Assembly (NCBI GenBank): GCA_017307375.1
Contig: JAFKFH010000003.1
Span: 372,001-436,000, forward strand
Source: Alphaproteobacteria bacterium
Lineage (GTDB): Bacteria > Pseudomonadota > Alphaproteobacteria > Ferrovibrionales > Ferrovibrionaceae
Length of the DNA: 64,000 bases
Reading direction: 5' to 3'
The notes below the pieces were generated by a model. It saw only the letters and a program-made list of their open reading frames with translations, was not told where the DNA came from and made no database searches. A program made the position numbers and the translations under genes. Of this stretch, positions 1 through 64,000 are shown piece by piece (within the stretch, counting starts at the first letter, position 1; the number at the start of each line of letters is the position of its first letter).

Positions 1-843
1 AACGCCAAGGCGGAGGGCCTGTTCACCGGTTATTACGAGCCCAGCCTGAAGGCCGCGCGCCAGCGCGACGCTACCTATACCGTGCCGATCATGAAGCGGC
101 CGCCCGATCTGGTCATGGTCGAACTGGGCGATTTCCGTGATGCGCTGAAGGGGCAGCGCCTGGCCGGCCGGGTCGAGAACGGCCGGCTGCGCCCCTATGA
201 GGACCGGGCCCGGATCGAGGCCGGCGCGCTGGCCGGCCGCAATCTCGAACTCTACTGGGCGGCCGATCCGGTCGACGTCTTCTTCCTGCAGATCCAGGGT
301 TCGGGGCGGCTCGAGCTGCCGGACGGGCAGATCGCCCGGGTCGGCTACGATGCCCAGAACGGCCATCCCTATGTGGCGATCGGCAAGGTGCTGGTCGACG
401 AGGGCAAGATGGACCGCGCCGACGTCACGATGCAGTCGCTGCGCGCCTGGATGCAGGCCCACCCGGCCGAGGCGCCGGGGCTGATGCGACAGAACCCGTC
501 TTATGTCTTTTTTCGCGAACTGAAGGGCGACGGGCCGCTGGGGGGCGAGGGCCTGGCCCTGACGCCGGGCCGCTCGCTGGCCATCGACCGCAGCCTCGTC
601 GCCTACGGCCTGCCGGTCTGGCTCGACACCACCCGGCCCGACACCGACCCGGCCAGGCCAGCCGTGCCGTTCCGCCGGCTGATGGTGGCGCAGGATACCG
701 GCGGGGCGATCAAAGGCCCGGTCCGCGGCGACGTGTTCTGGGGCCCCGGCCCCGAGGCGGCCGAGATCGCCGGGCGGATGAAACAGTCCGGCCGCTGGTG
801 GTTCCTGCTGCCGGCCGAGGTCGCCGGCGCGTTGAAGCCGTGA
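1..843 (+). CDS. mltA: Membrane-bound lytic murein transglycosylase A, 5'-truncated by the window edge
   Basis: Cuts the MurNAc-GlcNAc bond of peptidoglycan in the periplasm and leaves a 1,6-anhydro end. The frame is open from base 1, so the N-terminus with its export signal lies outside; 280 residues are visible. The MltA domain motif GLFTGYYEP is at visible residues 6-14. The C-terminal 3D domain shows AQDTGGAIKG followed by GDVFWG; the Asp in the AQDTGG context belongs to the family's catalytic region. In many alphaproteobacteria mltA lies directly next to smr and hslUV; here smr is 3.2 kb downstream, with a DUF3606 gene and lutABC in between. Identity is very secure; only the start is missing. 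Confidence 0.95.
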   Translation, partial: NAKAEGLFTGYYEPSLKAARQRDATYTVPIMKRPPDLVMVELGDFRDALKGQRLAGRVENGRLRPYEDRARIEAGALAGRNLELYWAADPVDVFFLQIQGSGRLELPDGQIARVGYDAQNGHPYVAIGKVLVDEGKMDRADVTMQSLRAWMQAHPAEAPGLMRQNPSYVFFRELKGDGPLGGEGLALTPGRSLAIDRSLVAYGLPVWLDTTRPDTDPARPAVPFRRLMVAQDTGGAIKGPVRGDVFWGPGPEAAEIAGRMKQSGRWWFLLPAEVAGALKP

Positions 844-925
844 CAATGTTGCGCTGCGGGAACTGAGACCCGCGCGCCGAAGTTCGATCGCTGCCCGATC
901 CGGTTACCCAAGGAGGCAGCAAGAC

Positions 926-1138
926 ATGTCCGGCGCGCCCGACCTTCGTCCCCCCGCCGACCCGGCCTGGGTCGACATCAACCAGCCCGACGACGTGCGC
1001 TACTGGTGCCATCTGTGGCACGTCTCGCCCGAACAGCTCGAGGCCGCCGTCCGTGATGCCAGCGTGATGGCGTCCGACGTCGCCCGCCAGCTGGACCGGC
1101 CCGGCCGCACCGTCCACCCGGTCGCCAGCCACACCTGA
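926..1138 (+). CDS. DUF3606 small protein
   Basis: A 70-residue protein matching the DUF3606 pattern: a short N-terminal stretch with DINQPDDVRYW, then an aromatic segment and an alanine-rich helix ending in ARQLDRPG. The family is small, common in alphaproteobacteria and of unknown role. A purine-rich ribosome site (AAGGAGG) sits about 10 bases before the ATG and supports this start. The gene lies alone between mltA and lutA, same strand. Recognition rests on sequence pattern only. Confidence 0.8.
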   Translation: MSGAPDLRPPADPAWVDINQPDDVRYWCHLWHVSPEQLEAAVRDASVMASDVARQLDRPGRTVHPVASHT

Positions 1139-1181
1139 AGAGTTCCTAACGCCCGGGGTCGCGGCGTATAGTGCCGCGGCC

Positions 1182-1940
1182 ATGACCCAGAAACCTCGCG
1201 TCGCCCTTTTCGTCACCTGCCTCGTCGACCTGCATCGGCCGAGCGTCGGCTTTGCCGCGGTCAAGCTGATCGAGGAGGCCGGCGCCGAGGTCTTCGTGCC
1301 CGCCGCGCAGACCTGCTGCGGCCAGCCGGCCTACAACAGCGGCGACCGCAAGGACGCGATCGCCATCGCCCGCCAGGTCATCGCAACCTTCGAGGATGCG
1401 CCCTATGTCGTGGCGCCGTCCGGTTCCTGCGCCGGCATGATCAGGCATCACTACCCCGCCCTGTTCGCCGGCGATCCTGCCTGGAAGGCGCGGGCCGACC
1501 GGCTGGCCGCAAAGACCTACGAGCTGGTCTCCTTCCTGACCGACGTGATGGGGGTCGAGCGTGTCGCCGCCGCGCTGCCGGCGCGGGCGACCTATCACGA
1601 TTCCTGCTCGGGCCTGCGCGAGCTCGGGATCAAGGAACAGCCGCGCAAGCTGCTGGCCACGGTCGACGGGCTCGATCTCGTCGAATTGCCCGGTGCCGAG
1701 ACCTGCTGCGGCTTCGGCGGCACGTTCTGTGTCAAATACCCGGAAGTCTCGGTCGAGATGGTCCAGCGCAAGGCCGACGACGTCGCCGCCACCGGGGCGG
1801 ACCTGCTGCTGGCCGGGGACCTCGGCTGTCTTCTCAACATGGCCGGCAAGCTCAGCCGCGACGGCCGCGCCATCGCGGTGCGCCATGTCGCGGAAGTCCT
1901 GGCCGGCGTCACCGACACCCCGGCGATGGGCAAGGATTGA
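1182..1940 (+). CDS. lutA: Lactate utilisation protein A, Fe-S oxidoreductase subunit
   Basis: Subunit of the cytoplasmic LutABC iron-sulfur enzyme that oxidises L-lactate to pyruvate. It has two cysteine-rich CCG domains: the first contains TCCGQPAYNSGD (about residues 44-55), the second ETCCGFGGTFCVKYPEVS (about residues 174-191). Length (252 aa) is usual for LutA. It is followed after 6 bases by lutB, and lutB overlaps lutC, so the three form one operon. The whole operon lies between mltA and smr, which are neighbours in many relatives, suggesting insertion into an older gene order. Confidence 0.93.
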   Translation: MTQKPRVALFVTCLVDLHRPSVGFAAVKLIEEAGAEVFVPAAQTCCGQPAYNSGDRKDAIAIARQVIATFEDAPYVVAPSGSCAGMIRHHYPALFAGDPAWKARADRLAAKTYELVSFLTDVMGVERVAAALPARATYHDSCSGLRELGIKEQPRKLLATVDGLDLVELPGAETCCGFGGTFCVKYPEVSVEMVQRKADDVAATGADLLLAGDLGCLLNMAGKLSRDGRAIAVRHVAEVLAGVTDTPAMGKD

Positions 1941-1946
1941 GCCGCG

Positions 1947-3368
1947 ATGCAGTCGACCGCCTTCGACTTCGAGAACAACGCCCACAAGGCGCTAGACGAC
2001 GCCGAACTGCGCCAGGCGATGGCGCGGGTGGCGACGAACTTCACCGGCGGCCGCGCCGCCGCCGCGGCGCGCCTGCCCGAGTTCGAGGCCCTGCGCGACC
2101 GCGCGGTCGAGATCAAGAACCACACCATCGCCAATCTCGATCACTACCTGGCGCTGTTCGAGCGCAACGTCGAGAAGCGCGGCGGCAAGGTCCACTGGTG
2201 CGCCACCCCGCGCGAGGCGCGCGAGACGATCCTGAGCCTGTGCCGCCAGGTCGGTGCCCGCACGGTGACCAAGGGCAAGTCGATGATCGCCGAGGAGATC
2301 GCGCTGAATCCGTTCCTGGCCGAGAACGGGGTCGAACCGATCGAGACCGACCTGGGCGAATACATCATCCAGCTGGCCGACGAGCCGCCCTCCCACATCA
2401 TCGGCCCGGCGGTGCACAAGACCAAGCGCCAGGTCGCCGACCTGTTCCATGAGCATCACCGCAAATACGGCAAGGAGAAGATCCTGACCGAGGGCGGCGA
2501 CATGGTCGCCGAGGCGCGCGAGATCCTCAGGCAGAAATTCCTCGATGCCGATGTCGGCATCACCGGGGCGAATTTCCTGGTGGCCGAGACCGGCTCGACG
2601 ATCATCGTGACGAACGAGGGCAACGGCGACCTGACCCAGACCCTGCCGCAGATGCATATCGTCATCTCGGCGATCGACAAGGTGGTGCCCAACCTGGAGG
2701 ACGTGTCGACCATCCTGCGCGTGCTGGCCCGCTCGGCCACCGGGCAGGAAATGTCGGTCTACACCACGTTCTCGACCGGCCCGCGGCGCGACGGCGATCT
2801 CGACGGTCCCGGCCAGTTCCACGTCGTGTTGCTCGACAACGGCCGCTCGGGGCTGCTCGGCACCGAGAAGCAGGACCTGCTGCGCTGCATTCGCTGCGGC
2901 GCCTGCATGAACCATTGCCCGGTCTATCACGCGGTCGGGGGCCACGCCTATGGCTGGGTCTATCCCGGCCCGATCGGCGCGGCGATCGACCCGGTGTTCC
3001 TCGGGCTGGAGGAGGCGCGGCACCTCCCGCAGGCCTCGACCTTCTGCGGCAAGTGCGAGCAGGTCTGCCCGATGCGCATCCCGCTGCCCAAGATCATGCG
3101 CCACTGGCGCGAGGAATCGTTCGAGCGGCGGGTTACCCCGGTCGTGCCGCGCACGCTGATGGAGGCCTGGGCGTTCGTCGCCCGCCATCCGCGCCTCTAC
3201 GGTCTTGGTGCCCGGCTTGCCGCCCGCATCCTGAAGGCGCTGGGCCGGGACGGGAAGATCGTCAGCCTGCCGCTCGGCTCGGGCTGGACCGACGGGCGCG
3301 ACTTCCCGGCGCCCGAGGGCCGGACATTCCAGGAGATGTGGTCGGCCCGCCGGGGCGCGCGGTCATGA
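1947..3368 (+). CDS. lutB: Lactate utilisation protein B, 4Fe-4S ferredoxin-type subunit
   Basis: Central subunit of LutABC (473 aa). The N-terminal two thirds is the LUD domain, including KGKSMIAEEIALN near residue 110. Two 4Fe-4S motifs follow: CIRCGACMNHCPVYH (near residue 315) and CGKCEQVCPMRIP (near residue 365). The C-terminal tail fits the DUF3390 extension of the family. The stop overlaps the lutC start (ATGA), which points to translational coupling. The protein should pass electrons from lactate oxidation to the respiratory chain by way of its Fe-S centres. Confidence 0.95.
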   Translation: MQSTAFDFENNAHKALDDAELRQAMARVATNFTGGRAAAAARLPEFEALRDRAVEIKNHTIANLDHYLALFERNVEKRGGKVHWCATPREARETILSLCRQVGARTVTKGKSMIAEEIALNPFLAENGVEPIETDLGEYIIQLADEPPSHIIGPAVHKTKRQVADLFHEHHRKYGKEKILTEGGDMVAEAREILRQKFLDADVGITGANFLVAETGSTIIVTNEGNGDLTQTLPQMHIVISAIDKVVPNLEDVSTILRVLARSATGQEMSVYTTFSTGPRRDGDLDGPGQFHVVLLDNGRSGLLGTEKQDLLRCIRCGACMNHCPVYHAVGGHAYGWVYPGPIGAAIDPVFLGLEEARHLPQASTFCGKCEQVCPMRIPLPKIMRHWREESFERRVTPVVPRTLMEAWAFVARHPRLYGLGARLAARILKALGRDGKIVSLPLGSGWTDGRDFPAPEGRTFQEMWSARRGARS

Positions 3369-4051
3369 CCGCGCGCGACCGGCTGTTCGCCAATCTTGGC
3401 CGGGCGCTGGCGATGGCACCGGGCCGGGTCTCGCCGGCCGAGGCTGCCGCCCGCCTCGACCGCCGGACGCCCAACCTGATCCCCGACCGCGCGCAGGGCT
3501 CGGGGGAAGAGCTCGTCGAGCGCTTCGTCCAGTGGGCCGAGCGGGTGCAGGCGACGACGGCGCGGGTGGCGACGCTCGCCGACGTGCCGGCGGCGGCGGC
3601 CGACTTCCTCAACCGTCACAACCTGCCCCAGCGGCTGCGCCTGGCGCCGCATCCGCTGATCGAGGGGCTCGACTGGTCCAGCCGGCCGCTGATCGAGGTC
3701 GCGTCGGGCCGGGCCGAGGCGCACGACCTGTCGTCGCTGGCGCTGGCCTTTGCCGGCATCGCCGAGACCGGCACGCTGATGCTGCATTCCGGGCCGCAGA
3801 CGCCGACGACGCTGAACTTCCTGCCCGACAACCACATCGTGCTGCTGCCCGCCCGGGCCATCGCCGGTTCGTACGAAGCCGCCTGGGCGCGGCTGCGCGC
3901 GGCGTTCGGCGACGACTGGCCGCGCACGGTCAACCTGGTGACCGGGCCGTCGCGGACCGCCGACATCGAACAGGAACTTATTCTCGGGGCGCATGGTCCT
4001 CGCCGCCTGCACATCATCATCGTCGATGACGACGCGCGACAAGAAGGCTGA
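3365..4051 (+). CDS. lutC: Lactate utilisation protein C (LUD domain)
   Basis: Third LutABC subunit, 228 aa, a single LUD domain. The C-terminal part has the family signature NLVTGPSRTADIEQELILG followed by GPRRLHIIIVDD. I chose the ATG that overlaps the lutB stop by 4 bases; the longer in-frame extension upstream is antisense-like, out-of-frame reading of lutB. The 3' end overlaps the start of smr by 26 bases, so the lut operon and smr are probably co-transcribed. Confidence 0.92.
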   Translation: MTARDRLFANLGRALAMAPGRVSPAEAAARLDRRTPNLIPDRAQGSGEELVERFVQWAERVQATTARVATLADVPAAAADFLNRHNLPQRLRLAPHPLIEGLDWSSRPLIEVASGRAEAHDLSSLALAFAGIAETGTLMLHSGPQTPTTLNFLPDNHIVLLPARAIAGSYEAAWARLRAAFGDDWPRTVNLVTGPSRTADIEQELILGAHGPRRLHIIIVDDDARQEG

Positions 4052-4628
4052 GGCCGAGCCGCTCGACGACGCCGCCCTCTGGGATCGCCTGGTTGCCGAC
4101 GTCGCCCCGCTCCGCCGGCCGGTCCGGGTGAAGGTCTTCGCCGCCAGGCCCGAGACGCCGCCGGTCCAGATTGCCACGCCGCCGCGGGTGCGGCCGCCGG
4201 CGCCGGCGGCCCGTGTGGTGCCGATTCCGCGCGGCATACCGCAGCCGACCCCGAAGGCGCCGGTGCCCTTCGCCGGCATCGACAAGCGCACCGCCGAGCG
4301 GTTTCGCAAGGGCGACATGCCAATCGATGCGATCATCGACCTGCACGGCCATACGCTCGACGCTGCCTTCCGCCTGCTGGAACGGGCGCTGACCCGGGCG
4401 GTTACCGGCGGCCAGCGCTGCCTGCTGATCATCACCGGCAAGGGGATCGAGCGGGCCGAGATGGACGGCTTCATGCCGTCGGGCCGCGGCGTGCTGCGCG
4501 ATCTGGTCCCGCGCTGGCTGGCCGATCCGATCAACCGCGACCGCGTGCTGTCGGTCACCAATGCCAGCCATCGCCATGGCGGCGGCGGGGCCTTCTACGT
4601 GCTGATCCGGCGGCGCCGGGAGAAATAG
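4026..4628 (+). CDS. smr: Smr domain endonuclease-like protein
   Basis: A 200-residue protein with a proline-rich, low-complexity N-terminal half and a C-terminal Smr domain. The domain shows DLHGHTLDAAF, then the ITGKGIE turn and the end signature HGGGGAFYVLIRRRR. Smr domains nick or bind branched nucleic acid; the stand-alone alphaproteobacterial form is poorly studied. I placed the start at MTTRDKK, within the lutC end. The normal partner mltA is separated from it here by lutABC. Confidence 0.9.
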   Translation: MTTRDKKAEAEPLDDAALWDRLVADVAPLRRPVRVKVFAARPETPPVQIATPPRVRPPAPAARVVPIPRGIPQPTPKAPVPFAGIDKRTAERFRKGDMPIDAIIDLHGHTLDAAFRLLERALTRAVTGGQRCLLIITGKGIERAEMDGFMPSGRGVLRDLVPRWLADPINRDRVLSVTNASHRHGGGGAFYVLIRRRREK

Positions 4629-4644
4629 GATTATCGTCCGCCGA

Positions 4645-5583
4645 TCAGGTGGCGAGAACGCGGCGGAAATAGGCGATGGTTTCCTTCAGGCCGTCTTCCA
4701 GCGCCACCTTGGGCTGCCAGTCGAGCACGCGGCGGGCCATGGCGATGTCGGGCTGGCGCTGGACCGGATCGTCGGACGGCAGCGGGCGGTACTCGACCCG
4801 GCTGGTCGAGCCGGTCAGGCGCAGCACCGTCTCGGCAAGTTCGCCGATCGTCAGCTCGGCCGGGTTGCCCAGGTTGATCGGGCCGGGTTCGCCGCCATGC
4901 GCCATCAGCGCCAGCAGGCCGTCGACGAGGTCGTCGACATAGCAGAACGAGCGGGTCTGGCGGCCGTCGCCGTAAAGCGTGATCGGATCGCCGGCCAGCG
5001 CCTGGACGATGAAGTTCGACACCACCCGCCCGTCCTGCGGATGCATGCGGGGACCATAGGTGTTGAAGATGCGGGCGACGCGGATATCGACGCCGTGCTG
5101 GCGGTGGTAGTCGAAGAACAGCGTCTCGGCGCAGCGCTTGCCTTCGTCATAGCAGGCCCGGGCGCCGATCGGATTGACATGGCCCCAATAGCCTTCCGGC
5201 TGCGGATGGACCTGCGGGTCGCCATAGACCTCGCTGGTCGAAGCCTGGAGGATGCGGGCCTGCCGGCGCTGGGCCAGGTCCAGCATGTTGATGGCGCCGA
5301 GCACCGCGGTCTTGACGGTTGCCACCGGATTGTTCTGGTAATGCACGGGGCTCGCCGGGCAGGCCAGGTTGAAGATCCGGTCGACCTCGACGAACAGCGG
5401 CAGGCCGATGTCGTGGCGGATCAGCTCGAAATTCGGCCGCTGCAGCTGGTGGCGGATATTGGCTTTGGAACCGGTATGGAAATTGTCGACGCACAACACT
5501 TCGTCGCCGGCGGCAAGCAGCCGGTCGCAGAGATGACTGCCGATGAAACCCGCCCCGCCGGTAATCAACGTCGTCGGCGTCAT
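4645..5583 (-). CDS. UDP-glucuronate decarboxylase-like SDR (UDP-xylose synthase type)
   Basis: Extended short-chain dehydrogenase/reductase of 312 aa. The N-terminal [16 protein letters not shown] binds NAD. The active-site Tyr-Lys pair is in [11 protein letters not shown], the form typical of UDP-xylose synthases (YDEGKR), preceded by STSEVYGDP. The [20 protein letters not shown] segment is also typical. The predicted reaction is UDP-glucuronate to UDP-xylose plus CO2 in the cytoplasm, feeding surface polysaccharide. No other sugar gene is adjacent. It is convergent with smr (16-base gap) and divergent from the XRE gene. A closely related UDP-sugar epimerase cannot be fully excluded. Confidence 0.82.
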
Positions 5584-5654
5584 GTCCGCTCCTCGGCGCT
5601 AGCACTTCCCCCTCCGACTACACCGCCGCGATGCAGGCGGCAAGGCCCGGCGCA

Positions 5655-6008
5655 ATGACGCCGTTCGGGCTGAAGCTGCGCGAACTGCGCCGCGACCACG
5701 GGGTGTCGCTGAAGGCGATGGCCGAGGCACTCGAGGTGTCGTCGGCCTATCTGTCGGCGCTGGAGCATGGCCATCGCGGCCGGCCGAGCTGGTGGCTGGT
5801 GCAGCGGATCTGCGGCTATTTCCACATCATCTGGGACGATGCCGAGGAGTTGCAGCGGCTGGCCCAGATCTCGCATCCCCGGGTGGTCATCGACACCGCC
5901 GGGCTGTCGCCGGGGGCGACCGAGCTGGCCAACCGGCTGGCCCAGGTCATCGGCAAGCTCGACGAGGCGGCGATCGCCGATCTCCTGGCCCGGCTGGGGA
6001 AGCCCTGA
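5655..6008 (+). CDS. XRE-family helix-turn-helix regulator
   Basis: A 117-residue DNA-binding protein. The N-terminal HTH reads LRELRRDHGVSLKAMAEAL followed by VSSAYLSALEHG, and the C-terminal half is a helical region ending in LLARLGKP. I prefer the start at MTPFGLKLREL because HTH proteins of this family begin close to the first helix; an in-frame ATG 24 bases upstream is possible. Such a regulator commonly sits beside smr and hslUV in alphaproteobacteria, so it belongs to the old neighbourhood. Its target is unknown. It is convergent with hslU (21-base gap). Confidence 0.85.
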   Translation: MTPFGLKLRELRRDHGVSLKAMAEALEVSSAYLSALEHGHRGRPSWWLVQRICGYFHIIWDDAEELQRLAQISHPRVVIDTAGLSPGATELANRLAQVIGKLDEAAIADLLARLGKP

Positions 6009-6029
6009 GGCTTCCCCGGCCGGTACGCG

Positions 6030-7346
6030 TCACAGGATGAACTTGCCGAGGTCGGTGTTGCGGGCGATGTCGCCGACATGCTTGCGCACATAGGCGGCGT
6101 CGACCTTGACCTGTTCCCCGGCCTGGTCGGCGGCAGTGAAGGAGATATCCTCCAGTACCCGTTCCAGGATGGTGTGCAGCCGCCGGGCGCCGATGTTCTC
6201 GACCGAGGCGTTGACCTCGAAGGCGAGTTCCGCGACCGCGTCGATCGCATCGTCGGCGAAGTCGAGCGTCACCTGCTCGGTCGCCATCAGCGCGACGTAC
6301 TGCTTGATCAGGCTGGCTTCCGGCTCGGTCAGGATGCGGCGGAAATCGTCGCGGCTGAGCGGCTTCAGCTCGACCCGGATCGGCAGGCGGCCCTGCAGCT
6401 CGGGCAGCAGGTCGGACGGCTTGGTCAGGTGAAAGGCGCCGGAAGCGATGAACAGCACGTGGTCGGTCTTGAACGGCCCGTGCTTGGTCGTCACCGTGGT
6501 GCCTTCGATCAGCGGCAGCAGGTCGCGCTGCACGCCCTCGCGGCTGACGTCGCCGCCGCGATGCTCCGATCGCGCGGTGATCTTGTCGATCTCGTCGATG
6601 AAGACGATGCCGTGGTTCTCCGCCAGATCGATCGCTTCCTTGGTCATCGCCTCCTGGTCGAGCAGCTTTTCCGACTCCTCGTCGGTCAGCAGCTTCAGGG
6701 CTTCCTTGACCTGGGTCTTGTGCTTGCGCTTGCGGCCGCCGAACGCCTTGCCGAACATCTCGCCCAGATTGACCATGCCCATCTGCGCCCCGGGCATGCC
6801 CGGGATGTCGATCGTGGGCATGCCCTGACCGGCCGTCTCGGCAACCTCGATTTCGACTTCCTTGTCGTCGAGCGAGCCTTCGCGCAGCATCTTGCGGAAC
6901 TTCTGCCGGGTCTCGGGCGAGGCCTGTTCGCCGACCAGCGCGGTGATCAGCCGTTCCTCGGCGGCCAGCTCGGCGCGGGCGCCGACTTCGCGGCGGCGGC
7001 GGTCGCGCACCATGCCGATCGCGGTCTCGACCAGATCGCGGCCGATCTGCTCGACGTCGCGGCCGACATAGCCGACCTCGGTGAACTTGGTCGCCTCGAC
7101 CTTGATGAACGGCGCCTGGGCCAGCTTGGCCAGGCGGCGCGAAATCTCGGTCTTGCCGACGCCGGTCGGCCCGATCATCAGGATGTTCTTGGGGAGGACC
7201 TCGTCCTTCAGCGCATCCGGCAATTGCTGGCGGCGCCAGCGGTTGCGCAGGGCGATGGCGACGGCTTTCTTGGCCTCGGCCTGGCCGACGATATAGCGGT
7301 CAAGCTCGGAGACGATCTCGCGCGGCGAGAATGCGGTGGCGGACAT
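6030..7346 (-). CDS. hslU: ATP-dependent protease ATPase subunit HslU
   Basis: AAA+ unfoldase of the HslVU (ClpYQ) protease, 438 aa, normal length. Walker A is [15 protein letters not shown] (about residues 58-72) and Walker B is [11 protein letters not shown]. Between them lies the HslU-specific I domain, rich in charged residues. The C-terminus ([11 protein letters not shown]) is the conserved tail that inserts into HslV. It starts 3 bases after the hslV stop, so hslVU is one operon read from right to left. Confidence 0.97.
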
Positions 7347-7349
7347 GAC

Positions 7350-7898
7350 TTACAGGCTCTCGAGCGTGACGTTGCGGTTGGTGTAGACGCAGATATCGGC
7401 GGCGATGCTCATCGCCTTGCGGGCGATCGCCTCGGCATCCATGTCGTCGCGGTCGATCAGGGCGCGGGCGGCTGACAGCGCATAGTTGCCGCCCGAGCCG
7501 ATCGCGATCAGCCCGTCCTCGGGTTCCAGCACGTCGCCGGTGCCGGTCAGCACCAGCGAGACGTCCTTGTCGGCCACGGCCATCATCGCCTCGAGCCGGC
7601 GCAGATAGCGGTCGGTCCGCCAGTCCTTGGCCAGTTCGACCGCCGCGCGCAGCAACTGGCCGGGGTGACGCTCGAGCTTGGCTTCCAGCCGCTCGAACAG
7701 GGTGAAGGCATCGGCGGTGGCGCCGGCGAAACCCGCGAGGATCGACCCGTCGCCGAGGCGGCGGACCTTGCGGGCATTGGACTTGATCACGGTCTGGCCC
7801 AGGCTGACCTGGCCATCGCCTGCCACGACCACGCGGCCGTTCTTACGCACCGACAGGATCGTGGTGCCGTGCCAGACGGGGGTATCGGATTGAGACAT
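7350..7898 (-). CDS. hslV: ATP-dependent protease subunit HslV
   Basis: Peptidase subunit of HslVU, 182 aa. It is an N-terminal nucleophile threonine protease: a short propeptide ([11 protein letters not shown]) precedes [10 protein letters not shown], where the first Thr is the expected nucleophile after processing. [11 protein letters not shown] and the [14 protein letters not shown] segment are family signatures. It is the first gene of hslVU; a possible heat-shock promoter lies 60-90 bases upstream. Confidence 0.97.
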
Positions 7899-8301
7899 CT
7901 ACTGCAGCTTCCTTTGCGGGCGCCCACTTGGCACGCCCCTGGTCATCGGGATCATGGCTGATAGATCGGCGAGATCGACGCGAATTTCAATTGGTAGCGG
8001 CTCGATATGGCGCCGAGCCCCCGACGGCGCCGCACCCGTTCTTACGAGGTAGCGGGCCGTTATCCGCCGAAGGGTTTGGCAATCCTGTCCGTTGATCATC
8101 CGGACGCGGGTCTTCGTCGATCGATCGACGAATGATCTGCGTACCCAAAATAAGTAGTGAAATTCATGATATGGCTAAATCAGTACGAATATTTATACCT
8201 AAATACAATATAGAATTCGCTATTTTTGATAATATTTTCGAGTCCTATTTGCATCATTCATTTGCCGGAATCTGGTCTGCTTGCATAAGAAGGGGTGATC
8301 C
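7899..8301. other. Gene-poor gap with a GC hairpin and an AT-rich block
   Basis: No convincing gene in these 403 bases. Near hslV lie the possible heat-shock promoter and a perfect 7-bp inverted repeat GGCGCCG / CGGCGCC at 8009-8031. From about 8140 to 8275 the sequence becomes strongly AT-rich, with runs such as AATATTTATACCTAAATAC and GATAATATTTTCGAG, in sharp contrast to the surrounding DNA. A 63-codon frame crosses this block but ends inside the next gene and has no protein-like pattern. The block may hold the promoter of the downstream acyltransferase, or be foreign DNA. Confidence 0.6.
7961..7990 (-). promoter_or_regulatory. Possible sigma-32 promoter of hslVU
   Basis: Reading on the minus strand, TTGAAA (bases 7990-7985) is followed after 15 bases by CCGATCTAT (7969-7961), about 63 bases before the hslV start. 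This resembles the RpoH pattern (CTTGAA, 13-17 bases, CC-rich TAT-containing -10). hslVU is a classic RpoH target. The match is imperfect and is a proposal only. Confidence 0.4.
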
Positions 8302-8985
8302 ATGTCGGAAAGTGAGGTGCTGATCGGGCTTTTCGGCAGCGGCGGATTCGGCCGCGAGGTCATGCCGCTTCTGCGCCTTGCGATGGCCGAGGGCGAATTC
8401 GTGTTCGTCGAACCGGAGGGCCGGGACGAATCGGCCAACGGCCATCGGGTGATCGGCGAGGAGGAATTCTTCGCCGACCGGCGGCCGGCCAAGTTCGTCA
8501 ATGTCGCGATCGGTGCCGGCCGGCTGCGGGCGCGCGTGCTCGGCCGGGCCTTGGCACGCGGCGCGCAGCCCCTTTCGATCGTCAGCCCGACCGCGAGCAT
8601 TCTGGACGGCAACGATATCGGTCCGGCGGCGATCGTCTGCCACCATGCGGTCATCACGGCCAATGCCCGGATCGGCCGCGGCTTCCATTGCAATCTCGGC
8701 GCCTATGTCGCCCATGACTGCGTGATCGGCGACTTCGTCACCTTCGCGCCCGGCGTCAAATGCAACGGGAATGTCGAGATCGGCGACTATGCCTATATCG
8801 GTGCCGGCGCGGTCCTGCGCCAGGGCTATCCCGGACGGCCGCTGCGCATCGGGCGCGGCGCCACCGTCGGCATGGGGGCGATCGTGGTTGCCGATGTGCC
8901 CGACGGCGCGACTGTGGCGGGCAATCCGGCCAGGCCGCTGGCGCGCCGCGGAGACCAACCGGCGACGGCCGCCCCGGCCCCGTGA
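8302..8985 (+). CDS. NeuD-family sugar O-acyltransferase (left-handed beta helix)
   Basis: A 227-residue protein: N-terminal Rossmann-like PglD domain (VLIGLFGSGGFGREVMPLL, residues 6-24) and C-terminal hexapeptide repeats, e.g. IGRGFHCNLGAYVAHDCVI and VEIGDYAYIGAGAVL, ending in the usual VAGNPARPL. The His in VCHHAVI/VAHDC is in the place of the catalytic base of the family. These enzymes acetylate amino or hydroxy groups of nucleotide sugars or sialic-acid-like sugars. There are no sugar-biosynthesis neighbours, so the substrate is unknown. A GAAGGGG site lies about 7 bases before the ATG. It sits just after the AT-rich block. Confidence 0.82.
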   Translation: MSESEVLIGLFGSGGFGREVMPLLRLAMAEGEFVFVEPEGRDESANGHRVIGEEEFFADRRPAKFVNVAIGAGRLRARVLGRALARGAQPLSIVSPTASILDGNDIGPAAIVCHHAVITANARIGRGFHCNLGAYVAHDCVIGDFVTFAPGVKCNGNVEIGDYAYIGAGAVLRQGYPGRPLRIGRGATVGMGAIVVADVPDGATVAGNPARPLARRGDQPATAAPAP

Positions 8986-9054
8986 GCCCCTTGGCTTGCC
9001 GAGTCCGCGCGCGTCCTGCTATATCCCGGCCGACCAGCAAGAAGGAAAAGGCCG

Positions 9055-9672
9055 ATGTCGGTGGCCAACCCGCCGCGCGTGGGGCGTGTCGCGCGCAAGA
9101 CCAAGGAGACCGAGATCGACGTCTCGGTCAATCTCGACGGCCAGGGCGTCTATGACGTCTCGACGGGCATCGGGTTCCTCGACCACATGCTGGAGCAGCT
9201 GTCGCGACATTCGCTGATCGACATCACGGTCCGGGCGAAGGGCGACCTGCATATCGATTTTCACCACACCACCGAGGATACCGGCATCGCCCTGGGCGAA
9301 GCCGTGGCCAAGGCGCTGGGCGATCGCAAGGGCATCACCCGCTACGGCCAGGCCCTGATCCCGATGGACGAGACGCTGACGCGCGTGGCGCTCGACTGCT
9401 CGAACCGGCCCTATCTGATCTGGAAGGTTCATTTCACCCGCGACAAGCTCGGCGAGATGGACACCGAACTGTTCAAGGAATGGTTCCAGGCCTTCGCCCA
9501 GGCGGCCGGGCTGACGCTGCATGTCGAGAACCTCTACGGCGAGAACAACCACCATATCGTCGAGAGCAGCTACAAGGCGCTGGCCCGGGCATTGCGCCAG
9601 GCCGTCTCGATCGATCCGCGCGCCGCGGCGGCCGTGCCGTCGACCAAGGGCGTGCTGGGCGGCAGTCTCTGA
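9055..9672 (+). CDS. hisB: Imidazoleglycerol-phosphate dehydratase
   Basis: Sixth step of histidine biosynthesis: dehydration of imidazoleglycerol phosphate to imidazoleacetol phosphate. 205 aa, the usual size of the monofunctional bacterial enzyme. Metal-binding motifs are [28 protein letters not shown] and the C-terminal [10 protein letters not shown]. An AGAAGGAAAAG stretch precedes the ATG and is a good ribosome site. First gene of the his operon here. Confidence 0.97.
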
Positions 9673-9687
9673 CCCGGGGGTCGCGCG

Positions 9688-10092
9688 ATGCGAACCTATG
9701 ACGTCTTCCTGCGGCCGGGTCGCCCCGCCGAGGATCCCGATCTGGTCCTGGTCAAGGAGGGATTCTCCTGGCTGGCCCTGCTGTTCCCGCTGCTGTGGCT
9801 GCTGTGGCACCGCATGTGGCGCGGGCTGATCGCCTATCTGGCGGCCGGCATCGCCATCGGCGTCGTCGTCGGCCTGGCCGATGCCGGCGAGGTGATCGAA
9901 GGGCTGGCAGCGCTCGGTTTTGCCGTGCTGGTCGGGCTGGAGGCGCAGGACTGGCGCCGTGCCGCGCTGCTGCGCCAGGGCTATCGCGAAGTCGGCGTGG
10001 TGCGGGCCGCCGACGAGGATTCGGCGCTGGCGCGCTTCCTGGGCGGCTATCGCCTGGGTCGCCCGACCCTCGACGACGGAATGCCGGCATGA
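9688..10092 (+). CDS. DUF2628 inner-membrane protein
   Basis: A 134-residue protein with an N-terminal [19 protein letters not shown] segment and two or three hydrophobic stretches ([48 protein letters not shown]), matching DUF2628. The function is unknown, yet it is regularly found between hisB and hisH in alphaproteobacteria. It starts 15 bases after hisB, and its stop overlaps the hisH start (ATGA). Confidence 0.85.
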
Positions 10093-10733
10093 GCCGCGTG
10101 GCCATCATCGACTACGGCTCGGGCAACCTGCGCTCGGCCGCCAAGGCGTTCGAGCGTGCGGCGCGCGAGAGCGCGGCGGACGCCGAAATCGTCGTGACCG
10201 ACGATGCCCGCATCGTCGCCGCCGCCGACCGGATCGTGCTGCCGGGCGTCGGCGCCTTCGCCGATTGCCGTCGCGGCCTCGACGCGGTGCCCGGAATGGT
10301 CGAAGCCCTGACCGAGGCGGTGATCCGCCATGGCCGGCCGTTCATCGGCATCTGCGTCGGCATGCAGCTGCTGGCCACCCGCGGCATCGAGTTCGACGGT
10401 GCCCCCGGCCTCGACTGGATCCCCGGCGAGGTGGTGCCGCTGCAGCCGGCCGACCCGGCGCTGAAGATTCCGCATATGGGCTGGAACGACCTCAAGGACG
10501 TCGCCGACCATCCGGTGCTGGCCGGCATCGCGCCGGGCGACCATGCCTATTTCGTCCATTCGTTCCATCTGCGCGCCCGCGATCGCCGGCATGTCCTCGC
10601 GGCGGCGCGGCATGGCGAGGATTTCGCCGCCGTGGTCGGCCGCGACAATCTCGTCGGTACCCAGTTCCACCCGGAAAAAAGCCAGCGGGTGGGCCTGGCG
10701 CTGATCAGGAATTTCCTGGGCTGGAAGCCATGA
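10089..10733 (+). CDS. hisH: Imidazole glycerol phosphate synthase, glutaminase subunit
   Basis: Class I glutamine amidotransferase of 214 aa that feeds ammonia to HisF. The nucleophile Cys is in GICVGMQLL (about residue 81); the His-Glu pair is in QFHPEKSQ near the C-terminus. [10 protein letters not shown] (about residues 50-59) is also typical. The start overlaps the DUF2628 stop; the stop overlaps the following GNAT start. Confidence 0.97.
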
Positions 10734-11311
10734 ACCAGATCATCCCCCAGCCGTCGGTCGAACGGGTCGAAAGCCTGAACGAACAGGAGATGGACGATCT
10801 CTGTGCCGCCACGGCCGAGGCGATCGAGTTCGGCAACGGCTTCGGCTGGCTGCGGGTACCGCAGCGCCAGGGGCTGGAGCGGTTCTGGCGCGGCGTGCTG
10901 CTGGTGCCCGAGCGCGAGCTGTTCATCGCCCGGCTGGATGGCCATGTCGTCGGTTCCTGCCAGTTGCTGCGGCCGCCGGCCAACAACGAGGCGCAGCGCC
11001 ACGCCGCGACCCTGACCACCTTCTTCATCGCCCCCTGGGCGCGCGGCCATGGCATGGCGCGCGAACTGCTGGCCAAGGTCGAGGCCTCGGCCCGGGAACA
11101 GGGCTATCTGCAGATCGACCTCGACGTGCGCGAGACCCAGAAGGCGGCGATCGAGCTGTTCGAGCATGCGGGCTTCGTGCGCTGGGCGGTCAAGCCGCGT
11201 TATGCGGTGGTCGACGGCCGGTTCGTCGCCGGCTACTTCTATTCCAAGGAACTGCAGGCCGCGCCCAGCCCGGCGCCGGCCATGCCCGAGCGTGCGGGTG
11301 TCCAGGCATGA
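10730..11311 (+). CDS. GNAT-family N-acetyltransferase embedded in the his operon
   Basis: A 193-residue GNAT protein. The acetyl-CoA site region reads [19 protein letters not shown] (about residues 97-115), with the R/Q-x-x-G-x-A pattern in RGHGMA; the later [11 protein letters not shown] is motif B. Both ends overlap neighbours by 4 bases (hisH stop and hisA start), so it is translationally coupled in the his operon. The substrate is unknown. Its tight position suggests a role linked to histidine synthesis, or just co-expression. Confidence 0.85.
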
Positions 11312-12027
11312 TCATCTATCCGGCCATCGACCTGAAGGACGGTCGCTGCGTCCGCCTGCTGCGCGGCGCGATGGAAGCGGCGACGGTGTTCAACGACGAT
11401 CCCGGCGCCCAGGCCCTTTCCTTCGTGCGCCAGGGTTTCGGCTGGATCCATGTCGTCGACCTGAACGGCGCCTTCGCCGGCCAGCCGGTCAACGCGCCGG
11501 CGGTCGAGGCGATCCTCGATGCCGTCGACCTGCCGGTCCAGCTCGGCGGCGGCATCCGCGACCTGAAGACGATCGAACTGTGGCTCGACAAGGGCATCAG
11601 CCGCGTCATCCTCGGCACGCTGGCCGTGCGCGATCCGGCGCTGGTGCGCGAGGCCTGCGCGAAATTCCCCGGGCAGATCGCCGTGGGTGTCGATGCGCGC
11701 GACGGCATGGTCGCGGTCGAGGGCTGGGCCGAGGTCTCGACCCTGTCGGTCGCCGAGATGGCGGCGCGGTTCGAGGATGCCGGGGTCACGGCGCTGATCC
11801 ATACCGATATCGACCGCGACGGCGCGCTCGGCGGCGTCAATGTCGCGGCGACGGCCGAGCTGGCGCAGAAGACCGGCATCCCCGTGATCGCCTCGGGCGG
11901 TGTCGGCGGCCTCGACGACATCGTCGCCTGCAAGGCGACCGGCGTCATCGCCGGCGTCATCGTCGGCCGCGCGCTCTATGACGGGCGTCTCGATCCCGCC
12001 GCGGCGCTCGCCGCCGCCGGGGAGTAG
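11308..12027 (+). CDS. hisA: Phosphoribosylformimino-5-aminoimidazole carboxamide ribotide isomerase
   Basis: Fourth step of histidine biosynthesis, an Amadori rearrangement. TIM barrel of 239 aa with the catalytic N-terminal Asp in [16 protein letters not shown] (residues 3-18), the phosphate-binding GGGIRDLKT, and the second catalytic Asp in [18 protein letters not shown] is the C-terminal phosphate loop. It is coupled to the GNAT gene upstream and followed after 5 bases by hisF. Confidence 0.97.
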
Positions 12028-12032
12028 CGGCC

Positions 12033-12806
12033 GTGCTGAAGGTGCGGGTCATCCCCTGCCTCGACGTCAAGGACGGCCGCGTCGTCAAGGGCGTCAACTT
12101 CGTCGGGCTGCGCGATGCCGGCGACCCGGTCGAGCAGGCGCGAATCTACGATGCGCAGGGCGCCGACGAGCTTTGTTTCCTCGACATCACGGCGAGCCAC
12201 GAGCGGCGCGGTACCCTGCTCGACGTGGTGCGCCGCACCGCCGAGGTCTGCTTCATGCCGCTGACCGTCGGCGGCGGGGTCGGGGCGGTCGACGACGTGC
12301 GCCAGCTGCTGCTGGCCGGTGCCGACAAGGTCTCGATCAATACCGCGGCGATCAGGCGGCCCGAACTGGTGCGCGAGGCCGCCGAGAAATTCGGCTCGCA
12401 ATGCATCACCGTCGCGGTCGATGCCAAGGAAGTGGCGCCGGGCCGCTTCGAGGTCTTCACCCATGGCGGCCGCAACGCCACCGGCCTCGATGCCGTCGAC
12501 TGGTCGCGCCGCGTCGTCGCGCTCGGCGCCGGCGAGATCCTGCTGACCTCGATGGATCGCGACGGCACCAAGATCGGCTTCAACCTCGGCCTGACCCGGG
12601 CGGTCGCGGACGCGGTCACCGTGCCGGTGATCGCCTCGGGCGGCGTCGGCACGCTCGACCACCTGGTCGAAGGGGTGCGCGAGGGTCATGCCGCGGCCGT
12701 GCTGGCCGCCTCCATCTTCCATTACGGCGAACATACGGTCGGTGATGCCAAGGCCGCGCTGGATGCCGCGGGCATCCCCGTGCGCGAACCGCCGGGGCAG
12801 GCCTGA
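12033..12806 (+). CDS. hisF: Imidazole glycerol phosphate synthase, cyclase subunit
   Basis: Synthase partner of HisH; makes imidazole glycerol phosphate and AICAR from PRFAR and ammonia. 257 aa TIM barrel with a GTG start. The catalytic Asp is in [14 protein letters not shown] (residues 8-21), the second in [21 protein letters not shown] and [10 protein letters not shown] are phosphate loops. The TGATG overlap joins it to hisE. Confidence 0.97.
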
Positions 12807-13126
12807 TGCCGGCCGACGCCCTCGACCGTCTGCATCGGGTCGTGGCTGCCCGCAAGGGTGCCGACCCCTCGACCTCCTATACCGCGAAGCTGTTCTCGCG
12901 CGGCCGGCCCAAGATCGCCCAGAAGGTCGGCGAGGAAGCGGTCGAATGCGCGCTGGCCGCGGTGCAGGACGACCGGGCCGAGATCGTCAAGGAAAGCGCC
13001 GATCTCCTCTACCACCTGCTGGTGCTGTGGGCCGATGCCGGGATCGATCCCGACGAGATCTATGCCGAGCTGGAGCGGCGCGAAGGCACCTCGGGCATCG
13101 CCGAAAAAGCGGCACGCCCGAAATAG
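12806..13126 (+). CDS. hisE: Phosphoribosyl-ATP pyrophosphatase
   Basis: Second step of histidine biosynthesis; hydrolyses PR-ATP to PR-AMP. 106 aa, all-alpha. The metal-binding core reads KVGEEAVECALAAVQ and ESADLLYHLLVLW; PSTSYTAKLFSRG is the usual N-terminal part. Coupled to hisF. The HIT gene starts 26 bases further on and is probably in the same transcript. Confidence 0.96.
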   Translation: MPADALDRLHRVVAARKGADPSTSYTAKLFSRGRPKIAQKVGEEAVECALAAVQDDRAEIVKESADLLYHLLVLWADAGIDPDEIYAELERREGTSGIAEKAARPK

Positions 13127-13152
13127 GAAACTTGTCCACGGAAAGGCGCGTC

Positions 13153-13527
13153 ATGGCCGTCAAGACCTATGACCAGAACAATATCTTCGCCCGCATCCTG
13201 CGCGGCGAAATTCCCTGCCGCAAGGTGGCCGAGAACGAGCATGCGCTGGCCTTCCACGACATCAACCCGCTGGCCCCCACCCATGTGCTGGTGATCCCCA
13301 AGGGGCCCTATGTCGATATCGATCATTTCTCGGGCGCCGCGTCGGAAGCCGAGATCGTGTCGTTCGTGCGGCTGATCGGCGACGTAGCGCGGCTGCAGGG
13401 CGTCGACGCCGACGGTTTCCGCATCCTGGCCAATACCGGCAGCAACGGCCATCAGGAAGTGCCGCATCTGCACATCCACGTCTTCGGCGGCCGCCCGCTC
13501 GGGCCGATGCTCAAGAAGGCCGATTGA
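13153..13527 (+). CDS. HIT-family hydrolase (HinT-like)
   Basis: A 124-residue histidine-triad protein. The triad HLHIHVFGG is near the C-terminus, and the N-terminal IFARILRGEIPCRKV matches HinT purine phosphoramidases, which hydrolyse AMP-linked phosphoramidates. The start is the first ATG after hisE with a GGAAAGGCG stretch in front. It is often found after hisE in alphaproteobacteria. Confidence 0.92.
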   Translation: MAVKTYDQNNIFARILRGEIPCRKVAENEHALAFHDINPLAPTHVLVIPKGPYVDIDHFSGAASEAEIVSFVRLIGDVARLQGVDADGFRILANTGSNGHQEVPHLHIHVFGGRPLGPMLKKAD

Positions 13528-13554
13528 GCCAGTCTTCGGACAATTTTCCTATCG

Positions 13555-13971
13555 TCAGGCCGCCGCCCTGACCTCGTGATGGCCGGGTTCGGCGATGCAC
13601 GCGCCGAGATCGTGGGCGGCAAAACCCAGCCCGTCGATCAGGCGGCGCAGCGCCGCCTTGGTGCCGGTGTCGCCACCGATCATGAACAGGATGCGACGGC
13701 CCTCCGCGTCGCGCCGGTCGGCCGCCGGCAGATCGTTGCTGGCGGCGGCGGGGTACAGCTCGCTGCAGGCCGTGACCGGTCGCGTCAGCAGGACGACATC
13801 GGCATCCGCTGCCTGGGCCGCGGTCCCGACCGTCAGCCCCTTTTCCTGGTCCAGGGCCGGCGTCTGGGGCTTGCCGTCGCCGGTGGCGATCACCACCTCG
13901 TACCCGGCCCGCCACAGATACCGCCCGAGCGAGCAGCCCAGCTCGCCCGCCCCGATGATGCCGATCGACAT
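13555..13971 (-). CDS. Short NAD(P)-binding protein, F420-dependent reductase-like, probably truncated
   Basis: A 138-residue protein with an N-terminal dinucleotide-binding motif GIIGAGELGCSLGRYL and an ADVVLLTRPVTACSELYPA stretch. It resembles the coenzyme F420/NADP oxidoreductase-like family, whose members usually have about 200 residues or more; the C-terminal part seems missing or heavily reduced. Divergent from the TetR gene at 14111, a classic regulator-target layout. Function is uncertain. Confidence 0.6.
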   Translation of the reverse strand: MSIGIIGAGELGCSLGRYLWRAGYEVVIATGDGKPQTPALDQEKGLTVGTAAQAADADVVLLTRPVTACSELYPAAASNDLPAADRRDAEGRRILFMIGGDTGTKAALRRLIDGLGFAAHDLGACIAEPGHHEVRAAA

Positions 13972-14098
13972 GATCTTTTCCGTTCCCGCTCCGCGGTCGC
14001 CGGCTGCCTGAAATGAAGGGCGCCTTGTTTTCGTAGCGACCGTTATGTAACCTGCATCACTAATTAGGCGCCTTGCAGTCGGTCGTCAAGAGCTTTAT

Positions 14099-14112
14099 AT
14101 AGCAGTCGCTAT
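14099..14112. promoter_or_regulatory. Possible TetR operator overlapping the tetR start codon
   Basis: ATAGC / GCTAT arms with a 4-base spacer span the ATG of the TetR gene at 14111. A related TAGCGAC word occurs further up at 14036, and GGCGCCTT is repeated at about 14020 and 14067 in the same divergent gap (13972-14110). The gap probably holds both promoters. The assignment is by position only. Confidence 0.35.
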
Positions 14113-14728
14113 GAAAACAGCCGTCCAGGAACCCCGTACCCGAGGCCGCCCGCGTTCGTTCGACCGCGATGCCGCGCTCGAGCGCGCGATGCTGCTGTTC
14201 TGGCGGCGCGGCTACGAAGCGACCTCGATCAGCGACCTGACCGCCGAAATGGGCATCACGCCCCCGAGCCTCTATGCCGCCTTCGGCGACAAGCAGCGGC
14301 TGTTCCACGAAGCGGTCCAGCGCTATCTCGACCAGGGTGCGGGCTGCACCGATGCGATCTTCGCCGAGGAGGCTACGGCGCGCGGCGCCGTCGAGCGCCT
14401 GCTGCGCTCGGCCGCCGAGGGCCTGACCCGCAGCGACCGGCCGTCGGGCTGCATGATCGTGACCGCGGCGACCAATTGCTGCCCGGAATCGTCCGATGTC
14501 CAGGCCGGTCTCGCCCGGCTCCGCGCCGACCAGGCCGACCGGCTGCGCGGCCGCATCGAACAGGGTGTCGCCGCCGGCGAACTGCCTGCCGATACCGATG
14601 TGGCGGGCCTTGCCACCTTCTATACCACCGTGATCCAGGGCATGACCGTGCAGGCGCGCGATGGCGCCGGCCGCGACACCCTGCTTGCCGCCGCTGCAGC
14701 GGCGATGCGGGCCTGGCCCGCCGACTGA
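14111..14728 (+). CDS. TetR-family transcriptional regulator
   Basis: 205 aa. The N-terminal HTH is typical: GRPRSFDRDAALERAMLLF, then ATSISDLTAEMGI and PPSLYAAFGDKQRLFHEAV. Regulators of this subtype control nearby oxidoreductases or small stress genes. It is divergent from the NAD(P)-binding gene and followed after 49 bases by the DUF1993 gene on the same strand; either could be the target. Confidence 0.9.
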   Translation: MKTAVQEPRTRGRPRSFDRDAALERAMLLFWRRGYEATSISDLTAEMGITPPSLYAAFGDKQRLFHEAVQRYLDQGAGCTDAIFAEEATARGAVERLLRSAAEGLTRSDRPSGCMIVTAATNCCPESSDVQAGLARLRADQADRLRGRIEQGVAAGELPADTDVAGLATFYTTVIQGMTVQARDGAGRDTLLAAAAAAMRAWPAD

Positions 14729-14777
14729 CCGCGACGACCGCCTGCCAGAAAAATCCCCCTCTCGGAGAATTCGCAAG

Positions 14778-15284
14778 ATGTCCTTGTCGATGTACCAGGC
14801 CTCGGTGCCTGTCCTCGTGCGCGCGCTGACCAACCTGTCGGCGATCCTGAAGAAGGCCGAGGCCCATGCCGAGGCGCGCAAGATCGACCCCGCCGTGATG
14901 CTCGGCTGGCGGCTCGCCCCCGACATGTTCAACCTGACCCGCCAGGTCCAGATCGCTTCCGACGGCGCCAAGGGCTGTGCCGCCCGGCTCGCCGGCGTCG
15001 AGATCCCGAGCTTTCCCGACACCGAGACGACGTTCGAGGAGTTGCAGGCCCGGATCGCCCGGACGATCGACTTCGTCAAGGGCCTCGACAAGGCGGCGAT
15101 CGAGGACAGTGCCGACCGGCACATCGTGCTGAAGATGCGCAGCGGCGAGATCCCGTTCAACGGCGTCTCGTTCCTGACCGGCTTCGCCCTGCCGAACTTC
15201 ACCTTCCACGTCGTCGCCGCCTACGCGATCCTGCGCTCGATCGGCGTCGAGATCGGCAAGATGGATTACCTCGGCAGCAACTGA
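14778..15284 (+). CDS. DUF1993 family protein
   Basis: 168 aa; matches DUF1993, a DinB-like four-helix family without known function. Typical stretches are MYQASVPVLVRALTNLSAIL at the N-terminus, LAPDMFNLTRQVQIASDGAK in the middle and NFTFHVVAAYAILR near the end. I chose the ATG after a CGGAGAA ribosome site. It ends just before a strong terminator. Confidence 0.85.
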   Translation: MSLSMYQASVPVLVRALTNLSAILKKAEAHAEARKIDPAVMLGWRLAPDMFNLTRQVQIASDGAKGCAARLAGVEIPSFPDTETTFEELQARIARTIDFVKGLDKAAIEDSADRHIVLKMRSGEIPFNGVSFLTGFALPNFTFHVVAAYAILRSIGVEIGKMDYLGSN

Positions 15285-15293
15285 GCCGGCGGG

Positions 15294-15325
15294 CATCCCG
15301 GCCGGTGGAGAGACCGGCCGGGATG
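15294..15325. terminator. Bidirectional hairpin terminator
   Basis: Perfect 13-bp stem CATCCCGGCCGGT / ACCGGCCGGGATG with a 6-base loop GGAGAG, followed on the plus strand by TCTTTCTC. It sits between the convergent DUF1993 gene and the aldo/keto reductase gene, where a shared terminator is expected. Confidence 0.85.
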
Positions 15326-15331
15326 TCTTTC

Positions 15332-16360
15332 TCAATTGCCTGCCAAAGCCGTCTTCTGGTCGGCGTCGACCAGTCCGTCGGCGAACCAGTTCGGATAGAC
15401 CGGGGCAGGCGCCGTCAACTCGTCGAGCGCTGCGACGACATCGGCACCCAATCTTACATCCGCCGCCTTCAGCGTTTCCTCGAACTGGCCGATCCGGCTG
15501 GCGCCGAGCAGCACGCTCGACACCGCGGTCTTGGACAGCAGCCAGGCAACGGCAAGCTGGGCGACGGTGATGCCAAGCCCGCCGGCGATCGCGTCCATCC
15601 GCGCGACGAGACGGAAGCCCGCTTCCTTATCAAACGGCAGGATGTCGAAGCTGGCATAGCGGTTGTTGCCGTCGTGCAGCGTGTCGCGCGTGTACTTGCC
15701 CGTAAGGAAGCCCGACGCCAGCGGGCTCCACACCGTCAGGCCGAGACCGTAGCGCGTCATCATGGGCACCACGTCACGTTCGACGTCGCGGCCGAGCAGT
15801 GAATAATGCATCTGGCCGTGGGTAAACGCGGCAAGGCCCCGCGCACGCTGAATCTCCAGCGCTGCAGCGGCGGTCCAGGCCGACCAGTTGGAAAAACCGA
15901 GATACCGCACCTTGCCGGCCCGTTGGATCGCGTCGAAGGCATCGAGTGTCTCGTCCAGCGGGGTGAACGGATCCTCCTTGTGCGCGATGTAGACGTCGAT
16001 CCAGTCGGTGCCGAGCCGCTTCAGGCTTTGATCGACCGACCACAGGATATGCCGACGCGACAGACCGGCCTGACCGATCGCGGGACCGGCGCGGAAGCCG
16101 ACTTTCGTTGCCACGATCGCTGAATGCCGCCGTGATTTCAGCGCCCGGCCAAGCAACGTTTCCGATTCACCCGCGGCATAGGCGTCGGCAGTGTCGAAAA
16201 AATTGATTCCTGCGTCGAGCGCCCGGCCGACCAGCGCGTCGGCTTCCGTTTCGCCGACCTTGCCCACCCCCGCCATGCCGCTTCCCTGGTGGAAGGTCAT
16301 GGCGCCGAATGCCAGGCGGGAGACGATCAGGCCGGTGCGGCCCAGGGTGGCGTATTGCAT
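15332..16360 (-). CDS. Aldo/keto reductase
   Basis: 342 aa, NADPH-dependent (beta/alpha)8 barrel oxidoreductase. Catalytic tetrad parts: FFDTADAYAAGESE (Asp and Tyr), KVGFRAG (Lys) and YIAHKEDPF (His). The C-terminal GASRIGQFEETLKA is the NADPH-binding end. I chose MQYATLG as start: a GAGGAG site precedes it by 8 bases, unlike the ATG 15 bases upstream. Divergent from a LysR gene, which probably controls it. The substrate is unknown. Confidence 0.9.
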   Translation of the reverse strand: MQYATLGRTGLIVSRLAFGAMTFHQGSGMAGVGKVGETEADALVGRALDAGINFFDTADAYAAGESETLLGRALKSRRHSAIVATKVGFRAGPAIGQAGLSRRHILWSVDQSLKRLGTDWIDVYIAHKEDPFTPLDETLDAFDAIQRAGKVRYLGFSNWSAWTAAAALEIQRARGLAAFTHGQMHYSLLGRDVERDVVPMMTRYGLGLTVWSPLASGFLTGKYTRDTLHDGNNRYASFDILPFDKEAGFRLVARMDAIAGGLGITVAQLAVAWLLSKTAVSSVLLGASRIGQFEETLKAADVRLGADVVAALDELTAPAPVYPNWFADGLVDADQKTALAGN

Positions 16361-16441
16361 CGCGCGGCTCCTCAAGGATTTCCGGTCGCCATCGTAATGC
16401 CTCTGCCGCGCCCCGATAACCGGTGGTAATCTCGATCTGCC

Positions 16442-16458
16442 ATGAAGTCAGACTTCAT
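16442..16458. promoter_or_regulatory. Palindrome covering the lysR start codon
   Basis: ATGAAGT / ACTTCAT arms with a 3-base spacer (CAG). Its first three bases are the LysR start codon, so binding there would block translation initiation or transcription. It lies next to the divergent promoter region and could be an autoregulatory operator. There is no other in-frame ATG before the HTH. Confidence 0.45.
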
Positions 16459-17368
16459 AATTGGCCGCGGCGATCTGGATGGAATCGCCATCTTTCTGCG
16501 GGTCGCCAGCCGCCGCAGCTTCACGGCTGCAGCAATCGATCTCGGCATTTCGCCCTCGGCGGTCAGCCAGGCGGTGCGCGCGCTCGAGGCCCGGCTTGGT
16601 GTCGCCTTGCTGACACGCACCACCCGCGACGTCGCCCCCACCGAAGCGGGCGAGCGTTTCCTGGCCCAGGCGATGCCGGCGGCGGCGCAATTGCAGGAGG
16701 CTATTGTCGCAGCCCGTCAGCTCGGTACCGAACCGTCCGGCCTGTTGCGCCTCAACGTGCCGCGTGTCGTGCTCGACTGGCTGCTGGCGCCGATCCTCGA
16801 TCGTTTTCATGCCCGATATCCGACGGTCCAGGTCGAGGTGCATGTCGACGACCGCCTCGGCAATATCGTCGCCGACGGCTTCGACGCCGGCATCCGGCTC
16901 GGCGAATATCTGGAGGCCGACATGACGGCGGTGCGTCTGACGCGACCGTTCCGCACCGCAGTCGTGGCAAGTCCCGCCTATCTCGGTCTCCATGGCCGGC
17001 CGCAACACCCGGAAGACTTGCGCCGGCATGCCTGCATCAATTTCCGTCAGAGCGCACGGGGCACGCTCTACCGGTGGGAGTTTGCCGAAGACGGCCGTGA
17101 CTTCGACGTTGCGGTCAAGGGGCCGGTGATCACCAACGATGCCGGATATTATGTCGACGCCGCACGGCGGGGCCTGGGCCTTGCCTACAGCCTCGAACCG
17201 ATCGTTACCCCCCTTGTCGCGGCCGGGAAGCTCGAAGCGGTACTGCAGCGCTTCTGCCCCGAAACCCCAGGCATGTTCCTCTACTTTCCGGCCAGGTCTC
17301 AGGCCCTGCCGAAGTTGCGCGCTTTCGTCGACACGGCGCGCGAGCTCAGGCACGAAAGCGGCGGATGA
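16442..17368 (+). CDS. LysR-family transcriptional regulator
   Basis: 308 aa. The N-terminal winged HTH reads IAIFLRVASRRSFTAAAIDL and ISPSAVSQAVRALEARLGV; a periplasmic-binding-like sensor domain follows (about residues 95-300). It resembles regulators beside reductases and quinone genes. The gene is divergent from the aldo/keto reductase with an 81-base gap. The start codon lies inside a palindrome (see the site at 16442). Confidence 0.92.
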   Translation: MKSDFIIGRGDLDGIAIFLRVASRRSFTAAAIDLGISPSAVSQAVRALEARLGVALLTRTTRDVAPTEAGERFLAQAMPAAAQLQEAIVAARQLGTEPSGLLRLNVPRVVLDWLLAPILDRFHARYPTVQVEVHVDDRLGNIVADGFDAGIRLGEYLEADMTAVRLTRPFRTAVVASPAYLGLHGRPQHPEDLRRHACINFRQSARGTLYRWEFAEDGRDFDVAVKGPVITNDAGYYVDAARRGLGLAYSLEPIVTPLVAAGKLEAVLQRFCPETPGMFLYFPARSQALPKLRAFVDTARELRHESGG

Positions 17369-17407
17369 GCGGGCTTGAACGCCGGCCGACAATGGCGTCG
17401 TGGCACG

Positions 17408-19114
17408 CTAGGATTCCTTGCCCTCAGCCGTCGTCGTCGCCCAGGCCTTCAGCCGCTCCGGTTCCAGCAGCACCGCCGGCACCGCCGTGCCGCGGCCGCG
17501 CAGCTGGATCACCTCGCGGCGCATGCCCTCGCAGGCGAAGCCGGCGGCCTCGGTCAGCGCGTTGGAGGCGATGACCGCGACGCCGAATTCCTTGGTTGCC
17601 GTCTCCAGCCGCGAGGCGGTGTTGACCGTATCGCCGATCGCGGTCGCGCCGGCGGCCGGGCCGTAGCCCATCACGCCGACGATGGCGCGGCCGTAATGCA
17701 GGCCGATGCCCATGCGCAGCGGCTGGTCGAGGTCGGGACGCAATTCCTCGTTGAGCCGGTCGAGCGCCTCGAGCATCGCCGCCGCCGCCCTGAGCGCGGC
17801 CGCCGCCGCGTCGGCCTGCTCGGCCGTGCCGTCGCCGAACAGGGCCATGATGCCGTCGCCCAGGAACTTGTCGACGCGGCCGCCGGCCTGCTCGATCGCC
17901 TGGGTCATCGCCCGGAAATAGCGGTTCAGCAGGTAGACGACGTCGAAGGGCAGACGGCTCTCGGCCAGGCCGGTGAAGCCGCGCAGGTCGGCGAACAGCA
18001 CGGCGATCCGCCGCTCGCGCCCCGCGGCGCGCGCCGCATCGACCAGCGCGGCGTCGGGTTCGATCGTCGCCGGCAGCAGCGGGGCGAGTCGCAGGTCGGC
18101 GGTCGGGCGGATCTGGCAGGCCAGCCGGATACCCGGGGGCGCGCCGATGCGGGCCAGCACCTTCGCCTCCTCGGGCTCCGGCGCGGCGAGGCTCTCAAGC
18201 CCCTCGTCGATGCGCACCCGGCAGGTCGAGCAGCGGCCGCGTCCGCCGCAGATCGCGGCATGGGGCACGCCGGCAAGGCGGCTCGCCTCCAGCACGGTGA
18301 CCGTGCCGCCGGCGATCAGGGCGCGACGCCCTTCCGGATAGTGGATAACGATCTGGCCGAGCCGCCGCCGGCGCCATTCCGAACCGAGGCGGAAGGCGAG
18401 CACCAGGCCGAGTGCCGCGGCCATCAGCACGAAGCCGCGTTCCTGGGCCGCCACCGCCCAGGCCGAGGCCTGGTCGATATTGGGACCGAGGCGGTCGCGC
18501 AGCCCGTCGAGGAAGGCCTGCGACTGGACCAGATGGTCGATCTCGTGTCCCGCGGTGACGAAGCCGCACAGCGACACCACCGGGATCAGCAGCGCGGCGC
18601 CGCCCAGCGCCGGCCGCAGCCGCCGGTAGCCGTCGCGGAAGCGCAGCCAGACATGCAGCCCGACGCAGCCATGCGCCCAGGCCAGCACCAGCGCGATCGA
18701 CTGCAGCCAGGCCAGATGCGGCTTCAGCACCCAGATGCTCATCAATACGGGGCCGTAGCCGGTACGGACCCCGAACGGCGCGACGCCGACGGTGCCGAGC
18801 ACATGCAGTATCAGCAAGGGCGGCAGCGCGAAGCCCGACAGCAGGCGGAAGATTTCCAGCGCGCCGAGGCCGCGCGGTGCCCGCAGCGTCGCCAGCGCGT
18901 AGAGGGCGTTGGCGACATGCGCGGCCAGCGCGCCATAGAGCAGGAACTGCACCGGCGGCAGCCGCCAGAACCACAGGAACCGGTTTCCGCCGGCCAGCAG
19001 CGCCTCGTAGGAGACAAGCCCGGCGGCATGGTTGAGCAGGTGGCTCAAGACATAGGCGAACAGGATCAGCCCGGAGGCCAGCCGAGTCCTGGTCCGCAGC
19101 CGTTCCCAGTTCAT
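17408..19114 (-). CDS. Membrane adenylate cyclase with diheme-like anchor, 2Fe-2S ferredoxin and class III catalytic domain
   Basis: 568 aa in three parts. Residues 1-245 are a six-helix anchor with helix histidines (LSHLLNHAAG, LILHVLG, AWAHGCVGLHVWL) as in succinate-dehydrogenase-type cytochrome b and the anchor of Sinorhizobium CyaC. Residues about 255-345 are a ferredoxin domain: CGGRGRCSTC (C-x5-C-x2-C) plus RLACQ. Residues about 365-540 are a class III cyclase: metal Asp in FADLRGFTG and FLGDGIMALFG, the Lys before it (VDKFLGDG), and DTVNTASRLE. These residues favour ATP, so cAMP is the expected product. Anchor and ferredoxin suggest control by quinone or redox state. It lies 61 bases downstream of adenosine kinase. 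Confidence 0.85.
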   Translation of the reverse strand: MNWERLRTRTRLASGLILFAYVLSHLLNHAAGLVSYEALLAGGNRFLWFWRLPPVQFLLYGALAAHVANALYALATLRAPRGLGALEIFRLLSGFALPPLLILHVLGTVGVAPFGVRTGYGPVLMSIWVLKPHLAWLQSIALVLAWAHGCVGLHVWLRFRDGYRRLRPALGGAALLIPVVSLCGFVTAGHEIDHLVQSQAFLDGLRDRLGPNIDQASAWAVAAQERGFVLMAAALGLVLAFRLGSEWRRRRLGQIVIHYPEGRRALIAGGTVTVLEASRLAGVPHAAICGGRGRCSTCRVRIDEGLESLAAPEPEEAKVLARIGAPPGIRLACQIRPTADLRLAPLLPATIEPDAALVDAARAAGRERRIAVLFADLRGFTGLAESRLPFDVVYLLNRYFRAMTQAIEQAGGRVDKFLGDGIMALFGDGTAEQADAAAAALRAAAAMLEALDRLNEELRPDLDQPLRMGIGLHYGRAIVGVMGYGPAAGATAIGDTVNTASRLETATKEFGVAVIASNALTEAAGFACEGMRREVIQLRGRGTAVPAVLLEPERLKAWATTTAEGKES

Positions 19115-19175
19115 CGGCGCATCCGCCGCGCCCGGAACGACCGTGTGCTGTTCAAGGCGTGATCCCGCGCCGGGG

Positions 19176-20168
19176 TCAGAGACCGGCCTTGGCCACCAGG
19201 TCCTTCAGCGAGGTTTCGGGGCGGGCGCCGACATGGCTGATGATTTCGGCCGCGGCGATCGAGGCGATGCGGGCGGCATCGACCAGGCTGCGCCCATGGG
19301 TCAGGCCGAACAGGAAACCGGCGGCATAGAGATCGCCGGCCCCGGTGGTGTCGACCAGATGGTCGACCGGGTGCACCGGCACGATATGGGTTTCGTCGCC
19401 CTGGACGATCACCGAGCCCTTTTCCGACCGGGTCAGGGCGCCCAGCTTGCCCTCGGCGCGGAAGGCCGCCACCGCTTCGTCGAAGCTTGCCGCCTGATAG
19501 AGCGAGACGATCTCGTCCTCGTTGGCGAACAGGATGTCGACGTCGCGGCGCACGAGGTCGCGGAACTCGTCGCGATAGCGGCCGACGCAGAACGGGTCCG
19601 ACAGCGACAGGGCGGTCTTGCGGCCGGCGCCATGGGCCAGGGCCATCGCCTTGCGGAAGGCTTCCTTGGCCAGCGGCGGATCCCACAGATAACCTTCCAT
19701 GTAGGTCACCTGGGCGGCCGCGACCGTGGCCGGGTCGATGTCGTCGGGGCCGAGCCCGACGCAGGCGCCGAGATAGGTGTTCATCGTGCGCTGGGCGTCC
19801 GGCGTGACGATGATCAGGCTGCGTGCGGTCTTGGCCCCCTCGGTCGCGGCGCGGGTATCGAAGGTCACGCCGAGCGCGCGGATCTCGTGGGCGAAGATGC
19901 CGCCCAGCTCGTCGTCGCGCACCTTGCCGAAATAGGCGGCCGACCCGCCGAGCGAGGCCACCCCGGCGATGGTGTTGCCGGCCGACCCGCCCGAACAGAC
20001 CAGGCCCGGACCCATCGCCGCATAGAGGCTTTCGGCGCGGTCCTCGTCGATCAGCGTCATGGTCCCGCGATTGAGGCCATGGGCGGCGATGAAGCCTTCC
20101 TCCTCGCGCGAGATCACGTCGACGATGGCGTTGCCGATGCCGAGGACATCGAAGGCGGTCTTGGTCAT
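19176..20168 (-). CDS. Adenosine kinase / PfkB-family sugar kinase
   Basis: 330 aa ribokinase-fold kinase. The N-terminal DVLGIGNAIVDVIS and SGGSAGNTIAGVASLGG contact the nucleoside; the C-terminal GAGDLYAAGFLFGLTHG holds the catalytic Asp and anion hole. Closest by pattern to alphaproteobacterial adenosine kinases (adenosine plus ATP to AMP plus ADP). I chose MTKTAFDV as start because the longer frame adds a non-family N-terminus. It is upstream of the cyclase on the same strand and may be co-transcribed. Confidence 0.85.
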   Translation of the reverse strand: MTKTAFDVLGIGNAIVDVISREEEGFIAAHGLNRGTMTLIDEDRAESLYAAMGPGLVCSGGSAGNTIAGVASLGGSAAYFGKVRDDELGGIFAHEIRALGVTFDTRAATEGAKTARSLIIVTPDAQRTMNTYLGACVGLGPDDIDPATVAAAQVTYMEGYLWDPPLAKEAFRKAMALAHGAGRKTALSLSDPFCVGRYRDEFRDLVRRDVDILFANEDEIVSLYQAASFDEAVAAFRAEGKLGALTRSEKGSVIVQGDETHIVPVHPVDHLVDTTGAGDLYAAGFLFGLTHGRSLVDAARIASIAAAEIISHVGARPETSLKDLVAKAGL

Positions 20169-20353
20169 GGGGCAGGCAGGCTCAGCTGTGGTTGCGGGAA
20201 AACCGGCGCAGTATAGGGGGCGCCGGGGGCGCGGCAACCGGGGAATCCTCCGGCTTCGCGGTGCGCACGCGGCTGTGACTTAAATCGGCCCTGCCACAAC
20301 TCCGCCATGATTGGCCGGGAGTCTGGCGGCCGGTTTCGTGTTGTCGGGGGATC

Positions 20354-21055
20354 ATGTTCAAAGCCTTCGTGCTGGGCTTCGACCAGCTCGGCGAGCGGCG
20401 CAGCCGCGGCGTCCTCGTCAAGGCCCTGGGATTGACGCTCGTCCTTTATGTCGTCCTGGCCGTACTGCTCGGCTGGGGCGTCACCCATCTGCCGCGCTTC
20501 GAGGCGGGCTGGGCCAATACGCTGGCCGAGCTGTTCTCGGGCCTCGGCGTGCTGCTCGGCCTGGCGCTGCTGTTCCCAGCGGTCGCCTCGGCCTTCATCG
20601 GCCTGTTCCTCGACGACATCGCCGACGCGGTCGAGCGCCAGCATTATCCGGCCGATCCGCCCGGACGGGCGCTGGCCGCCGGGCCGGCCCTGCTCGGCTC
20701 GCTGCGTTTTCTGCTCGTCATGATCGCGCTGAACCTGCTGGTCCTGCCGCTCTACGTGCTGATGCTGTGGTTCCCGCCGATAAATCTCTTTATATTCTAC
20801 GGCTTGAACGGTTATCTTCTCAGCCGGGAGTATTTCGAACTGGTCGCCTGGCGGCATGTCGACCGGCCCACCGCGCGGAGGCTGCGCAAGCGCAACCAGG
20901 GGCGGCTGTGGCTGGCCGGTGCGGCCATCGCCTTCCTGCTGACGATTCCGGTGATCAGCCTGGCGGCGCCTATCGTGGCCACGGCGGCGATGGTGCATCT
21001 GTTCAAGCGCCTCGCCCGGGTCCCGGGCGCGTCCACCGCCGCGGCGGCGGGCTAG
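20354..21055 (+). CDS. EI24 / CysZ-like membrane protein
   Basis: 233 aa with four or five hydrophobic segments (e.g. ALGLTLVLYVVLAVLLGWGV, FLLVMIALNLLVLPLYVLML, LWLAGAAIAFLLTIPVISLA). FIFYGLNGYLLSREYFELVA matches the conserved middle of the EI24 domain. Bacterial EI24/CysZ proteins are inner-membrane, sometimes sulfate-linked; this lineage has no assigned substrate. GGGGGATC before the ATG fits a ribosome site. Confidence 0.8.
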   Translation: MFKAFVLGFDQLGERRSRGVLVKALGLTLVLYVVLAVLLGWGVTHLPRFEAGWANTLAELFSGLGVLLGLALLFPAVASAFIGLFLDDIADAVERQHYPADPPGRALAAGPALLGSLRFLLVMIALNLLVLPLYVLMLWFPPINLFIFYGLNGYLLSREYFELVAWRHVDRPTARRLRKRNQGRLWLAGAAIAFLLTIPVISLAAPIVATAAMVHLFKRLARVPGASTAAAAG

Positions 21056-21132
21056 GCCATCACCACCCGGGTTGCTTCGAGACGACGAACACCTTGAGAC
21101 AGTAAGACTTCCGCCTGCCTTCGAGACCGCAA

Positions 21133-21161
21133 GGCCATAGCACAAGTCCCGGACTATGGCC
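21133..21161. repeat. Inverted repeat upstream of bactofilin
   Basis: Perfect 8-bp arms GGCCATAG / CTATGGCC with a 13-base loop, in the 138-base gap between the EI24 gene and the bactofilin gene, about 33 bases before the bactofilin start. No T-run follows, so a terminator is less likely than an operator or 5' leader hairpin. Confidence 0.45.
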
Positions 21162-21193
21162 CGAGACGATGGAAAGACTGTAGGAACACGCCG

Positions 21194-21910
21194 ATGTTTG
21201 GTCGCAAGAAGCCACAGCCCGAGACGGGAGGCGCGCCCGCCGCCGAGGACGCGCCCCTGCTCGCCCAGGCCATCCCGCCACGCCCCGCCGGGTTGAACCC
21301 CGGCGCGTCGCAGATGTTGCCGCCCGCACCCGCCGCGCCGGTACAGCCGAGCCCGCCGGCGCCGCTCGCACCGGCGCAAAGTCCGGTTGCACCCGCCGCC
21401 GCCACCATGTCATCTTCCGCCACCCAGGCCCAAGGATCGCCCATGAGCAGTTCGGACTCTCCCTCGACCTCGTTCCGCCCCGAAATTCCCCGGCGCACCG
21501 AGATCCCCGGTCTCGCCCGCAGCCCGGCCACCCTGCCGACCGCGCCCGGTACCGGCGGCGCCCCCAAGCAGGAAGCCGGCCCGGATCCGAAGACCCTGAT
21601 CGTCGGCCGCGAAATCTCGCTGACCGGCCAGATCGCGGCCTGCGACCGCCTGATCATCGAAGGCAAGGTCGAAGTCTCGCTGTCCGACAGCCGCTTCATC
21701 GAGATTTCCGAGACCGGCGTGTTCAAGGGCAATGCCGATATCGAGGAAGCCGAGATCCGCGGCCGCTTCGAGGGCAAGCTGACGGTCAAGGGCCGGCTGC
21801 TGATCCGCGGCACCGGCAAGGTCGTCGGCGAGATCCGCTACGGCCAGATCGAAATCGAATGCGGCGGCCAGATCTCGGGTTCGGTCGAGACCGTCGACGG
21901 CCTGCACTGA
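21194..21910 (+). CDS. Bactofilin (polymer-forming cytoskeletal protein)
   Basis: 238 aa. The first 125 residues are a proline/alanine-rich, disordered tail; the rest is the bactofilin beta-helix (DUF583), starting TLIVGREISLTGQIAACDRL and going on with repeats such as IEGKVEVSLSDSRFIEIS and IRGTGKVVGEIRYGQIEI. Bactofilins form filaments without nucleotide and place cell-wall enzymes. The short N-terminal MFGRKK may help membrane contact. No adjacent peptidase gene. Confidence 0.92.
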   Translation: MFGRKKPQPETGGAPAAEDAPLLAQAIPPRPAGLNPGASQMLPPAPAAPVQPSPPAPLAPAQSPVAPAAATMSSSATQAQGSPMSSSDSPSTSFRPEIPRRTEIPGLARSPATLPTAPGTGGAPKQEAGPDPKTLIVGREISLTGQIAACDRLIIEGKVEVSLSDSRFIEISETGVFKGNADIEEAEIRGRFEGKLTVKGRLLIRGTGKVVGEIRYGQIEIECGGQISGSVETVDGLH

Positions 21911-22015
21911 CACCCGACGATCGATCGCCTATCGACTGACGCCTGGGCGGCGGGGGGGGCCGCCGCCCGGTGCGATTTCATCACCAGCGCCATCCGGTGA
22001 AGGCCGGGCGAGACC

Positions 22016-22504
22016 ATGTGGGGGCTTTCCTCTAAGATCGGCATCAGCATCGCGGCGGCCCTGACCCTGGCCGCCTGCGCGGGCACCGTGCCACCGGCCG
22101 GACCGGTCGCGTCCGGCAAGAGTTCCGAGAGTTCGACGCGCCGTCCCCTGCCCGCCTTCGACGACGCGTTCGTCATCACCGATGCCGACGGCACCCGCCA
22201 TCGGATGCGCACCGACGACCTGATGGGCCTGGCCGCGATCGACCTCGCCCAGATGTTCGGCAAGCCGAGCCTGCAGCGCAGCGAGCGGCCGGCCGAGATC
22301 ATCCAGTATTCCGCCAATCGCTGCGTCCTCCTGGTGTTCCTCTACCCGAACGAGGCCGCGCCGCCCGAGCGCCAGCCCCAGGAAATGGCGCTGGTCACCT
22401 ATGCTGAGACGCTGACCCGCGACCTCAAGAGCGATCCGGTGCCGTCGACCGAATGCCTCGAAACCCTGCTGCGCCAGGCGCGCACGCAGCCGGCGCAGAG
22501 TTGA
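22016..22504 (+). CDS. Hypothetical lipoprotein
   Basis: 162 aa. Signal peptide with lipobox LAAC at about residues 17-20 (ALTLAACAG). The mature part has DLAQMFGKPSLQRSERPAEI followed by YSANRCVLLVFLYP, a pattern I have seen in small alphaproteobacterial outer-membrane lipoproteins of unknown role. Two later cysteines (NRC and TEC) could form a disulfide. The end overlaps the start of the ClC gene. Confidence 0.75.
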   Translation: MWGLSSKIGISIAAALTLAACAGTVPPAGPVASGKSSESSTRRPLPAFDDAFVITDADGTRHRMRTDDLMGLAAIDLAQMFGKPSLQRSERPAEIIQYSANRCVLLVFLYPNEAAPPERQPQEMALVTYAETLTRDLKSDPVPSTECLETLLRQARTQPAQS

Positions 22505-24117
22505 CCGCCGAGGACCTGGCCCCCGCCGGGGACCGTTCCCGCCGCGCCCGGCTGGGCGGCAAGCTGCTCGGACCGCTGCAGATGGCGCTGATGGCGCTGG
22601 CCGTCGGCGCCCTGGTCGGTGTCGGCGCCGCGGTGTTCCGCGCCCTGGTCGCGCTGATCCACAATCTGATGGTGTTCGGCGAAGTCTCGCTGATCTACGA
22701 GCCGACCCAGTACAGCGCGCCGTCGAGCTGGGGTTTGTGGCTCGCCGTGGTGCCGGTGATCGGCGGCATGGTCAATCTGTGGCTGAAGCGGCTGACCCCG
22801 GGCGGCGGCCATGGCGTGCCCGACGTCATCCTGTCGCTGCATCACCGCGACGGCCAGTTCCAGATCGGCGGATCGCTGCTCAAGGTGGTGGCGACCGGCT
22901 TCTCCTCGGGCTCGGGCGCCTCGGTCGGGCGCGAGGGCGCCACCGTGCTGATCGGCGCCGCCTCGGCGACGTTCCTCGCCCGGCTGATCCCGATCAGCCA
23001 TCGCCAGCGGCTGGTGCTGCTCGCCGCCGCTTCCGGCGCCGGGCTCGGGGCCGCCTTCAACGCGCCGCTCGCCGGCACGCTGTTCGCCCTCGAAGTGCTG
23101 CTGGCCGAACTCAGCCCCGGGCTGCTGCTGCCGCTCCTGCTCGCCTCGGTCGCCGCCAACACGGTCGGGCGGCTGCTCGGTTTCGCCGATCCGGAATTCG
23201 CCGTCATCACCGCGACGTCGCGGGTGCTCGACGCTTCCGGCGTCGCGGGCCTCGCCATCTATGCGGTGTTCGGCGGCGTGCTCGGGCTGGTGGCGCTGGG
23301 TTTCATGCGTTTCCTCGACGATACCGAGGCGGTGCTGGCGCGGCTGTTTCCCAACCCCTATCTGCGCCACGGCGTCGCCATGGCGGCGGTCGGGGTGCTG
23401 ATCGTCAGCATGATGACCTGGTTCGGGCACTACTACCTGCTTGGCGCGGGCTATGCGACGGTGCATCGCCTGGCGGCCGGGGCCGAGGTCTCGATCGCCT
23501 TTCTCGGCCTCCTGTTCGTCGTCAAGCTGCTGGCCACCGCGCTGAGCCTCGGATCGGGGGCGACCGGCGGCGTGTTCTCGGCCACGCTGTTCCTCGGCGG
23601 CGCGCTGGGCGGCGCGCTCGGCCTGTTCCTGCACCAGTATTTTCCCGGGCTGGGGATTTCGCCGGGCACCGCCGCGATCGTCGGCATGGCCGGGCTGCTC
23701 GCCGGTACCACCGGGGCGGCGCTGTTCTCGATCGTGCTGTCGTTCGAGGTGACCTCGGACTATGGCGCGGTGCTGCCGGTGGCGCTGGCCGCGGTGGCCG
23801 CGATCGGCGTGCGCCGGCTGTTCACCGAGGGCACGATCTACACCGCCAAGCTGCGCGCCAAGGGTTTTGCCGTGCCCGAGGCGCTGGTACCCGATTTCCT
23901 GTCGCTGCAGCATGCCCGCGACGTCGCCGACCCGCTGCCCGCCGAATTGCCCGATCACAGCGTCGCCGTGCCGGGCGAAGCCTCGCTGGCGGCCGTGACC
24001 AAGGCGATGGCGGCGGCCAAGGTGGACTATGCCGTGGTGGTCGACGGCACCGTGCCGGTCGGCATCATCGGGCCGGCGACGCTCGGCCGCGCGCTAATCG
24101 TCCACCAGCAGGGCTGA
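22501..24117 (+). CDS. ClC-family chloride channel/antiporter
   Basis: 538 aa. About ten membrane segments with ClC signatures: GSGASVGREGATVLIG (the Glu here is the gating Glu; the family usually has GREGP or GKEGP), AAFNAPLAGTLFALEVLL, and GSGATGGVFSATLFLGGALG. The C-terminal 60 residues look like half of a CBS pair (YAVVVDGTVPVGIIGP). The start is uncertain: I use TTG at 22501 overlapping the lipoprotein stop (TTGA); an ATG at 22453 inside the previous gene is the alternative. Probably Cl-/H+ exchange in acid or osmotic response. Confidence 0.85.
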   Translation: MTAEDLAPAGDRSRRARLGGKLLGPLQMALMALAVGALVGVGAAVFRALVALIHNLMVFGEVSLIYEPTQYSAPSSWGLWLAVVPVIGGMVNLWLKRLTPGGGHGVPDVILSLHHRDGQFQIGGSLLKVVATGFSSGSGASVGREGATVLIGAASATFLARLIPISHRQRLVLLAAASGAGLGAAFNAPLAGTLFALEVLLAELSPGLLLPLLLASVAANTVGRLLGFADPEFAVITATSRVLDASGVAGLAIYAVFGGVLGLVALGFMRFLDDTEAVLARLFPNPYLRHGVAMAAVGVLIVSMMTWFGHYYLLGAGYATVHRLAAGAEVSIAFLGLLFVVKLLATALSLGSGATGGVFSATLFLGGALGGALGLFLHQYFPGLGISPGTAAIVGMAGLLAGTTGAALFSIVLSFEVTSDYGAVLPVALAAVAAIGVRRLFTEGTIYTAKLRAKGFAVPEALVPDFLSLQHARDVADPLPAELPDHSVAVPGEASLAAVTKAMAAAKVDYAVVVDGTVPVGIIGPATLGRALIVHQQG

Positions 24118-25461
24118 GCCGGCCGGTGCGGCCTGGGGCCGCGTCGCCGCCCCCCGCCGGGTCAGCCACAGCAGCAGCAGCAGCCCGGGCAGCGCGGCGG
24201 CCACCGTCAGCAGGAAGAAGCCGACCCAGCCGAAGGCCTCGGCCAGGTAGCCGGCCATGGTCGAGAGCCCGGTGCGGCCGACCGCCGACAACGACGACAG
24301 CAGCGCATATTGCGTCGCCGTATAGGAGACGTTGCACAGGGCCGACAGATAGGCGACCAGCGCGGCGGTGCCCATGCCGCCGGTCAGGTTCTCGACCCCG
24401 ACCGAGACCGCCAGCATGACGACGCTGTCGCCGCTATAGGCCAGCGGCACGTACATCAGGTTCGACAGCATCTGCAGGATGCCGGCGACCCACAACGCGG
24501 GTACCAGCCCGATCGCATTCATCAGCCAGCCGCCCAGGAACAGGCCGATGAAGGTCGCGGCGAAGCCGTAGATCTTGGCGACGTTGGCGATGTCGATCTT
24601 CTGGAAGCCGAGCTTCAGGTAGAAGGTGGTGGCCATCGACCCGGCCAGCGCGTCGCCGAACTTGAACAGCAGCACGAACAGCAGGATGGCGAGCCAGCCG
24701 GGCCGGCCGGCGAATTCGCGCAGCGGCCCGATCACGGCGACATAGATCCAGGCGATGACCGCGCCGAGCCGCGGGTCGATGCCGGGGCGGCGGGCCAGGA
24801 AGGCCGCGATCTCGGCCGAGCGCGCGCGGTCCTCGCGCGCATCCGAGGCGCGCGGTTCGCCGGCCAGCAGGATGGTGGCAATGCCGACCAGCATCAGCAC
24901 GCCGAACACCGCATAGACCAGGAACCAGTTGCCGAGGAACTGGGCGAGGTAGAGGGCGCCGGCGCCCGAGACCAGCATGCCGATGCGATAGCCGAAGACG
25001 ATCGCGGCGGCCCCGGCGGCCAGCTGGCGTTCCTCCAGGATCTCGACCCGCCAGGCATCGATGACGATGTCCTGGCTGGCCGAGGCGAAGGCGAGCAGGA
25101 TGGCCCAGGCCGCCGTCACCCCGATCGCCGCCACCGGGTTCGACGCGCCCAGCCCCAGCATTGCCGCGATCAGCAGGATCTGCGCCGCCACCATCCAGCC
25201 GCGCCGCCGGCCGAGCCAGGTGGTGAGCGGCGGCAGGCCCAGCTTGTCGATCAGCGGTGCCCACAGGAATTTCAGCGAATAGGGAATGCCGACCGCGGCA
25301 AACAGCCCGATGGTGCCGAGATCGAGCTGCGCCTCGGTCAGCCAGGTCTGCAGCGTCTGGCCGGTCAGGGCCAGCGGCAGGCCGGAGGAAAAGCCGAGCA
25401 GCAGGATGGCCACCACCCGCCGGTCGCGATAGACGTCGAGGGATCGCCACCAGCCGGTCAT
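24094..25461 (-). CDS. AmpG-family MFS transporter (muropeptide permease)
   Basis: 455 aa, about 12 transmembrane helices. N-terminal ILLLGFSSGLPLALTGQTLQ, then FLWAPLIDKLGLPPL and FASASQDIVIDAWRVE are AmpG hallmarks. AmpG imports anhydro-muropeptides, the products of lytic transglycosylases like MltA, for recycling. The 3' end overlaps the ClC gene by 24 bases in opposite direction. The assignment as AmpG is by pattern; other family members move other solutes. Confidence 0.85.
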   Translation of the reverse strand: MTGWWRSLDVYRDRRVVAILLLGFSSGLPLALTGQTLQTWLTEAQLDLGTIGLFAAVGIPYSLKFLWAPLIDKLGLPPLTTWLGRRRGWMVAAQILLIAAMLGLGASNPVAAIGVTAAWAILLAFASASQDIVIDAWRVEILEERQLAAGAAAIVFGYRIGMLVSGAGALYLAQFLGNWFLVYAVFGVLMLVGIATILLAGEPRASDAREDRARSAEIAAFLARRPGIDPRLGAVIAWIYVAVIGPLREFAGRPGWLAILLFVLLFKFGDALAGSMATTFYLKLGFQKIDIANVAKIYGFAATFIGLFLGGWLMNAIGLVPALWVAGILQMLSNLMYVPLAYSGDSVVMLAVSVGVENLTGGMGTAALVAYLSALCNVSYTATQYALLSSLSAVGRTGLSTMAGYLAEAFGWVGFFLLTVAAALPGLLLLLWLTRRGAATRPQAAPAGSALLVDD

Positions 25462-25546
25462 CGTGCCTCCGGAACCGCGTTGCCTTGACGCCTGAATAGC
25501 GGCGGGCGAGCCTGCATGGCAAGCAACGATAAGATCAGGAGGAACG

Positions 25547-26404
25547 ATGTCCCCGGTGCTTTATGACCGCGACGGCCGCATTGCCCGCATCACGCTGAAC
25601 CGGCCGGAGGTGATGAACGCGATCGACGACCGGCTGCCGGCCGCGCTTTCGGCCGCGGTGGCCCGCGCCAACGACGATCCGGATGTCCACGTCATCGTAC
25701 TCGCGGGCAACGGGCCGGCCTTCTGTGCCGGCTACGACCTCAAATACTACGCCGAGGCGAACGGCAACGGCCAGGCCACCCAGGACATGCCCTGGGACCC
25801 GATGCAGGACTACAAGTTCATGGCCGCCAATACCGAGCATTTCATGAGCCTGTGGCGCAGCTACAAGCCGGTGATCGCCAAGGTGCACGGCTATGCCGTG
25901 GCCGGTGGCTCCGACATCGCGCTCTGCTGCGACCTCGTGGTGATGGCCGAGGATGCGCGCATCGGCTACATGCCGGTGCGGGTCTGGGGCTGCCCGACCA
26001 CGGCGATGTGGCTCTACCGCCTGGGGCCCGAGCAGGCCAAGCGCATGCTGTTCACCGGCGACAAGATCACCGGGACCGAAGCGGCCGCCATGGGCCTGGT
26101 GGCCCGGGCGGTGCCGGCGGCGCGGCTGGACGCCGAGGTCGACGCGCTGGCCGAACGCATTGCCGGCGTGCCGCAGAACCAGCTGATGATGCAGAAGCTG
26201 ATGATCAACCAGGCGCTCGAGAACATGGGCCTGCGCAACACCCAGATGATTGCGACGCTGTTCGACGGCATCACCCGCCACAGCCCCGAGGGCCTAAATT
26301 TCAAGCACCGGGCCGAGACCGTCGGCTGGAAGCAGGCAGTCGACGAACGCGACCACGGCACCTTCGACTGGACGAAGAACCGCCCGATGAACCGGCCGCA
26401 ATAG
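25547..26404 (+). CDS. Enoyl-CoA hydratase/isomerase (crotonase) family protein
   Basis: 285 aa. Crotonase fold with the oxyanion-hole segments GPAFCAGYDLKYYAE (about residues 58-72) and KVHGYAVAGGSDIALCCDLV (about residues 109-128). The usual catalytic Glu of true hydratases is not clear in IGYMPVRVWGCPTT, so the reaction (hydratase, isomerase or hydrolase) is open. AGGAGGAACG is a strong ribosome site. It stands alone; no acyl-CoA neighbours. Confidence 0.85.
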   Translation: MSPVLYDRDGRIARITLNRPEVMNAIDDRLPAALSAAVARANDDPDVHVIVLAGNGPAFCAGYDLKYYAEANGNGQATQDMPWDPMQDYKFMAANTEHFMSLWRSYKPVIAKVHGYAVAGGSDIALCCDLVVMAEDARIGYMPVRVWGCPTTAMWLYRLGPEQAKRMLFTGDKITGTEAAAMGLVARAVPAARLDAEVDALAERIAGVPQNQLMMQKLMINQALENMGLRNTQMIATLFDGITRHSPEGLNFKHRAETVGWKQAVDERDHGTFDWTKNRPMNRPQ

Positions 26405-26556
26405 CGCGGCCCTGTGCACCTGACGTTCGTTCGGTTACCGAATTCGTGTTCTTGCGCCGGCTGTCGCGGCAAGCGATAGGGTGAACCGGGAATGCGCCTT
26501 GTCGGCGACGGTTGCAGCGGGCTATCCATGAGACGCGGTCTTGGCGGAGAACAGCG

Positions 26557-27555
26557 ATGACGAACGAGGGGCAGCGCGACGGCGACTCCTCAGGCGGCGA
26601 ACTCGGCAACGACCGCGCGCTGCACGATCAGCGTGCGGCGCATTACGAGGCGCATTGGAGCCGGCTGCGGGACGAAATGGCCCCGGCCTTCGCCGCCGGC
26701 CTGCCGCTGGACCAGTTGCTCGCCCGGCATGAGGCGCTGAACGACAGTCGCTATCAGGGTTTCATCGCGCCGCAGATCGCCCGCTATCTCGGCCGTCTCG
26801 ATCAGCGCGCCTTCGCCGGCGTCGCCGCGCCCGACCGCCTCGTCGTCGCCGAGGGGCGTTATCAGGCTCGGCCGCGCGCCGACCAGTTCGCGGTGCTGTC
26901 GGCCGCCGTCTCGGGGCTGGCCGATCCGCAAGTCGACTGCATCGTCGAATTTGGCGCCGGGCTCGGCGTCAATCTCGGCCGGCTGGCGCAGGTGCTGGCG
27001 CCTCTGGGCATCCATCCGACCTATGTCGCCTGCGAGCCGGCCGCTGGCGGCCGCGACTTCGCGGCGCGGCTGTTCGCCGGCGGCGAACACCGGTTCGAGG
27101 CGCATGAATTCGATTACCTGGCGCCGGAATTCGGTTTCCTCGGCCGTTTCCGCCGGATTCTTGCGTTCACCTGCCATTCGATCGAGCAGGTCTCGGTGCT
27201 GGGGCCGGCATTCCACGACGGCCTGCTGCGCCTGCCGCTGGCGGGCGGGCTGCATCTCGAGCCGGTGGGCTGGCAGCGTTTCACCAATGTCGCGGCGGCG
27301 GTGGCCGAGGCGCATCGCTCGAACCAGGCGCTGCAATGGTATCGGCGCGAGTACGAATACGTGCTGGAAGACGACCGGGTGGTCGAGAATGCGGCGGCCT
27401 GGGCGGCCGCCTCGCTCTACAACACCGACCTGCTGGCCCAGGTCGGGCGGCTGACCGATGCCGGCCGCATCGGGCTGGCTGCGCTGGCCTTCGAGATCGT
27501 CGGGGAAAACCCGTTCAACCCGTCGACGCTGATCGCCTGGCGGCCGGGCGGATAG
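26557..27555 (+). CDS. Uncharacterised SAM-methyltransferase-like protein
   Basis: 332 aa. A helical N-terminal part (about residues 1-120) is followed by CIVEFGAGLGVNLGRLAQVL, which looks like motif I of a Rossmann methyltransferase, and HPTYVACEPAAGGRDFAARL, like the acidic loop after strand 2. RILAFTCHSIEQV fits strand 4. I do not recognise a named family; the substrate is unknown. The start after a GGCGGAGA site is preferred over an ATG 45 bases upstream. Stand-alone gene. Confidence 0.55.
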   Translation: MTNEGQRDGDSSGGELGNDRALHDQRAAHYEAHWSRLRDEMAPAFAAGLPLDQLLARHEALNDSRYQGFIAPQIARYLGRLDQRAFAGVAAPDRLVVAEGRYQARPRADQFAVLSAAVSGLADPQVDCIVEFGAGLGVNLGRLAQVLAPLGIHPTYVACEPAAGGRDFAARLFAGGEHRFEAHEFDYLAPEFGFLGRFRRILAFTCHSIEQVSVLGPAFHDGLLRLPLAGGLHLEPVGWQRFTNVAAAVAEAHRSNQALQWYRREYEYVLEDDRVVENAAAWAAASLYNTDLLAQVGRLTDAGRIGLAALAFEIVGENPFNPSTLIAWRPGG

Positions 27556-27582
27556 ATCCGCCGGCCGCCAGGCTCTGTCCGA

Positions 27583-29457
27583 TCAGGCGGCGCGGACTTC
27601 GCCGATGAAGCGGTCGACCTCGGCGCGCAGGCGTTCGGCCTGACGCGACAACTCGCCCGAGGCACCGAGAACCTGTTCGGCCGCGGCGCCGGCATCGGAG
27701 GCCGAGCGGTTGACCGCGGTCACGTTGCCCGACGCTTCCGAGGTGCCGGCGGCGGCCTGCTCGACGTTGCGGGCAATCTCGTTGGTCGCGGCGCCCTGCT
27801 CCTCGACGGCCGAGGCGATGGCTCCGGAAATCTCGCTCATCCGGGTGATGATCGAGCGGATGTCCTCGATGGCGGCGACGGCCTCGCGGGTGGCCGACTG
27901 CACACCCTGGACCTGCTGGCCGATCTCGTCGGTCGCCTTGGCGGTCTGGGTGGCCAGGTTCTTGACCTCCGAGGCGACGACGGCGAAACCCTTGCCGGCT
28001 TCGCCGGCGCGGGCGGCCTCGATCGTCGCGTTCAGGGCCAGGAGGTTGGTCTGGCCGGCGATGGTGTTGATCAGGGCGATGACCTCGCCGATCTTGCTGG
28101 CCGAGGCGGCAAGGCCCTGGACGATCGCGTCGGTGCGCCCGGCCTGCGCCACGGCATCCTGCGCCACCCGCGACGAGGTCGCGACCTGGCTGGAGATCTC
28201 GCGGATCGACGCGGCCAGTTCTTCCGACGCGGAGGCGACGGTCTGCACGTTGGCGGCGGCCTGCTCGGTCGCCGAGGCGGCGGCCAGCGACTGCCTGGAC
28301 GTGGTATCGGCGATGCCGGTCATGCTGGAGGCGGCGGCATGCATCTCGGTCGCGGCGGTGGCGACGGTCTCGACGACGCCGCCCACGGCGGCCTTGAAGT
28401 TGTCGGCCAGCCGGTGCAGGTCGGCCTTGCGCCGGGTCTCGGCCTCGGCCCGCAGGCGCTCGGCCTCGGCGCGGCGCTCCTCCTCGGCGCGGCGTTCGGC
28501 GATCTCGGCCTCGCGCTGGCGGCGGGCCTCGGCCTCGCGTTCGGCTTCGTCGCGCGCCCGCTTCTCCTCCGCCTCGCGCTGCGCGCGGGCCGCATCCTCG
28601 CGGGCACGGGCCTCGTCGCGCAGACGGTTCTGCTCGGCCTCGGCCGCCAGGCGTTCGCCCTCGATGCCCGCGGTCTTGAGGATCTCGACCGAGCGCGCCA
28701 TCAGCCCGACTTCGTCGCCGCGGCCGGTGCCGGTCACGGTCACGGCGTAGTCGCGGTCGGCCAGCCGGCCCATGATCGCGGCGAGTTCCGCCAGCGGCCG
28801 GGCGACGCCGCGCTGCACGATCAGCACCGAGATCGCCAACACCACGATCAGCGCCGCGGCAAGGGCGACGAACATGGTGACGATGGCGCGCCCGGCATCG
28901 GCCTCGGCAGCGGTGGCCGCGCCGACGCTGTCGTCATTCAGCCGGGCGTTCAGCTTGCCGGTATTGACGGCGACCGCGGTCAGCGCCGGGCCGACCTTGT
29001 CGTTCAGCAGCTGGGTGGCCCGCTTGTTGTCCTCGGGCGTGTTGCTGATCGCGAGCCTCTGGACCTCGCGGCTGGCCGCGATCTCGGCCTGGAAGTCGCG
29101 CAGCAGCGCCTCGATCTCCATCGCCGAGGCGGGAAGCAGCTGGGCCGCCTTCTTCAGCCGCTGCTCGACCTCCCCGGCGGTGCGCCCGACGCCTTCGCCG
29201 GCCTTGGCGATCGCGGCCGGCTCCTGCTCGGCGATCATCTGGTAGAGCGACTTGATGCTCGAGATGACATAGACGTTGGCGTTCGACATCTCCCTGATCG
29301 CCGCCTGGTCACGCGAGAGCAGCGTGGCGTAGGTATCGTTGATCCCTTCCATCTTGACCGCGCCCAGCGTGGTCAGGCCGACGGCGACGAGCGCCAGCAG
29401 CAATACCGGTATCAACGATTTGACGAGGATCTTGAGATTGGCGAGCACGACGGACAC
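27583..29457 (-). CDS. Methyl-accepting chemotaxis protein with long charged helix
   Basis: 624 aa chemoreceptor. TM1 about residues 12-33, a four-helix periplasmic sensor, TM2 about 190-212, HAMP about 213-265. Then comes a very charged E/R/A-rich helix of about 75 residues (e.g. [20 protein letters not shown]), and the MA signalling domain. The domain's tip reads [19 protein letters not shown] and [20 protein letters not shown]. It should bind CheW/CheA at its tip. A TTGACA box on the minus strand lies at 29586-29581, 124 bases before the start. Confidence 0.93.
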
Positions 29458-29645
29458 CCCCTCCGGGCGAAACTATGGGAACGGAGGTTTTGTATACTGT
29501 CGACGAAACCGCGTGCTCTGCAAATCGGGCGGGGCATGCCCGCCCTGAATGCATTCCTCGCGAACATCTTGGCATCAAGTTGTCAAGCAATGTAAGCGAA
29601 AGAGTTTTCGTGTAAATATCAATACATTGACGAAAGCGGGATAAC

Positions 29646-30434
29646 TTACGCCAGGCTGACCGCGACGCGGCCCAGCCGCTCGATCTCGATCTCGATGGCT
29701 TCGCCGGGCTGGGCCCAATAGGGCAGCGGCAGGCTGCCGGTCAGCACGATGTCGCCGGGTTCCAGCCGGCGGCCGAGGGTGGTGAGCTGGTTGGCCAGCC
29801 AGGCGAGCGAGGCCATCGGGTGGCCCTGGACGTCGGCGCCCAGGCCGCGCACCCGTTCGGCCCCGTCGGCGCGGGTGACGCCGGCCAGGGTGGCGAGATC
29901 GAGGTCGCGCCAGTCGGGCACCGGAGCGCCCAGAACGAAGCCGGCATGAAAGCAGAAGTCGGCGATGATCCCCGGCACCCCGAACGCCGGATAGTCGCCG
30001 CCATAGCGATCGTCGACCAGTTCGATCGCCGGATGGATCATCGCGACCACCGCCTCGGCATCGTGGCGGTTGACCGGCGCGCCGCCGCCCAGCGGCTGGC
30101 CCAGCACCATGGCGATCTCGCATTCGATGCCGATGCGGGTGAAATCGGCGGTGGCGACCGCCGCGCCCGGCTCGCGCCGGCCGGCGGCCAGCACCGCCCC
30201 GCCGATCGGCGCCTCGATGCCGAGATGGGCACGCATCTGCGGCGTGGTCACCCCGATCTTCCAGCCGACCTGCGGGCCCCGCCCGGCGGCGATCAGCCGC
30301 TCGGCGACCCCGGCCTGGATCTGGTAGGCCTCGGCATCGTCGGCCGGCTTCAGCGCGGCGGGCAGGTCGGCCACGTCGTCGTCGGCCAGGCGACGGGTGG
30401 CGAGCCAGTCGATCTTGTCGATCAGCGCGGTCAT
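29646..30434 (-). CDS. 2-keto-4-pentenoate hydratase-family protein
   Basis: 262 aa, fumarylacetoacetase-like fold of the MhpD/hydratase group. Signatures: GWKIGVTTPQMRAHLGIEAP, metal-binding ECEIAMVLGQPL (Glu-x-Glu), AMIHPAIELVDDRY, and the end ELEPGDIVLTGSLP-like LEPGDIVLTGSLPLP. Members hydrate 2-hydroxypenta-2,4-dienoates in meta-cleavage or decarboxylate related acids. There are no meta-cleavage neighbours. The start overlaps the stop of the upstream GNAT gene (4 bases). Confidence 0.85.
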   Translation of the reverse strand: MTALIDKIDWLATRRLADDDVADLPAALKPADDAEAYQIQAGVAERLIAAGRGPQVGWKIGVTTPQMRAHLGIEAPIGGAVLAAGRREPGAAVATADFTRIGIECEIAMVLGQPLGGGAPVNRHDAEAVVAMIHPAIELVDDRYGGDYPAFGVPGIIADFCFHAGFVLGAPVPDWRDLDLATLAGVTRADGAERVRGLGADVQGHPMASLAWLANQLTTLGRRLEPGDIVLTGSLPLPYWAQPGEAIEIEIERLGRVAVSLA

Positions 30435-30898
30435 CGGCGGTAGACCTCCGGGTCGTGGCGTTCCATCAGGCTTTCCGGCCGCTTCAGCGCGGTGAAGCCG
30501 AATTGCGCGTAAAGGGTATGGGCGTCGCGGGTCGCCAGCGTCCAGCGCCGGAAACCCTGCAGCCCGGGATGGGCCAGGATCGACGCGACCAGGAACTTGC
30601 CCAGCCCCCGGCCGCGCGCCGCCGGCAGGACGAAGACGTCCTGCAGATAGCCGAAGGTCGCGCGGTCGGTGGTGACGCGGGCGAAGCCCTGCTGGAGTCC
30701 CTGCGCATCATAGAGGCCGAAGGGCAGCGAATGGGCCAGCGCCCGGTCGAACACCGCGCGCGGCATGCCCGGCGCCCAGTAGCTGTCCTCGGCGATGAAG
30801 CGGTGGATCGCATCCGGGTCGAGCAGGCTGCGGTCGGTCGTGACGACGTAGCCGTCGTCGCGGCGGCAGACATAGGGCGGTTCGTCGATCGCGGTCAT
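30431..30898 (-). CDS. GNAT-family N-acetyltransferase
   Basis: 155 aa. Motif A is DVFVLPAARGRGLGKFLVAS (Arg-Gly-x-Gly-x-Gly), preceded by ATFGYLQ; the C-terminal TLYAQFGFTALKRPE is motif B. DSYWAPGMPRAVFDRAL in the N-terminal part marks the subfamily with arginine/aminoglycoside-like acetyltransferases. I chose MTAIDEPPY as start; an ATG 36 bases upstream is possible. Translationally coupled to the hydratase. Confidence 0.88.
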   Translation of the reverse strand: MTAIDEPPYVCRRDDGYVVTTDRSLLDPDAIHRFIAEDSYWAPGMPRAVFDRALAHSLPFGLYDAQGLQQGFARVTTDRATFGYLQDVFVLPAARGRGLGKFLVASILAHPGLQGFRRWTLATRDAHTLYAQFGFTALKRPESLMERHDPEVYRR

Positions 30899-30945
30899 GC
30901 CGCCAGCCTGGACGATAGGCGCAAGGCGGGTCAATCACCGCGTGC

Positions 30946-32454
30946 TCAACGCGCAAAGACCAGCCGGCGGTAGGACAGGGCCTCGGCGACATGGCTGCGC
31001 TGGACGCCGGCGACCCCGGCCAGATCGGCCAGCGTGCGGGCGACGCGCAGCACCCGGTGATAGCCGCGCGCGGTCAGCCGCAGGTTTTCGGCCGCGGCGG
31101 TCAGCAGCGCCTGCCCCGCGGCATCGGGCGCCGCGACGCGGTCGAGCAGTTCGCCCTCGACCTCGGCATTGCAGCGCAGGCCCTCGCCCGCATAGCGCCG
31201 GGTCTGGATCGCCCGCGCCTCGGCGACCCGGGCGGCGATCTCGGCCGAGCCTTCGGCCGGTGGCGGCAGGCCGAGATCGGCGGCCGAGACCGGCGGCACC
31301 TCGATGGCGATGTCGAAGCGGTCGAGCAGCGGGCCCGACAGCCTGGCCTGATACTCCGCCCCGCATTTCGGCGCCCGGGCGCAGGCCAGGGCGGGATCGC
31401 CGAGATGGCCGCAGCGGCAGGGGTTCATCGCGGCGACCAGCTGGAAGCGGGCGGGGAACGACACATGGGCCGAGGCCCGCGCGATCACCGCCTTGCCGGT
31501 CTCCAGCGGCTGCCTGAGCCCGTCGAGGGCCTGGCGGTTGAATTCGGGCAACTCGTCGAGAAACAGCACGCCGAGATGGGCCAGGCTGATCTCGCCCGGC
31601 CGCACCTTGGTGCCGCCGCCGGTCAGCGCGGCCATCGAGGCGGAATGATGCGGGTTGCGGTAGGGCCGCGCCCGGGTCAGCCGCCCGTCGGCGATCTGCC
31701 CGGCCAGCGAGGCGATCATCGACACTTCGAGAATCTCCGCCGGGTCGAGCGGCGGCAGCAGCCCGGGCAGGCGCGCGGCCAGCATCGACTTGCCTGAGCC
31801 GGGCGGGCCGATCATCAACAGGTTGTGGCCGCCGGCGGCGGCGACCTCGAGCGCGCGCTTGGCCGCTTCCTGGCCCTTGACGTCGCGCAAGTCCGGTCCC
31901 CCGCCCGCGTCGTCCGCGACGCGGGCGACCGGGGGCGCCAGCACCTGGGTGCCCTTGAAATGATTGACCAGCGCCAGCAGCGAGGGGGCGGCCAGGATCG
32001 GGATGCCCGGGGCCCAGGCGGCCTCGGCCCCGCAGGCGGCCGGGCAGATCAGCCCCAGATCGTGGCCGGCGGCGTGCATGGCGGCCAGCAGCACGCCATT
32101 GGCCGGCATCGCCGCACCGTCCAGCGCCAGTTCGCCCAGCGCGACGAACCCCGCGATCTCCTCGGCCGGCACCACCCCCATCGCGGCGAGCAGGCCGAGC
32201 GCGATCGGCAGGTCGTAATGGCTGCCTTCCTTGGGCAGGTCGGCCGGGGCGAGATTGACGGTGATGCGCTTGGGCGGCAGCCCTAAGCCCAGCGCGGTCA
32301 GCGCGGCGCGCACCCGCTCGCGGCTTTCGCCCACCGCCTTGTCGGGCAGGCCGACCACGGTGAAGGCCGGCAGGCCGGCGGCCATCTGCACCTGGACATC
32401 GATGTCGAGGACGTCCGTGCCGGCGAAAGCGACCGTCCTGACCCGTGCGACCAC
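30946..32454 (-). CDS. comM: ComM/YifB-family AAA+ ATPase (Mg-chelatase-like)
   Basis: 502 aa helicase-like ATPase. The family helps branch migration during natural transformation. The N-terminal domain starts VARVRTVAFAGTDVLDIDV and has GLPAFTVVGLPDKAVGESR; Walker A is MIGPPGSGKSMLAARLPG; Walker B is LGVLFLDELPEF; CRCGHLGDPALAC is the zinc-like cysteine motif. I start at the GTG at 32454; the ATG further up (32493) would add 13 unconserved residues from the promoter region. Its upstream region is repeated near 39.7 kb. Confidence 0.92.
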   Translation of the reverse strand: MVARVRTVAFAGTDVLDIDVQVQMAAGLPAFTVVGLPDKAVGESRERVRAALTALGLGLPPKRITVNLAPADLPKEGSHYDLPIALGLLAAMGVVPAEEIAGFVALGELALDGAAMPANGVLLAAMHAAGHDLGLICPAACGAEAAWAPGIPILAAPSLLALVNHFKGTQVLAPPVARVADDAGGGPDLRDVKGQEAAKRALEVAAAGGHNLLMIGPPGSGKSMLAARLPGLLPPLDPAEILEVSMIASLAGQIADGRLTRARPYRNPHHSASMAALTGGGTKVRPGEISLAHLGVLFLDELPEFNRQALDGLRQPLETGKAVIARASAHVSFPARFQLVAAMNPCRCGHLGDPALACARAPKCGAEYQARLSGPLLDRFDIAIEVPPVSAADLGLPPPAEGSAEIAARVAEARAIQTRRYAGEGLRCNAEVEGELLDRVAAPDAAGQALLTAAAENLRLTARGYHRVLRVARTLADLAGVAGVQRSHVAEALSYRRLVFAR

Positions 32455-32479
32455 GCCTGACGCCCCCGATTGCCTGACA

Positions 32480-32511
32480 TCACGGTCATACAATCACACG
32501 GGGGTGCCGCC
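32480..32511. repeat. Left copy of a 32-bp direct repeat flanking the catabolic island
   Basis: Starts TCACGGTCATAC, then ATCACAC, and ends GGGGTGCCGCC; 30 of 32 bases match the copy at 39764-39795 in the same orientation. It lies just upstream of the comM GTG start. Together with the decayed comM piece at 39702 it marks the edges of an inserted segment. Confidence 0.85.
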
Positions 32512-32582
32512 AAGCCTGAACAGTCGGCAATCCTGTTCGCGCAGCCGGGGACGACCTTGCGCATTGCCGGCTGGAGCACAGC

Positions 32583-33731
32583 TCAGGGCAAGGTTTCGCG
32601 CAGCTGGCGCAATTCCGTCGAGCCGAGAAATCCCATGGTCGTCCTCAGCTCCGACGACAGGATCTCGATCACCCGCGACGCGCCGTCGCTGCCGCCGATC
32701 GCGAGGCCGAACAGCGGCGCGCGGCCGATCATGACGCCGGTCGCACCCAACGCGAGAAACCGGGCAATGTCGGCGCCGCGTCTGACGCCGCTATCGGCCA
32801 GGATCTCCATCCGGCCGCCGACGGCCTCCGCGATCGCCGGCAGAACCTGCGTCGGACCGACCGCGCAGTCGAGATTGCGGGCGCCATGATTGGAAACGAC
32901 GATGGCGTCGCAGCCATGCTCGGCGGCCGACCTGGCATCGTCGACCCGCAGGATGCCCTTGAGCACCAGCTTGCCACGCCATTGCCGCCGCAACAGCGCC
33001 ACGTCGGTCCAGGTCACGTCGCGGGCCAGCGCGACCTCGTCGGACAAAGTCTCGCGGCCGAGCCTGGAGCGGAAGGCCTCCGGGTAGTGCGCATAGCTGG
33101 GCACACCGCCGGTGAGCAGCGCTCTCAGCATCACGCCGACCGCCCAGCGCGGATGCAGTGCGACATCGAGCCCGGCGCGCCACGATGCCTTGAGCGGCAT
33201 GCCGAAGCCGTTGCGGATGTTGTATTCGCGGTTGGGCGGCATCGCGGTGTCGACCGTCAGAACGAGCGTCTCCGCGCCCGCGGCCCAGGCCCGCTCGAGC
33301 AGGCCGAGCATGCGCTGCCGGTTCTTCCAGACATAAAGCTGGAACCAGAGCTGCGCACCCGACTCCGCGATGTGCTCGATCGGTGTGATCGATTGGGTCG
33401 AGACGCAGAACGGAATTCCGGCCTTGGCGGCGGCCTGCGCCAGCGCGAACTCGCCGTCATGCCAGACGAGCCCTGCGAACGCCGTCGGGGCGATGACGAG
33501 CGGCAGCGGCTGCTCGCGGCCCAGGATGCTCGCAAGCGTCGAGATGGTCGACACGTCCCTGAGAATCCTCGGGGCGAGCCGGACGGCATCGAGGTCCAGG
33601 CGGTTCAGCGCGATGCTGGTTTCGTCCTCGCTGCCGCGATCGACATAGGCGAAGAGACCATGCGGCAGCCGCCGCGCCGCCGCCCGCCGGGCGTCCGCGA
33701 CATTGAGGATCTGGCTGAAAGCGGCTTTCAT
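32583..33731 (-). CDS. FMN-dependent alpha-hydroxy-acid oxidase/dehydrogenase (LldD-like)
   Basis: 382 aa TIM-barrel flavoenzyme oxidising L-2-hydroxy acids to 2-oxo acids. FMN and substrate motifs: LAPRILRDVS, VIAPTAFAGLVWHDGE, TVDTAMPPNREYNIRNG and the active-site SNHGARNLDCAVGPT (catalytic His; the common form is SNHGGRQLD). DSGVRRGADIARFLALGA binds FMN phosphate. The last gene of the island operon. Substrate could be lactate, mandelate or a longer hydroxy acid; the changed SNHGARN motif hints at a special one. Confidence 0.88.
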   Translation of the reverse strand: MKAAFSQILNVADARRAAARRLPHGLFAYVDRGSEDETSIALNRLDLDAVRLAPRILRDVSTISTLASILGREQPLPLVIAPTAFAGLVWHDGEFALAQAAAKAGIPFCVSTQSITPIEHIAESGAQLWFQLYVWKNRQRMLGLLERAWAAGAETLVLTVDTAMPPNREYNIRNGFGMPLKASWRAGLDVALHPRWAVGVMLRALLTGGVPSYAHYPEAFRSRLGRETLSDEVALARDVTWTDVALLRRQWRGKLVLKGILRVDDARSAAEHGCDAIVVSNHGARNLDCAVGPTQVLPAIAEAVGGRMEILADSGVRRGADIARFLALGATGVMIGRAPLFGLAIGGSDGASRVIEILSSELRTTMGFLGSTELRQLRETLP

Positions 33732-33736
33732 GGCGG

Positions 33737-33907
33737 TTATCGCTGCAGCGACATGTCAATGCCGCGATCGGGAACGAGATTGGCCAGCGCCGCGCCGGCC
33801 AGGCCGGCGGGAGCGTGGCCGCAAGCGCCGGTGCCGATCGTCTTGCCGTCGACGTCGCGGGGCGTTTGCCCAGCCACCGTCCTTGCCCTGCGCCGCACCT
33901 GCCGCAT
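33737..33907 (-). pseudogene. Short frame, possible 3' relic of a FAD amino-acid dehydrogenase
   Basis: A 56-codon frame in the gap between the ABC ATPase and the hydroxyacid oxidase. The last 40 residues look protein-like (DVDGKTIGTGACGHAPAGLA, then ALANLV and IDMSLQR) and recall the C-terminus of DadA-type oxidoreductases, where a GHG motif is followed by an A-x-x-G-x-x-L-A stretch and an ID-S-R end. The front part shows no pattern. It could be a remnant of a deleted gene in the island or a chance frame. Weak evidence. Confidence 0.3.
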
Positions 33908-33914
33908 CGCCGGT

Positions 33915-34676
33915 TCAGCCGCGATTGTGGAAATGGCTCAGGAAGGTGCGGGTCGCTTCCTGCTGCGGTGTGTCGATGACCTCGCGCGCCGGCCCCTCCT
34001 CCACGATGACGCCGTCGCGCATGAAGACCACACGGTCCGCGACCTCGCGGGCGAAGCTGATCTCATGGGTCACGATGATCATCGTCATCCCTTCGGCGGC
34101 AAGGTCGCGCATCACGCCCAGCACCTCGCCGACAAGCTCGGGATCGAGCGCCGAGGTCGCCTCGTCGAACAGCATGACCTCCGGCTCCATGGCGAGCGCG
34201 CGCGCGATCGCGACGCGCTGCTTCTGCCCGCCCGAGAGCTTGTTGGGAAAGACGTCGACCTTGTCGCTCAGGCCGACCTTGGCGAGCAGCTTGCGGGCGA
34301 TCGCGTCGGCCTCCCGCTTCGGCATGCCCTTGACCGAGACCGGGCCTTCCATCACGTTCTGGACGACCGTCATATGCGGGAACAGGTTGAAGTGCTGGAA
34401 CACCATCCCGGTATTGGAGCGAAAGCGAGCCTGCTCCTTCGTGCCCGGCATCTTCGAGCCGCCGCCGAAGGTGAAGCAGTCCCCGCCGATCCGGACCTGG
34501 CCGCCTTCCGGCATGACCAGCAGGTTGAGGCAGCGCAGCAAGGTCGACTTGCCGGAGCCGGAGGGGCCGATCAGGGCCACGACCTGGCCGGGCTCCACCT
34601 TCAGGCTGATGTCGCGCAGCACGGTCAGCGTGCCGAAGCTCTTGCGCAGGCCGGTGACCTCGATCCTGTAGCTCAC
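33915..34676 (-). CDS. Amino-acid ABC transporter ATP-binding protein (GlnQ-like)
   Basis: 253 aa ATPase. Walker A is LIGPSGSGKSTLLRCLN, the signature motif is KLSGGQKQRVAIARALAMEP, Walker B is VMLFDEATSALDPE. MVFQHFNLFPHMTVVQNVM is typical of polar amino-acid importers. It follows the permease gene after 10 bases. Powers import of the compound used by the island enzymes. Confidence 0.93.
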   Translation of the reverse strand: MSYRIEVTGLRKSFGTLTVLRDISLKVEPGQVVALIGPSGSGKSTLLRCLNLLVMPEGGQVRIGGDCFTFGGGSKMPGTKEQARFRSNTGMVFQHFNLFPHMTVVQNVMEGPVSVKGMPKREADAIARKLLAKVGLSDKVDVFPNKLSGGQKQRVAIARALAMEPEVMLFDEATSALDPELVGEVLGVMRDLAAEGMTMIIVTHEISFAREVADRVVFMRDGVIVEEGPAREVIDTPQQEATRTFLSHFHNRG

Positions 34677-34686
34677 AGCCGCCTCC

Positions 34687-35352
34687 TCAATTGCTCTGCG
34701 CCAGGCGCTTTTCGGCGCGCTTCACGACGACGGTGAGCGGCAGCAGCACGACCACGTAGATCGCGGCGACGATCGTGTAGACCTCGAGCGCACGATAGGT
34801 ATCCATCGCCGCGACCTGGCCCTGATAGAGCAGGTCCGGCACGGCCAGCACCGAGACCAGCGAGGTGTTCTTGAACTGGATGATCGACTGGTTCATCAGC
34901 GGCGGGATCATCCGCTTGATCGCCTGTGGCAGGACGATCCGCCGCATCACCCTGGCCGGCGTCATGCCCAGCGCCATTCCCGCTTCCGACTGGCCGGAAT
35001 CGATCGAGACGATGCCGCCGCGGATGATCTCGGCGTAGAAGGAGCCGCCATAGAGCGTCAGCGTCACGATCGAGGCCGTCAGCGCGTCGAGCTTGATGCC
35101 GGTGACGATCGGCAGCGCGTAGTAGAACCACAGCAGCAGCACGAGCAGCGGCGTCAGCCGGAACATCTCGATATAGGCCCATGACATCCAGCGCAGCACC
35201 GGCGAGCGCGAAAGCTGGGCGATGGCGGCGACAAGCCCGGCGACCAGGCCGAACACGATGACCGCGATGGTCAGCCCGATGGTCACCGCGGTCCCGCTCA
35301 GGAGGATCCAGCGATAGCCCCAGACGATGTCGAAGTTCCAGGTATAGGACAT
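34687..35352 (-). CDS. Amino-acid ABC transporter permease (HisM/GlnP-like)
   Basis: 221 aa with about five membrane segments. The EAA loop that docks the ATPase reads ESEAGMALGMTPARVMRRIV-like SEAGMALGMTPARVMRRIVL; YIEMFRLTPLLVLLLWFYYA is another family signature. Only one permease gene is present, so a homodimer is expected. It lies between the binding-protein gene (with a hairpin in the gap) and the ATPase gene. Confidence 0.92.
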   Translation of the reverse strand: MSYTWNFDIVWGYRWILLSGTAVTIGLTIAVIVFGLVAGLVAAIAQLSRSPVLRWMSWAYIEMFRLTPLLVLLLWFYYALPIVTGIKLDALTASIVTLTLYGGSFYAEIIRGGIVSIDSGQSEAGMALGMTPARVMRRIVLPQAIKRMIPPLMNQSIIQFKNTSLVSVLAVPDLLYQGQVAAMDTYRALEVYTIVAAIYVVVLLPLTVVVKRAEKRLAQSN

Positions 35353-35408
35353 GCCGAACCTTGCCGCCGGACGATGCGGCGCTCCGGAGGAAGCTGGGAA
35401 GAAAGGCA

Positions 35409-35434
35409 GTGCCCCGCGGCAATGCGCGGGGCAC
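35409..35434 (-). other. Intergenic hairpin after the binding-protein gene
   Basis: Perfect 10-bp stem GTGCCCCGCG / CGCGGGGCAC, 6-base loop GCAATG, in the 96-base gap between the binding-protein and permease genes. Such hairpins in ABC operons protect the 3' end of the binding-protein mRNA and lower downstream expression, giving an excess of binding protein. No T-run, so full termination is unlikely. Confidence 0.6.
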
Positions 35435-35448
35435 CCCTGTCTGCGGAT

Positions 35449-36297
35449 CTAGAGCGTGATGCCGGCCGGAATGTCTTCCGGCTTGACGCCCACCTGCTCC
35501 AGGCTCTCCACCACCGCGCTGCGCACCAGGCCGAGGCCGCGGGCATAGCCGATCCAGGTATTGACGAAGAACAGCCAGGTCTTGTCGGGCTCGCGACGCA
35601 CCGCCGCGTTCGAGGTCGAGCCGAAGAAGGGCTGCGGCACGATCACCTTGCCCAGCGCCGGATCGGCCTTCACGGCCCGCACGCCGCCCATCCAGAAGAT
35701 GCATTGCGCATCGACGCGGCCGGTCTTCAGCGCCAGCATCGCCTCATTGATCGTCTTGAAGCGCGTGATCTGCGCCTTGGGGCAGAGCAGCGTCGCGATC
35801 TGATCGTGGGCCGAGCCGAGATCGACCGAGATCTTGACCTCCGGCTTGTTCAGGTCGGCCCATGCCTTGGGCTCGAAGCCGGGCTTGGCGACGATGACGA
35901 GCGCGCTGTCATAGGCGGGGTTCGAGAAATCGACGGCCATGGCGCGTTTCGGGGTCGGATTGAGCCCGAACATGATGTCGATCTTGTCGGACTGCAGGTC
36001 GAGGACGGCGTTGCCCCAGGTCGTCTCGACGAGTTCGAGCTCGACGTCCATGTCCTTGGCCAGCGCGGCGCCGATCGTATAGAAGTGGCCGCCCCATTTG
36101 CCGCTTGCCGGATCCTTGACGAACCAGGGGGCGCTGGAGGTCACCGCGCCCAGGCGCATCTTCTTGTTGGCGACGATGCGGTCGAAGGTGTTCTGCCCCG
36201 CTGCCTGCGCCCTGGCACTGCCCGAGGCCAGAGTGAGCGCACCGGCTGCTACGGCGCCGACGCCGATGAGGCCTGCCAGATCCCTGCGTGTCGTCAT
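35449..36297 (-). CDS. ABC transporter substrate-binding protein, family 3
   Basis: 282 aa periplasmic protein. The signal peptide has a twin-arginine look (MTTRRDLAGLIGVGAVAAGA, then SARAQA as cleavage region). The mature part is a family 3 binding domain: LRLGAVTSSAPW-like RLGAVTSSAPWFV and DIMFGLNPTPKRAMAVDFSN. I chose the ATG after GGGAGA instead of an ATG 27 bases upstream. The ligand is probably an amino acid or a small related acid. Confidence 0.9.
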   Translation of the reverse strand: MTTRRDLAGLIGVGAVAAGALTLASGSARAQAAGQNTFDRIVANKKMRLGAVTSSAPWFVKDPASGKWGGHFYTIGAALAKDMDVELELVETTWGNAVLDLQSDKIDIMFGLNPTPKRAMAVDFSNPAYDSALVIVAKPGFEPKAWADLNKPEVKISVDLGSAHDQIATLLCPKAQITRFKTINEAMLALKTGRVDAQCIFWMGGVRAVKADPALGKVIVPQPFFGSTSNAAVRREPDKTWLFFVNTWIGYARGLGLVRSAVVESLEQVGVKPEDIPAGITL

Positions 36298-36419
36298 GAT
36301 CGTCTCCCGGCTTTGCGGGGGCATGCCCCGTCTTGGTTGGCGAGGTTGGCATCCGCTTCCCGGCGAATGTCCGTAACCGACCCCTCCTCACCGCAGGCGC
36401 CGGCCGATTTTTTGGAGCG

Positions 36420-37844
36420 CTATCCTGCCTTGGCGAGGAGCACGCCCGGATTCATCAGGTTCTGCGGATCGAAGAGCGCCTTTACCTTCTTCATCAGCTC
36501 GTAGCGCAGCGGGTCGGCGAGACGTTCGAGTTCCTCCGTCAGCTTGCGCCCGACGCCATGCTCGGCGCTGAACGTGCCGCCGAAGCGGGCCGCGACATCG
36601 TGGATCGCGCGCTCGACCGTGAGCGCGAAGGCTTCCGGATCGGGCAGCGTCGCCCAGTAGTCATGCGTGAACATCAGGATGTAGTGGACATTGCCGTCGC
36701 CGAGATGGCAGACCACCTCGCTATAGGCCTCGGGAAACAGCGTCGCCGCCACCGCGTCGGCGGCCGCGATGAAGGGCGCCACGTCCGACGAGCGCACGGC
36801 CACGTCATGCGTGATGCTCATGCCCTCCTTCTTGTTGGCTTCCGAGACCGAATGGCGGATGTGCCAGAAATCGGCCGCCTGCTGCTCGGAGGCGGCGATG
36901 ACGGCGTCCAGAAGCTCGCCGCGTTGCAGCGCCGCGCCCAGCACCTCTTCGAGGATGCTGCTGAGCGCCGTCGTCGCATCCTCGCTGCCCAGCTCGATCA
37001 GCACCGACCAGGCCGGGATTTCGGCGAAGGGGAAGCGAGCGCGCTCGGCATGTTTGCGGACCAGTTCGAACTGCGAGCGCGAAACCAGCTCAAAAGCCTG
37101 GATCGCCGAGCCGGCACGGTCCTGCATCGCCGCCAGCAGCGCGACCGCATCGGCCGGATCGGCCGCGGCCGCCCAGGCATGGGCGGTGTTCGACACCTGC
37201 GGCTGCAGGCGCAGCGCCGCGCCGGTCACGATGCCGAGCGAGCCTTCGGCGCCGATGAAGAGATGGCGCAGCATATAGCCGGTATTGTCCTTGCGCAGCG
37301 CCGCCAGATCGTTCAGCACGCGGCCATCGGCCAGCACCACCTCCAGCCCGGCGACGAGATCGCGCATCGGTCCGTAGCGCACGACGCCCGTGCCGCCGGC
37401 GTTGGTCGATATCAGGCCGCCGATCTGGGCACTGCCCTCGCTGCCGAGATGCAGGGGAAACTGCCGCCCGCATGCCGCAGCGGCAGCGTGCAGATCGCCG
37501 AGCACGACGCCGGCATCGACGGTGGCGATGCCGCCGGCGCGGTCGATGCCGCGGATACGATTCATCCGCCGCAGCGAGAGCACGATGCCCGGCTTGCCGA
37601 CCCGGCCGCTGATCGGCACGGCGCCGAAACACAGCCCCGTATTGCCGCCGACCGGGAACACGGGCTGACCCTCGGCCGCGCACAGCGCGACGACGGCCGA
37701 CACCTCCGCCGTCGTTGCCGGCTGGACCACGGCCAGCGCGGTGCCGCGCAGCCGCCGGCGCCAATCGACCAGATAGGGTTCCATCCCGGCCTGATCGGTG
37801 ATCAGCCCCTTGTCACCGACGATGCTGCGAAGCGCCTCGAGCAT
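36420..37844 (-). CDS. FAD-binding oxidase of the GlcD / D-lactate dehydrogenase family
   Basis: 474 aa. N-terminal FAD-binding domain of the VAO type: PVFPVGGNTGLCFGAVP and LGSEGSAQIGGLISTNAGGT, then GAEGSLGIVTGAALRL; C-terminal FAD-oxidase domain ending FSAEHGVGRKLTEELERL and ALFDPQNLMNPGVLL. The family oxidises D-2-hydroxy acids (D-lactate, glycolate, D-2-hydroxyglutarate). Next to the L-type oxidase in the same operon, it suggests both stereoisomers of a hydroxy acid are used. Confidence 0.9.
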   Translation of the reverse strand: MLEALRSIVGDKGLITDQAGMEPYLVDWRRRLRGTALAVVQPATTAEVSAVVALCAAEGQPVFPVGGNTGLCFGAVPISGRVGKPGIVLSLRRMNRIRGIDRAGGIATVDAGVVLGDLHAAAAACGRQFPLHLGSEGSAQIGGLISTNAGGTGVVRYGPMRDLVAGLEVVLADGRVLNDLAALRKDNTGYMLRHLFIGAEGSLGIVTGAALRLQPQVSNTAHAWAAAADPADAVALLAAMQDRAGSAIQAFELVSRSQFELVRKHAERARFPFAEIPAWSVLIELGSEDATTALSSILEEVLGAALQRGELLDAVIAASEQQAADFWHIRHSVSEANKKEGMSITHDVAVRSSDVAPFIAAADAVAATLFPEAYSEVVCHLGDGNVHYILMFTHDYWATLPDPEAFALTVERAIHDVAARFGGTFSAEHGVGRKLTEELERLADPLRYELMKKVKALFDPQNLMNPGVLLAKAG

Positions 37845-37854
37845 GGCCGTCTCC

Positions 37855-38754
37855 TCACGCGAGGCTGACGGCTTTGGCCTGCGCCGCGGCGGCCTTCAGC
37901 CCGGCGAGCGTCTTCTCGCTCGGTCCCATCAGCGGCAGGCGGACACCGCCGACCGGCATGCCGGCCAGCGCCATATATTCCTTCAGCGGGCCGGGATTGG
38001 TCTCGACATAGATCGAATCGACCACGGGATCGATCTTGTCCTGGAGCTTCAGCGCTTCCTTGAGCTTGCCCTGGCGGGCGAGCCCGAAGATCTCGATCCA
38101 GATCTTCGGATAGATCGTGGCCGATGCCAGCACGCCGCCGCGAGCGCCGAGCGCGACGTGGGTGGCGAAAAGCGGCTCTTCGCCGGACAGGATCGCGATC
38201 TTGTCACCGGCATATTTCACGGTCCGGATGAAGTCCGGCATGTCGTAGGAGGAATATTTCATGCCGATGATCGAGCCGTCCTCGGCCATCGCCTGCACCG
38301 TGTCGGCAAAGGCCGCCACCGTCGTGCGGCGCGGGATCTGATAGAGCATGACCGGCAGGTCGAGCGCGTCGCGATAGCGCCGGAAATAGGCGCGCATGCC
38401 GTCCTGCGTGCCGGGGGCATAATAGGGCGTCACCGTCATGACGGCCGCGGCACCGGCCGCTGCAAAGTCCCGGCCCGCCTCCAAGGCATCCTCGAAACCC
38501 GTCGCCAGCACGCCCGGAATCACGGGCTTGCCGTTCGCCGCCTCGACGCAGGCCGCGACGATCGTCTTGCGTTCCTCGCGCGAGAAGGCGGGGTACTCGC
38601 CCGTGCCGCCGATCGGCACGATGCCCGCCGCGCCCGCGGCGAGCTGGAAACCGACGAGCTTCTGCAGGCCGGGGACATCGACCGCGCCGTCGGTGGTCAG
38701 CGGCGTGACGATGGCTGTGTAGAGGCCGGTGAGCTGGTCGTGCGTGAGCGTCAT
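37855..38754 (-). CDS. DapA/NanA-family lyase
   Basis: 299 aa class I aldolase-type barrel. Schiff-base Lys is in GMKYSSYDM (about residue 165), the catalytic Tyr and carboxylate-binding Arg in MLYQIPRRTT, and the GTGE loop in VPIGGTGEYPAFSREER. Members include dihydrodipicolinate synthase, N-acetylneuraminate lyase and hydroxy-oxoglutarate aldolase; here, outside lysine genes, a catabolic 2-oxo-acid lyase or dehydratase is more likely. First gene of the island operon. I start at MTLTHDQ with AGGGA 8 bases upstream. Confidence 0.87.
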   Translation of the reverse strand: MTLTHDQLTGLYTAIVTPLTTDGAVDVPGLQKLVGFQLAAGAAGIVPIGGTGEYPAFSREERKTIVAACVEAANGKPVIPGVLATGFEDALEAGRDFAAAGAAAVMTVTPYYAPGTQDGMRAYFRRYRDALDLPVMLYQIPRRTTVAAFADTVQAMAEDGSIIGMKYSSYDMPDFIRTVKYAGDKIAILSGEEPLFATHVALGARGGVLASATIYPKIWIEIFGLARQGKLKEALKLQDKIDPVVDSIYVETNPGPLKEYMALAGMPVGGVRLPLMGPSEKTLAGLKAAAAQAKAVSLA

Positions 38755-38992
38755 GCGAAGCATCCCTGTCGCCGGTGCCACCGTCGCGCCCGGCCCCTTG
38801 CCCGGCGCGCCCGGTTCATTGCCGGCGCATCATTGGATGCAAGCCTCCGCCAGCATCATCAATGTGTCAACAGCAAAATATAATTATGTCGTATCAGAAA
38901 ATTTTATGCAGCAAACTGTCGGCAATTGCTTTTCATCACGTCGTCACCACCTTATGCTCCGGATGCGCGACACCATGCGCAGGAGAAATGAC
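38755..38992. promoter_or_regulatory. Divergent promoter region of the island
   Basis: 238 bases between the lyase gene (minus) and the XRE-cupin gene (plus). It is AT-rich in the middle, with TATAAT at 38879-38884 and a TTGACA on the minus strand at 38870-38865, then AAAATTTTATG and CAATTGCTTTTC. A GTCGTATC word at 38888 recurs near the right island edge (39689). The regulator probably binds here; no clear operator was identified. Confidence 0.5.
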
Positions 38993-39631
38993 ATGCCGGA
39001 ACTTTCGTGGGCTGAGCACGGCGATACCGCTGGGCCGATCGAGGCTCCGCGTGACGACGAGTTGAAAGGCGTCGACGTCGGGGCGCGGCTGCTGAAGCTG
39101 CGCAAGAGCCGCCGCCTGACCCTGCAGGATGTCAGCGCCCTGACCGGGGTCTCGGCCTCCGCCTTTTCCAAGATCGAGCGAAACGAGCTTTCGCCGACGA
39201 TCTCGACGATGCAGCGTATCGCCCAGGGCCTGGAGGTCGAGCTGGTCACGCTGTTGTCGGCCGATCAGGACAATACGACCTTCAGCTTTCCCGGGCGCCG
39301 CAGTGTCAGCAGGGCCGGCAGCGGCAGCAAGCACGCGACGGGAACCTGCAACAACGTGCTGCTGTGCGCGGATCTCAAGAACAAGCGCGCCACCCCGATC
39401 CTGACGACGGTCACGGCCCGCTCGCCGGACGAATATCCGACCTGGGCGAAGTCGGAGGCCGAGATCTTCGTGATGGTGCTGGAAGGGACGCTGGTCGTTC
39501 ACAGCCGGCTCTACGAGCCGCTCGAGCTCAACAAGGGCGATTCGGTCTATTACGACGCCACCACCGAGCACACCTGGACCTCGAAGGGACCCACCAACGC
39601 CGTCGTGCTGTGGGTGCTGGTCGATCTCTAA
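38993..39631 (+). CDS. XRE-cupin transcriptional regulator
   Basis: 212 aa. HTH about residues 24-78: RLLKLRKSRRLTLQDVSALT, then SASAFSKIERNELSPTISTM. Cupin about 125-210 with EIFVMVLEGTLVVHS and KGDSVYYDATTEHTW. Such proteins sense a small molecule in the cupin and control nearby catabolic genes. The AGGAG site 7 bases before this ATG decides the start against long upstream extensions. Divergent from the six-gene island operon, its likely target. Confidence 0.93.
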   Translation: MPELSWAEHGDTAGPIEAPRDDELKGVDVGARLLKLRKSRRLTLQDVSALTGVSASAFSKIERNELSPTISTMQRIAQGLEVELVTLLSADQDNTTFSFPGRRSVSRAGSGSKHATGTCNNVLLCADLKNKRATPILTTVTARSPDEYPTWAKSEAEIFVMVLEGTLVVHSRLYEPLELNKGDSVYYDATTEHTWTSKGPTNAVVLWVLVDL

Positions 39632-39701
39632 CCGTCAGATCGGGACGGGAATCAGCCCGCGATAATTGTCTTTTCCGAAATTTCTGTCGTATCCGACTTT
39701 C

Positions 39702-39763
39702 CGGCAGCCCGGCGGCCATTGCGCCTCGACGACGATGTCGAGCACGTCCGGGCCGGCGACGCG
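39702..39763 (-). pseudogene. Decayed 5' fragment of comM at the right island edge
   Basis: Read on the minus strand, the frame gives AGPDVLDIVVEAQ, then after a one-base deletion MAAGLP. Intact ComM has AGTDVLDIDVQVQ followed directly by MAAGLP. 9 of 13 residues match in the first block. The similarity stops at 39702, where the island begins, and the region right of it is a copy of the comM upstream sequence. It is a broken second copy, cut to about 20 codons, with a stop in the frame before it. Confidence 0.8.
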
Positions 39764-39795
39764 TCACGGTCATACGATCACACAGGGGTGCCGCC
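39764..39795. repeat. Right copy of the 32-bp direct repeat
   Basis: Matches 32480-32511 in 30 of 32 positions, same orientation (differences at positions 13 and 21). It lies 51 bases before the aminotransferase start. On the left the same element is upstream of comM, so it was probably the shared promoter region of a divergent comM / aminotransferase pair before the insertion. Confidence 0.85.
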
Positions 39796-39846
39796 TGGCG
39801 CGAGTTGCGGCTAATCTCGCCGCGCCACTCAGACAAGGTTTTCCCG

Positions 39847-41028
39847 ATGACCCCAGTTTCCGCCGGCATCAACCCATTGCTGACCGCGATGAACGAGGCG
39901 CCGATTCCGGCGGCGGCGGCCTGGCTGCGCCAGTACGAGGGCGGCGCCGGCCCGGCCATCGACCTGTCGCAGGCGGTGCCGGGCCAGCCGCCCGAACCGG
40001 TGCTGCTCGACGCGCTGGCCGCCGCCGCCGCCTCGCCCGAGGCGGCGCGCTACGGCGCCATCCTGGGCGACGACGCGCTGCGGGCGGCCCTGGCCCGGGA
40101 TATCGCGACGACCTATGGCGGCGAGGTCGAGGCCGCCGACATCGCCGTCACCGCCGGCTGCAACCAGGCCTTCTTCGTCGCCATGCTGACGCTCGCCCGC
40201 GCCGGCGACGAGGTCATCCTGCCGACGCCCTGGTATTTCAACTACAAGATGACGCTGGACATGCTGGGCGTGACCGCGGTGCCACTGCCCTGTTCGGCGG
40301 CGGCCGGCTTCGTCCCCGATGTCGAGACCGCGCGCGGCCTGATCACCCCGCGCACCCGGGCGATCGTGCTGATCACCCCGAACAACCCGACCGGCGCGGT
40401 CTACGACGCCGAGACGATCGCGGCCTTCCAACGCCTGGCGGCGGCCAGCGGCATCCATCTCGTGGTCGACGAAACCTATCGCGATTTCCTGCCGGCCCGG
40501 CATTCCGGCACCCCCCATCGGCTGTTCGCCGCGGCCGGCTGGCGCGATCACGTCGTCCATCTCTACAGCTTCTCCAAATCCTATGCCGTGCCCGGCCATC
40601 GCATCGGCGCGGTCGCGGCCGGGCCGCGCCTCCTCGCGCAACTCACCAAGGTGATGGACAGCCTGCAGATCTGTGCGCCGCGCACGGGCCAGATCGCGAT
40701 CGCCGGCACCATGCCGGCCCTGGCCGAGGCGCGCGGGCGGATGCGCGCGACGTTCAATGCGCGGGCCGAGGTGTTCTCGGCCGAGATCGCCGCGGTCGAC
40801 GGCTGGTCGATCGGCTCGATCGGCGCCTATTTCGCCTATGTGCGCCACCCGTTCAATGCACCCGGCGAGGAGGTGGCGCAGGGCCTGGCCCGGCAGCAGG
40901 GCGTCCTGTGCCTGCCCGGTGCCTTCTTCGGCCCCGGCCAGGACCAGTATCTGCGCATGGCCTTCGCCAATGTCGGCGAGGACCGGCTGCGCGGCATTTC
41001 CCGCCGCCTCGCCGCTTTCCGCGCATGA
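39847..41028 (+). CDS. PLP-dependent aminotransferase, class I/II
   Basis: 393 aa. Fold type I with PLP Lys in YSFSKSYAVPGHRIG (about residue 242), substrate Asn and Pro in ITPNNPTGAVY, Asp and Tyr in LVVDETYRDF, and the C-terminal Arg region QYLRMAFANVGEDRL. Resembles aspartate/aromatic aminotransferases without close named match. Probably faced comM directly before the island arrived. Confidence 0.9.
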   Translation: MTPVSAGINPLLTAMNEAPIPAAAAWLRQYEGGAGPAIDLSQAVPGQPPEPVLLDALAAAAASPEAARYGAILGDDALRAALARDIATTYGGEVEAADIAVTAGCNQAFFVAMLTLARAGDEVILPTPWYFNYKMTLDMLGVTAVPLPCSAAAGFVPDVETARGLITPRTRAIVLITPNNPTGAVYDAETIAAFQRLAAASGIHLVVDETYRDFLPARHSGTPHRLFAAAGWRDHVVHLYSFSKSYAVPGHRIGAVAAGPRLLAQLTKVMDSLQICAPRTGQIAIAGTMPALAEARGRMRATFNARAEVFSAEIAAVDGWSIGSIGAYFAYVRHPFNAPGEEVAQGLARQQGVLCLPGAFFGPGQDQYLRMAFANVGEDRLRGISRRLAAFRA

Positions 41029-41125
41029 CCGCGGGAAAAACCGGGAAAGGCCGCGGCCGCGCCATATCGGCGCCGCAGTCGGCGGCGACGCTCGGACCCA
41101 GCCGCCATCCGATCAGGGACCTGCC

Positions 41126-41584
41126 ATGACCGCCGCCCCCGTGCTGAAGCTGAACCCCGCCGCCGTGGCCCGCACGGTCGGCGATATCCGGCGCTACGGC
41201 TATCAGCGGGTCGACGATCCCGACGGCGATCTGCTGATCATGGAATCGGGCAAGCACGTCCCCTACCCCGTCGCCCGCGTCTTCGTCGTCGATGCCCACA
41301 AGCGCGCGATCCGCGGGCGCCACGCCCATATCACCTGCAACCAGCTGCTGATCTGCCTGCAGGGCCGGCTGCGCGTCACCTGCGACGACGGGCGCCAGCG
41401 CCACGAAACCGTGCTCGACAAGCATTCCGAGGCGCTGCTGATGCCGTCGGGCATCTGGGGCGAGCAGGATTACCTGGAGAACCCGACGATGCTGATGGTG
41501 CTGTGCGACGAGCCGTTCGACGCCAGCGAATACATCCGCGACTACGAGACCTTCCTCCGCTTCAAGGGCGTCGCCGCCCCGTGA
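41126..41584 (+). CDS. FdtA/WxcM-like cupin (sugar 3,4-ketoisomerase family)
   Basis: 152 aa cupin. The core is AIRGRHAHITCNQLLICLQG, then RVTCDDGRQ, matching dTDP-4-oxo-6-deoxyglucose 3,4-isomerases, where the two His of the HxH motif act in proton transfer. The family normally sits in O-antigen clusters; here it is alone, followed by a transporter gene whose GTG start overlaps its stop. Substrate uncertain. Confidence 0.78.
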   Translation: MTAAPVLKLNPAAVARTVGDIRRYGYQRVDDPDGDLLIMESGKHVPYPVARVFVVDAHKRAIRGRHAHITCNQLLICLQGRLRVTCDDGRQRHETVLDKHSEALLMPSGIWGEQDYLENPTMLMVLCDEPFDASEYIRDYETFLRFKGVAAP

Positions 41585-42033
41585 ACGCCTCGGCCGGCTG
41601 GCTCCTCTTCGCGCTCGCCGGCGGCATGGCGCTGGCGGTCCAGGCCGGGCTCAACGGCGGGCTCGGCCGGCTGCTCGGCCATCCCTTGTGGGCGACGCTC
41701 GCCTCGCTGACCGTCTCGGTCCTGACGGTGGTGCCGGTGATGCTGCTGCTGCGCCTCAAGCTGCCCGAGGCCGGCGACGTGGCCCGCGCCCCGTGGTGGC
41801 AATGGCTGGGCGGCGTGCTCGGCGCGCTCTACGTCACCGCGGCGCTGGCCGCCACGCCCCGCCTGGGCGTCACCACCGCGGTCGCCGCGGTGATCACCGG
41901 CCAGCTCGTCATGTCGCTCGTGCTCGACCATTTCGGGCTGATCGGCCTGGCCCGCCAGCCGATCGACCTGCCGCGCATCGCCGGCGTCGTGCTGCTGGTG
42001 GCCGGGCTGTTTCTCATCCGCGGCTGGCGCTAG
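41581..42033 (+). CDS. DMT-superfamily transporter, YdcZ-like
   Basis: 150 aa with about five membrane segments: WLLFALAGGMALAVQAGLNG, LASLTVSVLTVVPVMLLLRL, GVLGALYVTAALAATPRLGV and VVLLVAGLFLIRGW. Matches the DUF606 half-size DMT group, which works as dimers. I use the GTG at 41581, overlapping the cupin stop; no ATG fits. Confidence 0.82.
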   Translation: MNASAGWLLFALAGGMALAVQAGLNGGLGRLLGHPLWATLASLTVSVLTVVPVMLLLRLKLPEAGDVARAPWWQWLGGVLGALYVTAALAATPRLGVTTAVAAVITGQLVMSLVLDHFGLIGLARQPIDLPRIAGVVLLVAGLFLIRGWR

Positions 42034-42041
42034 GAAAATTT

Positions 42042-42680
42042 TCAGGAAGTCCGGTCGAGGGCGACGACACCTGCCGGCAGTGCGGCTTCGAGGAAACCCA
42101 CGATGGCATCGGGCGACGCGGTGCCGGCCACCACCAGCGTCGCGACGGCACCGCGCATCGCCTGCCAGGCCAGGCGCGCATCGTCGGGATCGGGCACGGC
42201 GCCGAGCCGCAGGGCCAGCGCCGCGCTGAACGCGGCAAAGGCGCGCCCCTGTGCTGCGGCCAGGTCGGGATCGGGGTCAGGGCCGAGGCCCTCGGCCGTC
42301 TCCTCGCGCCGCATCAGCCGGAGCAGGTTCGACTGGCTCAGCGCGAAGGTGACATAGGCGCGCAACATCGCGTTCAGCCCGTCCGGTCCGTTGCCGGCCG
42401 CGCCGGCGGCCGAGGCTTCGAGCATCGCGGCAAGCTGGCGATAGCCTTCGGCCATCACCGCCGCCTCCAGCGCGCGCTTGTCGGCAAAATGATGATAGGG
42501 CGCGGCCTCCGACACACCGGCGGCCTTGGCGACCGAACGCAGCGACAGGGCCTGCGGCGGGATGATCGCCAGCAGCGCCATCGCCGCGGCCACCAGCCGC
42601 TCGGCGAGATTGCGGGTCGGGCGCCGGCGCGCCGACGCCTTCAGACGCCTGCGCAACCGGCCGGGCTTGCGTGTCGCCAT
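42042..42680 (-). CDS. TetR-family regulator
   Basis: 212 aa. The N-terminus is very basic (GRLRRRLKASARRRPTRN). HTH: LSLRSVAKAAGVSEAAPYHH followed by FADKRALEAAVM. The C-terminal part has the WHG-type helices (LNAMLRAYVTFALSQSNLLR). It is preceded by a near-perfect palindrome 20 bases upstream of its start, probably its own operator. Divergent from olsB. Confidence 0.9.
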   Translation of the reverse strand: MATRKPGRLRRRLKASARRRPTRNLAERLVAAAMALLAIIPPQALSLRSVAKAAGVSEAAPYHHFADKRALEAAVMAEGYRQLAAMLEASAAGAAGNGPDGLNAMLRAYVTFALSQSNLLRLMRREETAEGLGPDPDPDLAAAQGRAFAAFSAALALRLGAVPDPDDARLAWQAMRGAVATLVVAGTASPDAIVGFLEAALPAGVVALDRTS

Positions 42681-42699
42681 TGCGGTCTGCCGGCCTGTC

Positions 42700-42726
42700 C
42701 TAACAGCATTAGCTTAATGCCGTTAG
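42700..42726. promoter_or_regulatory. TetR operator palindrome
   Basis: CTAACAGCATTA and TAATGCCGTTAG arms (11 of 12 bases pair) with a 3-base centre GCT. It lies 20 bases upstream of the tetR start at 42680, within the divergent gap to olsB. Size and symmetry fit a TetR dimer site used for autorepression. Confidence 0.75.
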
Positions 42727-42776
42727 CCTAGCCGGCCGGTGCCCAAAGGCAAGGTTTTCTCCTGAAATTTTCGGGG

Positions 42777-42826
42777 GTTACGGCACATCTGTTCCGGGCC
42801 GGCGGCACGTGCCCCGTAGCCGTAAC
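42777..42826. repeat. Inverted repeat upstream of olsB
   Basis: GTTACGGC at 42777-42784 and GCCGTAAC at 42819-42826 form perfect 8-bp arms; a perfect palindrome GGCACGTGCC sits inside at 42804-42813. It ends 46 bases before the acyltransferase start and may be a second regulatory site or leader hairpin of that gene. No binding protein can be named. Confidence 0.4.
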
Positions 42827-42872
42827 TTGACTGCCATGAAATCGTCACGGACAATCCCTAGACTCCGTATCC

Positions 42873-43742
42873 ATGATCCAGATGAGCATGACCCCAGTAT
42901 CCACTCGGCCATTGCCTCCGCGCTCGGAAGGGTGGAGCGTCCTCGCCGGCGGCGGTCGTTTTGCCGTCCGGCTGACCCGCGATCCCGGCGAAATCGCCGC
43001 CGGTCAGCGGTTGCGCTACCAGGTCTTCTACGAGGAGATGGCGGCCCAGGCGACACCCGCGATGGCGGCGCTGGGACGCGATTTCGACGAATTCGACCAG
43101 CTCTGCGACCATCTGATGGTCCATGACCTGACGCGCGCGCCGGGCGATCAGGTCGTCGGCACCTACCGGCTGTTCCCGCAGGCCCTGGCCGAAAGCCATG
43201 GCCAGTATTATTCGGAAAGCGAATACGCGCTGCGCCCGACCATCGACCGCCTGGCGGCCGAGGCCGGCGGCCGCCTGCTCGAACTGGGGCGGTCCTGCGT
43301 TCACCCCGAATACCGCAACAACGCGACGATCCAGCTGTTGTGGCGCGGCATCACGACCTACATGGTCGAGAACCAGATCAGCTACATGTTCGGCTGCGCC
43401 AGCCTGCCCGGCGTCGATCCCGACGCGCTGGCGGTGCCGCTGTCCTACCTGCATCACAACCACTTGGCGCCGCCCGAGATGCGCATCCGCGCCCTCGATG
43501 ATCGCTACGTGCCGATGAACCGCCTGCCGGCCGAGGGGCTCGACATGCGCCGGGCGCTGCATGCGGTGCCGCCGCTGATCAAGGCCTATCTGCGGCTCGG
43601 CGCCTATATCGGCGACGGGGCGGTCATCGACCACCAGTTCGGCACGACCGACGTGTTCATCCTGGTGCCGGTCGCGCGCATCGCCCCGAAATACTACAGC
43701 CATTTCGGCCGCGACGAATTCTCGGTCGTCGGCTCGGCCTGA
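42873..43742 (+). CDS. olsB: OlsB-family ornithine N-acyltransferase
   Basis: 289 aa GNAT-like acyltransferase that moves a 3-hydroxyacyl chain from acyl-carrier protein to ornithine, the first step to ornithine lipids. Motifs: GQRLRYQVFYEEM, then GTYRLFPQALAE, LLELGRSCVHPEYRNNATIQ (Cys-Val-His-Pro is typical) and MFGCASLPGVDPD. Ornithine lipids are common in alphaproteobacteria under phosphate limitation. The partner OlsA is not in the window. Three in-frame ATGs are near; the first is used, and no clear ribosome site was found. Confidence 0.85.
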   Translation: MIQMSMTPVSTRPLPPRSEGWSVLAGGGRFAVRLTRDPGEIAAGQRLRYQVFYEEMAAQATPAMAALGRDFDEFDQLCDHLMVHDLTRAPGDQVVGTYRLFPQALAESHGQYYSESEYALRPTIDRLAAEAGGRLLELGRSCVHPEYRNNATIQLLWRGITTYMVENQISYMFGCASLPGVDPDALAVPLSYLHHNHLAPPEMRIRALDDRYVPMNRLPAEGLDMRRALHAVPPLIKAYLRLGAYIGDGAVIDHQFGTTDVFILVPVARIAPKYYSHFGRDEFSVVGSA

Positions 43743-43749
43743 CGCCGCG

Positions 43750-44160
43750 TCAGCCGTGGCGTTCCCACCAGCCCTCGGCCGGCGCGGTCTGCTCGACCAC
43801 GTCGACCCAGGCGCCGGCAGGGTCGCGTAGCGCGAAACGCCGCTGGCCCCAGGGTTCGTCGGTCAGCGGATAGATCAGGGGCGCCCCCGCCGCGGCCAGC
43901 CGGGCATGCTCGGCCCTCGCATCGGCGACCTGCAGGGTGACCAGCGTGCCCTCGCCCCGCGAGACCGCCGGCCCCGGCGGCGTCGACGGATGGTCCGGCG
44001 CCATGAACCCGAGCGTGAACGGCCGCTCCCCCGCCGAGGCCAGCACGGTGATCCAGCCGGCTTCGAACACGGTCGTGAAGGCGAACCAGCGCCGGTAGAA
44101 CGCGGCGCAATCGCGATGGGCCGGGGTGACGGTCAGGGTGTAGCAATCCAACAGCTTCAT
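43750..44160 (-). CDS. VOC-superfamily (glyoxalase/bleomycin-resistance-like) protein
   Basis: 136 aa. Two beta-alpha-beta-beta-beta units: MKLLDCYTLTVTPAHRDCAA with YRRWFAFTTVFEAGW, and LVTLQVADARAEHARLAAAG with PWGQRRFALRDPAGAWVDVV. Typical of small VOC proteins in antibiotic or metabolite handling. I start at MKLLDCY; the upstream extension would cross the operators. Divergent from the TetR gene at 44227. Confidence 0.87.
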   Translation of the reverse strand: MKLLDCYTLTVTPAHRDCAAFYRRWFAFTTVFEAGWITVLASAGERPFTLGFMAPDHPSTPPGPAVSRGEGTLVTLQVADARAEHARLAAAGAPLIYPLTDEPWGQRRFALRDPAGAWVDVVEQTAPAEGWWERHG

Positions 44161-44184
44161 TGCGTATGCCTCCGTGCCGGTATT

Positions 44185-44226
44185 ACATACAGTCAGTATG
44201 TCTTTAAATAACATACGGATGTATGT
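44185..44226. promoter_or_regulatory. Twin TetR operators between VOC gene and tetR
   Basis: Two palindromes with the same arms: ACATAC-N5-GTATGT at 44185-44201 and ACATAC-N4-GTATGT at 44211-44226. The second ends directly before the TetR ATG, and the AT-rich TCTTTAAATAAC between them may be a -10 region. This fits repression of both the VOC gene and the regulator. Confidence 0.85.
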
Positions 44227-44814
44227 ATGCAACAGCGCCGAACCCAGGCCGAACGCCAGGCCGCCACCCGTGCCGCCCTGATCGCCGCGGCGCGCCAGGC
44301 CTTCGCCGAGCAGGGCTATGCGGCCACCGGCACCGAGGCGGTGGTGCGCGCCGCTGCGGTGACGCGCGGCGCGCTCTACTATCATTTTGCCGACAAGACC
44401 GCCCTGTTTGCCGCCGTGTTCGAGACGGTCGCGGCCGAAGTGCTCGACCGGATCGAGGCGGAGGCCGCGGATGCGCCATCGGCCGGGGCGGCATTGCGCC
44501 GCGGGGCCGAGGCGTTCCTTGCCGCCGTGTTGTCGCCGGCCACGCGTCGCATCTATCTCGTCGATGCCCCGGCGGTGATCGGCTGGGCAGCCTGGCGCGA
44601 AATCGACGGGCGCTATGCGATGGGCTCGCTGCGCCGGGGTGTCGAGGCGGCGCTGGCCGAGGCGCCGCATCCCGGCCTCGATGCCGAGGCGGTCACCTGC
44701 CTATTGTCGGGTGCCCTGAACGAAGCGGCCCTCTGGCTTGCCGAGAACGAGGAAGCGGGCAGTCGCCTGCGGGCAAGCTTCGGCCTGTTGCTCGACGGCC
44801 TGTTTCCGCCCTAA
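44227..44814 (+). CDS. TetR-family regulator
   Basis: 195 aa. HTH: ATRAALIAAARQAFAEQGYA, then ATGTEAVVRAAAVTRGALYY and HFADKTALFAAVF. Ligand domain about residues 60-195 with RRIYLVDAPAVIGWAAWREI. Starts right at the second operator, without room for a usual ribosome site, so a leaderless mRNA or a weak site is likely. The 3' end overlaps the MEMO/AMMECR1 gene by 4 bases (convergent). Confidence 0.92.
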   Translation: MQQRRTQAERQAATRAALIAAARQAFAEQGYAATGTEAVVRAAAVTRGALYYHFADKTALFAAVFETVAAEVLDRIEAEAADAPSAGAALRRGAEAFLAAVLSPATRRIYLVDAPAVIGWAAWREIDGRYAMGSLRRGVEAALAEAPHPGLDAEAVTCLLSGALNEAALWLAENEEAGSRLRASFGLLLDGLFPP

Positions 44815-46193
44815 CCGTCGATGCGACCGCCGAAGCTCTCGGCCGTGTAGCGTTCGACGCGCAGGCTGTCCGACCAGTGCCCGGGCGGCAGGCCGGCCTT
44901 GCGCCGCAGCGCCGCGACGAAGCCGCGCGGTTCGGGCAAGTCCTGCCATACCGCGGGCAGGAAGGTCGCGCGCCGCTGGCCGTCGGCCAGGATCAACCCG
45001 TCGATCCCCGGGCGCAGCCGGGCCAGCAATTCGGTCTCGTCCGCCACCGGGAACGGCACCGGCGGCGTCAGCACCGAGACGTGGATTTCCAGCCCGGGCA
45101 TCTCGTCGCGCGGCAGCGGCGCAAAGCGCGGATCGGCGAAGGCGGCGTTCCAGGCGTTGCGGGCGACGTCGTCGGCCAGCGCGCCACCGGCCTGCAGCGA
45201 ACCGATGCAGCCGCGCAGGTTCCCCGCGCGCTCGAGCGTCACGAAACTCGCCCGCCAGGTCGCAAGCTCTGGCGGCAGTGTCGCGCGGGGTACGGGGCCG
45301 GGTCGGTGTCCGGCCAGGCCGCTTTCGATCGCGGCCACCGCATGTTGCAGCAGGTCGCGCCGCCGCGCCGCATCCAGCATCGCCTGGTCCGCCGGCGCGA
45401 AGGCCCAGGCGCCATAGCCGACGACGCGCCCGGCATCGCCCTCGGTATCGCCCGAATTGCGCAGGTCGAGGCGCAGGCAGGCCAGTTCGCGGGTCCGTGC
45501 CTGGTTCAGCAGCCCGGCAATGGCATGCCGGCCGCAGGCGCTGTCGCGGTCGGCCAGCAACGCGGCGATGTCCAGACGCTCGATGGCGGCGGCGGTGCGC
45601 TCGTCACGGATCCGCGCCTCGTCATAGCCATGGTAGTGCGACAGGTCGCTCGAAACCAGGATCAGGGTCTCGGCTCCGCCCCACAAGGCATCGAGGACCC
45701 GGCCCACCTGGTCGGGCGTGGCCTCACCGACGACAAGAGGCACCAGAACGAAATCGTCCAAAGTGCGTTGCAGGAACGGCAGATGCACCTCGATCGCATG
45801 CTCCTGGGCGTGCGCCTCGTCCGACCAGACGGCCTGCCCGCCCTCGACCAGCGCCGCCAGCGCGGCCTGATCGAGCGCAACCTCGCCGAGCGGCGTGTGG
45901 AACGCCCGCACCGTCGGTGCGGCGATGCCGCGCAGCGCGACCCGGTGGTTGGGGCAGAGCATGACCACGCGCCGGATCGTCGCCCGGCCCGGGCGCAGCC
46001 GGGCATAGGCACGGGCCGCGATCGGGCCGGAATAGACGAACCCGGCATGTGGCGCGATCAGCGCCTTCGGGGCGGGCAGCGCGCTCTCGCCGGGCTGGCC
46101 CAGGTAGAAATCGGCCATGCCGGCCAGCTGGTCGGGGCGGGCCGGATAGAAGCTGCCGGCCAGGGCGGCCGGTCGTACCGCGGCTTGGGGCAT
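44811..46193 (-). CDS. AmmeMemoRadiSam proteins B and A fused (MEMO1 domain - AMMECR1 domain)
   Basis: 460 aa. The N-terminal two thirds is the MEMO1-like domain: RPAALAGSFYPARPDQL, ALIAPHAGFVYSGP (His), CPNHRVALRG, EHAIEVHLPFLQ (His-x-His) and SSDLSHYHGY, residues that bind metal in MEMO1 and related dioxygenase folds. The C-terminal third is AMMECR1: SFVTLERAGNLRGCIGSL and PRFAPLPRDEMPGLEIHVSV. Usually two genes, here one chain. Divergent from the radical SAM partner (107-base gap). I use the ATG after GCGAGGA; a TTG lies 27 bases upstream. The system has no settled function. Confidence 0.9.
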   Translation of the reverse strand: MPQAAVRPAALAGSFYPARPDQLAGMADFYLGQPGESALPAPKALIAPHAGFVYSGPIAARAYARLRPGRATIRRVVMLCPNHRVALRGIAAPTVRAFHTPLGEVALDQAALAALVEGGQAVWSDEAHAQEHAIEVHLPFLQRTLDDFVLVPLVVGEATPDQVGRVLDALWGGAETLILVSSDLSHYHGYDEARIRDERTAAAIERLDIAALLADRDSACGRHAIAGLLNQARTRELACLRLDLRNSGDTEGDAGRVVGYGAWAFAPADQAMLDAARRRDLLQHAVAAIESGLAGHRPGPVPRATLPPELATWRASFVTLERAGNLRGCIGSLQAGGALADDVARNAWNAAFADPRFAPLPRDEMPGLEIHVSVLTPPVPFPVADETELLARLRPGIDGLILADGQRRATFLPAVWQDLPEPRGFVAALRRKAGLPPGHWSDSLRVERYTAESFGGRIDG

Positions 46194-46300
46194 GGCATCC
46201 TCGCGGGGCTGTTCGGCCAAGTCTAGGAGCGGAACGCCGGCTTCGCCATTCCGTTTCCCTGGTCTACGATCATGGGCGAGGCAATCCGAAAGGCAGCCCC

Positions 46301-47431
46301 ATGGCCGATACCCCGATCGCGGGGCCGGGCATCATCCCCGGCCGCCACTGGCACCGGCGCGGCGACGGCCGCATCCAGTGCGACGTCTGCCCCCGCCACT
46401 GCGCGCTGAACGAGGGGCAGCGGGGCCTGTGCTTCGTGCGCGGCCGGCTCGACGACCGCATCGTCCTGACCACCTACGGCCGCTCCTCCGGCTTCTGCAT
46501 CGACCCGATCGAGAAGAAACCGCTGGCCCACTTCCTGCCGGGCACGCCGGTGCTGTCGTTCGGCACCGCCGGCTGCAACCTGACCTGCAAGTTCTGCCAG
46601 AACTGGGACATGTCGAAGTCGCGCGAGATGGATACGCTCGCGGCCGCGGCGTCGCCCGAAGCCATTGCCCAGGCCGCCGCCGACACCGGCTGCCGCGCGA
46701 TCGCCTTCACCTACAACGATCCGGTGATCTTCCTCGAATATGCCGTGGATGCCGCGATCGCCGCCCGCGCGCGCGGCATCAGGGCGGTGGCGGTGACGGC
46801 GGGGTACGTCGACCCGGCGGCGCGTGTCGACTTCTTCCGGCACATGGATGCGGCCAATGTCGACCTGAAGGCCTTCACCGAGGAATTTTATGCCAGGGTC
46901 TGCGGCGGCGCGCTCGAACCGGTCAAGGAAACCCTGGCCTATCTGGCGCGCGAAACCGACGTCTGGGTCGAGCTGACCACGCTGCTGATCCCCGATCACA
47001 ACGATTCGCCTGCCGAAATCGAAAGGCTGTCGCGCTGGATCGTTGAGGCGATGGGCCCCGACGTGCCCCTGCATTTCACCGCCTTCCATCCCGACTACAA
47101 GCTGCGCGACAAGCCCGCCACCCCGCCCGCGATCCTGAGGCGCGCCCGCGATATCGCCAAGGCGGCGGGCCTGCATCACGTCTATGTCGGCAACGTTCAC
47201 GACCCCGAGGCCGACGCGACCTATTGCCACCAGTGTGGCACGCTGCTGATCGGCCGCGACTGGTACCAGCTGACGGCCTGGAACCTCCGCCCCGACGGCA
47301 CCTGCCCCGGCTGCCGCACCAGGCTCGCCGGCGTGTTCGAGGCGCGGCCGGGAAACTGGGGCCGCAGGCGCGCGGGCATCGACATGCGGCGCTATGCCGG
47401 GGCGGCCGCCCGGTCGCCACGCGTTTCGTAG
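46301..47431 (+). CDS. AmmeMemoRadiSam system radical SAM enzyme
   Basis: 376 aa. N-terminal cysteine cluster [19 protein letters not shown], then the radical SAM motif [11 protein letters not shown] (C-x3-C-x2-C, about residue 88), [13 protein letters not shown] and [15 protein letters not shown]-terminal zinc-like CHQCG and CPGCR pairs (about residues 312 and 340). It is related to the pyruvate formate-lyase activase group and should generate a 5'-deoxyadenosyl radical; its substrate is unknown, maybe the MEMO/AMMECR1 partner. Its 3' end overlaps clpP by 40 bases in opposite direction. Confidence 0.92.
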
Positions 47432-48009
47432 ATATGGTCGACAAGACCCCAGTCGCGGGCTTCCTCGGGCGTCATGAAGCGGTCGCGGTCCAGCGCCGCC
47501 TCGACCTCTTCCACGGTCCGGCCGCAATGCCTGGCATAGATCCGGTTCAGCCGCTGCTTGGTCTTGATGATGTCGTCGACATGGCGCTCGATGTCGGAAA
47601 CCTTGCCCTGATACCCGCCCGAGGGCTGGTGGACCATGACGCTGGCATTGGGCAGCGCCCCCCGCCGGCCCGGGGCGCCGGCCATCAGCAGGAAGGAGCC
47701 CATCGACCACGCGGTGCCCATGCACAGCGTCGCCACCGGGTTCCTGATGTACTGCATGGTGTCGTAGATCGCGAACCCCGCGGTGACGACGCCGCCGGGC
47801 GAATTGATGTACATCGCGATTTCCTTGGTCGGGTTCTCGGCCTCCAGGAACAGCAGCTGGGCGCAGACCAGGGCCGAGACCGTGTCGTCGATCGGGCCGT
47901 TGAGGAAGACGATGCGCTCGCGCAGCAGGCGCGAGAAGATGTCGAACGAGCGCTCGCCGCGGGCCGACTGCTCGACCACCATCGGCACCAGGCTCATCAC
48001 GCCGCCCAT
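47392..48009 (-). CDS. ClpP-like protease subunit, paralogue with altered active-site motif
   Basis: 205 aa serine peptidase of the Clp type. Ser is in [14 protein letters not shown] (the usual motif is GQAASMG), His in [13 protein letters not shown], Asp in [16 protein letters not shown]; the triad looks complete, but the Trp before the Ser is unusual. No clpX or tig is nearby, unlike main clpP loci. It overlaps the SRPBCC gene by 13 bases and is third in an ArsR-SRPBCC-ClpP operon. I use the ATG at 48009 after a GGGGGG stretch; 47997 is the alternative. Confidence 0.88.
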
Positions 48010-48401
48010 CGCAGGCCCCCCTGCAGCGCCATCGCGACCGTGCGGCCGGCCCGCGACAGGGCGAGGCCGGCGCGGTTCGCCCGCAGCGGGAAACCGGTAT
48101 GGACGAGGCGCAGATGCGTGCCCCCGCCGGTCAGCGGTGTCAGCCGTACGGTGACGATACTGTCGACCGGCTGCTCCGCTTCGCGCCAGGAATAGCGGAT
48201 CATCCGGTTTTCCTCGACAGTGAGCACTTCGCAGGCGATGTCGGTGCCGTCGCCGGGCCGGAAGGTGAAGTCGCGACCGACTTCGGGGGCGAAGTCGTTC
48301 GGCATCAGCCAGATGGCCAGCAGCTCGGGCACGGTCAGGGCGCGCCAGACCTTTTCCGGCGGCTCGGCCAGGTCGCAATCGACGATGACGCTCTCACTCA
48401 T
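47997..48401 (-). CDS. SRPBCC / AHSA1-domain protein
   Basis: 134 aa with the Aha1-like START fold: [20 protein letters not shown] and [20 protein letters not shown], then [12 protein letters not shown] and [14 protein letters not shown]. Such proteins are routinely encoded after an ArsR regulator and bind a hydrophobic ligand. The start overlaps the arsR stop (4 bases); the stop overlaps the clpP 5' end. Confidence 0.9.
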
Positions 48402-48712
48402 TGGTCCATTTCCTTGAGCAGGGTTTTCAGGCGGTCGATGCGCGCGGGCCAGAACCGGCGATAGCGGTCGATCCAGTCGATCAGCGGCTGCAGCCCCGTC
48501 ACGTCGGCCCGGTAGAAGGCGCGCCGCCCTTCCCGCCGCTCGGTCACCAGGCCCGCCTCGCGCAGCACGGCGAGGTGCTGCGAGATGGCCGGCTGGGAGA
48601 CGGCGAAGTTCGCGGTCAGCTCGGTCACGTTCATCTCGGCCGCCATCAGCCGTTCGAGCACGGCGCGGCGGGTGGGATCGGCCAGGGCGCGGAAGACGTC
48701 GGGATCGCTCAT
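48398..48712 (-). CDS. ArsR-family regulator
   Basis: 104 aa winged HTH: VFRALADPTRRAVLERLMAA, ELTANFAVSQPAISQHLAVL and REAGLVTERREGRRAFYRAD. No metal-binding Cys pair, as usual for the SRPBCC-linked subtype. I start at MSDPDVF; an ATG 18 bases upstream lies near the operator. First gene of the operon. Confidence 0.92.
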   Translation of the reverse strand: MSDPDVFRALADPTRRAVLERLMAAEMNVTELTANFAVSQPAISQHLAVLREAGLVTERREGRRAFYRADVTGLQPLIDWIDRYRRFWPARIDRLKTLLKEMDQ

Positions 48713-48720
48713 GCGAAAAA

Positions 48721-48740
48721 TCATAAGCATCGACTTATGA
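48721..48740. promoter_or_regulatory. ArsR operator palindrome
   Basis: TCATAAG / CTTATGA perfect 7-bp arms with a 6-base spacer, 9 bases upstream of the chosen arsR start. Position and symmetry fit autorepression of the ArsR-SRPBCC-ClpP operon. Confidence 0.75.
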
Positions 48741-48790
48741 TTCGCGCAAGCTCGATTCGGCGGCGTCCGAGTCGGCCCGAGTCGCCCACC

Positions 48791-48913
48791 GGACTTTTGT
48801 AGCGGCGCGGATCTGTCCCCCGGACTTCGGCAGCGGCGGGAGTCGGACTTTGGCAGCAGACCAACGGACTTCTGTAGCAGCCAGGCCCCGGATCAACCGG
48901 ACTTTTGCAGGGG
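48791..48913 (+). repeat. Five iterons upstream of the RepA-type gene
   Basis: Direct 15-base repeats with consensus GGACTTYKGYAGCRG start at 48791, 48822, 48845, 48866 and 48899. The spacings of 31, 23, 21 and 33 bases are near two or three helical turns. Within the 326-base gap 48713-49038 the remainder holds the ArsR operator, an inverted partial iteron at 48969-48981 (11 of 13 bases, minus strand), TACAAT at 49010-49015 and a GAGGAGAGGGG ribosome site. The array looks like a replication origin or handcuffing/control site for the adjacent initiator. Confidence 0.85.
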
Positions 48914-49038
48914 TTTCCTAAGGAATCCCCCTTAACACCAGACTGATAAACCTTCCATCGGGCCGCCTGCTTCTGAAGTCCGATATGGGGACTGGCCTGC
49001 CTCGTCGCCTACAATCTGTGGTGTGAGGAGAGGGGCAA

Positions 49039-49980
49039 ATGACCAACGTCCACCAACTGATCGTCGAGCATGGCGTCGAGGGCGCGCGTACCCGCGCGCG
49101 TGACGCGCATGAACGCCGCCTGGTCGATCTCGCCTTCGAGGTCATGGGCGACGACGAAGGATCCTTCGGCATCAACTATGCCGGCTTCTGCGTGACGAGC
49201 TTTCCCCATCGCGACCTTGGCGACCGCAATCGCCGCTGGTTCCGCAAGAACGGGCGCTTCTCGCTGCTGGTCGAGCCGGGCGCCATCATCGTCAACGGCG
49301 AGCCGGTGGAATACGGCGTGCCGTTCGGCGCCCGTGCACGCCTGATCATGCTGCATCTGCAGAGCCGGGCGATCCAGACCAACAGCCGCGAAGTCGAGCT
49401 GGGTGCCTCGATGTTCGACTGGATGCGGCGCATGGGCGTCACCAACGGCGGCAAGACCTATGCCCAGGTCCAGGAACAGGCCTTCCGCATCTCGGCCTGC
49501 CGCCTGACCATCGGTTGGCAGGGCGATACCGGGGCGCAAGGCTTCCGCCAGGAGAACATCACCTCGGGCATGTTCCTGATCCCGAGCCGCGATCCGGGAC
49601 AGCCGCGGCTGTGGAACGACACGGTCACCCTGACCGAGAGCTTCTTCGAGGCGCTGAAGAAGCACCCGGTCCCGGTCAACGAGCGGGCGATCCGCGCCCT
49701 GTCGAACCAGTCGGCCGCGCTCGATACCTATGTCTGGCTCTGCTATCGCCTGTGGAAGCTGCAAAAGTCCGCGCGCATCCACTGGGCGCCGCTCAAGGAG
49801 CAGTTCGGACCGGAATACGGCCGGATGAGCAACTTCAAGATGCGCTTCATCGAAAGCCTGCAGGATGCGATGGCGGTCTATCCCGATGCCAAGATCGAGA
49901 TCGACGATGCCGGCATCATCCTGCACCCGTCGCGGCCGGCGGTGCCCGACCGCCGGCTGTTCGCCCTGAAGGCGATCTGA
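49039..49980 (+). CDS. Plasmid-type replication initiator, RepA_C family
   Basis: 313 aa. Matches the plasmid RepA family of alphaproteobacteria: FGINYAGFCVTSFPHRDLGD (about residues 54-73), RFSLLVEPGAIIVNGEP, IMLHLQSRAIQTNSREVELG and the winged-helix part LSNQSAALDTYVWLCYRLWK. These proteins bind iterons and open the origin. Iterons flank it on both sides, and an inverted copy (GGACTTTTGCAGC on the minus strand) lies in the gene at 49758-49770. No partition or integrase genes are near; neighbours are chromosomal. The frame is intact, so it may still be active. Confidence 0.88.
   Translation: MTNVHQLIVEHGVEGARTRARDAHERRLVDLAFEVMGDDEGSFGINYAGFCVTSFPHRDLGDRNRRWFRKNGRFSLLVEPGAIIVNGEPVEYGVPFGARARLIMLHLQSRAIQTNSREVELGASMFDWMRRMGVTNGGKTYAQVQEQAFRISACRLTIGWQGDTGAQGFRQENITSGMFLIPSRDPGQPRLWNDTVTLTESFFEALKKHPVPVNERAIRALSNQSAALDTYVWLCYRLWKLQKSARIHWAPLKEQFGPEYGRMSNFKMRFIESLQDAMAVYPDAKIEIDDAGIILHPSRPAVPDRRLFALKAI
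49758..49770 (-). repeat. Inverted iteron inside the repA coding region
   Basis: GGACTTTTGCAGC on the minus strand, identical to the first 13 bases of the iteron at 48899 except beyond its core (that copy ends GCAGG). It encodes LQKS in the Rep protein, so the match could be chance, but it fits the array consensus exactly. Confidence 0.45.
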
Positions 49981-50000
49981 CCGGCGTGCCCGACCGACCC

Positions 50001-50032
50001 GGACTTTTGTAGCAGTCGGACTTTTGTAGCGG
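50001..50032 (+). repeat. Two iterons downstream of the RepA-type gene
   Basis: GGACTTTTGTAGCAG at 50001-50015 and GGACTTTTGTAGCGG at 50018-50032, start-to-start distance 17 bases. Same orientation as the upstream set, and the best-conserved copies together with the one at 48791. They sit between the rep stop and the stop of the convergent histidine phosphatase gene. Confidence 0.88.
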
Positions 50033-50581
50033 TCAGAGTTCCAGCACGCGGCGCTGGCAGTTCTCGAATTTCTCGCCGGTCAGGTACCAGAAGAAGGTGC
50101 CGTGGCCGATCACCGCGATCTCGCGTTCCGGCCGCTCGACCAGCCAGCGGCGGAAGTTCTCGACCCGGCCGGTCAGCATCTCGATCGGCTCGACGGCGAT
50201 GCCGTGCTCGTTGGCGTCCGGTCCGTGGTGCCACCAGATCTCGGGCAGGTGGTCGAAGGCGAGGTGCGGAAACTCCGCCGCCAGCAGCGCCGGGGCGCGG
50301 CCGACATCGCAGCTGGAATAGCCGTGCTCGCGGTGCAGGGCCTCGATCACCAGCGGGCGGTCGCCGAAGATGCCGATCGCGGTCTGGATCGCCCGGGTCA
50401 GCGGCGAGGTGACGATCAGCTCGGGGGCGAGATGAGCGGCCTCGCGCCGGGCGGCGGCGACCTGTTCAAGCCCCAGCGGGGTCAGCCGCGCGTCGAAATG
50501 CAGCGGGTCGACGCCGTCGATCGCGTAGGCGGCATTGAAGGTCGACTGGCCGTGGCGGATCAGATGAACGGTCTTGGGCAC
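50033..50581 (-). CDS. Histidine phosphatase family protein (phosphoglycerate-mutase-like)
   Basis: 182 aa. The catalytic RHG motif is VHLIRHGQSTFNAAYAID (residues 5-22); the second His is in IAVIGHGTFFWYLTGE. SPLTRAIQTAIGIFG is also typical. It removes phosphate from an unknown small substrate. Its stop is one base after the last iteron. Confidence 0.9.
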   Translation of the reverse strand: MPKTVHLIRHGQSTFNAAYAIDGVDPLHFDARLTPLGLEQVAAARREAAHLAPELIVTSPLTRAIQTAIGIFGDRPLVIEALHREHGYSSCDVGRAPALLAAEFPHLAFDHLPEIWWHHGPDANEHGIAVEPIEMLTGRVENFRRWLVERPEREIAVIGHGTFFWYLTGEKFENCQRRVLEL

Positions 50582-50740
50582 GCTGACGGGTCTCCGGTTT
50601 CGCGCGGCACTCTAGGCGCGGTGCCAATCCGCCGGCAAGCGATCAGCCATGTGGTGCTGCAACGCAGCCATGCAGGCGCCGGCCCGGATGCGACAGACGA
50701 GGCGCTTGAACCTTTCTGCCAATCAGGTACTGAAAGGGGG

Positions 50741-50760
50741 GCCGGTTCCCGAACCGGCCT
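50741..50760 (+). other. Hairpin in the ialB leader
   Basis: Perfect 8-bp stem GGCCGGTT / AACCGGCC with a CCCG loop, followed by TCCGTCTTG, 43 bases before the IalB-family gene. In the 221-base gap after the histidine phosphatase gene I see no other clear signal. It could be an attenuator, an mRNA-stabilising 5' hairpin, or a terminator for transcripts from upstream. Confidence 0.45.
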
Positions 50761-50802
50761 CCGTCTTGAAACAGCCATATTCACAGCCTAGAGCGTTGCG
50801 CC

Positions 50803-51336
50803 ATGTCGCGATCCGGTCTCGTTTATGGTGTGCTGGCGGCCGCAGCCGCCGCCGCCCTCACCCTGTCCCCGCAGGCTTTCGCCCAGGGCCCCAAGGGCCA
50901 GGCCAAGTCGCTCGGCAAGTTCGGGTCGTACGAGGCCTACACGCTCGGCGACGGTGCCCAGAAGGTCTGCTACTTCGTCGGCCGGCCGAAGGAGAGCGCG
51001 CCGAAGGGCGTCAAGCGCAACGACGTCTACTTCATGGCCACCAACCGTCCGGCCCAGAAGGTCGCCGGCGAGCTCAGCTTCTCCTTCGGGCAGAAGCTGA
51101 AGGACGGTTCCGATGCCGAACTGACGATCGGCAAGGACAAGTTCAAGCTGTTCACCAAGGACGACAGTGCCTGGGCGCGCGACGCCGCCGGCGACAAGGC
51201 GATCCTGGCGGCGCTGGAAAAAGGTCAGACGGTCGTCGCCAAGGCCAGCCCGGCCAAGGGTGCCGATTTCGTCGACACCTATTCGCTCGACGGTCTGACC
51301 AAGGCCAAGCAGGCGATCGACACCGCCTGCAAGTAA
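50803..51336 (+). CDS. Invasion-associated locus B (IalB) family periplasmic protein
   Basis: 177 aa. Signal peptide with hydrophobic core and LSPQAFAQG cleavage region (about residue 27). The mature part has [40 protein letters not shown] and the C-terminal [19 protein letters not shown], all typical of IalB; the two Cys (about 57 and the penultimate residue) probably form a disulfide. Widespread in alphaproteobacteria, role beyond Bartonella unclear. Confidence 0.88.
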
Positions 51337-51486
51337 GGCGGGCACGGCGGCTGCCGGCCCATTGTGGCCGGCGCTCGCCCCCGTCGGCGCGCCGGCGACA
51401 CGGATCGACGCGCGGCAGTCATGCAGGCTCGGTCCGGTCCCAGGGCTTGCTTTCCGGCGCGATTCGGTGTTCCTTGAACTGCCCGC

Positions 51487-51503
51487 AGCCGCGAAACGCG
51501 GCT
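51487..51503 (+). terminator. Weak terminator-like hairpin after ialB
   Basis: AGCCGCG / CGCGGCT 7-bp stem with an AAA loop, followed by TGTTTGCGTG, 40 bases before rlmN. The T-run is short, so termination may be partial. The rest of the 206-base gap shows no gene. Confidence 0.45.
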
Positions 51504-51542
51504 TGTTTGCGTGTGCCTGAACCTTTACGGATCGCTTTTGCC

Positions 51543-52712
51543 ATGACCCTCGTGCCCGATGTCGCGGTACGCCCAGCCGCCATGCCTGTCGCCGCCCCCG
51601 CGGCCACCGACGCGCGCGTCGAACTGGTCGGCCTGACCCGCGAGGAAATTGCCGAGGCGCTGGCCGCGTCGGGCGAGAAGCGCGAGACCACCAAGATGCG
51701 CGCCCGCCAGCTCTGGCACTGGATCTACCACCAGGGCGTCACCGATTTCGACCGCATGACCAATATCGCCAAGGACATGCGCGGGCGGCTGGCCGGGAAC
51801 TTCGTCATCGGCCGGGCGACCGAGACCAGCTGCCAGAAGTCGGTCGACGGCACGCGCAAGTGGCTGCTCAAGTTCCGCGACGGCGAGGAGGCCGAGACCG
51901 TCCACATCCCGGAGGAAGACCGCGGTACCCTCTGCGTTTCCTCGCAGGTCGGCTGCATCCTGACCTGCCGCTTCTGCCACACCGGCACCCAGCGCTGGGT
52001 GCGCAACCTCGGTTCGGCCGAGATCGTCGGCCAGATCCTGACCGCGCGCGACACCATCGGCGAATGGCCGAGCCCGCAGGAAGGCCGCATGATCTCCAAC
52101 ATCGTCATGATGGGGATGGGCGAGCCGCTCTACAACTTCGACAATGTCGCCAAGGCGCTGAAGATCGCGATGGACCCCGAGGGGCTGTCGCTGTCGCGCC
52201 GCCGCATCACCCTGTCGACGGCGGGTGTCGTGCCGATGATCGAGCGCTGCGGGTCGGAAATCGGGGTGGCGCTGGCGATCTCGCTCCACGCGGTCCGCGA
52301 CGACCTGCGCGACGAGCTGGTGCCGATCAACAAGAAATACCCGATCGCCGAGCTGATGCAGGCCTGCCGCGACTATCCCGGCCTGTCGAATGCCCGCCGC
52401 ATCACCTTCGAATACGTGATGCTGAAGGGCGTCAACGACAGCGTCGCCGACGCCCGCGAACTGATCCGGCTGATCAAGGGCATTCCGGCCAAGGTCAACC
52501 TGATCCCGTTCAACGCCTGGCCCGGCGCGCCCTACGAATGCTCGACCGACCAGCAGATCGCCAAGTTCTCGCAGATCGTGTTCGATGCCGGCTATGCCTC
52601 GCCGGTCCGCACCCCGCGCGGCCGCGACATCATGGCCGCCTGCGGCCAGCTGAAGTCGGAATCGGTGCGCAAGCGCAAGTCGGAGCGAGATGCCGCAGTC
52701 GCCGCGGCTTGA
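51543..52712 (+). CDS. rlmN: Dual-specificity RNA methyltransferase RlmN
   Basis: 389 aa radical SAM enzyme that methylates C2 of A2503 in 23S rRNA and A37 in some tRNAs. The radical motif is [12 protein letters not shown] (C-x3-C-x2-C), with QVGC before it; [18 protein letters not shown] and [16 protein letters not shown] are family marks. The mechanistic Cys near the C-terminus is in the context of [18 protein letters not shown]. The first 25 residues are low-complexity; the start at MTLVPD is the only ATG before the domain in this frame with sensible spacing. Confidence 0.96.
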
Positions 52713-52773
52713 CCGTTCAAGGCCCAAGCCTTTACAACCCGGCAGTTCAGACCCTTAAAGGGATTTCCCGCTC

Positions 52774-53982
52774 ATGAAGCGCGACATCAAGAAAGTAGTG
52801 CTCGCCTATTCCGGCGGCCTCGACACCTCGGTCATCCTCAAGTGGCTGCAGCAGGAATACGCCTGCGAGGTGGTGACCTTCACCGCCGATCTCGGCCAGG
52901 GCGAGGAGCTGGAGCCGGCCCGCAAGAAGGCCGAGATGTTCGGCGTGAAGGAGATCTTCATCGATGATCTCCGCGAGGAATTCGTCCGCGACTTCGTCTT
53001 CCCGGCCTTCCGCGCCAACGCGCTCTATGAAGGCCTCTACCTGCTCGGCACCTCGATCGCCCGGCCGCTGATCGCCAAGCGCCAGATCGAGATCGCCCGC
53101 CAGGTCGGCGCCGACGCGGTCGCCCATGGCGCCACCGGCAAGGGCAACGATCAGGTCCGCTTCGAGCTCAGCTACTATGCGCTGGAGCCGGGCATCAAGG
53201 TCATCGCCCCCTGGCGCGAATGGCAGCTGAACAGCCGCACCAAGCTGATCGAATTCGCCGAGCAGCACCAGATCCCGATCGCCAAGGACAAGCGCGGCGA
53301 GGCACCGTTCTCGGTCGACGCCAACCTTCTGCACATCTCGGCCGAAGGCAAGGTCCTGGAAGATCCGTGGATCGAGGCCCCCGACTTCGTCTATTCGCGC
53401 ACCGTCGACCCCGAGAAGGCGCCCGACCAGCCCGAATATGTCGAGATCGAGTTCAAGAAGGGCGACGCCATCGCGGTGAACGGCCAGACGCTGACCCCGG
53501 CCGCCCTGCTGACCAAGCTGAACGAGCTGGGCGGCAAGCACGGCATCGGCCGCCTCGACCTGCTGGAAAACCGCTTCGTCGGCATGAAGAGCCGCGGCAT
53601 CTACGAGACCCCCGGCGGCACCATCCTGCACGCCGCCCATCGCGGCATCGAGCAGGTCACGCTCGACCGCGGCGCCATGCATCTCAAGGACGAGATCATG
53701 CCGCGCTATGCCGAGTTGATCTATAACGGCTTCTGGTTCTCGCCCGAGCGCGAGATGCTGCAGGCCCTGATCGACAAGAGCCAGGAGAACGTCGAGGGCA
53801 CCGTGCGGCTGAAACTCTACAAGGGTTCGGTCAACGTGGTCGGCCGCAAGTCGCCGAAGTCGCTCTACAGCCTGTCGCACGTCACCTTCGAGGAAGACGC
53901 GGTCTACGACCAGAAGGACGCGGAAGGCTTCATCAAGCTCAACGCCCTGCGGCTCAAGCTGCTGAACCGCCAGAAGGGCTGA
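52774..53982 (+). CDS. argG: Argininosuccinate synthase
   Basis: 402 aa; condenses citrulline and aspartate with ATP in arginine biosynthesis. N-terminal PP-loop [19 protein letters not shown], then [36 protein letters not shown] and [17 protein letters not shown]. Complete and of normal length. A short AAAGGGA site precedes the ATG. A strong hairpin follows the stop. Confidence 0.98.
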
Positions 53983-53990
53983 GGTAAGAC

Positions 53991-54016
53991 GGGGCGGTAT
54001 CGGCGGATACCGCCCC
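53991..54016 (+). terminator. Hairpin terminator after argG
   Basis: Perfect 11-bp stem GGGGCGGTATC / GATACCGCCCC with a GGCG loop, followed by GATTCTGTCT. It starts 9 bases after the argG stop. Confidence 0.8.
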
Positions 54017-54038
54017 GATTCTGTCTGGAGGGGCAGTC

Positions 54039-54353
54039 ATGGCAGATCCGGTTCGTGTCGTCGGCGTGGCCTGGTACCGTCGCGAGGACTATGCCCGTAT
54101 CCGGGCGATGATGGTCGATGGCGATACCCTGCCCGATGCCTGGGACAAGTGGTTCTATCGCGCCGAGAAGGTGGTGCGGGAAATCCACAAGCACGGCCTG
54201 CGGTCCGAGCGGGTGCATATCGAGCCGGACAGCTTTCCCGACTGGTGCGCCGCCCGCGGGCTGGCGCTCAATGCCGATGCCCGCTCGCAATTCGCCCACG
54301 AGGCGATCAACGGCACCGCCGCGCCGCGGCCGACGGTGCCAACCCCCGCCTAA
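54039..54353 (+). CDS. Conserved hypothetical protein
   Basis: 104 aa, soluble. Opens with VRVVGVAWYRREDYARIRAM and goes on with AEKVVREIHKHGLRSERVHI and DWCAARGLALNADARSQFAH. This pattern is familiar from small proteobacterial proteins of unknown role; no catalytic motif is visible. GGAGGGG about 8 bases before the ATG is a strong ribosome site. It overlaps the membrane-protein gene by 4 bases at the 3' end (convergent). Confidence 0.75.
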   Translation: MADPVRVVGVAWYRREDYARIRAMMVDGDTLPDAWDKWFYRAEKVVREIHKHGLRSERVHIEPDSFPDWCAARGLALNADARSQFAHEAINGTAAPRPTVPTPA

Positions 54354-55954
54354 GACGGCCTGACGGGGGGCCGCCGGCTCAGCACCGTCCAGTGTGCGGT
54401 CTCGCGCCGATACGGAAAATGCCGCGCGAGATAGTCTGCGTACTGCGTGGCGACCAGGCGTTCGACCTCGGGGGTGGTGAACGGCTTGGGCAACAGTACG
54501 TGGTCGGCGTCGCCCAGCAGCGTCTCCGCCGGTCGCGGCGGCATCGACGGTTCCCACCAGAGGTCGCGGCCACGCGGCGGCGGGGCGCCCAGAACGAAGG
54601 GCAACGGGTTGATGCGGTCGAGCAACTCGATGCGGCCCGGCGGTTCGCCCGCCGCGGCGAAGAGGTCGGCCGCCTCGATCAGCATGGCGACATAGCGGGT
54701 GTCACGGTTCGACGGATACGACCCGCCCGGATTGCCCGGCACGGCCAGGCCACGCAGCTGGGTGCGGTCGACGACATGGTGGTTTGCAGGCCGCCCGGCC
54801 GAAACATGATATCCGGCCAGCCCGATCGCGATGCCGCCGATCGACATCAGCGGCGCCAGCAACAGCGCGGCCTGAAGGGCGGGCGGCAGCACCGGCCGGG
54901 CGGATCGCGACAGGGCGTCATAGAGCAGGAACGCAATCGATAAGCCCAGCTGCGCGCCGTGGTGCTGGGTGTTCTGCGACAGCAGTGCCAGCCCGCCGGC
55001 AAACGCGAACAGGGCCGCCGCGGGCAGGCGGGCCGGGGCCCGGCCGTTGCGCCAGAGCTGCAGCGCCAGGATGACCCCGGCGCCGTAGAGCGCGCATTCG
55101 ATGCCGTTGTTGAAGATGACGCGCAGCAGGTTCGCGGGCTCGGTCTTGCCAAAGCCCGAGGTCGCGGCCAGCAGGAAATCGGCCAGATAGCCGTGGCTGT
55201 AGGGCGCGATCGCGTTGGCCAGCAGGGCGATCAGCACCGCGATCCACCCCGCCCGCGCGGCCCGGACATGGTCCGAGACGGCCAGGGCGAGGACCAGGCC
55301 GGCGACGCCGACCATGAAATAGGTCAGCTTGATGTAGAACATCGCCACCAGCAGCGCCGCCCCGGTCGCGATGTCGAGACGGCGGACGGCCGGGCCCTGC
55401 CTGGGAGGTACGAACAGGATCAGGCAAAGCGTTCCGATCGCCCCCCAGCCGTAGCGGTTGTAGGACATCGCGAAGCTGTAGACGTCGAGCGGGTCGCCGA
55501 TGTTTGTCGGCATGACCGCCGGCAGCGCATTGAACAGGACGAACACGACTGCCGCGACCAGCGGCAGACGCGGCGCGGCGGCGACGCAGGCCGTGGCGAA
55601 CAACAGCGCCAGCATGATGATCTCGCCGACCAGGAAAGCCCGGACCGAAGGCCCGACGACCTGGAAAGCGATGGCGGTCAGCAGGAAATTGAGCTGGCCT
55701 ACCGCCTCGTGGAAGCCGTCATGCGCCGCCTGGCCATTGGCGATATGCCAGCCGCCGGCGAGGTTGAACAGCAGGTCCATGACCCCGTAGCGCGACAGCA
55801 TCGTCTCGGTCGACCACACGGCCCAGGCGGCAATCAGCGCGGGAATGCCGGCAATCAGGACGAGTGTCGCCGGCCGGGTTTCGACGCCCAGTACGGCGGC
55901 GAGCCGAGGGCCGAGGCGTGGTGCGCCGACGGCACGTTCAACCGCCCCGTTCAT
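54350..55954 (-). CDS. Large polytopic membrane protein of unknown function
   Basis: 534 aa. About ten hydrophobic segments over residues 25-400 (e.g. LVLIAGIPALIAAWAVW, VGEIIMLALLFATACVAAAP, AALLLAPLMSIGGIAIGLAG), then a soluble C-terminal part of about 140 residues. An acidic-aromatic loop after the first helix (SRYGVMDLLFNLAGGWHIAN) recalls GT-C glycosyltransferases, but I see no clear catalytic motif. I start at MNGAVERA; longer in-frame starts read through an AT-rich promoter-like stretch (ATAATAAG). No recognised family. Confidence 0.65.
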   Translation of the reverse strand: MNGAVERAVGAPRLGPRLAAVLGVETRPATLVLIAGIPALIAAWAVWSTETMLSRYGVMDLLFNLAGGWHIANGQAAHDGFHEAVGQLNFLLTAIAFQVVGPSVRAFLVGEIIMLALLFATACVAAAPRLPLVAAVVFVLFNALPAVMPTNIGDPLDVYSFAMSYNRYGWGAIGTLCLILFVPPRQGPAVRRLDIATGAALLVAMFYIKLTYFMVGVAGLVLALAVSDHVRAARAGWIAVLIALLANAIAPYSHGYLADFLLAATSGFGKTEPANLLRVIFNNGIECALYGAGVILALQLWRNGRAPARLPAAALFAFAGGLALLSQNTQHHGAQLGLSIAFLLYDALSRSARPVLPPALQAALLLAPLMSIGGIAIGLAGYHVSAGRPANHHVVDRTQLRGLAVPGNPGGSYPSNRDTRYVAMLIEAADLFAAAGEPPGRIELLDRINPLPFVLGAPPPRGRDLWWEPSMPPRPAETLLGDADHVLLPKPFTTPEVERLVATQYADYLARHFPYRRETAHWTVLSRRPPVRPS

Positions 55955-56140
55955 GCCGCGCCCCGCCAGATGATTACAATCATCGAAATAATAAGATCCC
56001 CAACCTATCCACCCACACGATAGCCATGCCGCGCCGATCCACAAGCCCGACCGGCCGCTCGGAACCGTATCGGGGTAGCGGGCGTGTCCCGCGGCGATGG
56101 GGGGACACGTCGGCTGGCGGGTGGTACCGGCGCGTGCGGG

Positions 56141-57790
56141 TCAGCTCGCGACCGCCGACCAGTCGACGACCCGGTTGCGCCCCTGTGCCTTGGCGGCATA
56201 AAGCGCCTGGTCGCCGCGCGCCAGCAGCGCATAGATGCCCTGGTCGTCGGGGCCGGCATGCGCCAGGCCGATCGAGGCCGAGATCGCCAGCCGCTCGCCG
56301 CCCGGAAACGGCGGGCGGATCAGGGTGAGGCGCTGGCGCAGCCGCTCGGCCGCCGCCGCGGCATCGATTTCGCTCAGCCCTGGCATGATCACCCCGAACT
56401 CCTCGCCGCCCAGCCGGCCGGCCAGGTCGGTCGGGCGCAGTTCCCAGATCAGCGCCTCGGCCGTCGCGCGCAGGACCCAGTCGCCGCCGGCATGGCCCAG
56501 CGTATCGTTGATCGACTTGAAGTAGTCCAGGTCGATCATGACCAGGGCGAGGGCCGAACCGTCGCGCCTGGCCGCGGCGAAGGCTTCGGCGGCGCGGTCG
56601 ATGAAATGGCGGCGATTGGCGATGCCGGTCAGCTCGTCGGTCGAGGCCAGCGTCCACAGCTCGGCCTCGAGCCGCCGGCGCGACTGGATCTCGCGTTCCA
56701 GCGTCCGGTTCAGCCGGTAGAAGCGATGGGCGATCAGCGAGACCGCGAGGATGACGAGGCCGGCCACGGCGATCGTCGCCTGCATGATCCGTTCGTCTGG
56801 TCCGGTATCGACCTCGAACAGGAAACCGTCGAGCGGCGGCGATTGCGGCATCAGCCCGGCGGCGACGAAACCCCGGCCGATGACGCGCCAGCGGGCGGCG
56901 CTCATGTAGCCGATGTCGACGACCTCCGCGATCATCAATCGCCGGATCTCCTCGGCCTCGAACTCGAGCTTCAGTCGCGGAATGTCGGCCTGATAGCGCT
57001 CCTGGATCAAATCGATGACGGCTCCGGAATGCTCGAGGGCATAGCGCCAACCCGCGATCGTGGCATCGCGGAAGGCACGCACCAGTTCGGGTTTTTCGCG
57101 CGCCAGCCGGCCCGAGGTGAACAGCGTATCGCCGTAGAAGTCGATGCCGTACTGGCGCGGGTTCATGATCTGGTAGGGGATGCGCCCCTCGATCAGGTCA
57201 TAGGGCTCGGTCGTCGTGTAGGCGGTCATCGCGTCGACCGTGCCTTCGCGCAGGGCCTGCACGTTGCCCGAATGCGGCACCAGGGTGATCTGGTCGGCGC
57301 GCACGCCTGCGGCATGCAGATAGGCGAACAGTTCGGCCGAATGGCTTTCGACCATCAGCCTGCGGCCAACCAGATCCCGCGGCCCGTCGATCCCCGGCAC
57401 CCGGCGGGCGGCCAGCACGAACGGCGAATGCTGGAAGATCGCGGCGACCGCGACGAGGTCGCGGCCGGCATCGCGGTCGATGATCAGGGCCGAGGTGCCG
57501 ACGCCGAAATCGGCCCGCCCCTCGGCGACCGCCGCCGCCGGATCGATGTCGGGACCCCCGGCGACCAGCCGCACATCGAGGCCGGCGGCCCGGTAATAAC
57601 CCTGCTCGATCGCGGCATAGAATCCGGCGAACTGGAACTGGTGGAACCATTTCAACTGGACCGTGACGGTCTCATGCCGCGGCTGGTTGGGGGCGGCGGC
57701 GGCGGCGAGGCAGGGCAGAAGCGCCAGGGCCAGGGTCAGAACCCAGCCCCAGAGGTCCAGCCGATGTCCGAAGCGCCCGCTGCGTGCCAT
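56141..57790 (-). CDS. THI5/NMT1-type binding domain fused to GGDEF (diguanylate cyclase)
   Basis: 549 aa. Signal/anchor at the N-terminus, then a periplasmic NMT1/THI5-like binding domain (VQLKWFHQFQFAGFYAAIEQ, then GYYRAAGLDVRLVAGG), a TM helix about residue 335 (IAVAGLVILAVSLIAHRFY) and a GGDEF domain with ASTDELTGIANRRHF and LGGEEFGVIMPG. An RxxD inhibitory site (RPTD) lies five residues before GGEEF. It probably makes c-di-GMP in response to a bound pyrimidine- or aromatic-like ligand. I start at MARSGRF near the signal peptide. Divergent from the protocatechuate operon. Confidence 0.87.
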   Translation of the reverse strand: MARSGRFGHRLDLWGWVLTLALALLPCLAAAAAPNQPRHETVTVQLKWFHQFQFAGFYAAIEQGYYRAAGLDVRLVAGGPDIDPAAAVAEGRADFGVGTSALIIDRDAGRDLVAVAAIFQHSPFVLAARRVPGIDGPRDLVGRRLMVESHSAELFAYLHAAGVRADQITLVPHSGNVQALREGTVDAMTAYTTTEPYDLIEGRIPYQIMNPRQYGIDFYGDTLFTSGRLAREKPELVRAFRDATIAGWRYALEHSGAVIDLIQERYQADIPRLKLEFEAEEIRRLMIAEVVDIGYMSAARWRVIGRGFVAAGLMPQSPPLDGFLFEVDTGPDERIMQATIAVAGLVILAVSLIAHRFYRLNRTLEREIQSRRRLEAELWTLASTDELTGIANRRHFIDRAAEAFAAARRDGSALALVMIDLDYFKSINDTLGHAGGDWVLRATAEALIWELRPTDLAGRLGGEEFGVIMPGLSEIDAAAAAERLRQRLTLIRPPFPGGERLAISASIGLAHAGPDDQGIYALLARGDQALYAAKAQGRNRVVDWSAVAS

Positions 57791-57850
57791 GCCCGCCACT
57801 GCGCCCCAGCGGCGTTGGACAAACAAGTAAAAATTCGCTGCAGGAACCAC

Positions 57851-57917
57851 TTGACGCACCGGTAACCGCTGGGCATCAATTGTACCCATAGCAAACATGT
57901 GTACGGCATGCGCACAT
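57851..57917 (+). promoter_or_regulatory. Possible promoter/operator of the protocatechuate operon
   Basis: TTGACG at 57851-57856 with CATCAA 17 bases on (57874-57879) may be -35 and -10 boxes. Downstream, ATGTG at 57897-57901 and CACAT at 57913-57917 form imperfect dyad symmetry, where an IclR- or LysR-type regulator could bind. No regulator gene is in the window next to it. The CoA-transferase start follows at 57940. Confidence 0.35.
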
Positions 57918-57939
57918 TTTGCCGGTACCGGGAGGAAAC

Positions 57940-58803
57940 ATGGCCGAGATCGTTTCGTTGCGCGAAGCGGTGGCGGGGCTGATCCATGACGGCGACCAGG
58001 TCGCGATGGAAGGCTTCACCCATCTGATTCCATCGGCGGCGGGGCACGAGGTGGCGCGCCAGGGGCGCCGCGACCTGACCCTGGTCCGCATGACGCCCGA
58101 CCTGATCTACGATCAGCTGATCGGGATCGGCGCAGCCCGCAAGCTGATCTTCTCCTGGGGCGGCAATCCCGGCGTCGGCTCGCTGCATCGCCTGCGCGAG
58201 GCGGTCGAGACCGGCTGGCCGCATCCGCTGGAAATCGAGGAACACAGCCACGCCGACCTCGCGAACGCCTATGTCGCGGGGGCGGCCAACCTGCCGTTCG
58301 CGGTGATGCGCGGCTACATCGGCTCGGACCTGCCCAAGGTCAATCCGCTGCTCAAGACCATCACCTGCCCGTTCACCGGCGAGGTGCTGGCCGCGGTGCC
58401 CAGCCTGCGTCCCGACGTCACCGTCATCCACGCGCAGAAGGCCGACCGGCGCGGCAACGTGCTGATGTGGGGCATCGTCGGCGTGCAGAAGGAAGCGGCG
58501 CTGGCCGCCAAGCGCACGATCGTGACGGTCGAGGAGATCGTCGACACGCTCGAGGCGCCGCCGAATGCCTGCATCCTGCCGCATTGGGCGTTGTCCGCCG
58601 TGTGCGTCGAGCCGGGCGGCGCGTTCCCGTCCTACGCCCAGGGCTATTACGACCGTGACAACCGCTTCTACCCGGCCTGGGACAAGATCGCCCGCAACCG
58701 CGACACCTTCCTCGCCTGGATGAAGCGCCACGTCCTCGACACCGCGAACTTCGCCGAATTCCGCCGGGTGCTGGCCGAGACCGCCGCGGCGAAGGAGGGC
58801 TGA
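57940..58803 (+). CDS. 3-oxoadipate CoA-transferase-like subunit A
   Basis: 287 aa, class I CoA-transferase alpha subunit, pattern of the CatI/glutaconate-CoA-transferase-like branch: VSLREAVAGLIHDGDQVAME, FSWGGNPGVGSLHRLREAVE and CPFTGEVLAAVPSLRPDVTV. With subunit B it should move CoA from succinyl-CoA to 3-oxoadipate. A GGGAGGAAAC site directly precedes this ATG. First gene of a tight operon with pcaF, pcaH and pcaG, which supports the 3-oxoadipate role. Confidence 0.87.
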   Translation: MAEIVSLREAVAGLIHDGDQVAMEGFTHLIPSAAGHEVARQGRRDLTLVRMTPDLIYDQLIGIGAARKLIFSWGGNPGVGSLHRLREAVETGWPHPLEIEEHSHADLANAYVAGAANLPFAVMRGYIGSDLPKVNPLLKTITCPFTGEVLAAVPSLRPDVTVIHAQKADRRGNVLMWGIVGVQKEAALAAKRTIVTVEEIVDTLEAPPNACILPHWALSAVCVEPGGAFPSYAQGYYDRDNRFYPAWDKIARNRDTFLAWMKRHVLDTANFAEFRRVLAETAAAKEG

Positions 58804-58805
58804 TC

Positions 58806-59584
58806 ATGACCGAGTTCACCACCAACGAGATGATGACGGTGGCCGCCGCCCGGCGGCTGAAGAACGGCGCGGTCTGCTTCGTCGGCATCGGCTTGCCCTC
58901 GACCGCGGCCAACCTGGCCCGCCTGACCCATGCGCCCGACGTCGTGCTGATCTACGAATCCGGCCCGATCGGGGCCAAGCCCCAGGTCCTGCCGCTGTCG
59001 ATCGGCGACGGCGACCTGGCGCTGAACGCCGACACGGTCGTCGCCACCCCGGAAATCTTCCGCTACTGGCTGCAGGGCGGGCGCATCAATGTCGGCTTCC
59101 TCGGCGCTGCCCAGATCGACCGCCACGCCAACCTGAATACGACGGTCATCGGCCCCTACGACCGGCCCAAGACCCGCCTGCCCGGTGCCGGCGGCGCGCC
59201 GGAGATCGCCGGTTCGGCCGGCGAGATCCTGATCATCCTGCGCCAGTCCAAGCGCGCCTTCGTCGACAGGCTCGATTTCATCACGACCGTCGGTTTCCTC
59301 GACGGCGGCGACGCGCGCGAACGGGCCGGGCTCAAGACCAAGGGGCCGGTCGCGGTGATCACCGACCTCGGCATCCTCGAACCCGATCCGGTCACCCGCG
59401 AACTGACCGTGACCCATATCCACCGGGGCGTGACGCGCGAACAACTGGTCGCGGCCACCGGTTGGCCGCTAAAGTTCGCCGACACCGTTGTCGAAACCGA
59501 ACCGCCCACGGAAACCGAACTGACGGCGCTGCGCGACCTCAACGCCCGCACCGCCGCCGCCCATGGGCAGGACCAAGGGAGTGA

Positions 59585-59588
<4 letters not shown>
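58806..59588 (+). CDS. 3-oxoadipate CoA-transferase-like subunit B
   Basis: 260 aa beta subunit. The catalytic Glu is expected in IYESGPIGAKPQVLPLSIGD (about residue 51). Other conserved parts are GFLGAAQIDRHANLNTTVIG and GAGGAPEIAGSAGEILII. It begins 2 bases after subunit A and overlaps pcaF by 4 bases (ATGA). Confidence 0.87.
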
Positions 59589-60793
<1,205 letters not shown>

Positions 60794-60806
60794 GGGAGAG
60801 AAACAA

Positions 60807-61511
60807 ATGGCTGATGTCGTCGGTTATCGCCGTGAAGTGCCGGGCAGCCAACCCCCGCATCTTCACGCCCCCTATGCCTCGACCGTCAAGCGTGCCCCGA
60901 CCCGGCCGCTGGTCTACATCCCCCACACGCTGTCGGAAGTGACCGGCCCGGTGTTCGGCCATGACCGCGTGCGGCCGGAAGACGCCGACCTGACGAAACA
61001 AGGTGCCGGCCAGCCGATCGGCGAGCGGATGATTCTCGCCGGCCGGGTCCTCGACGGCGACGGCCGGCCGGTGCCGCATACGCTGGTCGAGATCTGGCAG
61101 GCGAATTCGACCGGGCGCTATCATCACGAGCGCGACCAGCACGACGCGCCGCTCGATCCGAATTTCACCGGCACCGGGCGCTGCATCACCGACGCCGAGG
61201 GCAACTACCGCTTCGTCACCATCAAGCCGGGCGCCTATCCCTGGCGCAACCACCACAATGCCTGGCGGCCGGAGCATATCCACTTCTCGCTGTTCGGGCC
61301 GTCCTTCATGACCCGGCTGGTCACCCAGATGTATTTCCCGGGCGATCCGCTGTTCCCCTACGACCCCATCTTCAACGGCATCCCGGACGAGGCGGCGCGC
61401 CAGCGCGTGATCTGCCAGTTCGACCTCGGCCTGACCGAACCGGAATGGGCGCTGGGCTATCGCTGGGACATCGTGCTGCGCGGCCGCGACGCCACGCCCA
61501 TGGAGAAGTGA
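60807..61511 (+). CDS. pcaH: Protocatechuate 3,4-dioxygenase beta subunit
   Basis: 234 aa, binds the catalytic Fe(III) that opens the protocatechuate ring between the hydroxyls. Iron ligands: Tyr in STGRYHHERDQHD, Tyr in KPGAYPWRNHHNAWRPEHIH, with the two His in the same stretch (NHHNAWRPEHIH). The N-terminal domain is the usual intradiol lead. GAGGGAGAGAAACAA precedes the ATG. It pairs with pcaG two bases downstream. Confidence 0.96.
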   Translation: MADVVGYRREVPGSQPPHLHAPYASTVKRAPTRPLVYIPHTLSEVTGPVFGHDRVRPEDADLTKQGAGQPIGERMILAGRVLDGDGRPVPHTLVEIWQANSTGRYHHERDQHDAPLDPNFTGTGRCITDAEGNYRFVTIKPGAYPWRNHHNAWRPEHIHFSLFGPSFMTRLVTQMYFPGDPLFPYDPIFNGIPDEAARQRVICQFDLGLTEPEWALGYRWDIVLRGRDATPMEK

Positions 61512-61513
61512 GC

Positions 61514-62092
61514 ATGACCGACAAGCTGATCCCGACGGCCTCGGCGACCGTCGGTCCCTATTTCCATATCGGCCTGACCTGGCTGAACCATACCGAGATG
61601 GCGACGGCGGCGACGGCGGGCCGGCAGATCGTCATCACCGGCCGGGTCGTCGACGGCAACGGCGAGGCCATCCCCGATGCGATGATCGAATTGTGGCAGG
61701 CCAATGCCGCCGGCCGCTACGACCACCCCGAGGACGGCCGTGAGGACAAGCCGGTCGACCGCTCGTTCCATGGGTACGGCCGCAGCCGTACCGACAACGA
61801 CGGCGGCTTCCGCTTCGTAACCGTCAAGCCCGGCCCGGTGCCGGGGCCGGGCAACACGCTGCAGGCACCGCATGTCGTCGTCGCGCTGTTCATGCGCGGC
61901 CTGCTCAAGCATCTCTACACCCGCATCTATTTCGCCGACGAGGCGGCGGCCAACGCGGCCGATCCGATCCTCGGCCTGATCGACGACGAGGGGCGGCGGG
62001 CGACGCTGCTGGCCCAGCCCGGTCCCGACGGGACCTATCGCTGGGACATCGTCATGCAGGGCGACAACGAGACGGTGTTCTTCGACGTCTGA
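61514..62092 (+). CDS. pcaG: Protocatechuate 3,4-dioxygenase alpha subunit
   Basis: 192 aa, the non-iron partner of PcaH. Beta-sandwich of the intradiol type: PTASATVGPYFHIGL at the N-terminus, IELWQANAAGRYDHPED, and FRFVTVKPGPVPGPGNTLQA. AAPHVVV-like QAPHVVVALFMRGLLKHLYT replaces the iron site residues of the beta subunit. Spacing from pcaH shows translational coupling. Confidence 0.95.
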   Translation: MTDKLIPTASATVGPYFHIGLTWLNHTEMATAATAGRQIVITGRVVDGNGEAIPDAMIELWQANAAGRYDHPEDGREDKPVDRSFHGYGRSRTDNDGGFRFVTVKPGPVPGPGNTLQAPHVVVALFMRGLLKHLYTRIYFADEAAANAADPILGLIDDEGRRATLLAQPGPDGTYRWDIVMQGDNETVFFDV

Positions 62093-62105
62093 CGGGGAGA
62101 AGGGC

Positions 62106-62969
62106 ATGCTGCTCAGCCTGGCCAACATACTGTTCAACGGCGTCGCCTACGGGATGCTGTTGTTCCTGATCGCGGTCGGGCTGTCGGTGACGATGGGCCT
62201 GATGGGTTTCGCCAATCTGGCCCATGGCGCCTTCGCGATGCTCGGCGGCTATGTCACCGCGACGCTGATGGCGAAGGCCGGATGGCCGTTCTTCGCCACC
62301 CTGCCCGCGGCCTTCGTGCTGGTCGCGCTGGCCAGCCTCGTGCTCGAGCGCGCGCTCTACCGCCGGCTCTACCGCGCCGGCGAACTCGACCAGGTCCTGC
62401 TGACCATCGGCGTCGTGTTCATGGCGGTCGCCGGCGCCACCTTCGTCTGGGGGCCGAGCCAGGCCCCGATCCGGGTGCCTGCCTATCTGACCGGCACCGT
62501 CGCGATCGGCCCGTTCGACTGGGGCGTTTACCGCCTGTTCCTGATCGCGATGGGGGCGCTGGTCACCCTGGCGCTGATCGTCGGCCTCGAACGCACGCGC
62601 TTCGGCGCGATGATCCGCGCCGCGGTCGACAATCCGCGCATGGCCACCGGCCTCGGCATCAATGTCGACCGCGTCTTCTCGATCACCTTCATGCTGGGCT
62701 CGGGCCTCGCCGGGCTCGGCGGCGCGCTCGGCGTCAACCTGATCGGCCTCGATCCGTCCTTCCCGATCAAGTACCTGGTCTACTTCCTGATCGTCGTCGC
62801 CGTCGGCGGCCTCGGCTCGATCAAGGGGTCGCTGATCGCGGCGATCGTGCTGGGCGTCTGCGACGTCGCCGGCAAGTACTACCTGCCCGATACCGGGGCC
62901 TTCATCATCTATGTCATCATGGTCTCGCTGCTGCTGTGGCGGCCGCTCGGCCTGTTCGGGCGGCGGTGA
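62106..62969 (+). CDS. Branched-chain-type ABC transporter permease (LivH-like)
   Basis: 287 aa, about eight membrane segments. NGVAYGMLLFLIAVGLSVTM and GLMGFANLAHGAFAMLGGYV are typical of LivH; the docking region is GLERTRFGAMIRAAVDNPRM. It follows pcaG after 13 bases, so it is part of the operon and probably takes up protocatechuate or a related aromatic acid, as such transporters do in other alphaproteobacteria. Confidence 0.92.
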   Translation: MLLSLANILFNGVAYGMLLFLIAVGLSVTMGLMGFANLAHGAFAMLGGYVTATLMAKAGWPFFATLPAAFVLVALASLVLERALYRRLYRAGELDQVLLTIGVVFMAVAGATFVWGPSQAPIRVPAYLTGTVAIGPFDWGVYRLFLIAMGALVTLALIVGLERTRFGAMIRAAVDNPRMATGLGINVDRVFSITFMLGSGLAGLGGALGVNLIGLDPSFPIKYLVYFLIVVAVGGLGSIKGSLIAAIVLGVCDVAGKYYLPDTGAFIIYVIMVSLLLWRPLGLFGRR

Positions 62970-62974
62970 CGGAA

Positions 62975-63997
62975 ATGACGATGACCGCAACCACCGACCG
63001 CACCCTGCCGGACCCGGCCGACCGCCGCGCCGCCGCCCACGCCTTCATCGCCGGCCAGGCCCGCTGGCGCTGGCCCGAGGCGGTATTCTGGCTGGTCGCG
63101 GCCGCGTCGCTCGTGATCTTCCCGCACAGCCTGGTGCTGGCCGCGCAGGTCCTGATCGCCGGGCTGTTCGCGCTGTCGCTCGACCTGATCCTCGGCCTCG
63201 GCGGCATCGTCTCGCTGGGCCATGCGGCCTTCTTCGGCCTCGGCGCCTACACCGCCGGGCTGCTTGCCGCCCACGGCTGGAACGAGCCGCTGACCGGCCT
63301 CGTCGCCGCCGGTCTCGTCGCCGGGCTGGTCGGGTTCGCCACCTCGTTCATCGTCGTGCGGCTGAAGGGCATCGCGCTGCTGATGGTCACCATGGGCGTG
63401 GCGCTGCTGCTGCACGAGGTGGCGCAGAAAGCCCATGCGATCACCGGCGGCGACGACGGGCTGCAGGGCATCTCGATGGCGCCGATCCTCGGCCTGTTTT
63501 CCTTCGACCTCTACGGCCGCACCGCCTTCATCTATACCCTGGCCGTGGTCTTCGCCTGCTTCCTGGTCGCCCGCCGCCTCTACAATTCGCCGTTCGGCCT
63601 GGCCCTGAAGGGCATGCGCGAGAACGGGCGCCGGGTGCCGGCGATCGGCGGTTCGATCCGCCGCCATTCGGCGCTGATCTACACGATCGCCGCGGTGATG
63701 GCCGGCATCGCCGGCGGCCTGCTGGCCCAGACCACCGAGTTCGTCTCGGTCGAGGTGCTGGGCTTCCAGCGCTCGGCCGAGGTGCTGATCATGCTGGTGC
63801 TGGGTGGGGCCGGGCTGCTCTATGGCGGTTTCGTCGGGGCCGCGGTGTTCCTGGTCGCGCGCCAGATCCTGTCCGGCATCGACCAGACCTACTGGTTCTT
63901 CTGGCTCGGGCTGATGCTGGTGCTGGTCGTGCTGTTCGCGCGCAACGGCCTGCTCGGCGGCGCCAAGGCGCTGCTGGCCCGGTGGCGGAGGGCGTGA
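62975..63997 (+). CDS. Branched-chain-type ABC transporter permease (LivM-like)
   Basis: 340 aa. About nine membrane segments with LDLILGLGGIVSLGHAAFFG, LLMVTMGVALLLHEVAQKAH and the docking loop FGLALKGMRENGRRVPAIGG. It starts 5 bases after the LivH-like gene; an ATG 6 bases later is also possible. ATPase and binding-protein genes should follow beyond the window. Confidence 0.92.
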   Translation: MTMTATTDRTLPDPADRRAAAHAFIAGQARWRWPEAVFWLVAAASLVIFPHSLVLAAQVLIAGLFALSLDLILGLGGIVSLGHAAFFGLGAYTAGLLAAHGWNEPLTGLVAAGLVAGLVGFATSFIVVRLKGIALLMVTMGVALLLHEVAQKAHAITGGDDGLQGISMAPILGLFSFDLYGRTAFIYTLAVVFACFLVARRLYNSPFGLALKGMRENGRRVPAIGGSIRRHSALIYTIAAVMAGIAGGLLAQTTEFVSVEVLGFQRSAEVLIMLVLGGAGLLYGGFVGAAVFLVARQILSGIDQTYWFFWLGLMLVLVVLFARNGLLGGAKALLARWRRA

Positions 63998-64000
63998 CGA

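Follow-up and report, generated by a model that had tools for sequence, protein, structure and literature searches.

A probable CyaC-type class III adenylate cyclase with a putative diheme membrane anchor and a ferredoxin domain in a member of the Ferrovibrionaceae

The gene at 17408-19114 in the window (the whole stretch of 64,000 nucleotides that was analysed, from an alphaproteobacterium of the Ferrovibrionaceae) very probably encodes an adenylate cyclase of the CyaC type, that is, a membrane-bound, redox-regulated and quinone-responsive enzyme of class III (IIIb) with two putative b hemes. We infer the binding of the hemes and of an iron–sulfur cluster, the role of quinone as the signal, the path of the electrons, the direction of the regulation and the use of ATP as the substrate. 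A sequence-only reading had proposed a three-part protein here, made of an anchor, a ferredoxin and a cyclase, and these parts are indeed found by the open reading frame, by Pfam, by AlphaFold2 and by conservation. The features are as follows:

17408..19114, minus strand: predicted CyaC-type adenylate cyclase gene, with an ATG start and 568 amino acids plus the stop (open reading frame, translation, Pfam, AlphaFold2)
18359..19108, minus strand: predicted membrane anchor, residues 3-252, six helices (AlphaFold2 helices, conserved histidines, likeness in fold to the diheme cytochrome b of QFR/SQR)
18101..18316, minus strand: predicted [2Fe-2S] ferredoxin domain, residues 267-338 (Pfam Fer2, E 1.3e-8; PDB matches; four cysteines)
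17486..18016, minus strand: class III cyclase catalytic domain, residues 367-543 (Pfam Guanylate_cyc, E 1.3e-18; VIA-align; catalytic residues)
19176..20168, minus strand: adenosine kinase-type PfkB kinase gene, 330 amino acids (PfkB, E 2.6e-44), a possible operon partner

This architecture has been described before. According to passages of the paper by Beltz et al. (2016, PMC4821796), the 30 class IIIb cyclases of its cluster 1, from alpha- and beta-proteobacteria, carry a ferredoxin domain between the membrane and the catalytic domain and have cytochrome-b-like anchors of six transmembrane segments with four spaced intramembrane histidines, for which two hemes are predicted. For CyaC of Sinorhizobium meliloti (SMc01818), passages of the paper by Klein et al. 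(2023, PMC10463352) report two heme B groups, a response to quinones, a rise in cAMP through CyaC when the quinone pool is oxidised, and a TetR gene, cycR, that precedes cyaC; the legend of its Fig. 6 marks the protein with a [2Fe-2S] cluster beside the two hemes. The idea of the ferredoxin as something added to the CyaC plan, which the sequence-only reading had put forward, is contradicted by that legend and by the passages of PMC4821796, and it was rejected, since the S. meliloti protein is itself marked with the cluster. For the same reasons, namely an architecture published in 2016 and a prototype already marked with hemes and cluster in these sources, the protein is modest as a discovery; it adds a member to a family of cAMP sensors coupled to the respiratory chain that is small and little studied.

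The comparison drawn earlier with the quinone-responsive diheme CyaC of Sinorhizobium has held up, on the basis of conservation, fold, alignment and the passages of PMC10463352. Compared by description, S. meliloti CyaC resembles the present protein in that a single chain combines a six-helix anchor of the diheme-b type, a [2Fe-2S] cluster and a class III cyclase; the difference lies in the preceding gene, which is cycR in S. meliloti and an adenosine kinase-type gene here. The cluster 1 cyclases, of which Rhodopseudomonas palustris Q132R4 is an example likened by its published description alone, share the four-histidine anchor of six transmembrane segments, the intervening ferredoxin and the class IIIb assignment, and no difference from them was seen in the features tested.

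Of the domains of the 568-residue protein, Guanylate_cyc (367-543) and Fer2 (267-338) both scored above the curated cut-offs of Pfam, in the same scan that left the anchor (the first 250 residues) without any Pfam domain; the four NCBIfam matches of the protein, all in the ferredoxin part, were every one under the cut-off. The AlphaFold2 model of the whole protein, built with the family alignment, has a mean pLDDT of 90.2. Its least certain part is the linker between the ferredoxin and the cyclase (348-360), where pLDDT is below 50, so the coupling between these two domains is not readable from the model. A plus-strand open reading frame at 17375-19162 (595 amino acids) was considered as a gene and rejected; it was judged to be a by-product of high G+C content opposite a gene with Pfam domains.

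Since the matches listed for the whole model by Foldseek (the best 50) were cyclases only, the anchor was folded separately, and residues 1-255 gave a mean pLDDT of 92.6. The AlphaFold2 models predict six long helices (3-33, 53-76, 85-110, 132-157, 163-195 and 213-251), as in the hexahelical anchors of cluster 1. The structure prediction for the histidine ligands, which had been suggested as a check, puts H25, H66, H104 and H148 one per helix in helices 1-4, that is, the four histidines expected of a diheme SQR/QFR cytochrome b; H25 and H104 lie toward one end of the bundle and H66 and H148 nearer the opposite end.

When 703 PDB chains were realigned to the anchor model with VIA-align, the top six rows were all cytochrome b subunits of QFR or SQR (Z 14.0 for 1qlb_C, then 13.8, 13.8, 13.6, 12.9 and 11.4; rmsd 3.0-3.7; 181-200 residues aligned), and they were followed by a subunit of mycobacterial succinate dehydrogenase (Z 7.0) and by cytochrome b561 (Z 6.9). 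Such Z values are near those that helical bundles may attain without kinship, which is why the link between the anchor and QFR rests on the ligand positions and the fold together. Foldseek, run with the anchor model alone, gave no match at E <= 0.001; its first row was an unrelated ECF transporter component and its second was the QFR chain 2bs3_C (E 0.73, probability 0.98); of these two fold comparisons, the VIA-align one was clear. Against PDB sequences, the anchor profile had a single match at E <= 10, namely subunit C of Desulfovibrio gigas QFR (5xmj_C), a weak one (E 0.14), in which H25 is aligned with His-C38 and H66 with His-C79. In the solved D. gigas structure, as passages of PMC6175931 describe it, these two residues are ligands of the distal and of the proximal heme, respectively. 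By helix order rather than by residue alignment, H104 and H148 would correspond to His129 and His166 of D. gigas, and the near-invariant H29, which lies one turn from H25 at the putative distal heme, is a candidate for a quinone site. The anchor thus resembles diheme QFR subunit C (Wolinella succinogenes 1qlb_C, D. gigas 5xmj_C) in its predicted fold and in its heme-ligand positions, and differs from it in being fused to a ferredoxin and a cyclase. Moreover, no genes for a flavoprotein and an iron–sulfur subunit, which would accompany the anchor subunit of an SQR or QFR, adjoin it among the six neighbouring genes scanned, and the two Sdh_cyt matches of the genome are located elsewhere, on contig C22.

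Between the anchor and the cyclase, the predicted ferredoxin has its four cysteines arranged as C289-x5-C295-x2-C298-x34-C333, a spacing (C-x5-C-x2-C-x34-C) that we take to be of the adrenodoxin type. Its PDB matches include terpredoxin, ferredoxin VI, putidaredoxin, an adrenodoxin homolog and the ferredoxin part of NqrF. The likeness to [2Fe-2S] ferredoxins of the adrenodoxin/putidaredoxin type consists of the C-x5-C-x2-C-xn-C pattern and of these sequence matches; in contrast to such proteins, the domain is here fused between an anchor and a cyclase, and the NqrF part matches it as well. The earlier description of this part as adrenodoxin-like, from C-x5-C-x2-C and a distant cysteine, is thus supported by the Fer2 match, by C333 as the distant residue and by the conservation given below, as is that of the anchor as diheme-cytochrome-b-like, for which the QFR/SQR fold and the alignment of H25 and H66 also speak.

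In the catalytic domain, all of the main residues of an adenylate cyclase had been claimed to be present, and inspection of the sequence bears this out: D376, K416, D420, T491, N498 and R502 form a complete set beside the Guanylate_cyc match, as in the class IIIb cyclases of cluster 1. We take D376 and D420 to bind the metal, K416 and T491 to select the base and N498 and R502 to stabilise the transition state, and we take the pair K416/T491 to be of the class IIIb adenylate type. The best fold match found by VIA-align is CyaC of S. platensis (1wc1_C; Z 26.7, rmsd 1.6, 187 residues aligned).

Conservation supports this assignment of the parts. The anchor, used alone as the query, had matches (E <= 0.001) in 28 of 61 related genomes and, within the class, in 112 of 385 genomes, so that it is common there. 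Among 595 candidate stretches from a scan of named genomes with peptide patterns, at least 562 were confirmed, and 80 were retained. Together with the 55 proteins from the anchor searches (query included), these make up 135 family rows; 11 proteins are common to both sets, which leaves 124 distinct rows in 115 clusters at 90% identity. The four heme-type histidines, W146 and the four cysteines are invariant in all 135 rows, and H29 is present in 131. The pattern scan is biased for three of the cysteines, since CGG[RQ]GRCST was among the two patterns used; the anchor searches use neither the ferredoxin nor the cyclase part and hence have no such bias, and the four histidines and four cysteines are found in all 55 proteins of the anchor searches as well as in all 80 of the pattern scan. 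Mean column identity in a 72-row family alignment is 51%, and the conservation of these histidines and cysteines, as judged from sequences, exceeds chance. It also makes a possible role of the cluster as a signal carrier from heme to cyclase testable by point mutants.

Relatives in Rhizobium, Phyllobacterium and Agrobacterium match over nearly the full length, and the whole protein has matches in 443 plasmid records, 163 of which contain a single place that spans 80% or more of it. No place in phage records reaches 80% coverage of the query, and the best five of eight rows there match the cyclase domain.

Among the members with all six catalytic columns, the set is complete in 47 of 52 found by the anchor and in 76 of 80 found by the pattern scan. 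Three rows (L024, L052 and L056) come from short sequences at stretch edges and lack some of these columns; the other 132 of the 135 have the cyclase part. Nine members (L032, L034, L035, L037, L063, L087, L109, L114 and L129) deviate at K416, T491 or N498, with L032, L109 and L114 reading Q/T/H, and all nine retain the four heme-type histidines and the four cysteines. To judge from these residues, they may be cyclases of lost or changed activity whose redox modules are intact.

In the mechanism that we propose, the anchor would hold two b hemes in the manner of diheme fumarate reductases, a distal one on the periplasmic side bound by H25 and H104 and a proximal one on the cytoplasmic side bound by H66 and H148. 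These hemes would exchange electrons with the quinone pool. Next in line as a redox centre would be the [2Fe-2S] domain, which follows the last membrane helix and precedes the catalytic domain. The oxidation state of the cluster would then set the shape or the dimer geometry of the catalytic domain, such that an oxidised quinone pool would lead to higher cAMP, by analogy with S. meliloti CyaC. Profile searches of the genome (7.54 Mb) gave 16 class III cyclase domains and 88 TetR_N matches, as well as seven cNMP-binding domains, which means that possible cAMP receptors are available. A more specific version, to which we give limited credence, is that the cluster is an obligatory relay: quinol electrons would pass through both hemes to the ferredoxin, the charge state of the cluster rather than the conformation of the hemes would switch the cyclase and, in lineages with an adjoining adenosine kinase gene, the two genes would connect the salvage of adenylate with redox signalling from respiration.

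Another possibility, which we consider conceivable though rather doubtful, is that the ferredoxin acts in the cytosol as a sensor in its own right: the loss or oxidation of the cluster under oxidative stress, oxygen or iron shortage would control the cyclase, and the hemes would be a separate quinone input or just stabilisers of the anchor. This overlaps with the explanation preferred here, since the family and the parts are alike and the electron path is what differs. The cluster domain stands directly before the catalytic domain and might gate it alone, the low-confidence linker shows no rigid coupling and all four cysteines are invariant; however, the ligands of the anchor are just as invariant. 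Wissig et al. are moreover said to have found, in 2019, that the mutation of an anchor histidine in a described relative abolished both heme and cyclase activity, which counts against a sensor that works without the anchor. The converse idea, that the anchor is a degenerate cytochrome-b fold without heme and that the protein is an ordinary membrane-anchored cyclase, seems to us very improbable. It could appeal to the marginal sequence likeness to the solved QFR; against it, four histidines of the ligand type are kept in every family row at the mean column identity given above, and a relative binds two hemes according to passages of PMC10463352.

The catalytic end of the protein invites two further readings, both of which we consider very unlikely. 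One is that the protein is mainly an electron-transfer module, in which a different protein receives the quinol electrons from the ferredoxin, with a secondary role for the cyclase. The members that deviate catalytically (5 of 52 found by the anchor and 4 of 80 others) could be taken in its favour, since their intact histidines and cysteines show that the redox half can persist when catalytic residues change; yet the catalytic set is complete in the protein of the window, and the rows in which part of the cyclase is missing are the three short ones at stretch edges. The other reading is that the product is cGMP rather than cAMP, given that 2w01, titled guanylyl cyclase Cya2 in the fold library, is another close match of the catalytic domain (E 2.1e-26 by sequence, Z 24.5 by fold). 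This is countered by the pair K416/T491, if it is, as we assume, typical of class IIIb adenylate cyclases. Passages of PMC4821796 also give the name of class IIIb adenylate cyclases to the described cyclases with a ferredoxin.

A PfkB kinase gene lies 61 bp upstream of the cyclase gene on the same strand, and the closest PDB entry to its product is 3ubo, titled 'adenosine kinase' (E 1.9e-111). In 14 of the 80 loci from the pattern scan, the two genes again stand in this order on one strand, with 27-154 bp between them; in one locus (L094), the kinase gene is 1.4 kb downstream of the cyclase gene. By coordinate comparison, the adjacency occurs in at least 19 of the 112 cyclase-bearing genomes, in nine families and with 20-141 bases between the matches; the two counts overlap, as some loci come from the same genomes. 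The CysZ-like and bactofilin genes farther upstream are also conserved (14 and 8 of the 80 loci), so that inherited gene order is an alternative to a functional linkage of kinase and cyclase. A literature search found no paper that joins an adenylate cyclase and an adenosine kinase in an alphaproteobacterial operon with cAMP. Scans of 17200-20500 gave two promoter sites versus 0.3 expected, located ahead of the kinase gene and within the cyclase gene, respectively, and one terminator versus 1.2 expected, within the cyclase gene; these results are evidence neither for nor against an operon.

The six neighbouring genes scanned with Pfam are those of the PfkB kinase, LysR, TetR, aldo/keto reductase, CysZ/EI24 and bactofilin. 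The arrangement of the S. meliloti CyaC-CycR-Clr complex, with a TetR gene directly before cyaC, is not found among them: a cycR-like TetR gene is absent from that place, which the PfkB kinase gene occupies, and the nearest TetR gene in the window (14111-14728) is on the opposite side, beyond the LysR and aldo/keto reductase genes. A home-made TetR profile, which recovered 29 of 30 test loci, had a match in 3 of the 80 loci, and in two of these, L078 and L084, both from Ferrovibrio, the TetR gene is directly upstream on the same strand, like cycR before S. meliloti cyaC. Their proteins are L017 and L018 of the anchor searches, from genomes (G011 and G012) of the window's own family, and the genome of the window is thus probably a member of the Ferrovibrio family with a different upstream neighbour. 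In five further loci (L104, L127, L134, L137 and L139), a second class III cyclase domain, with 27-29% identity to that of the query, lies directly upstream on the same strand.
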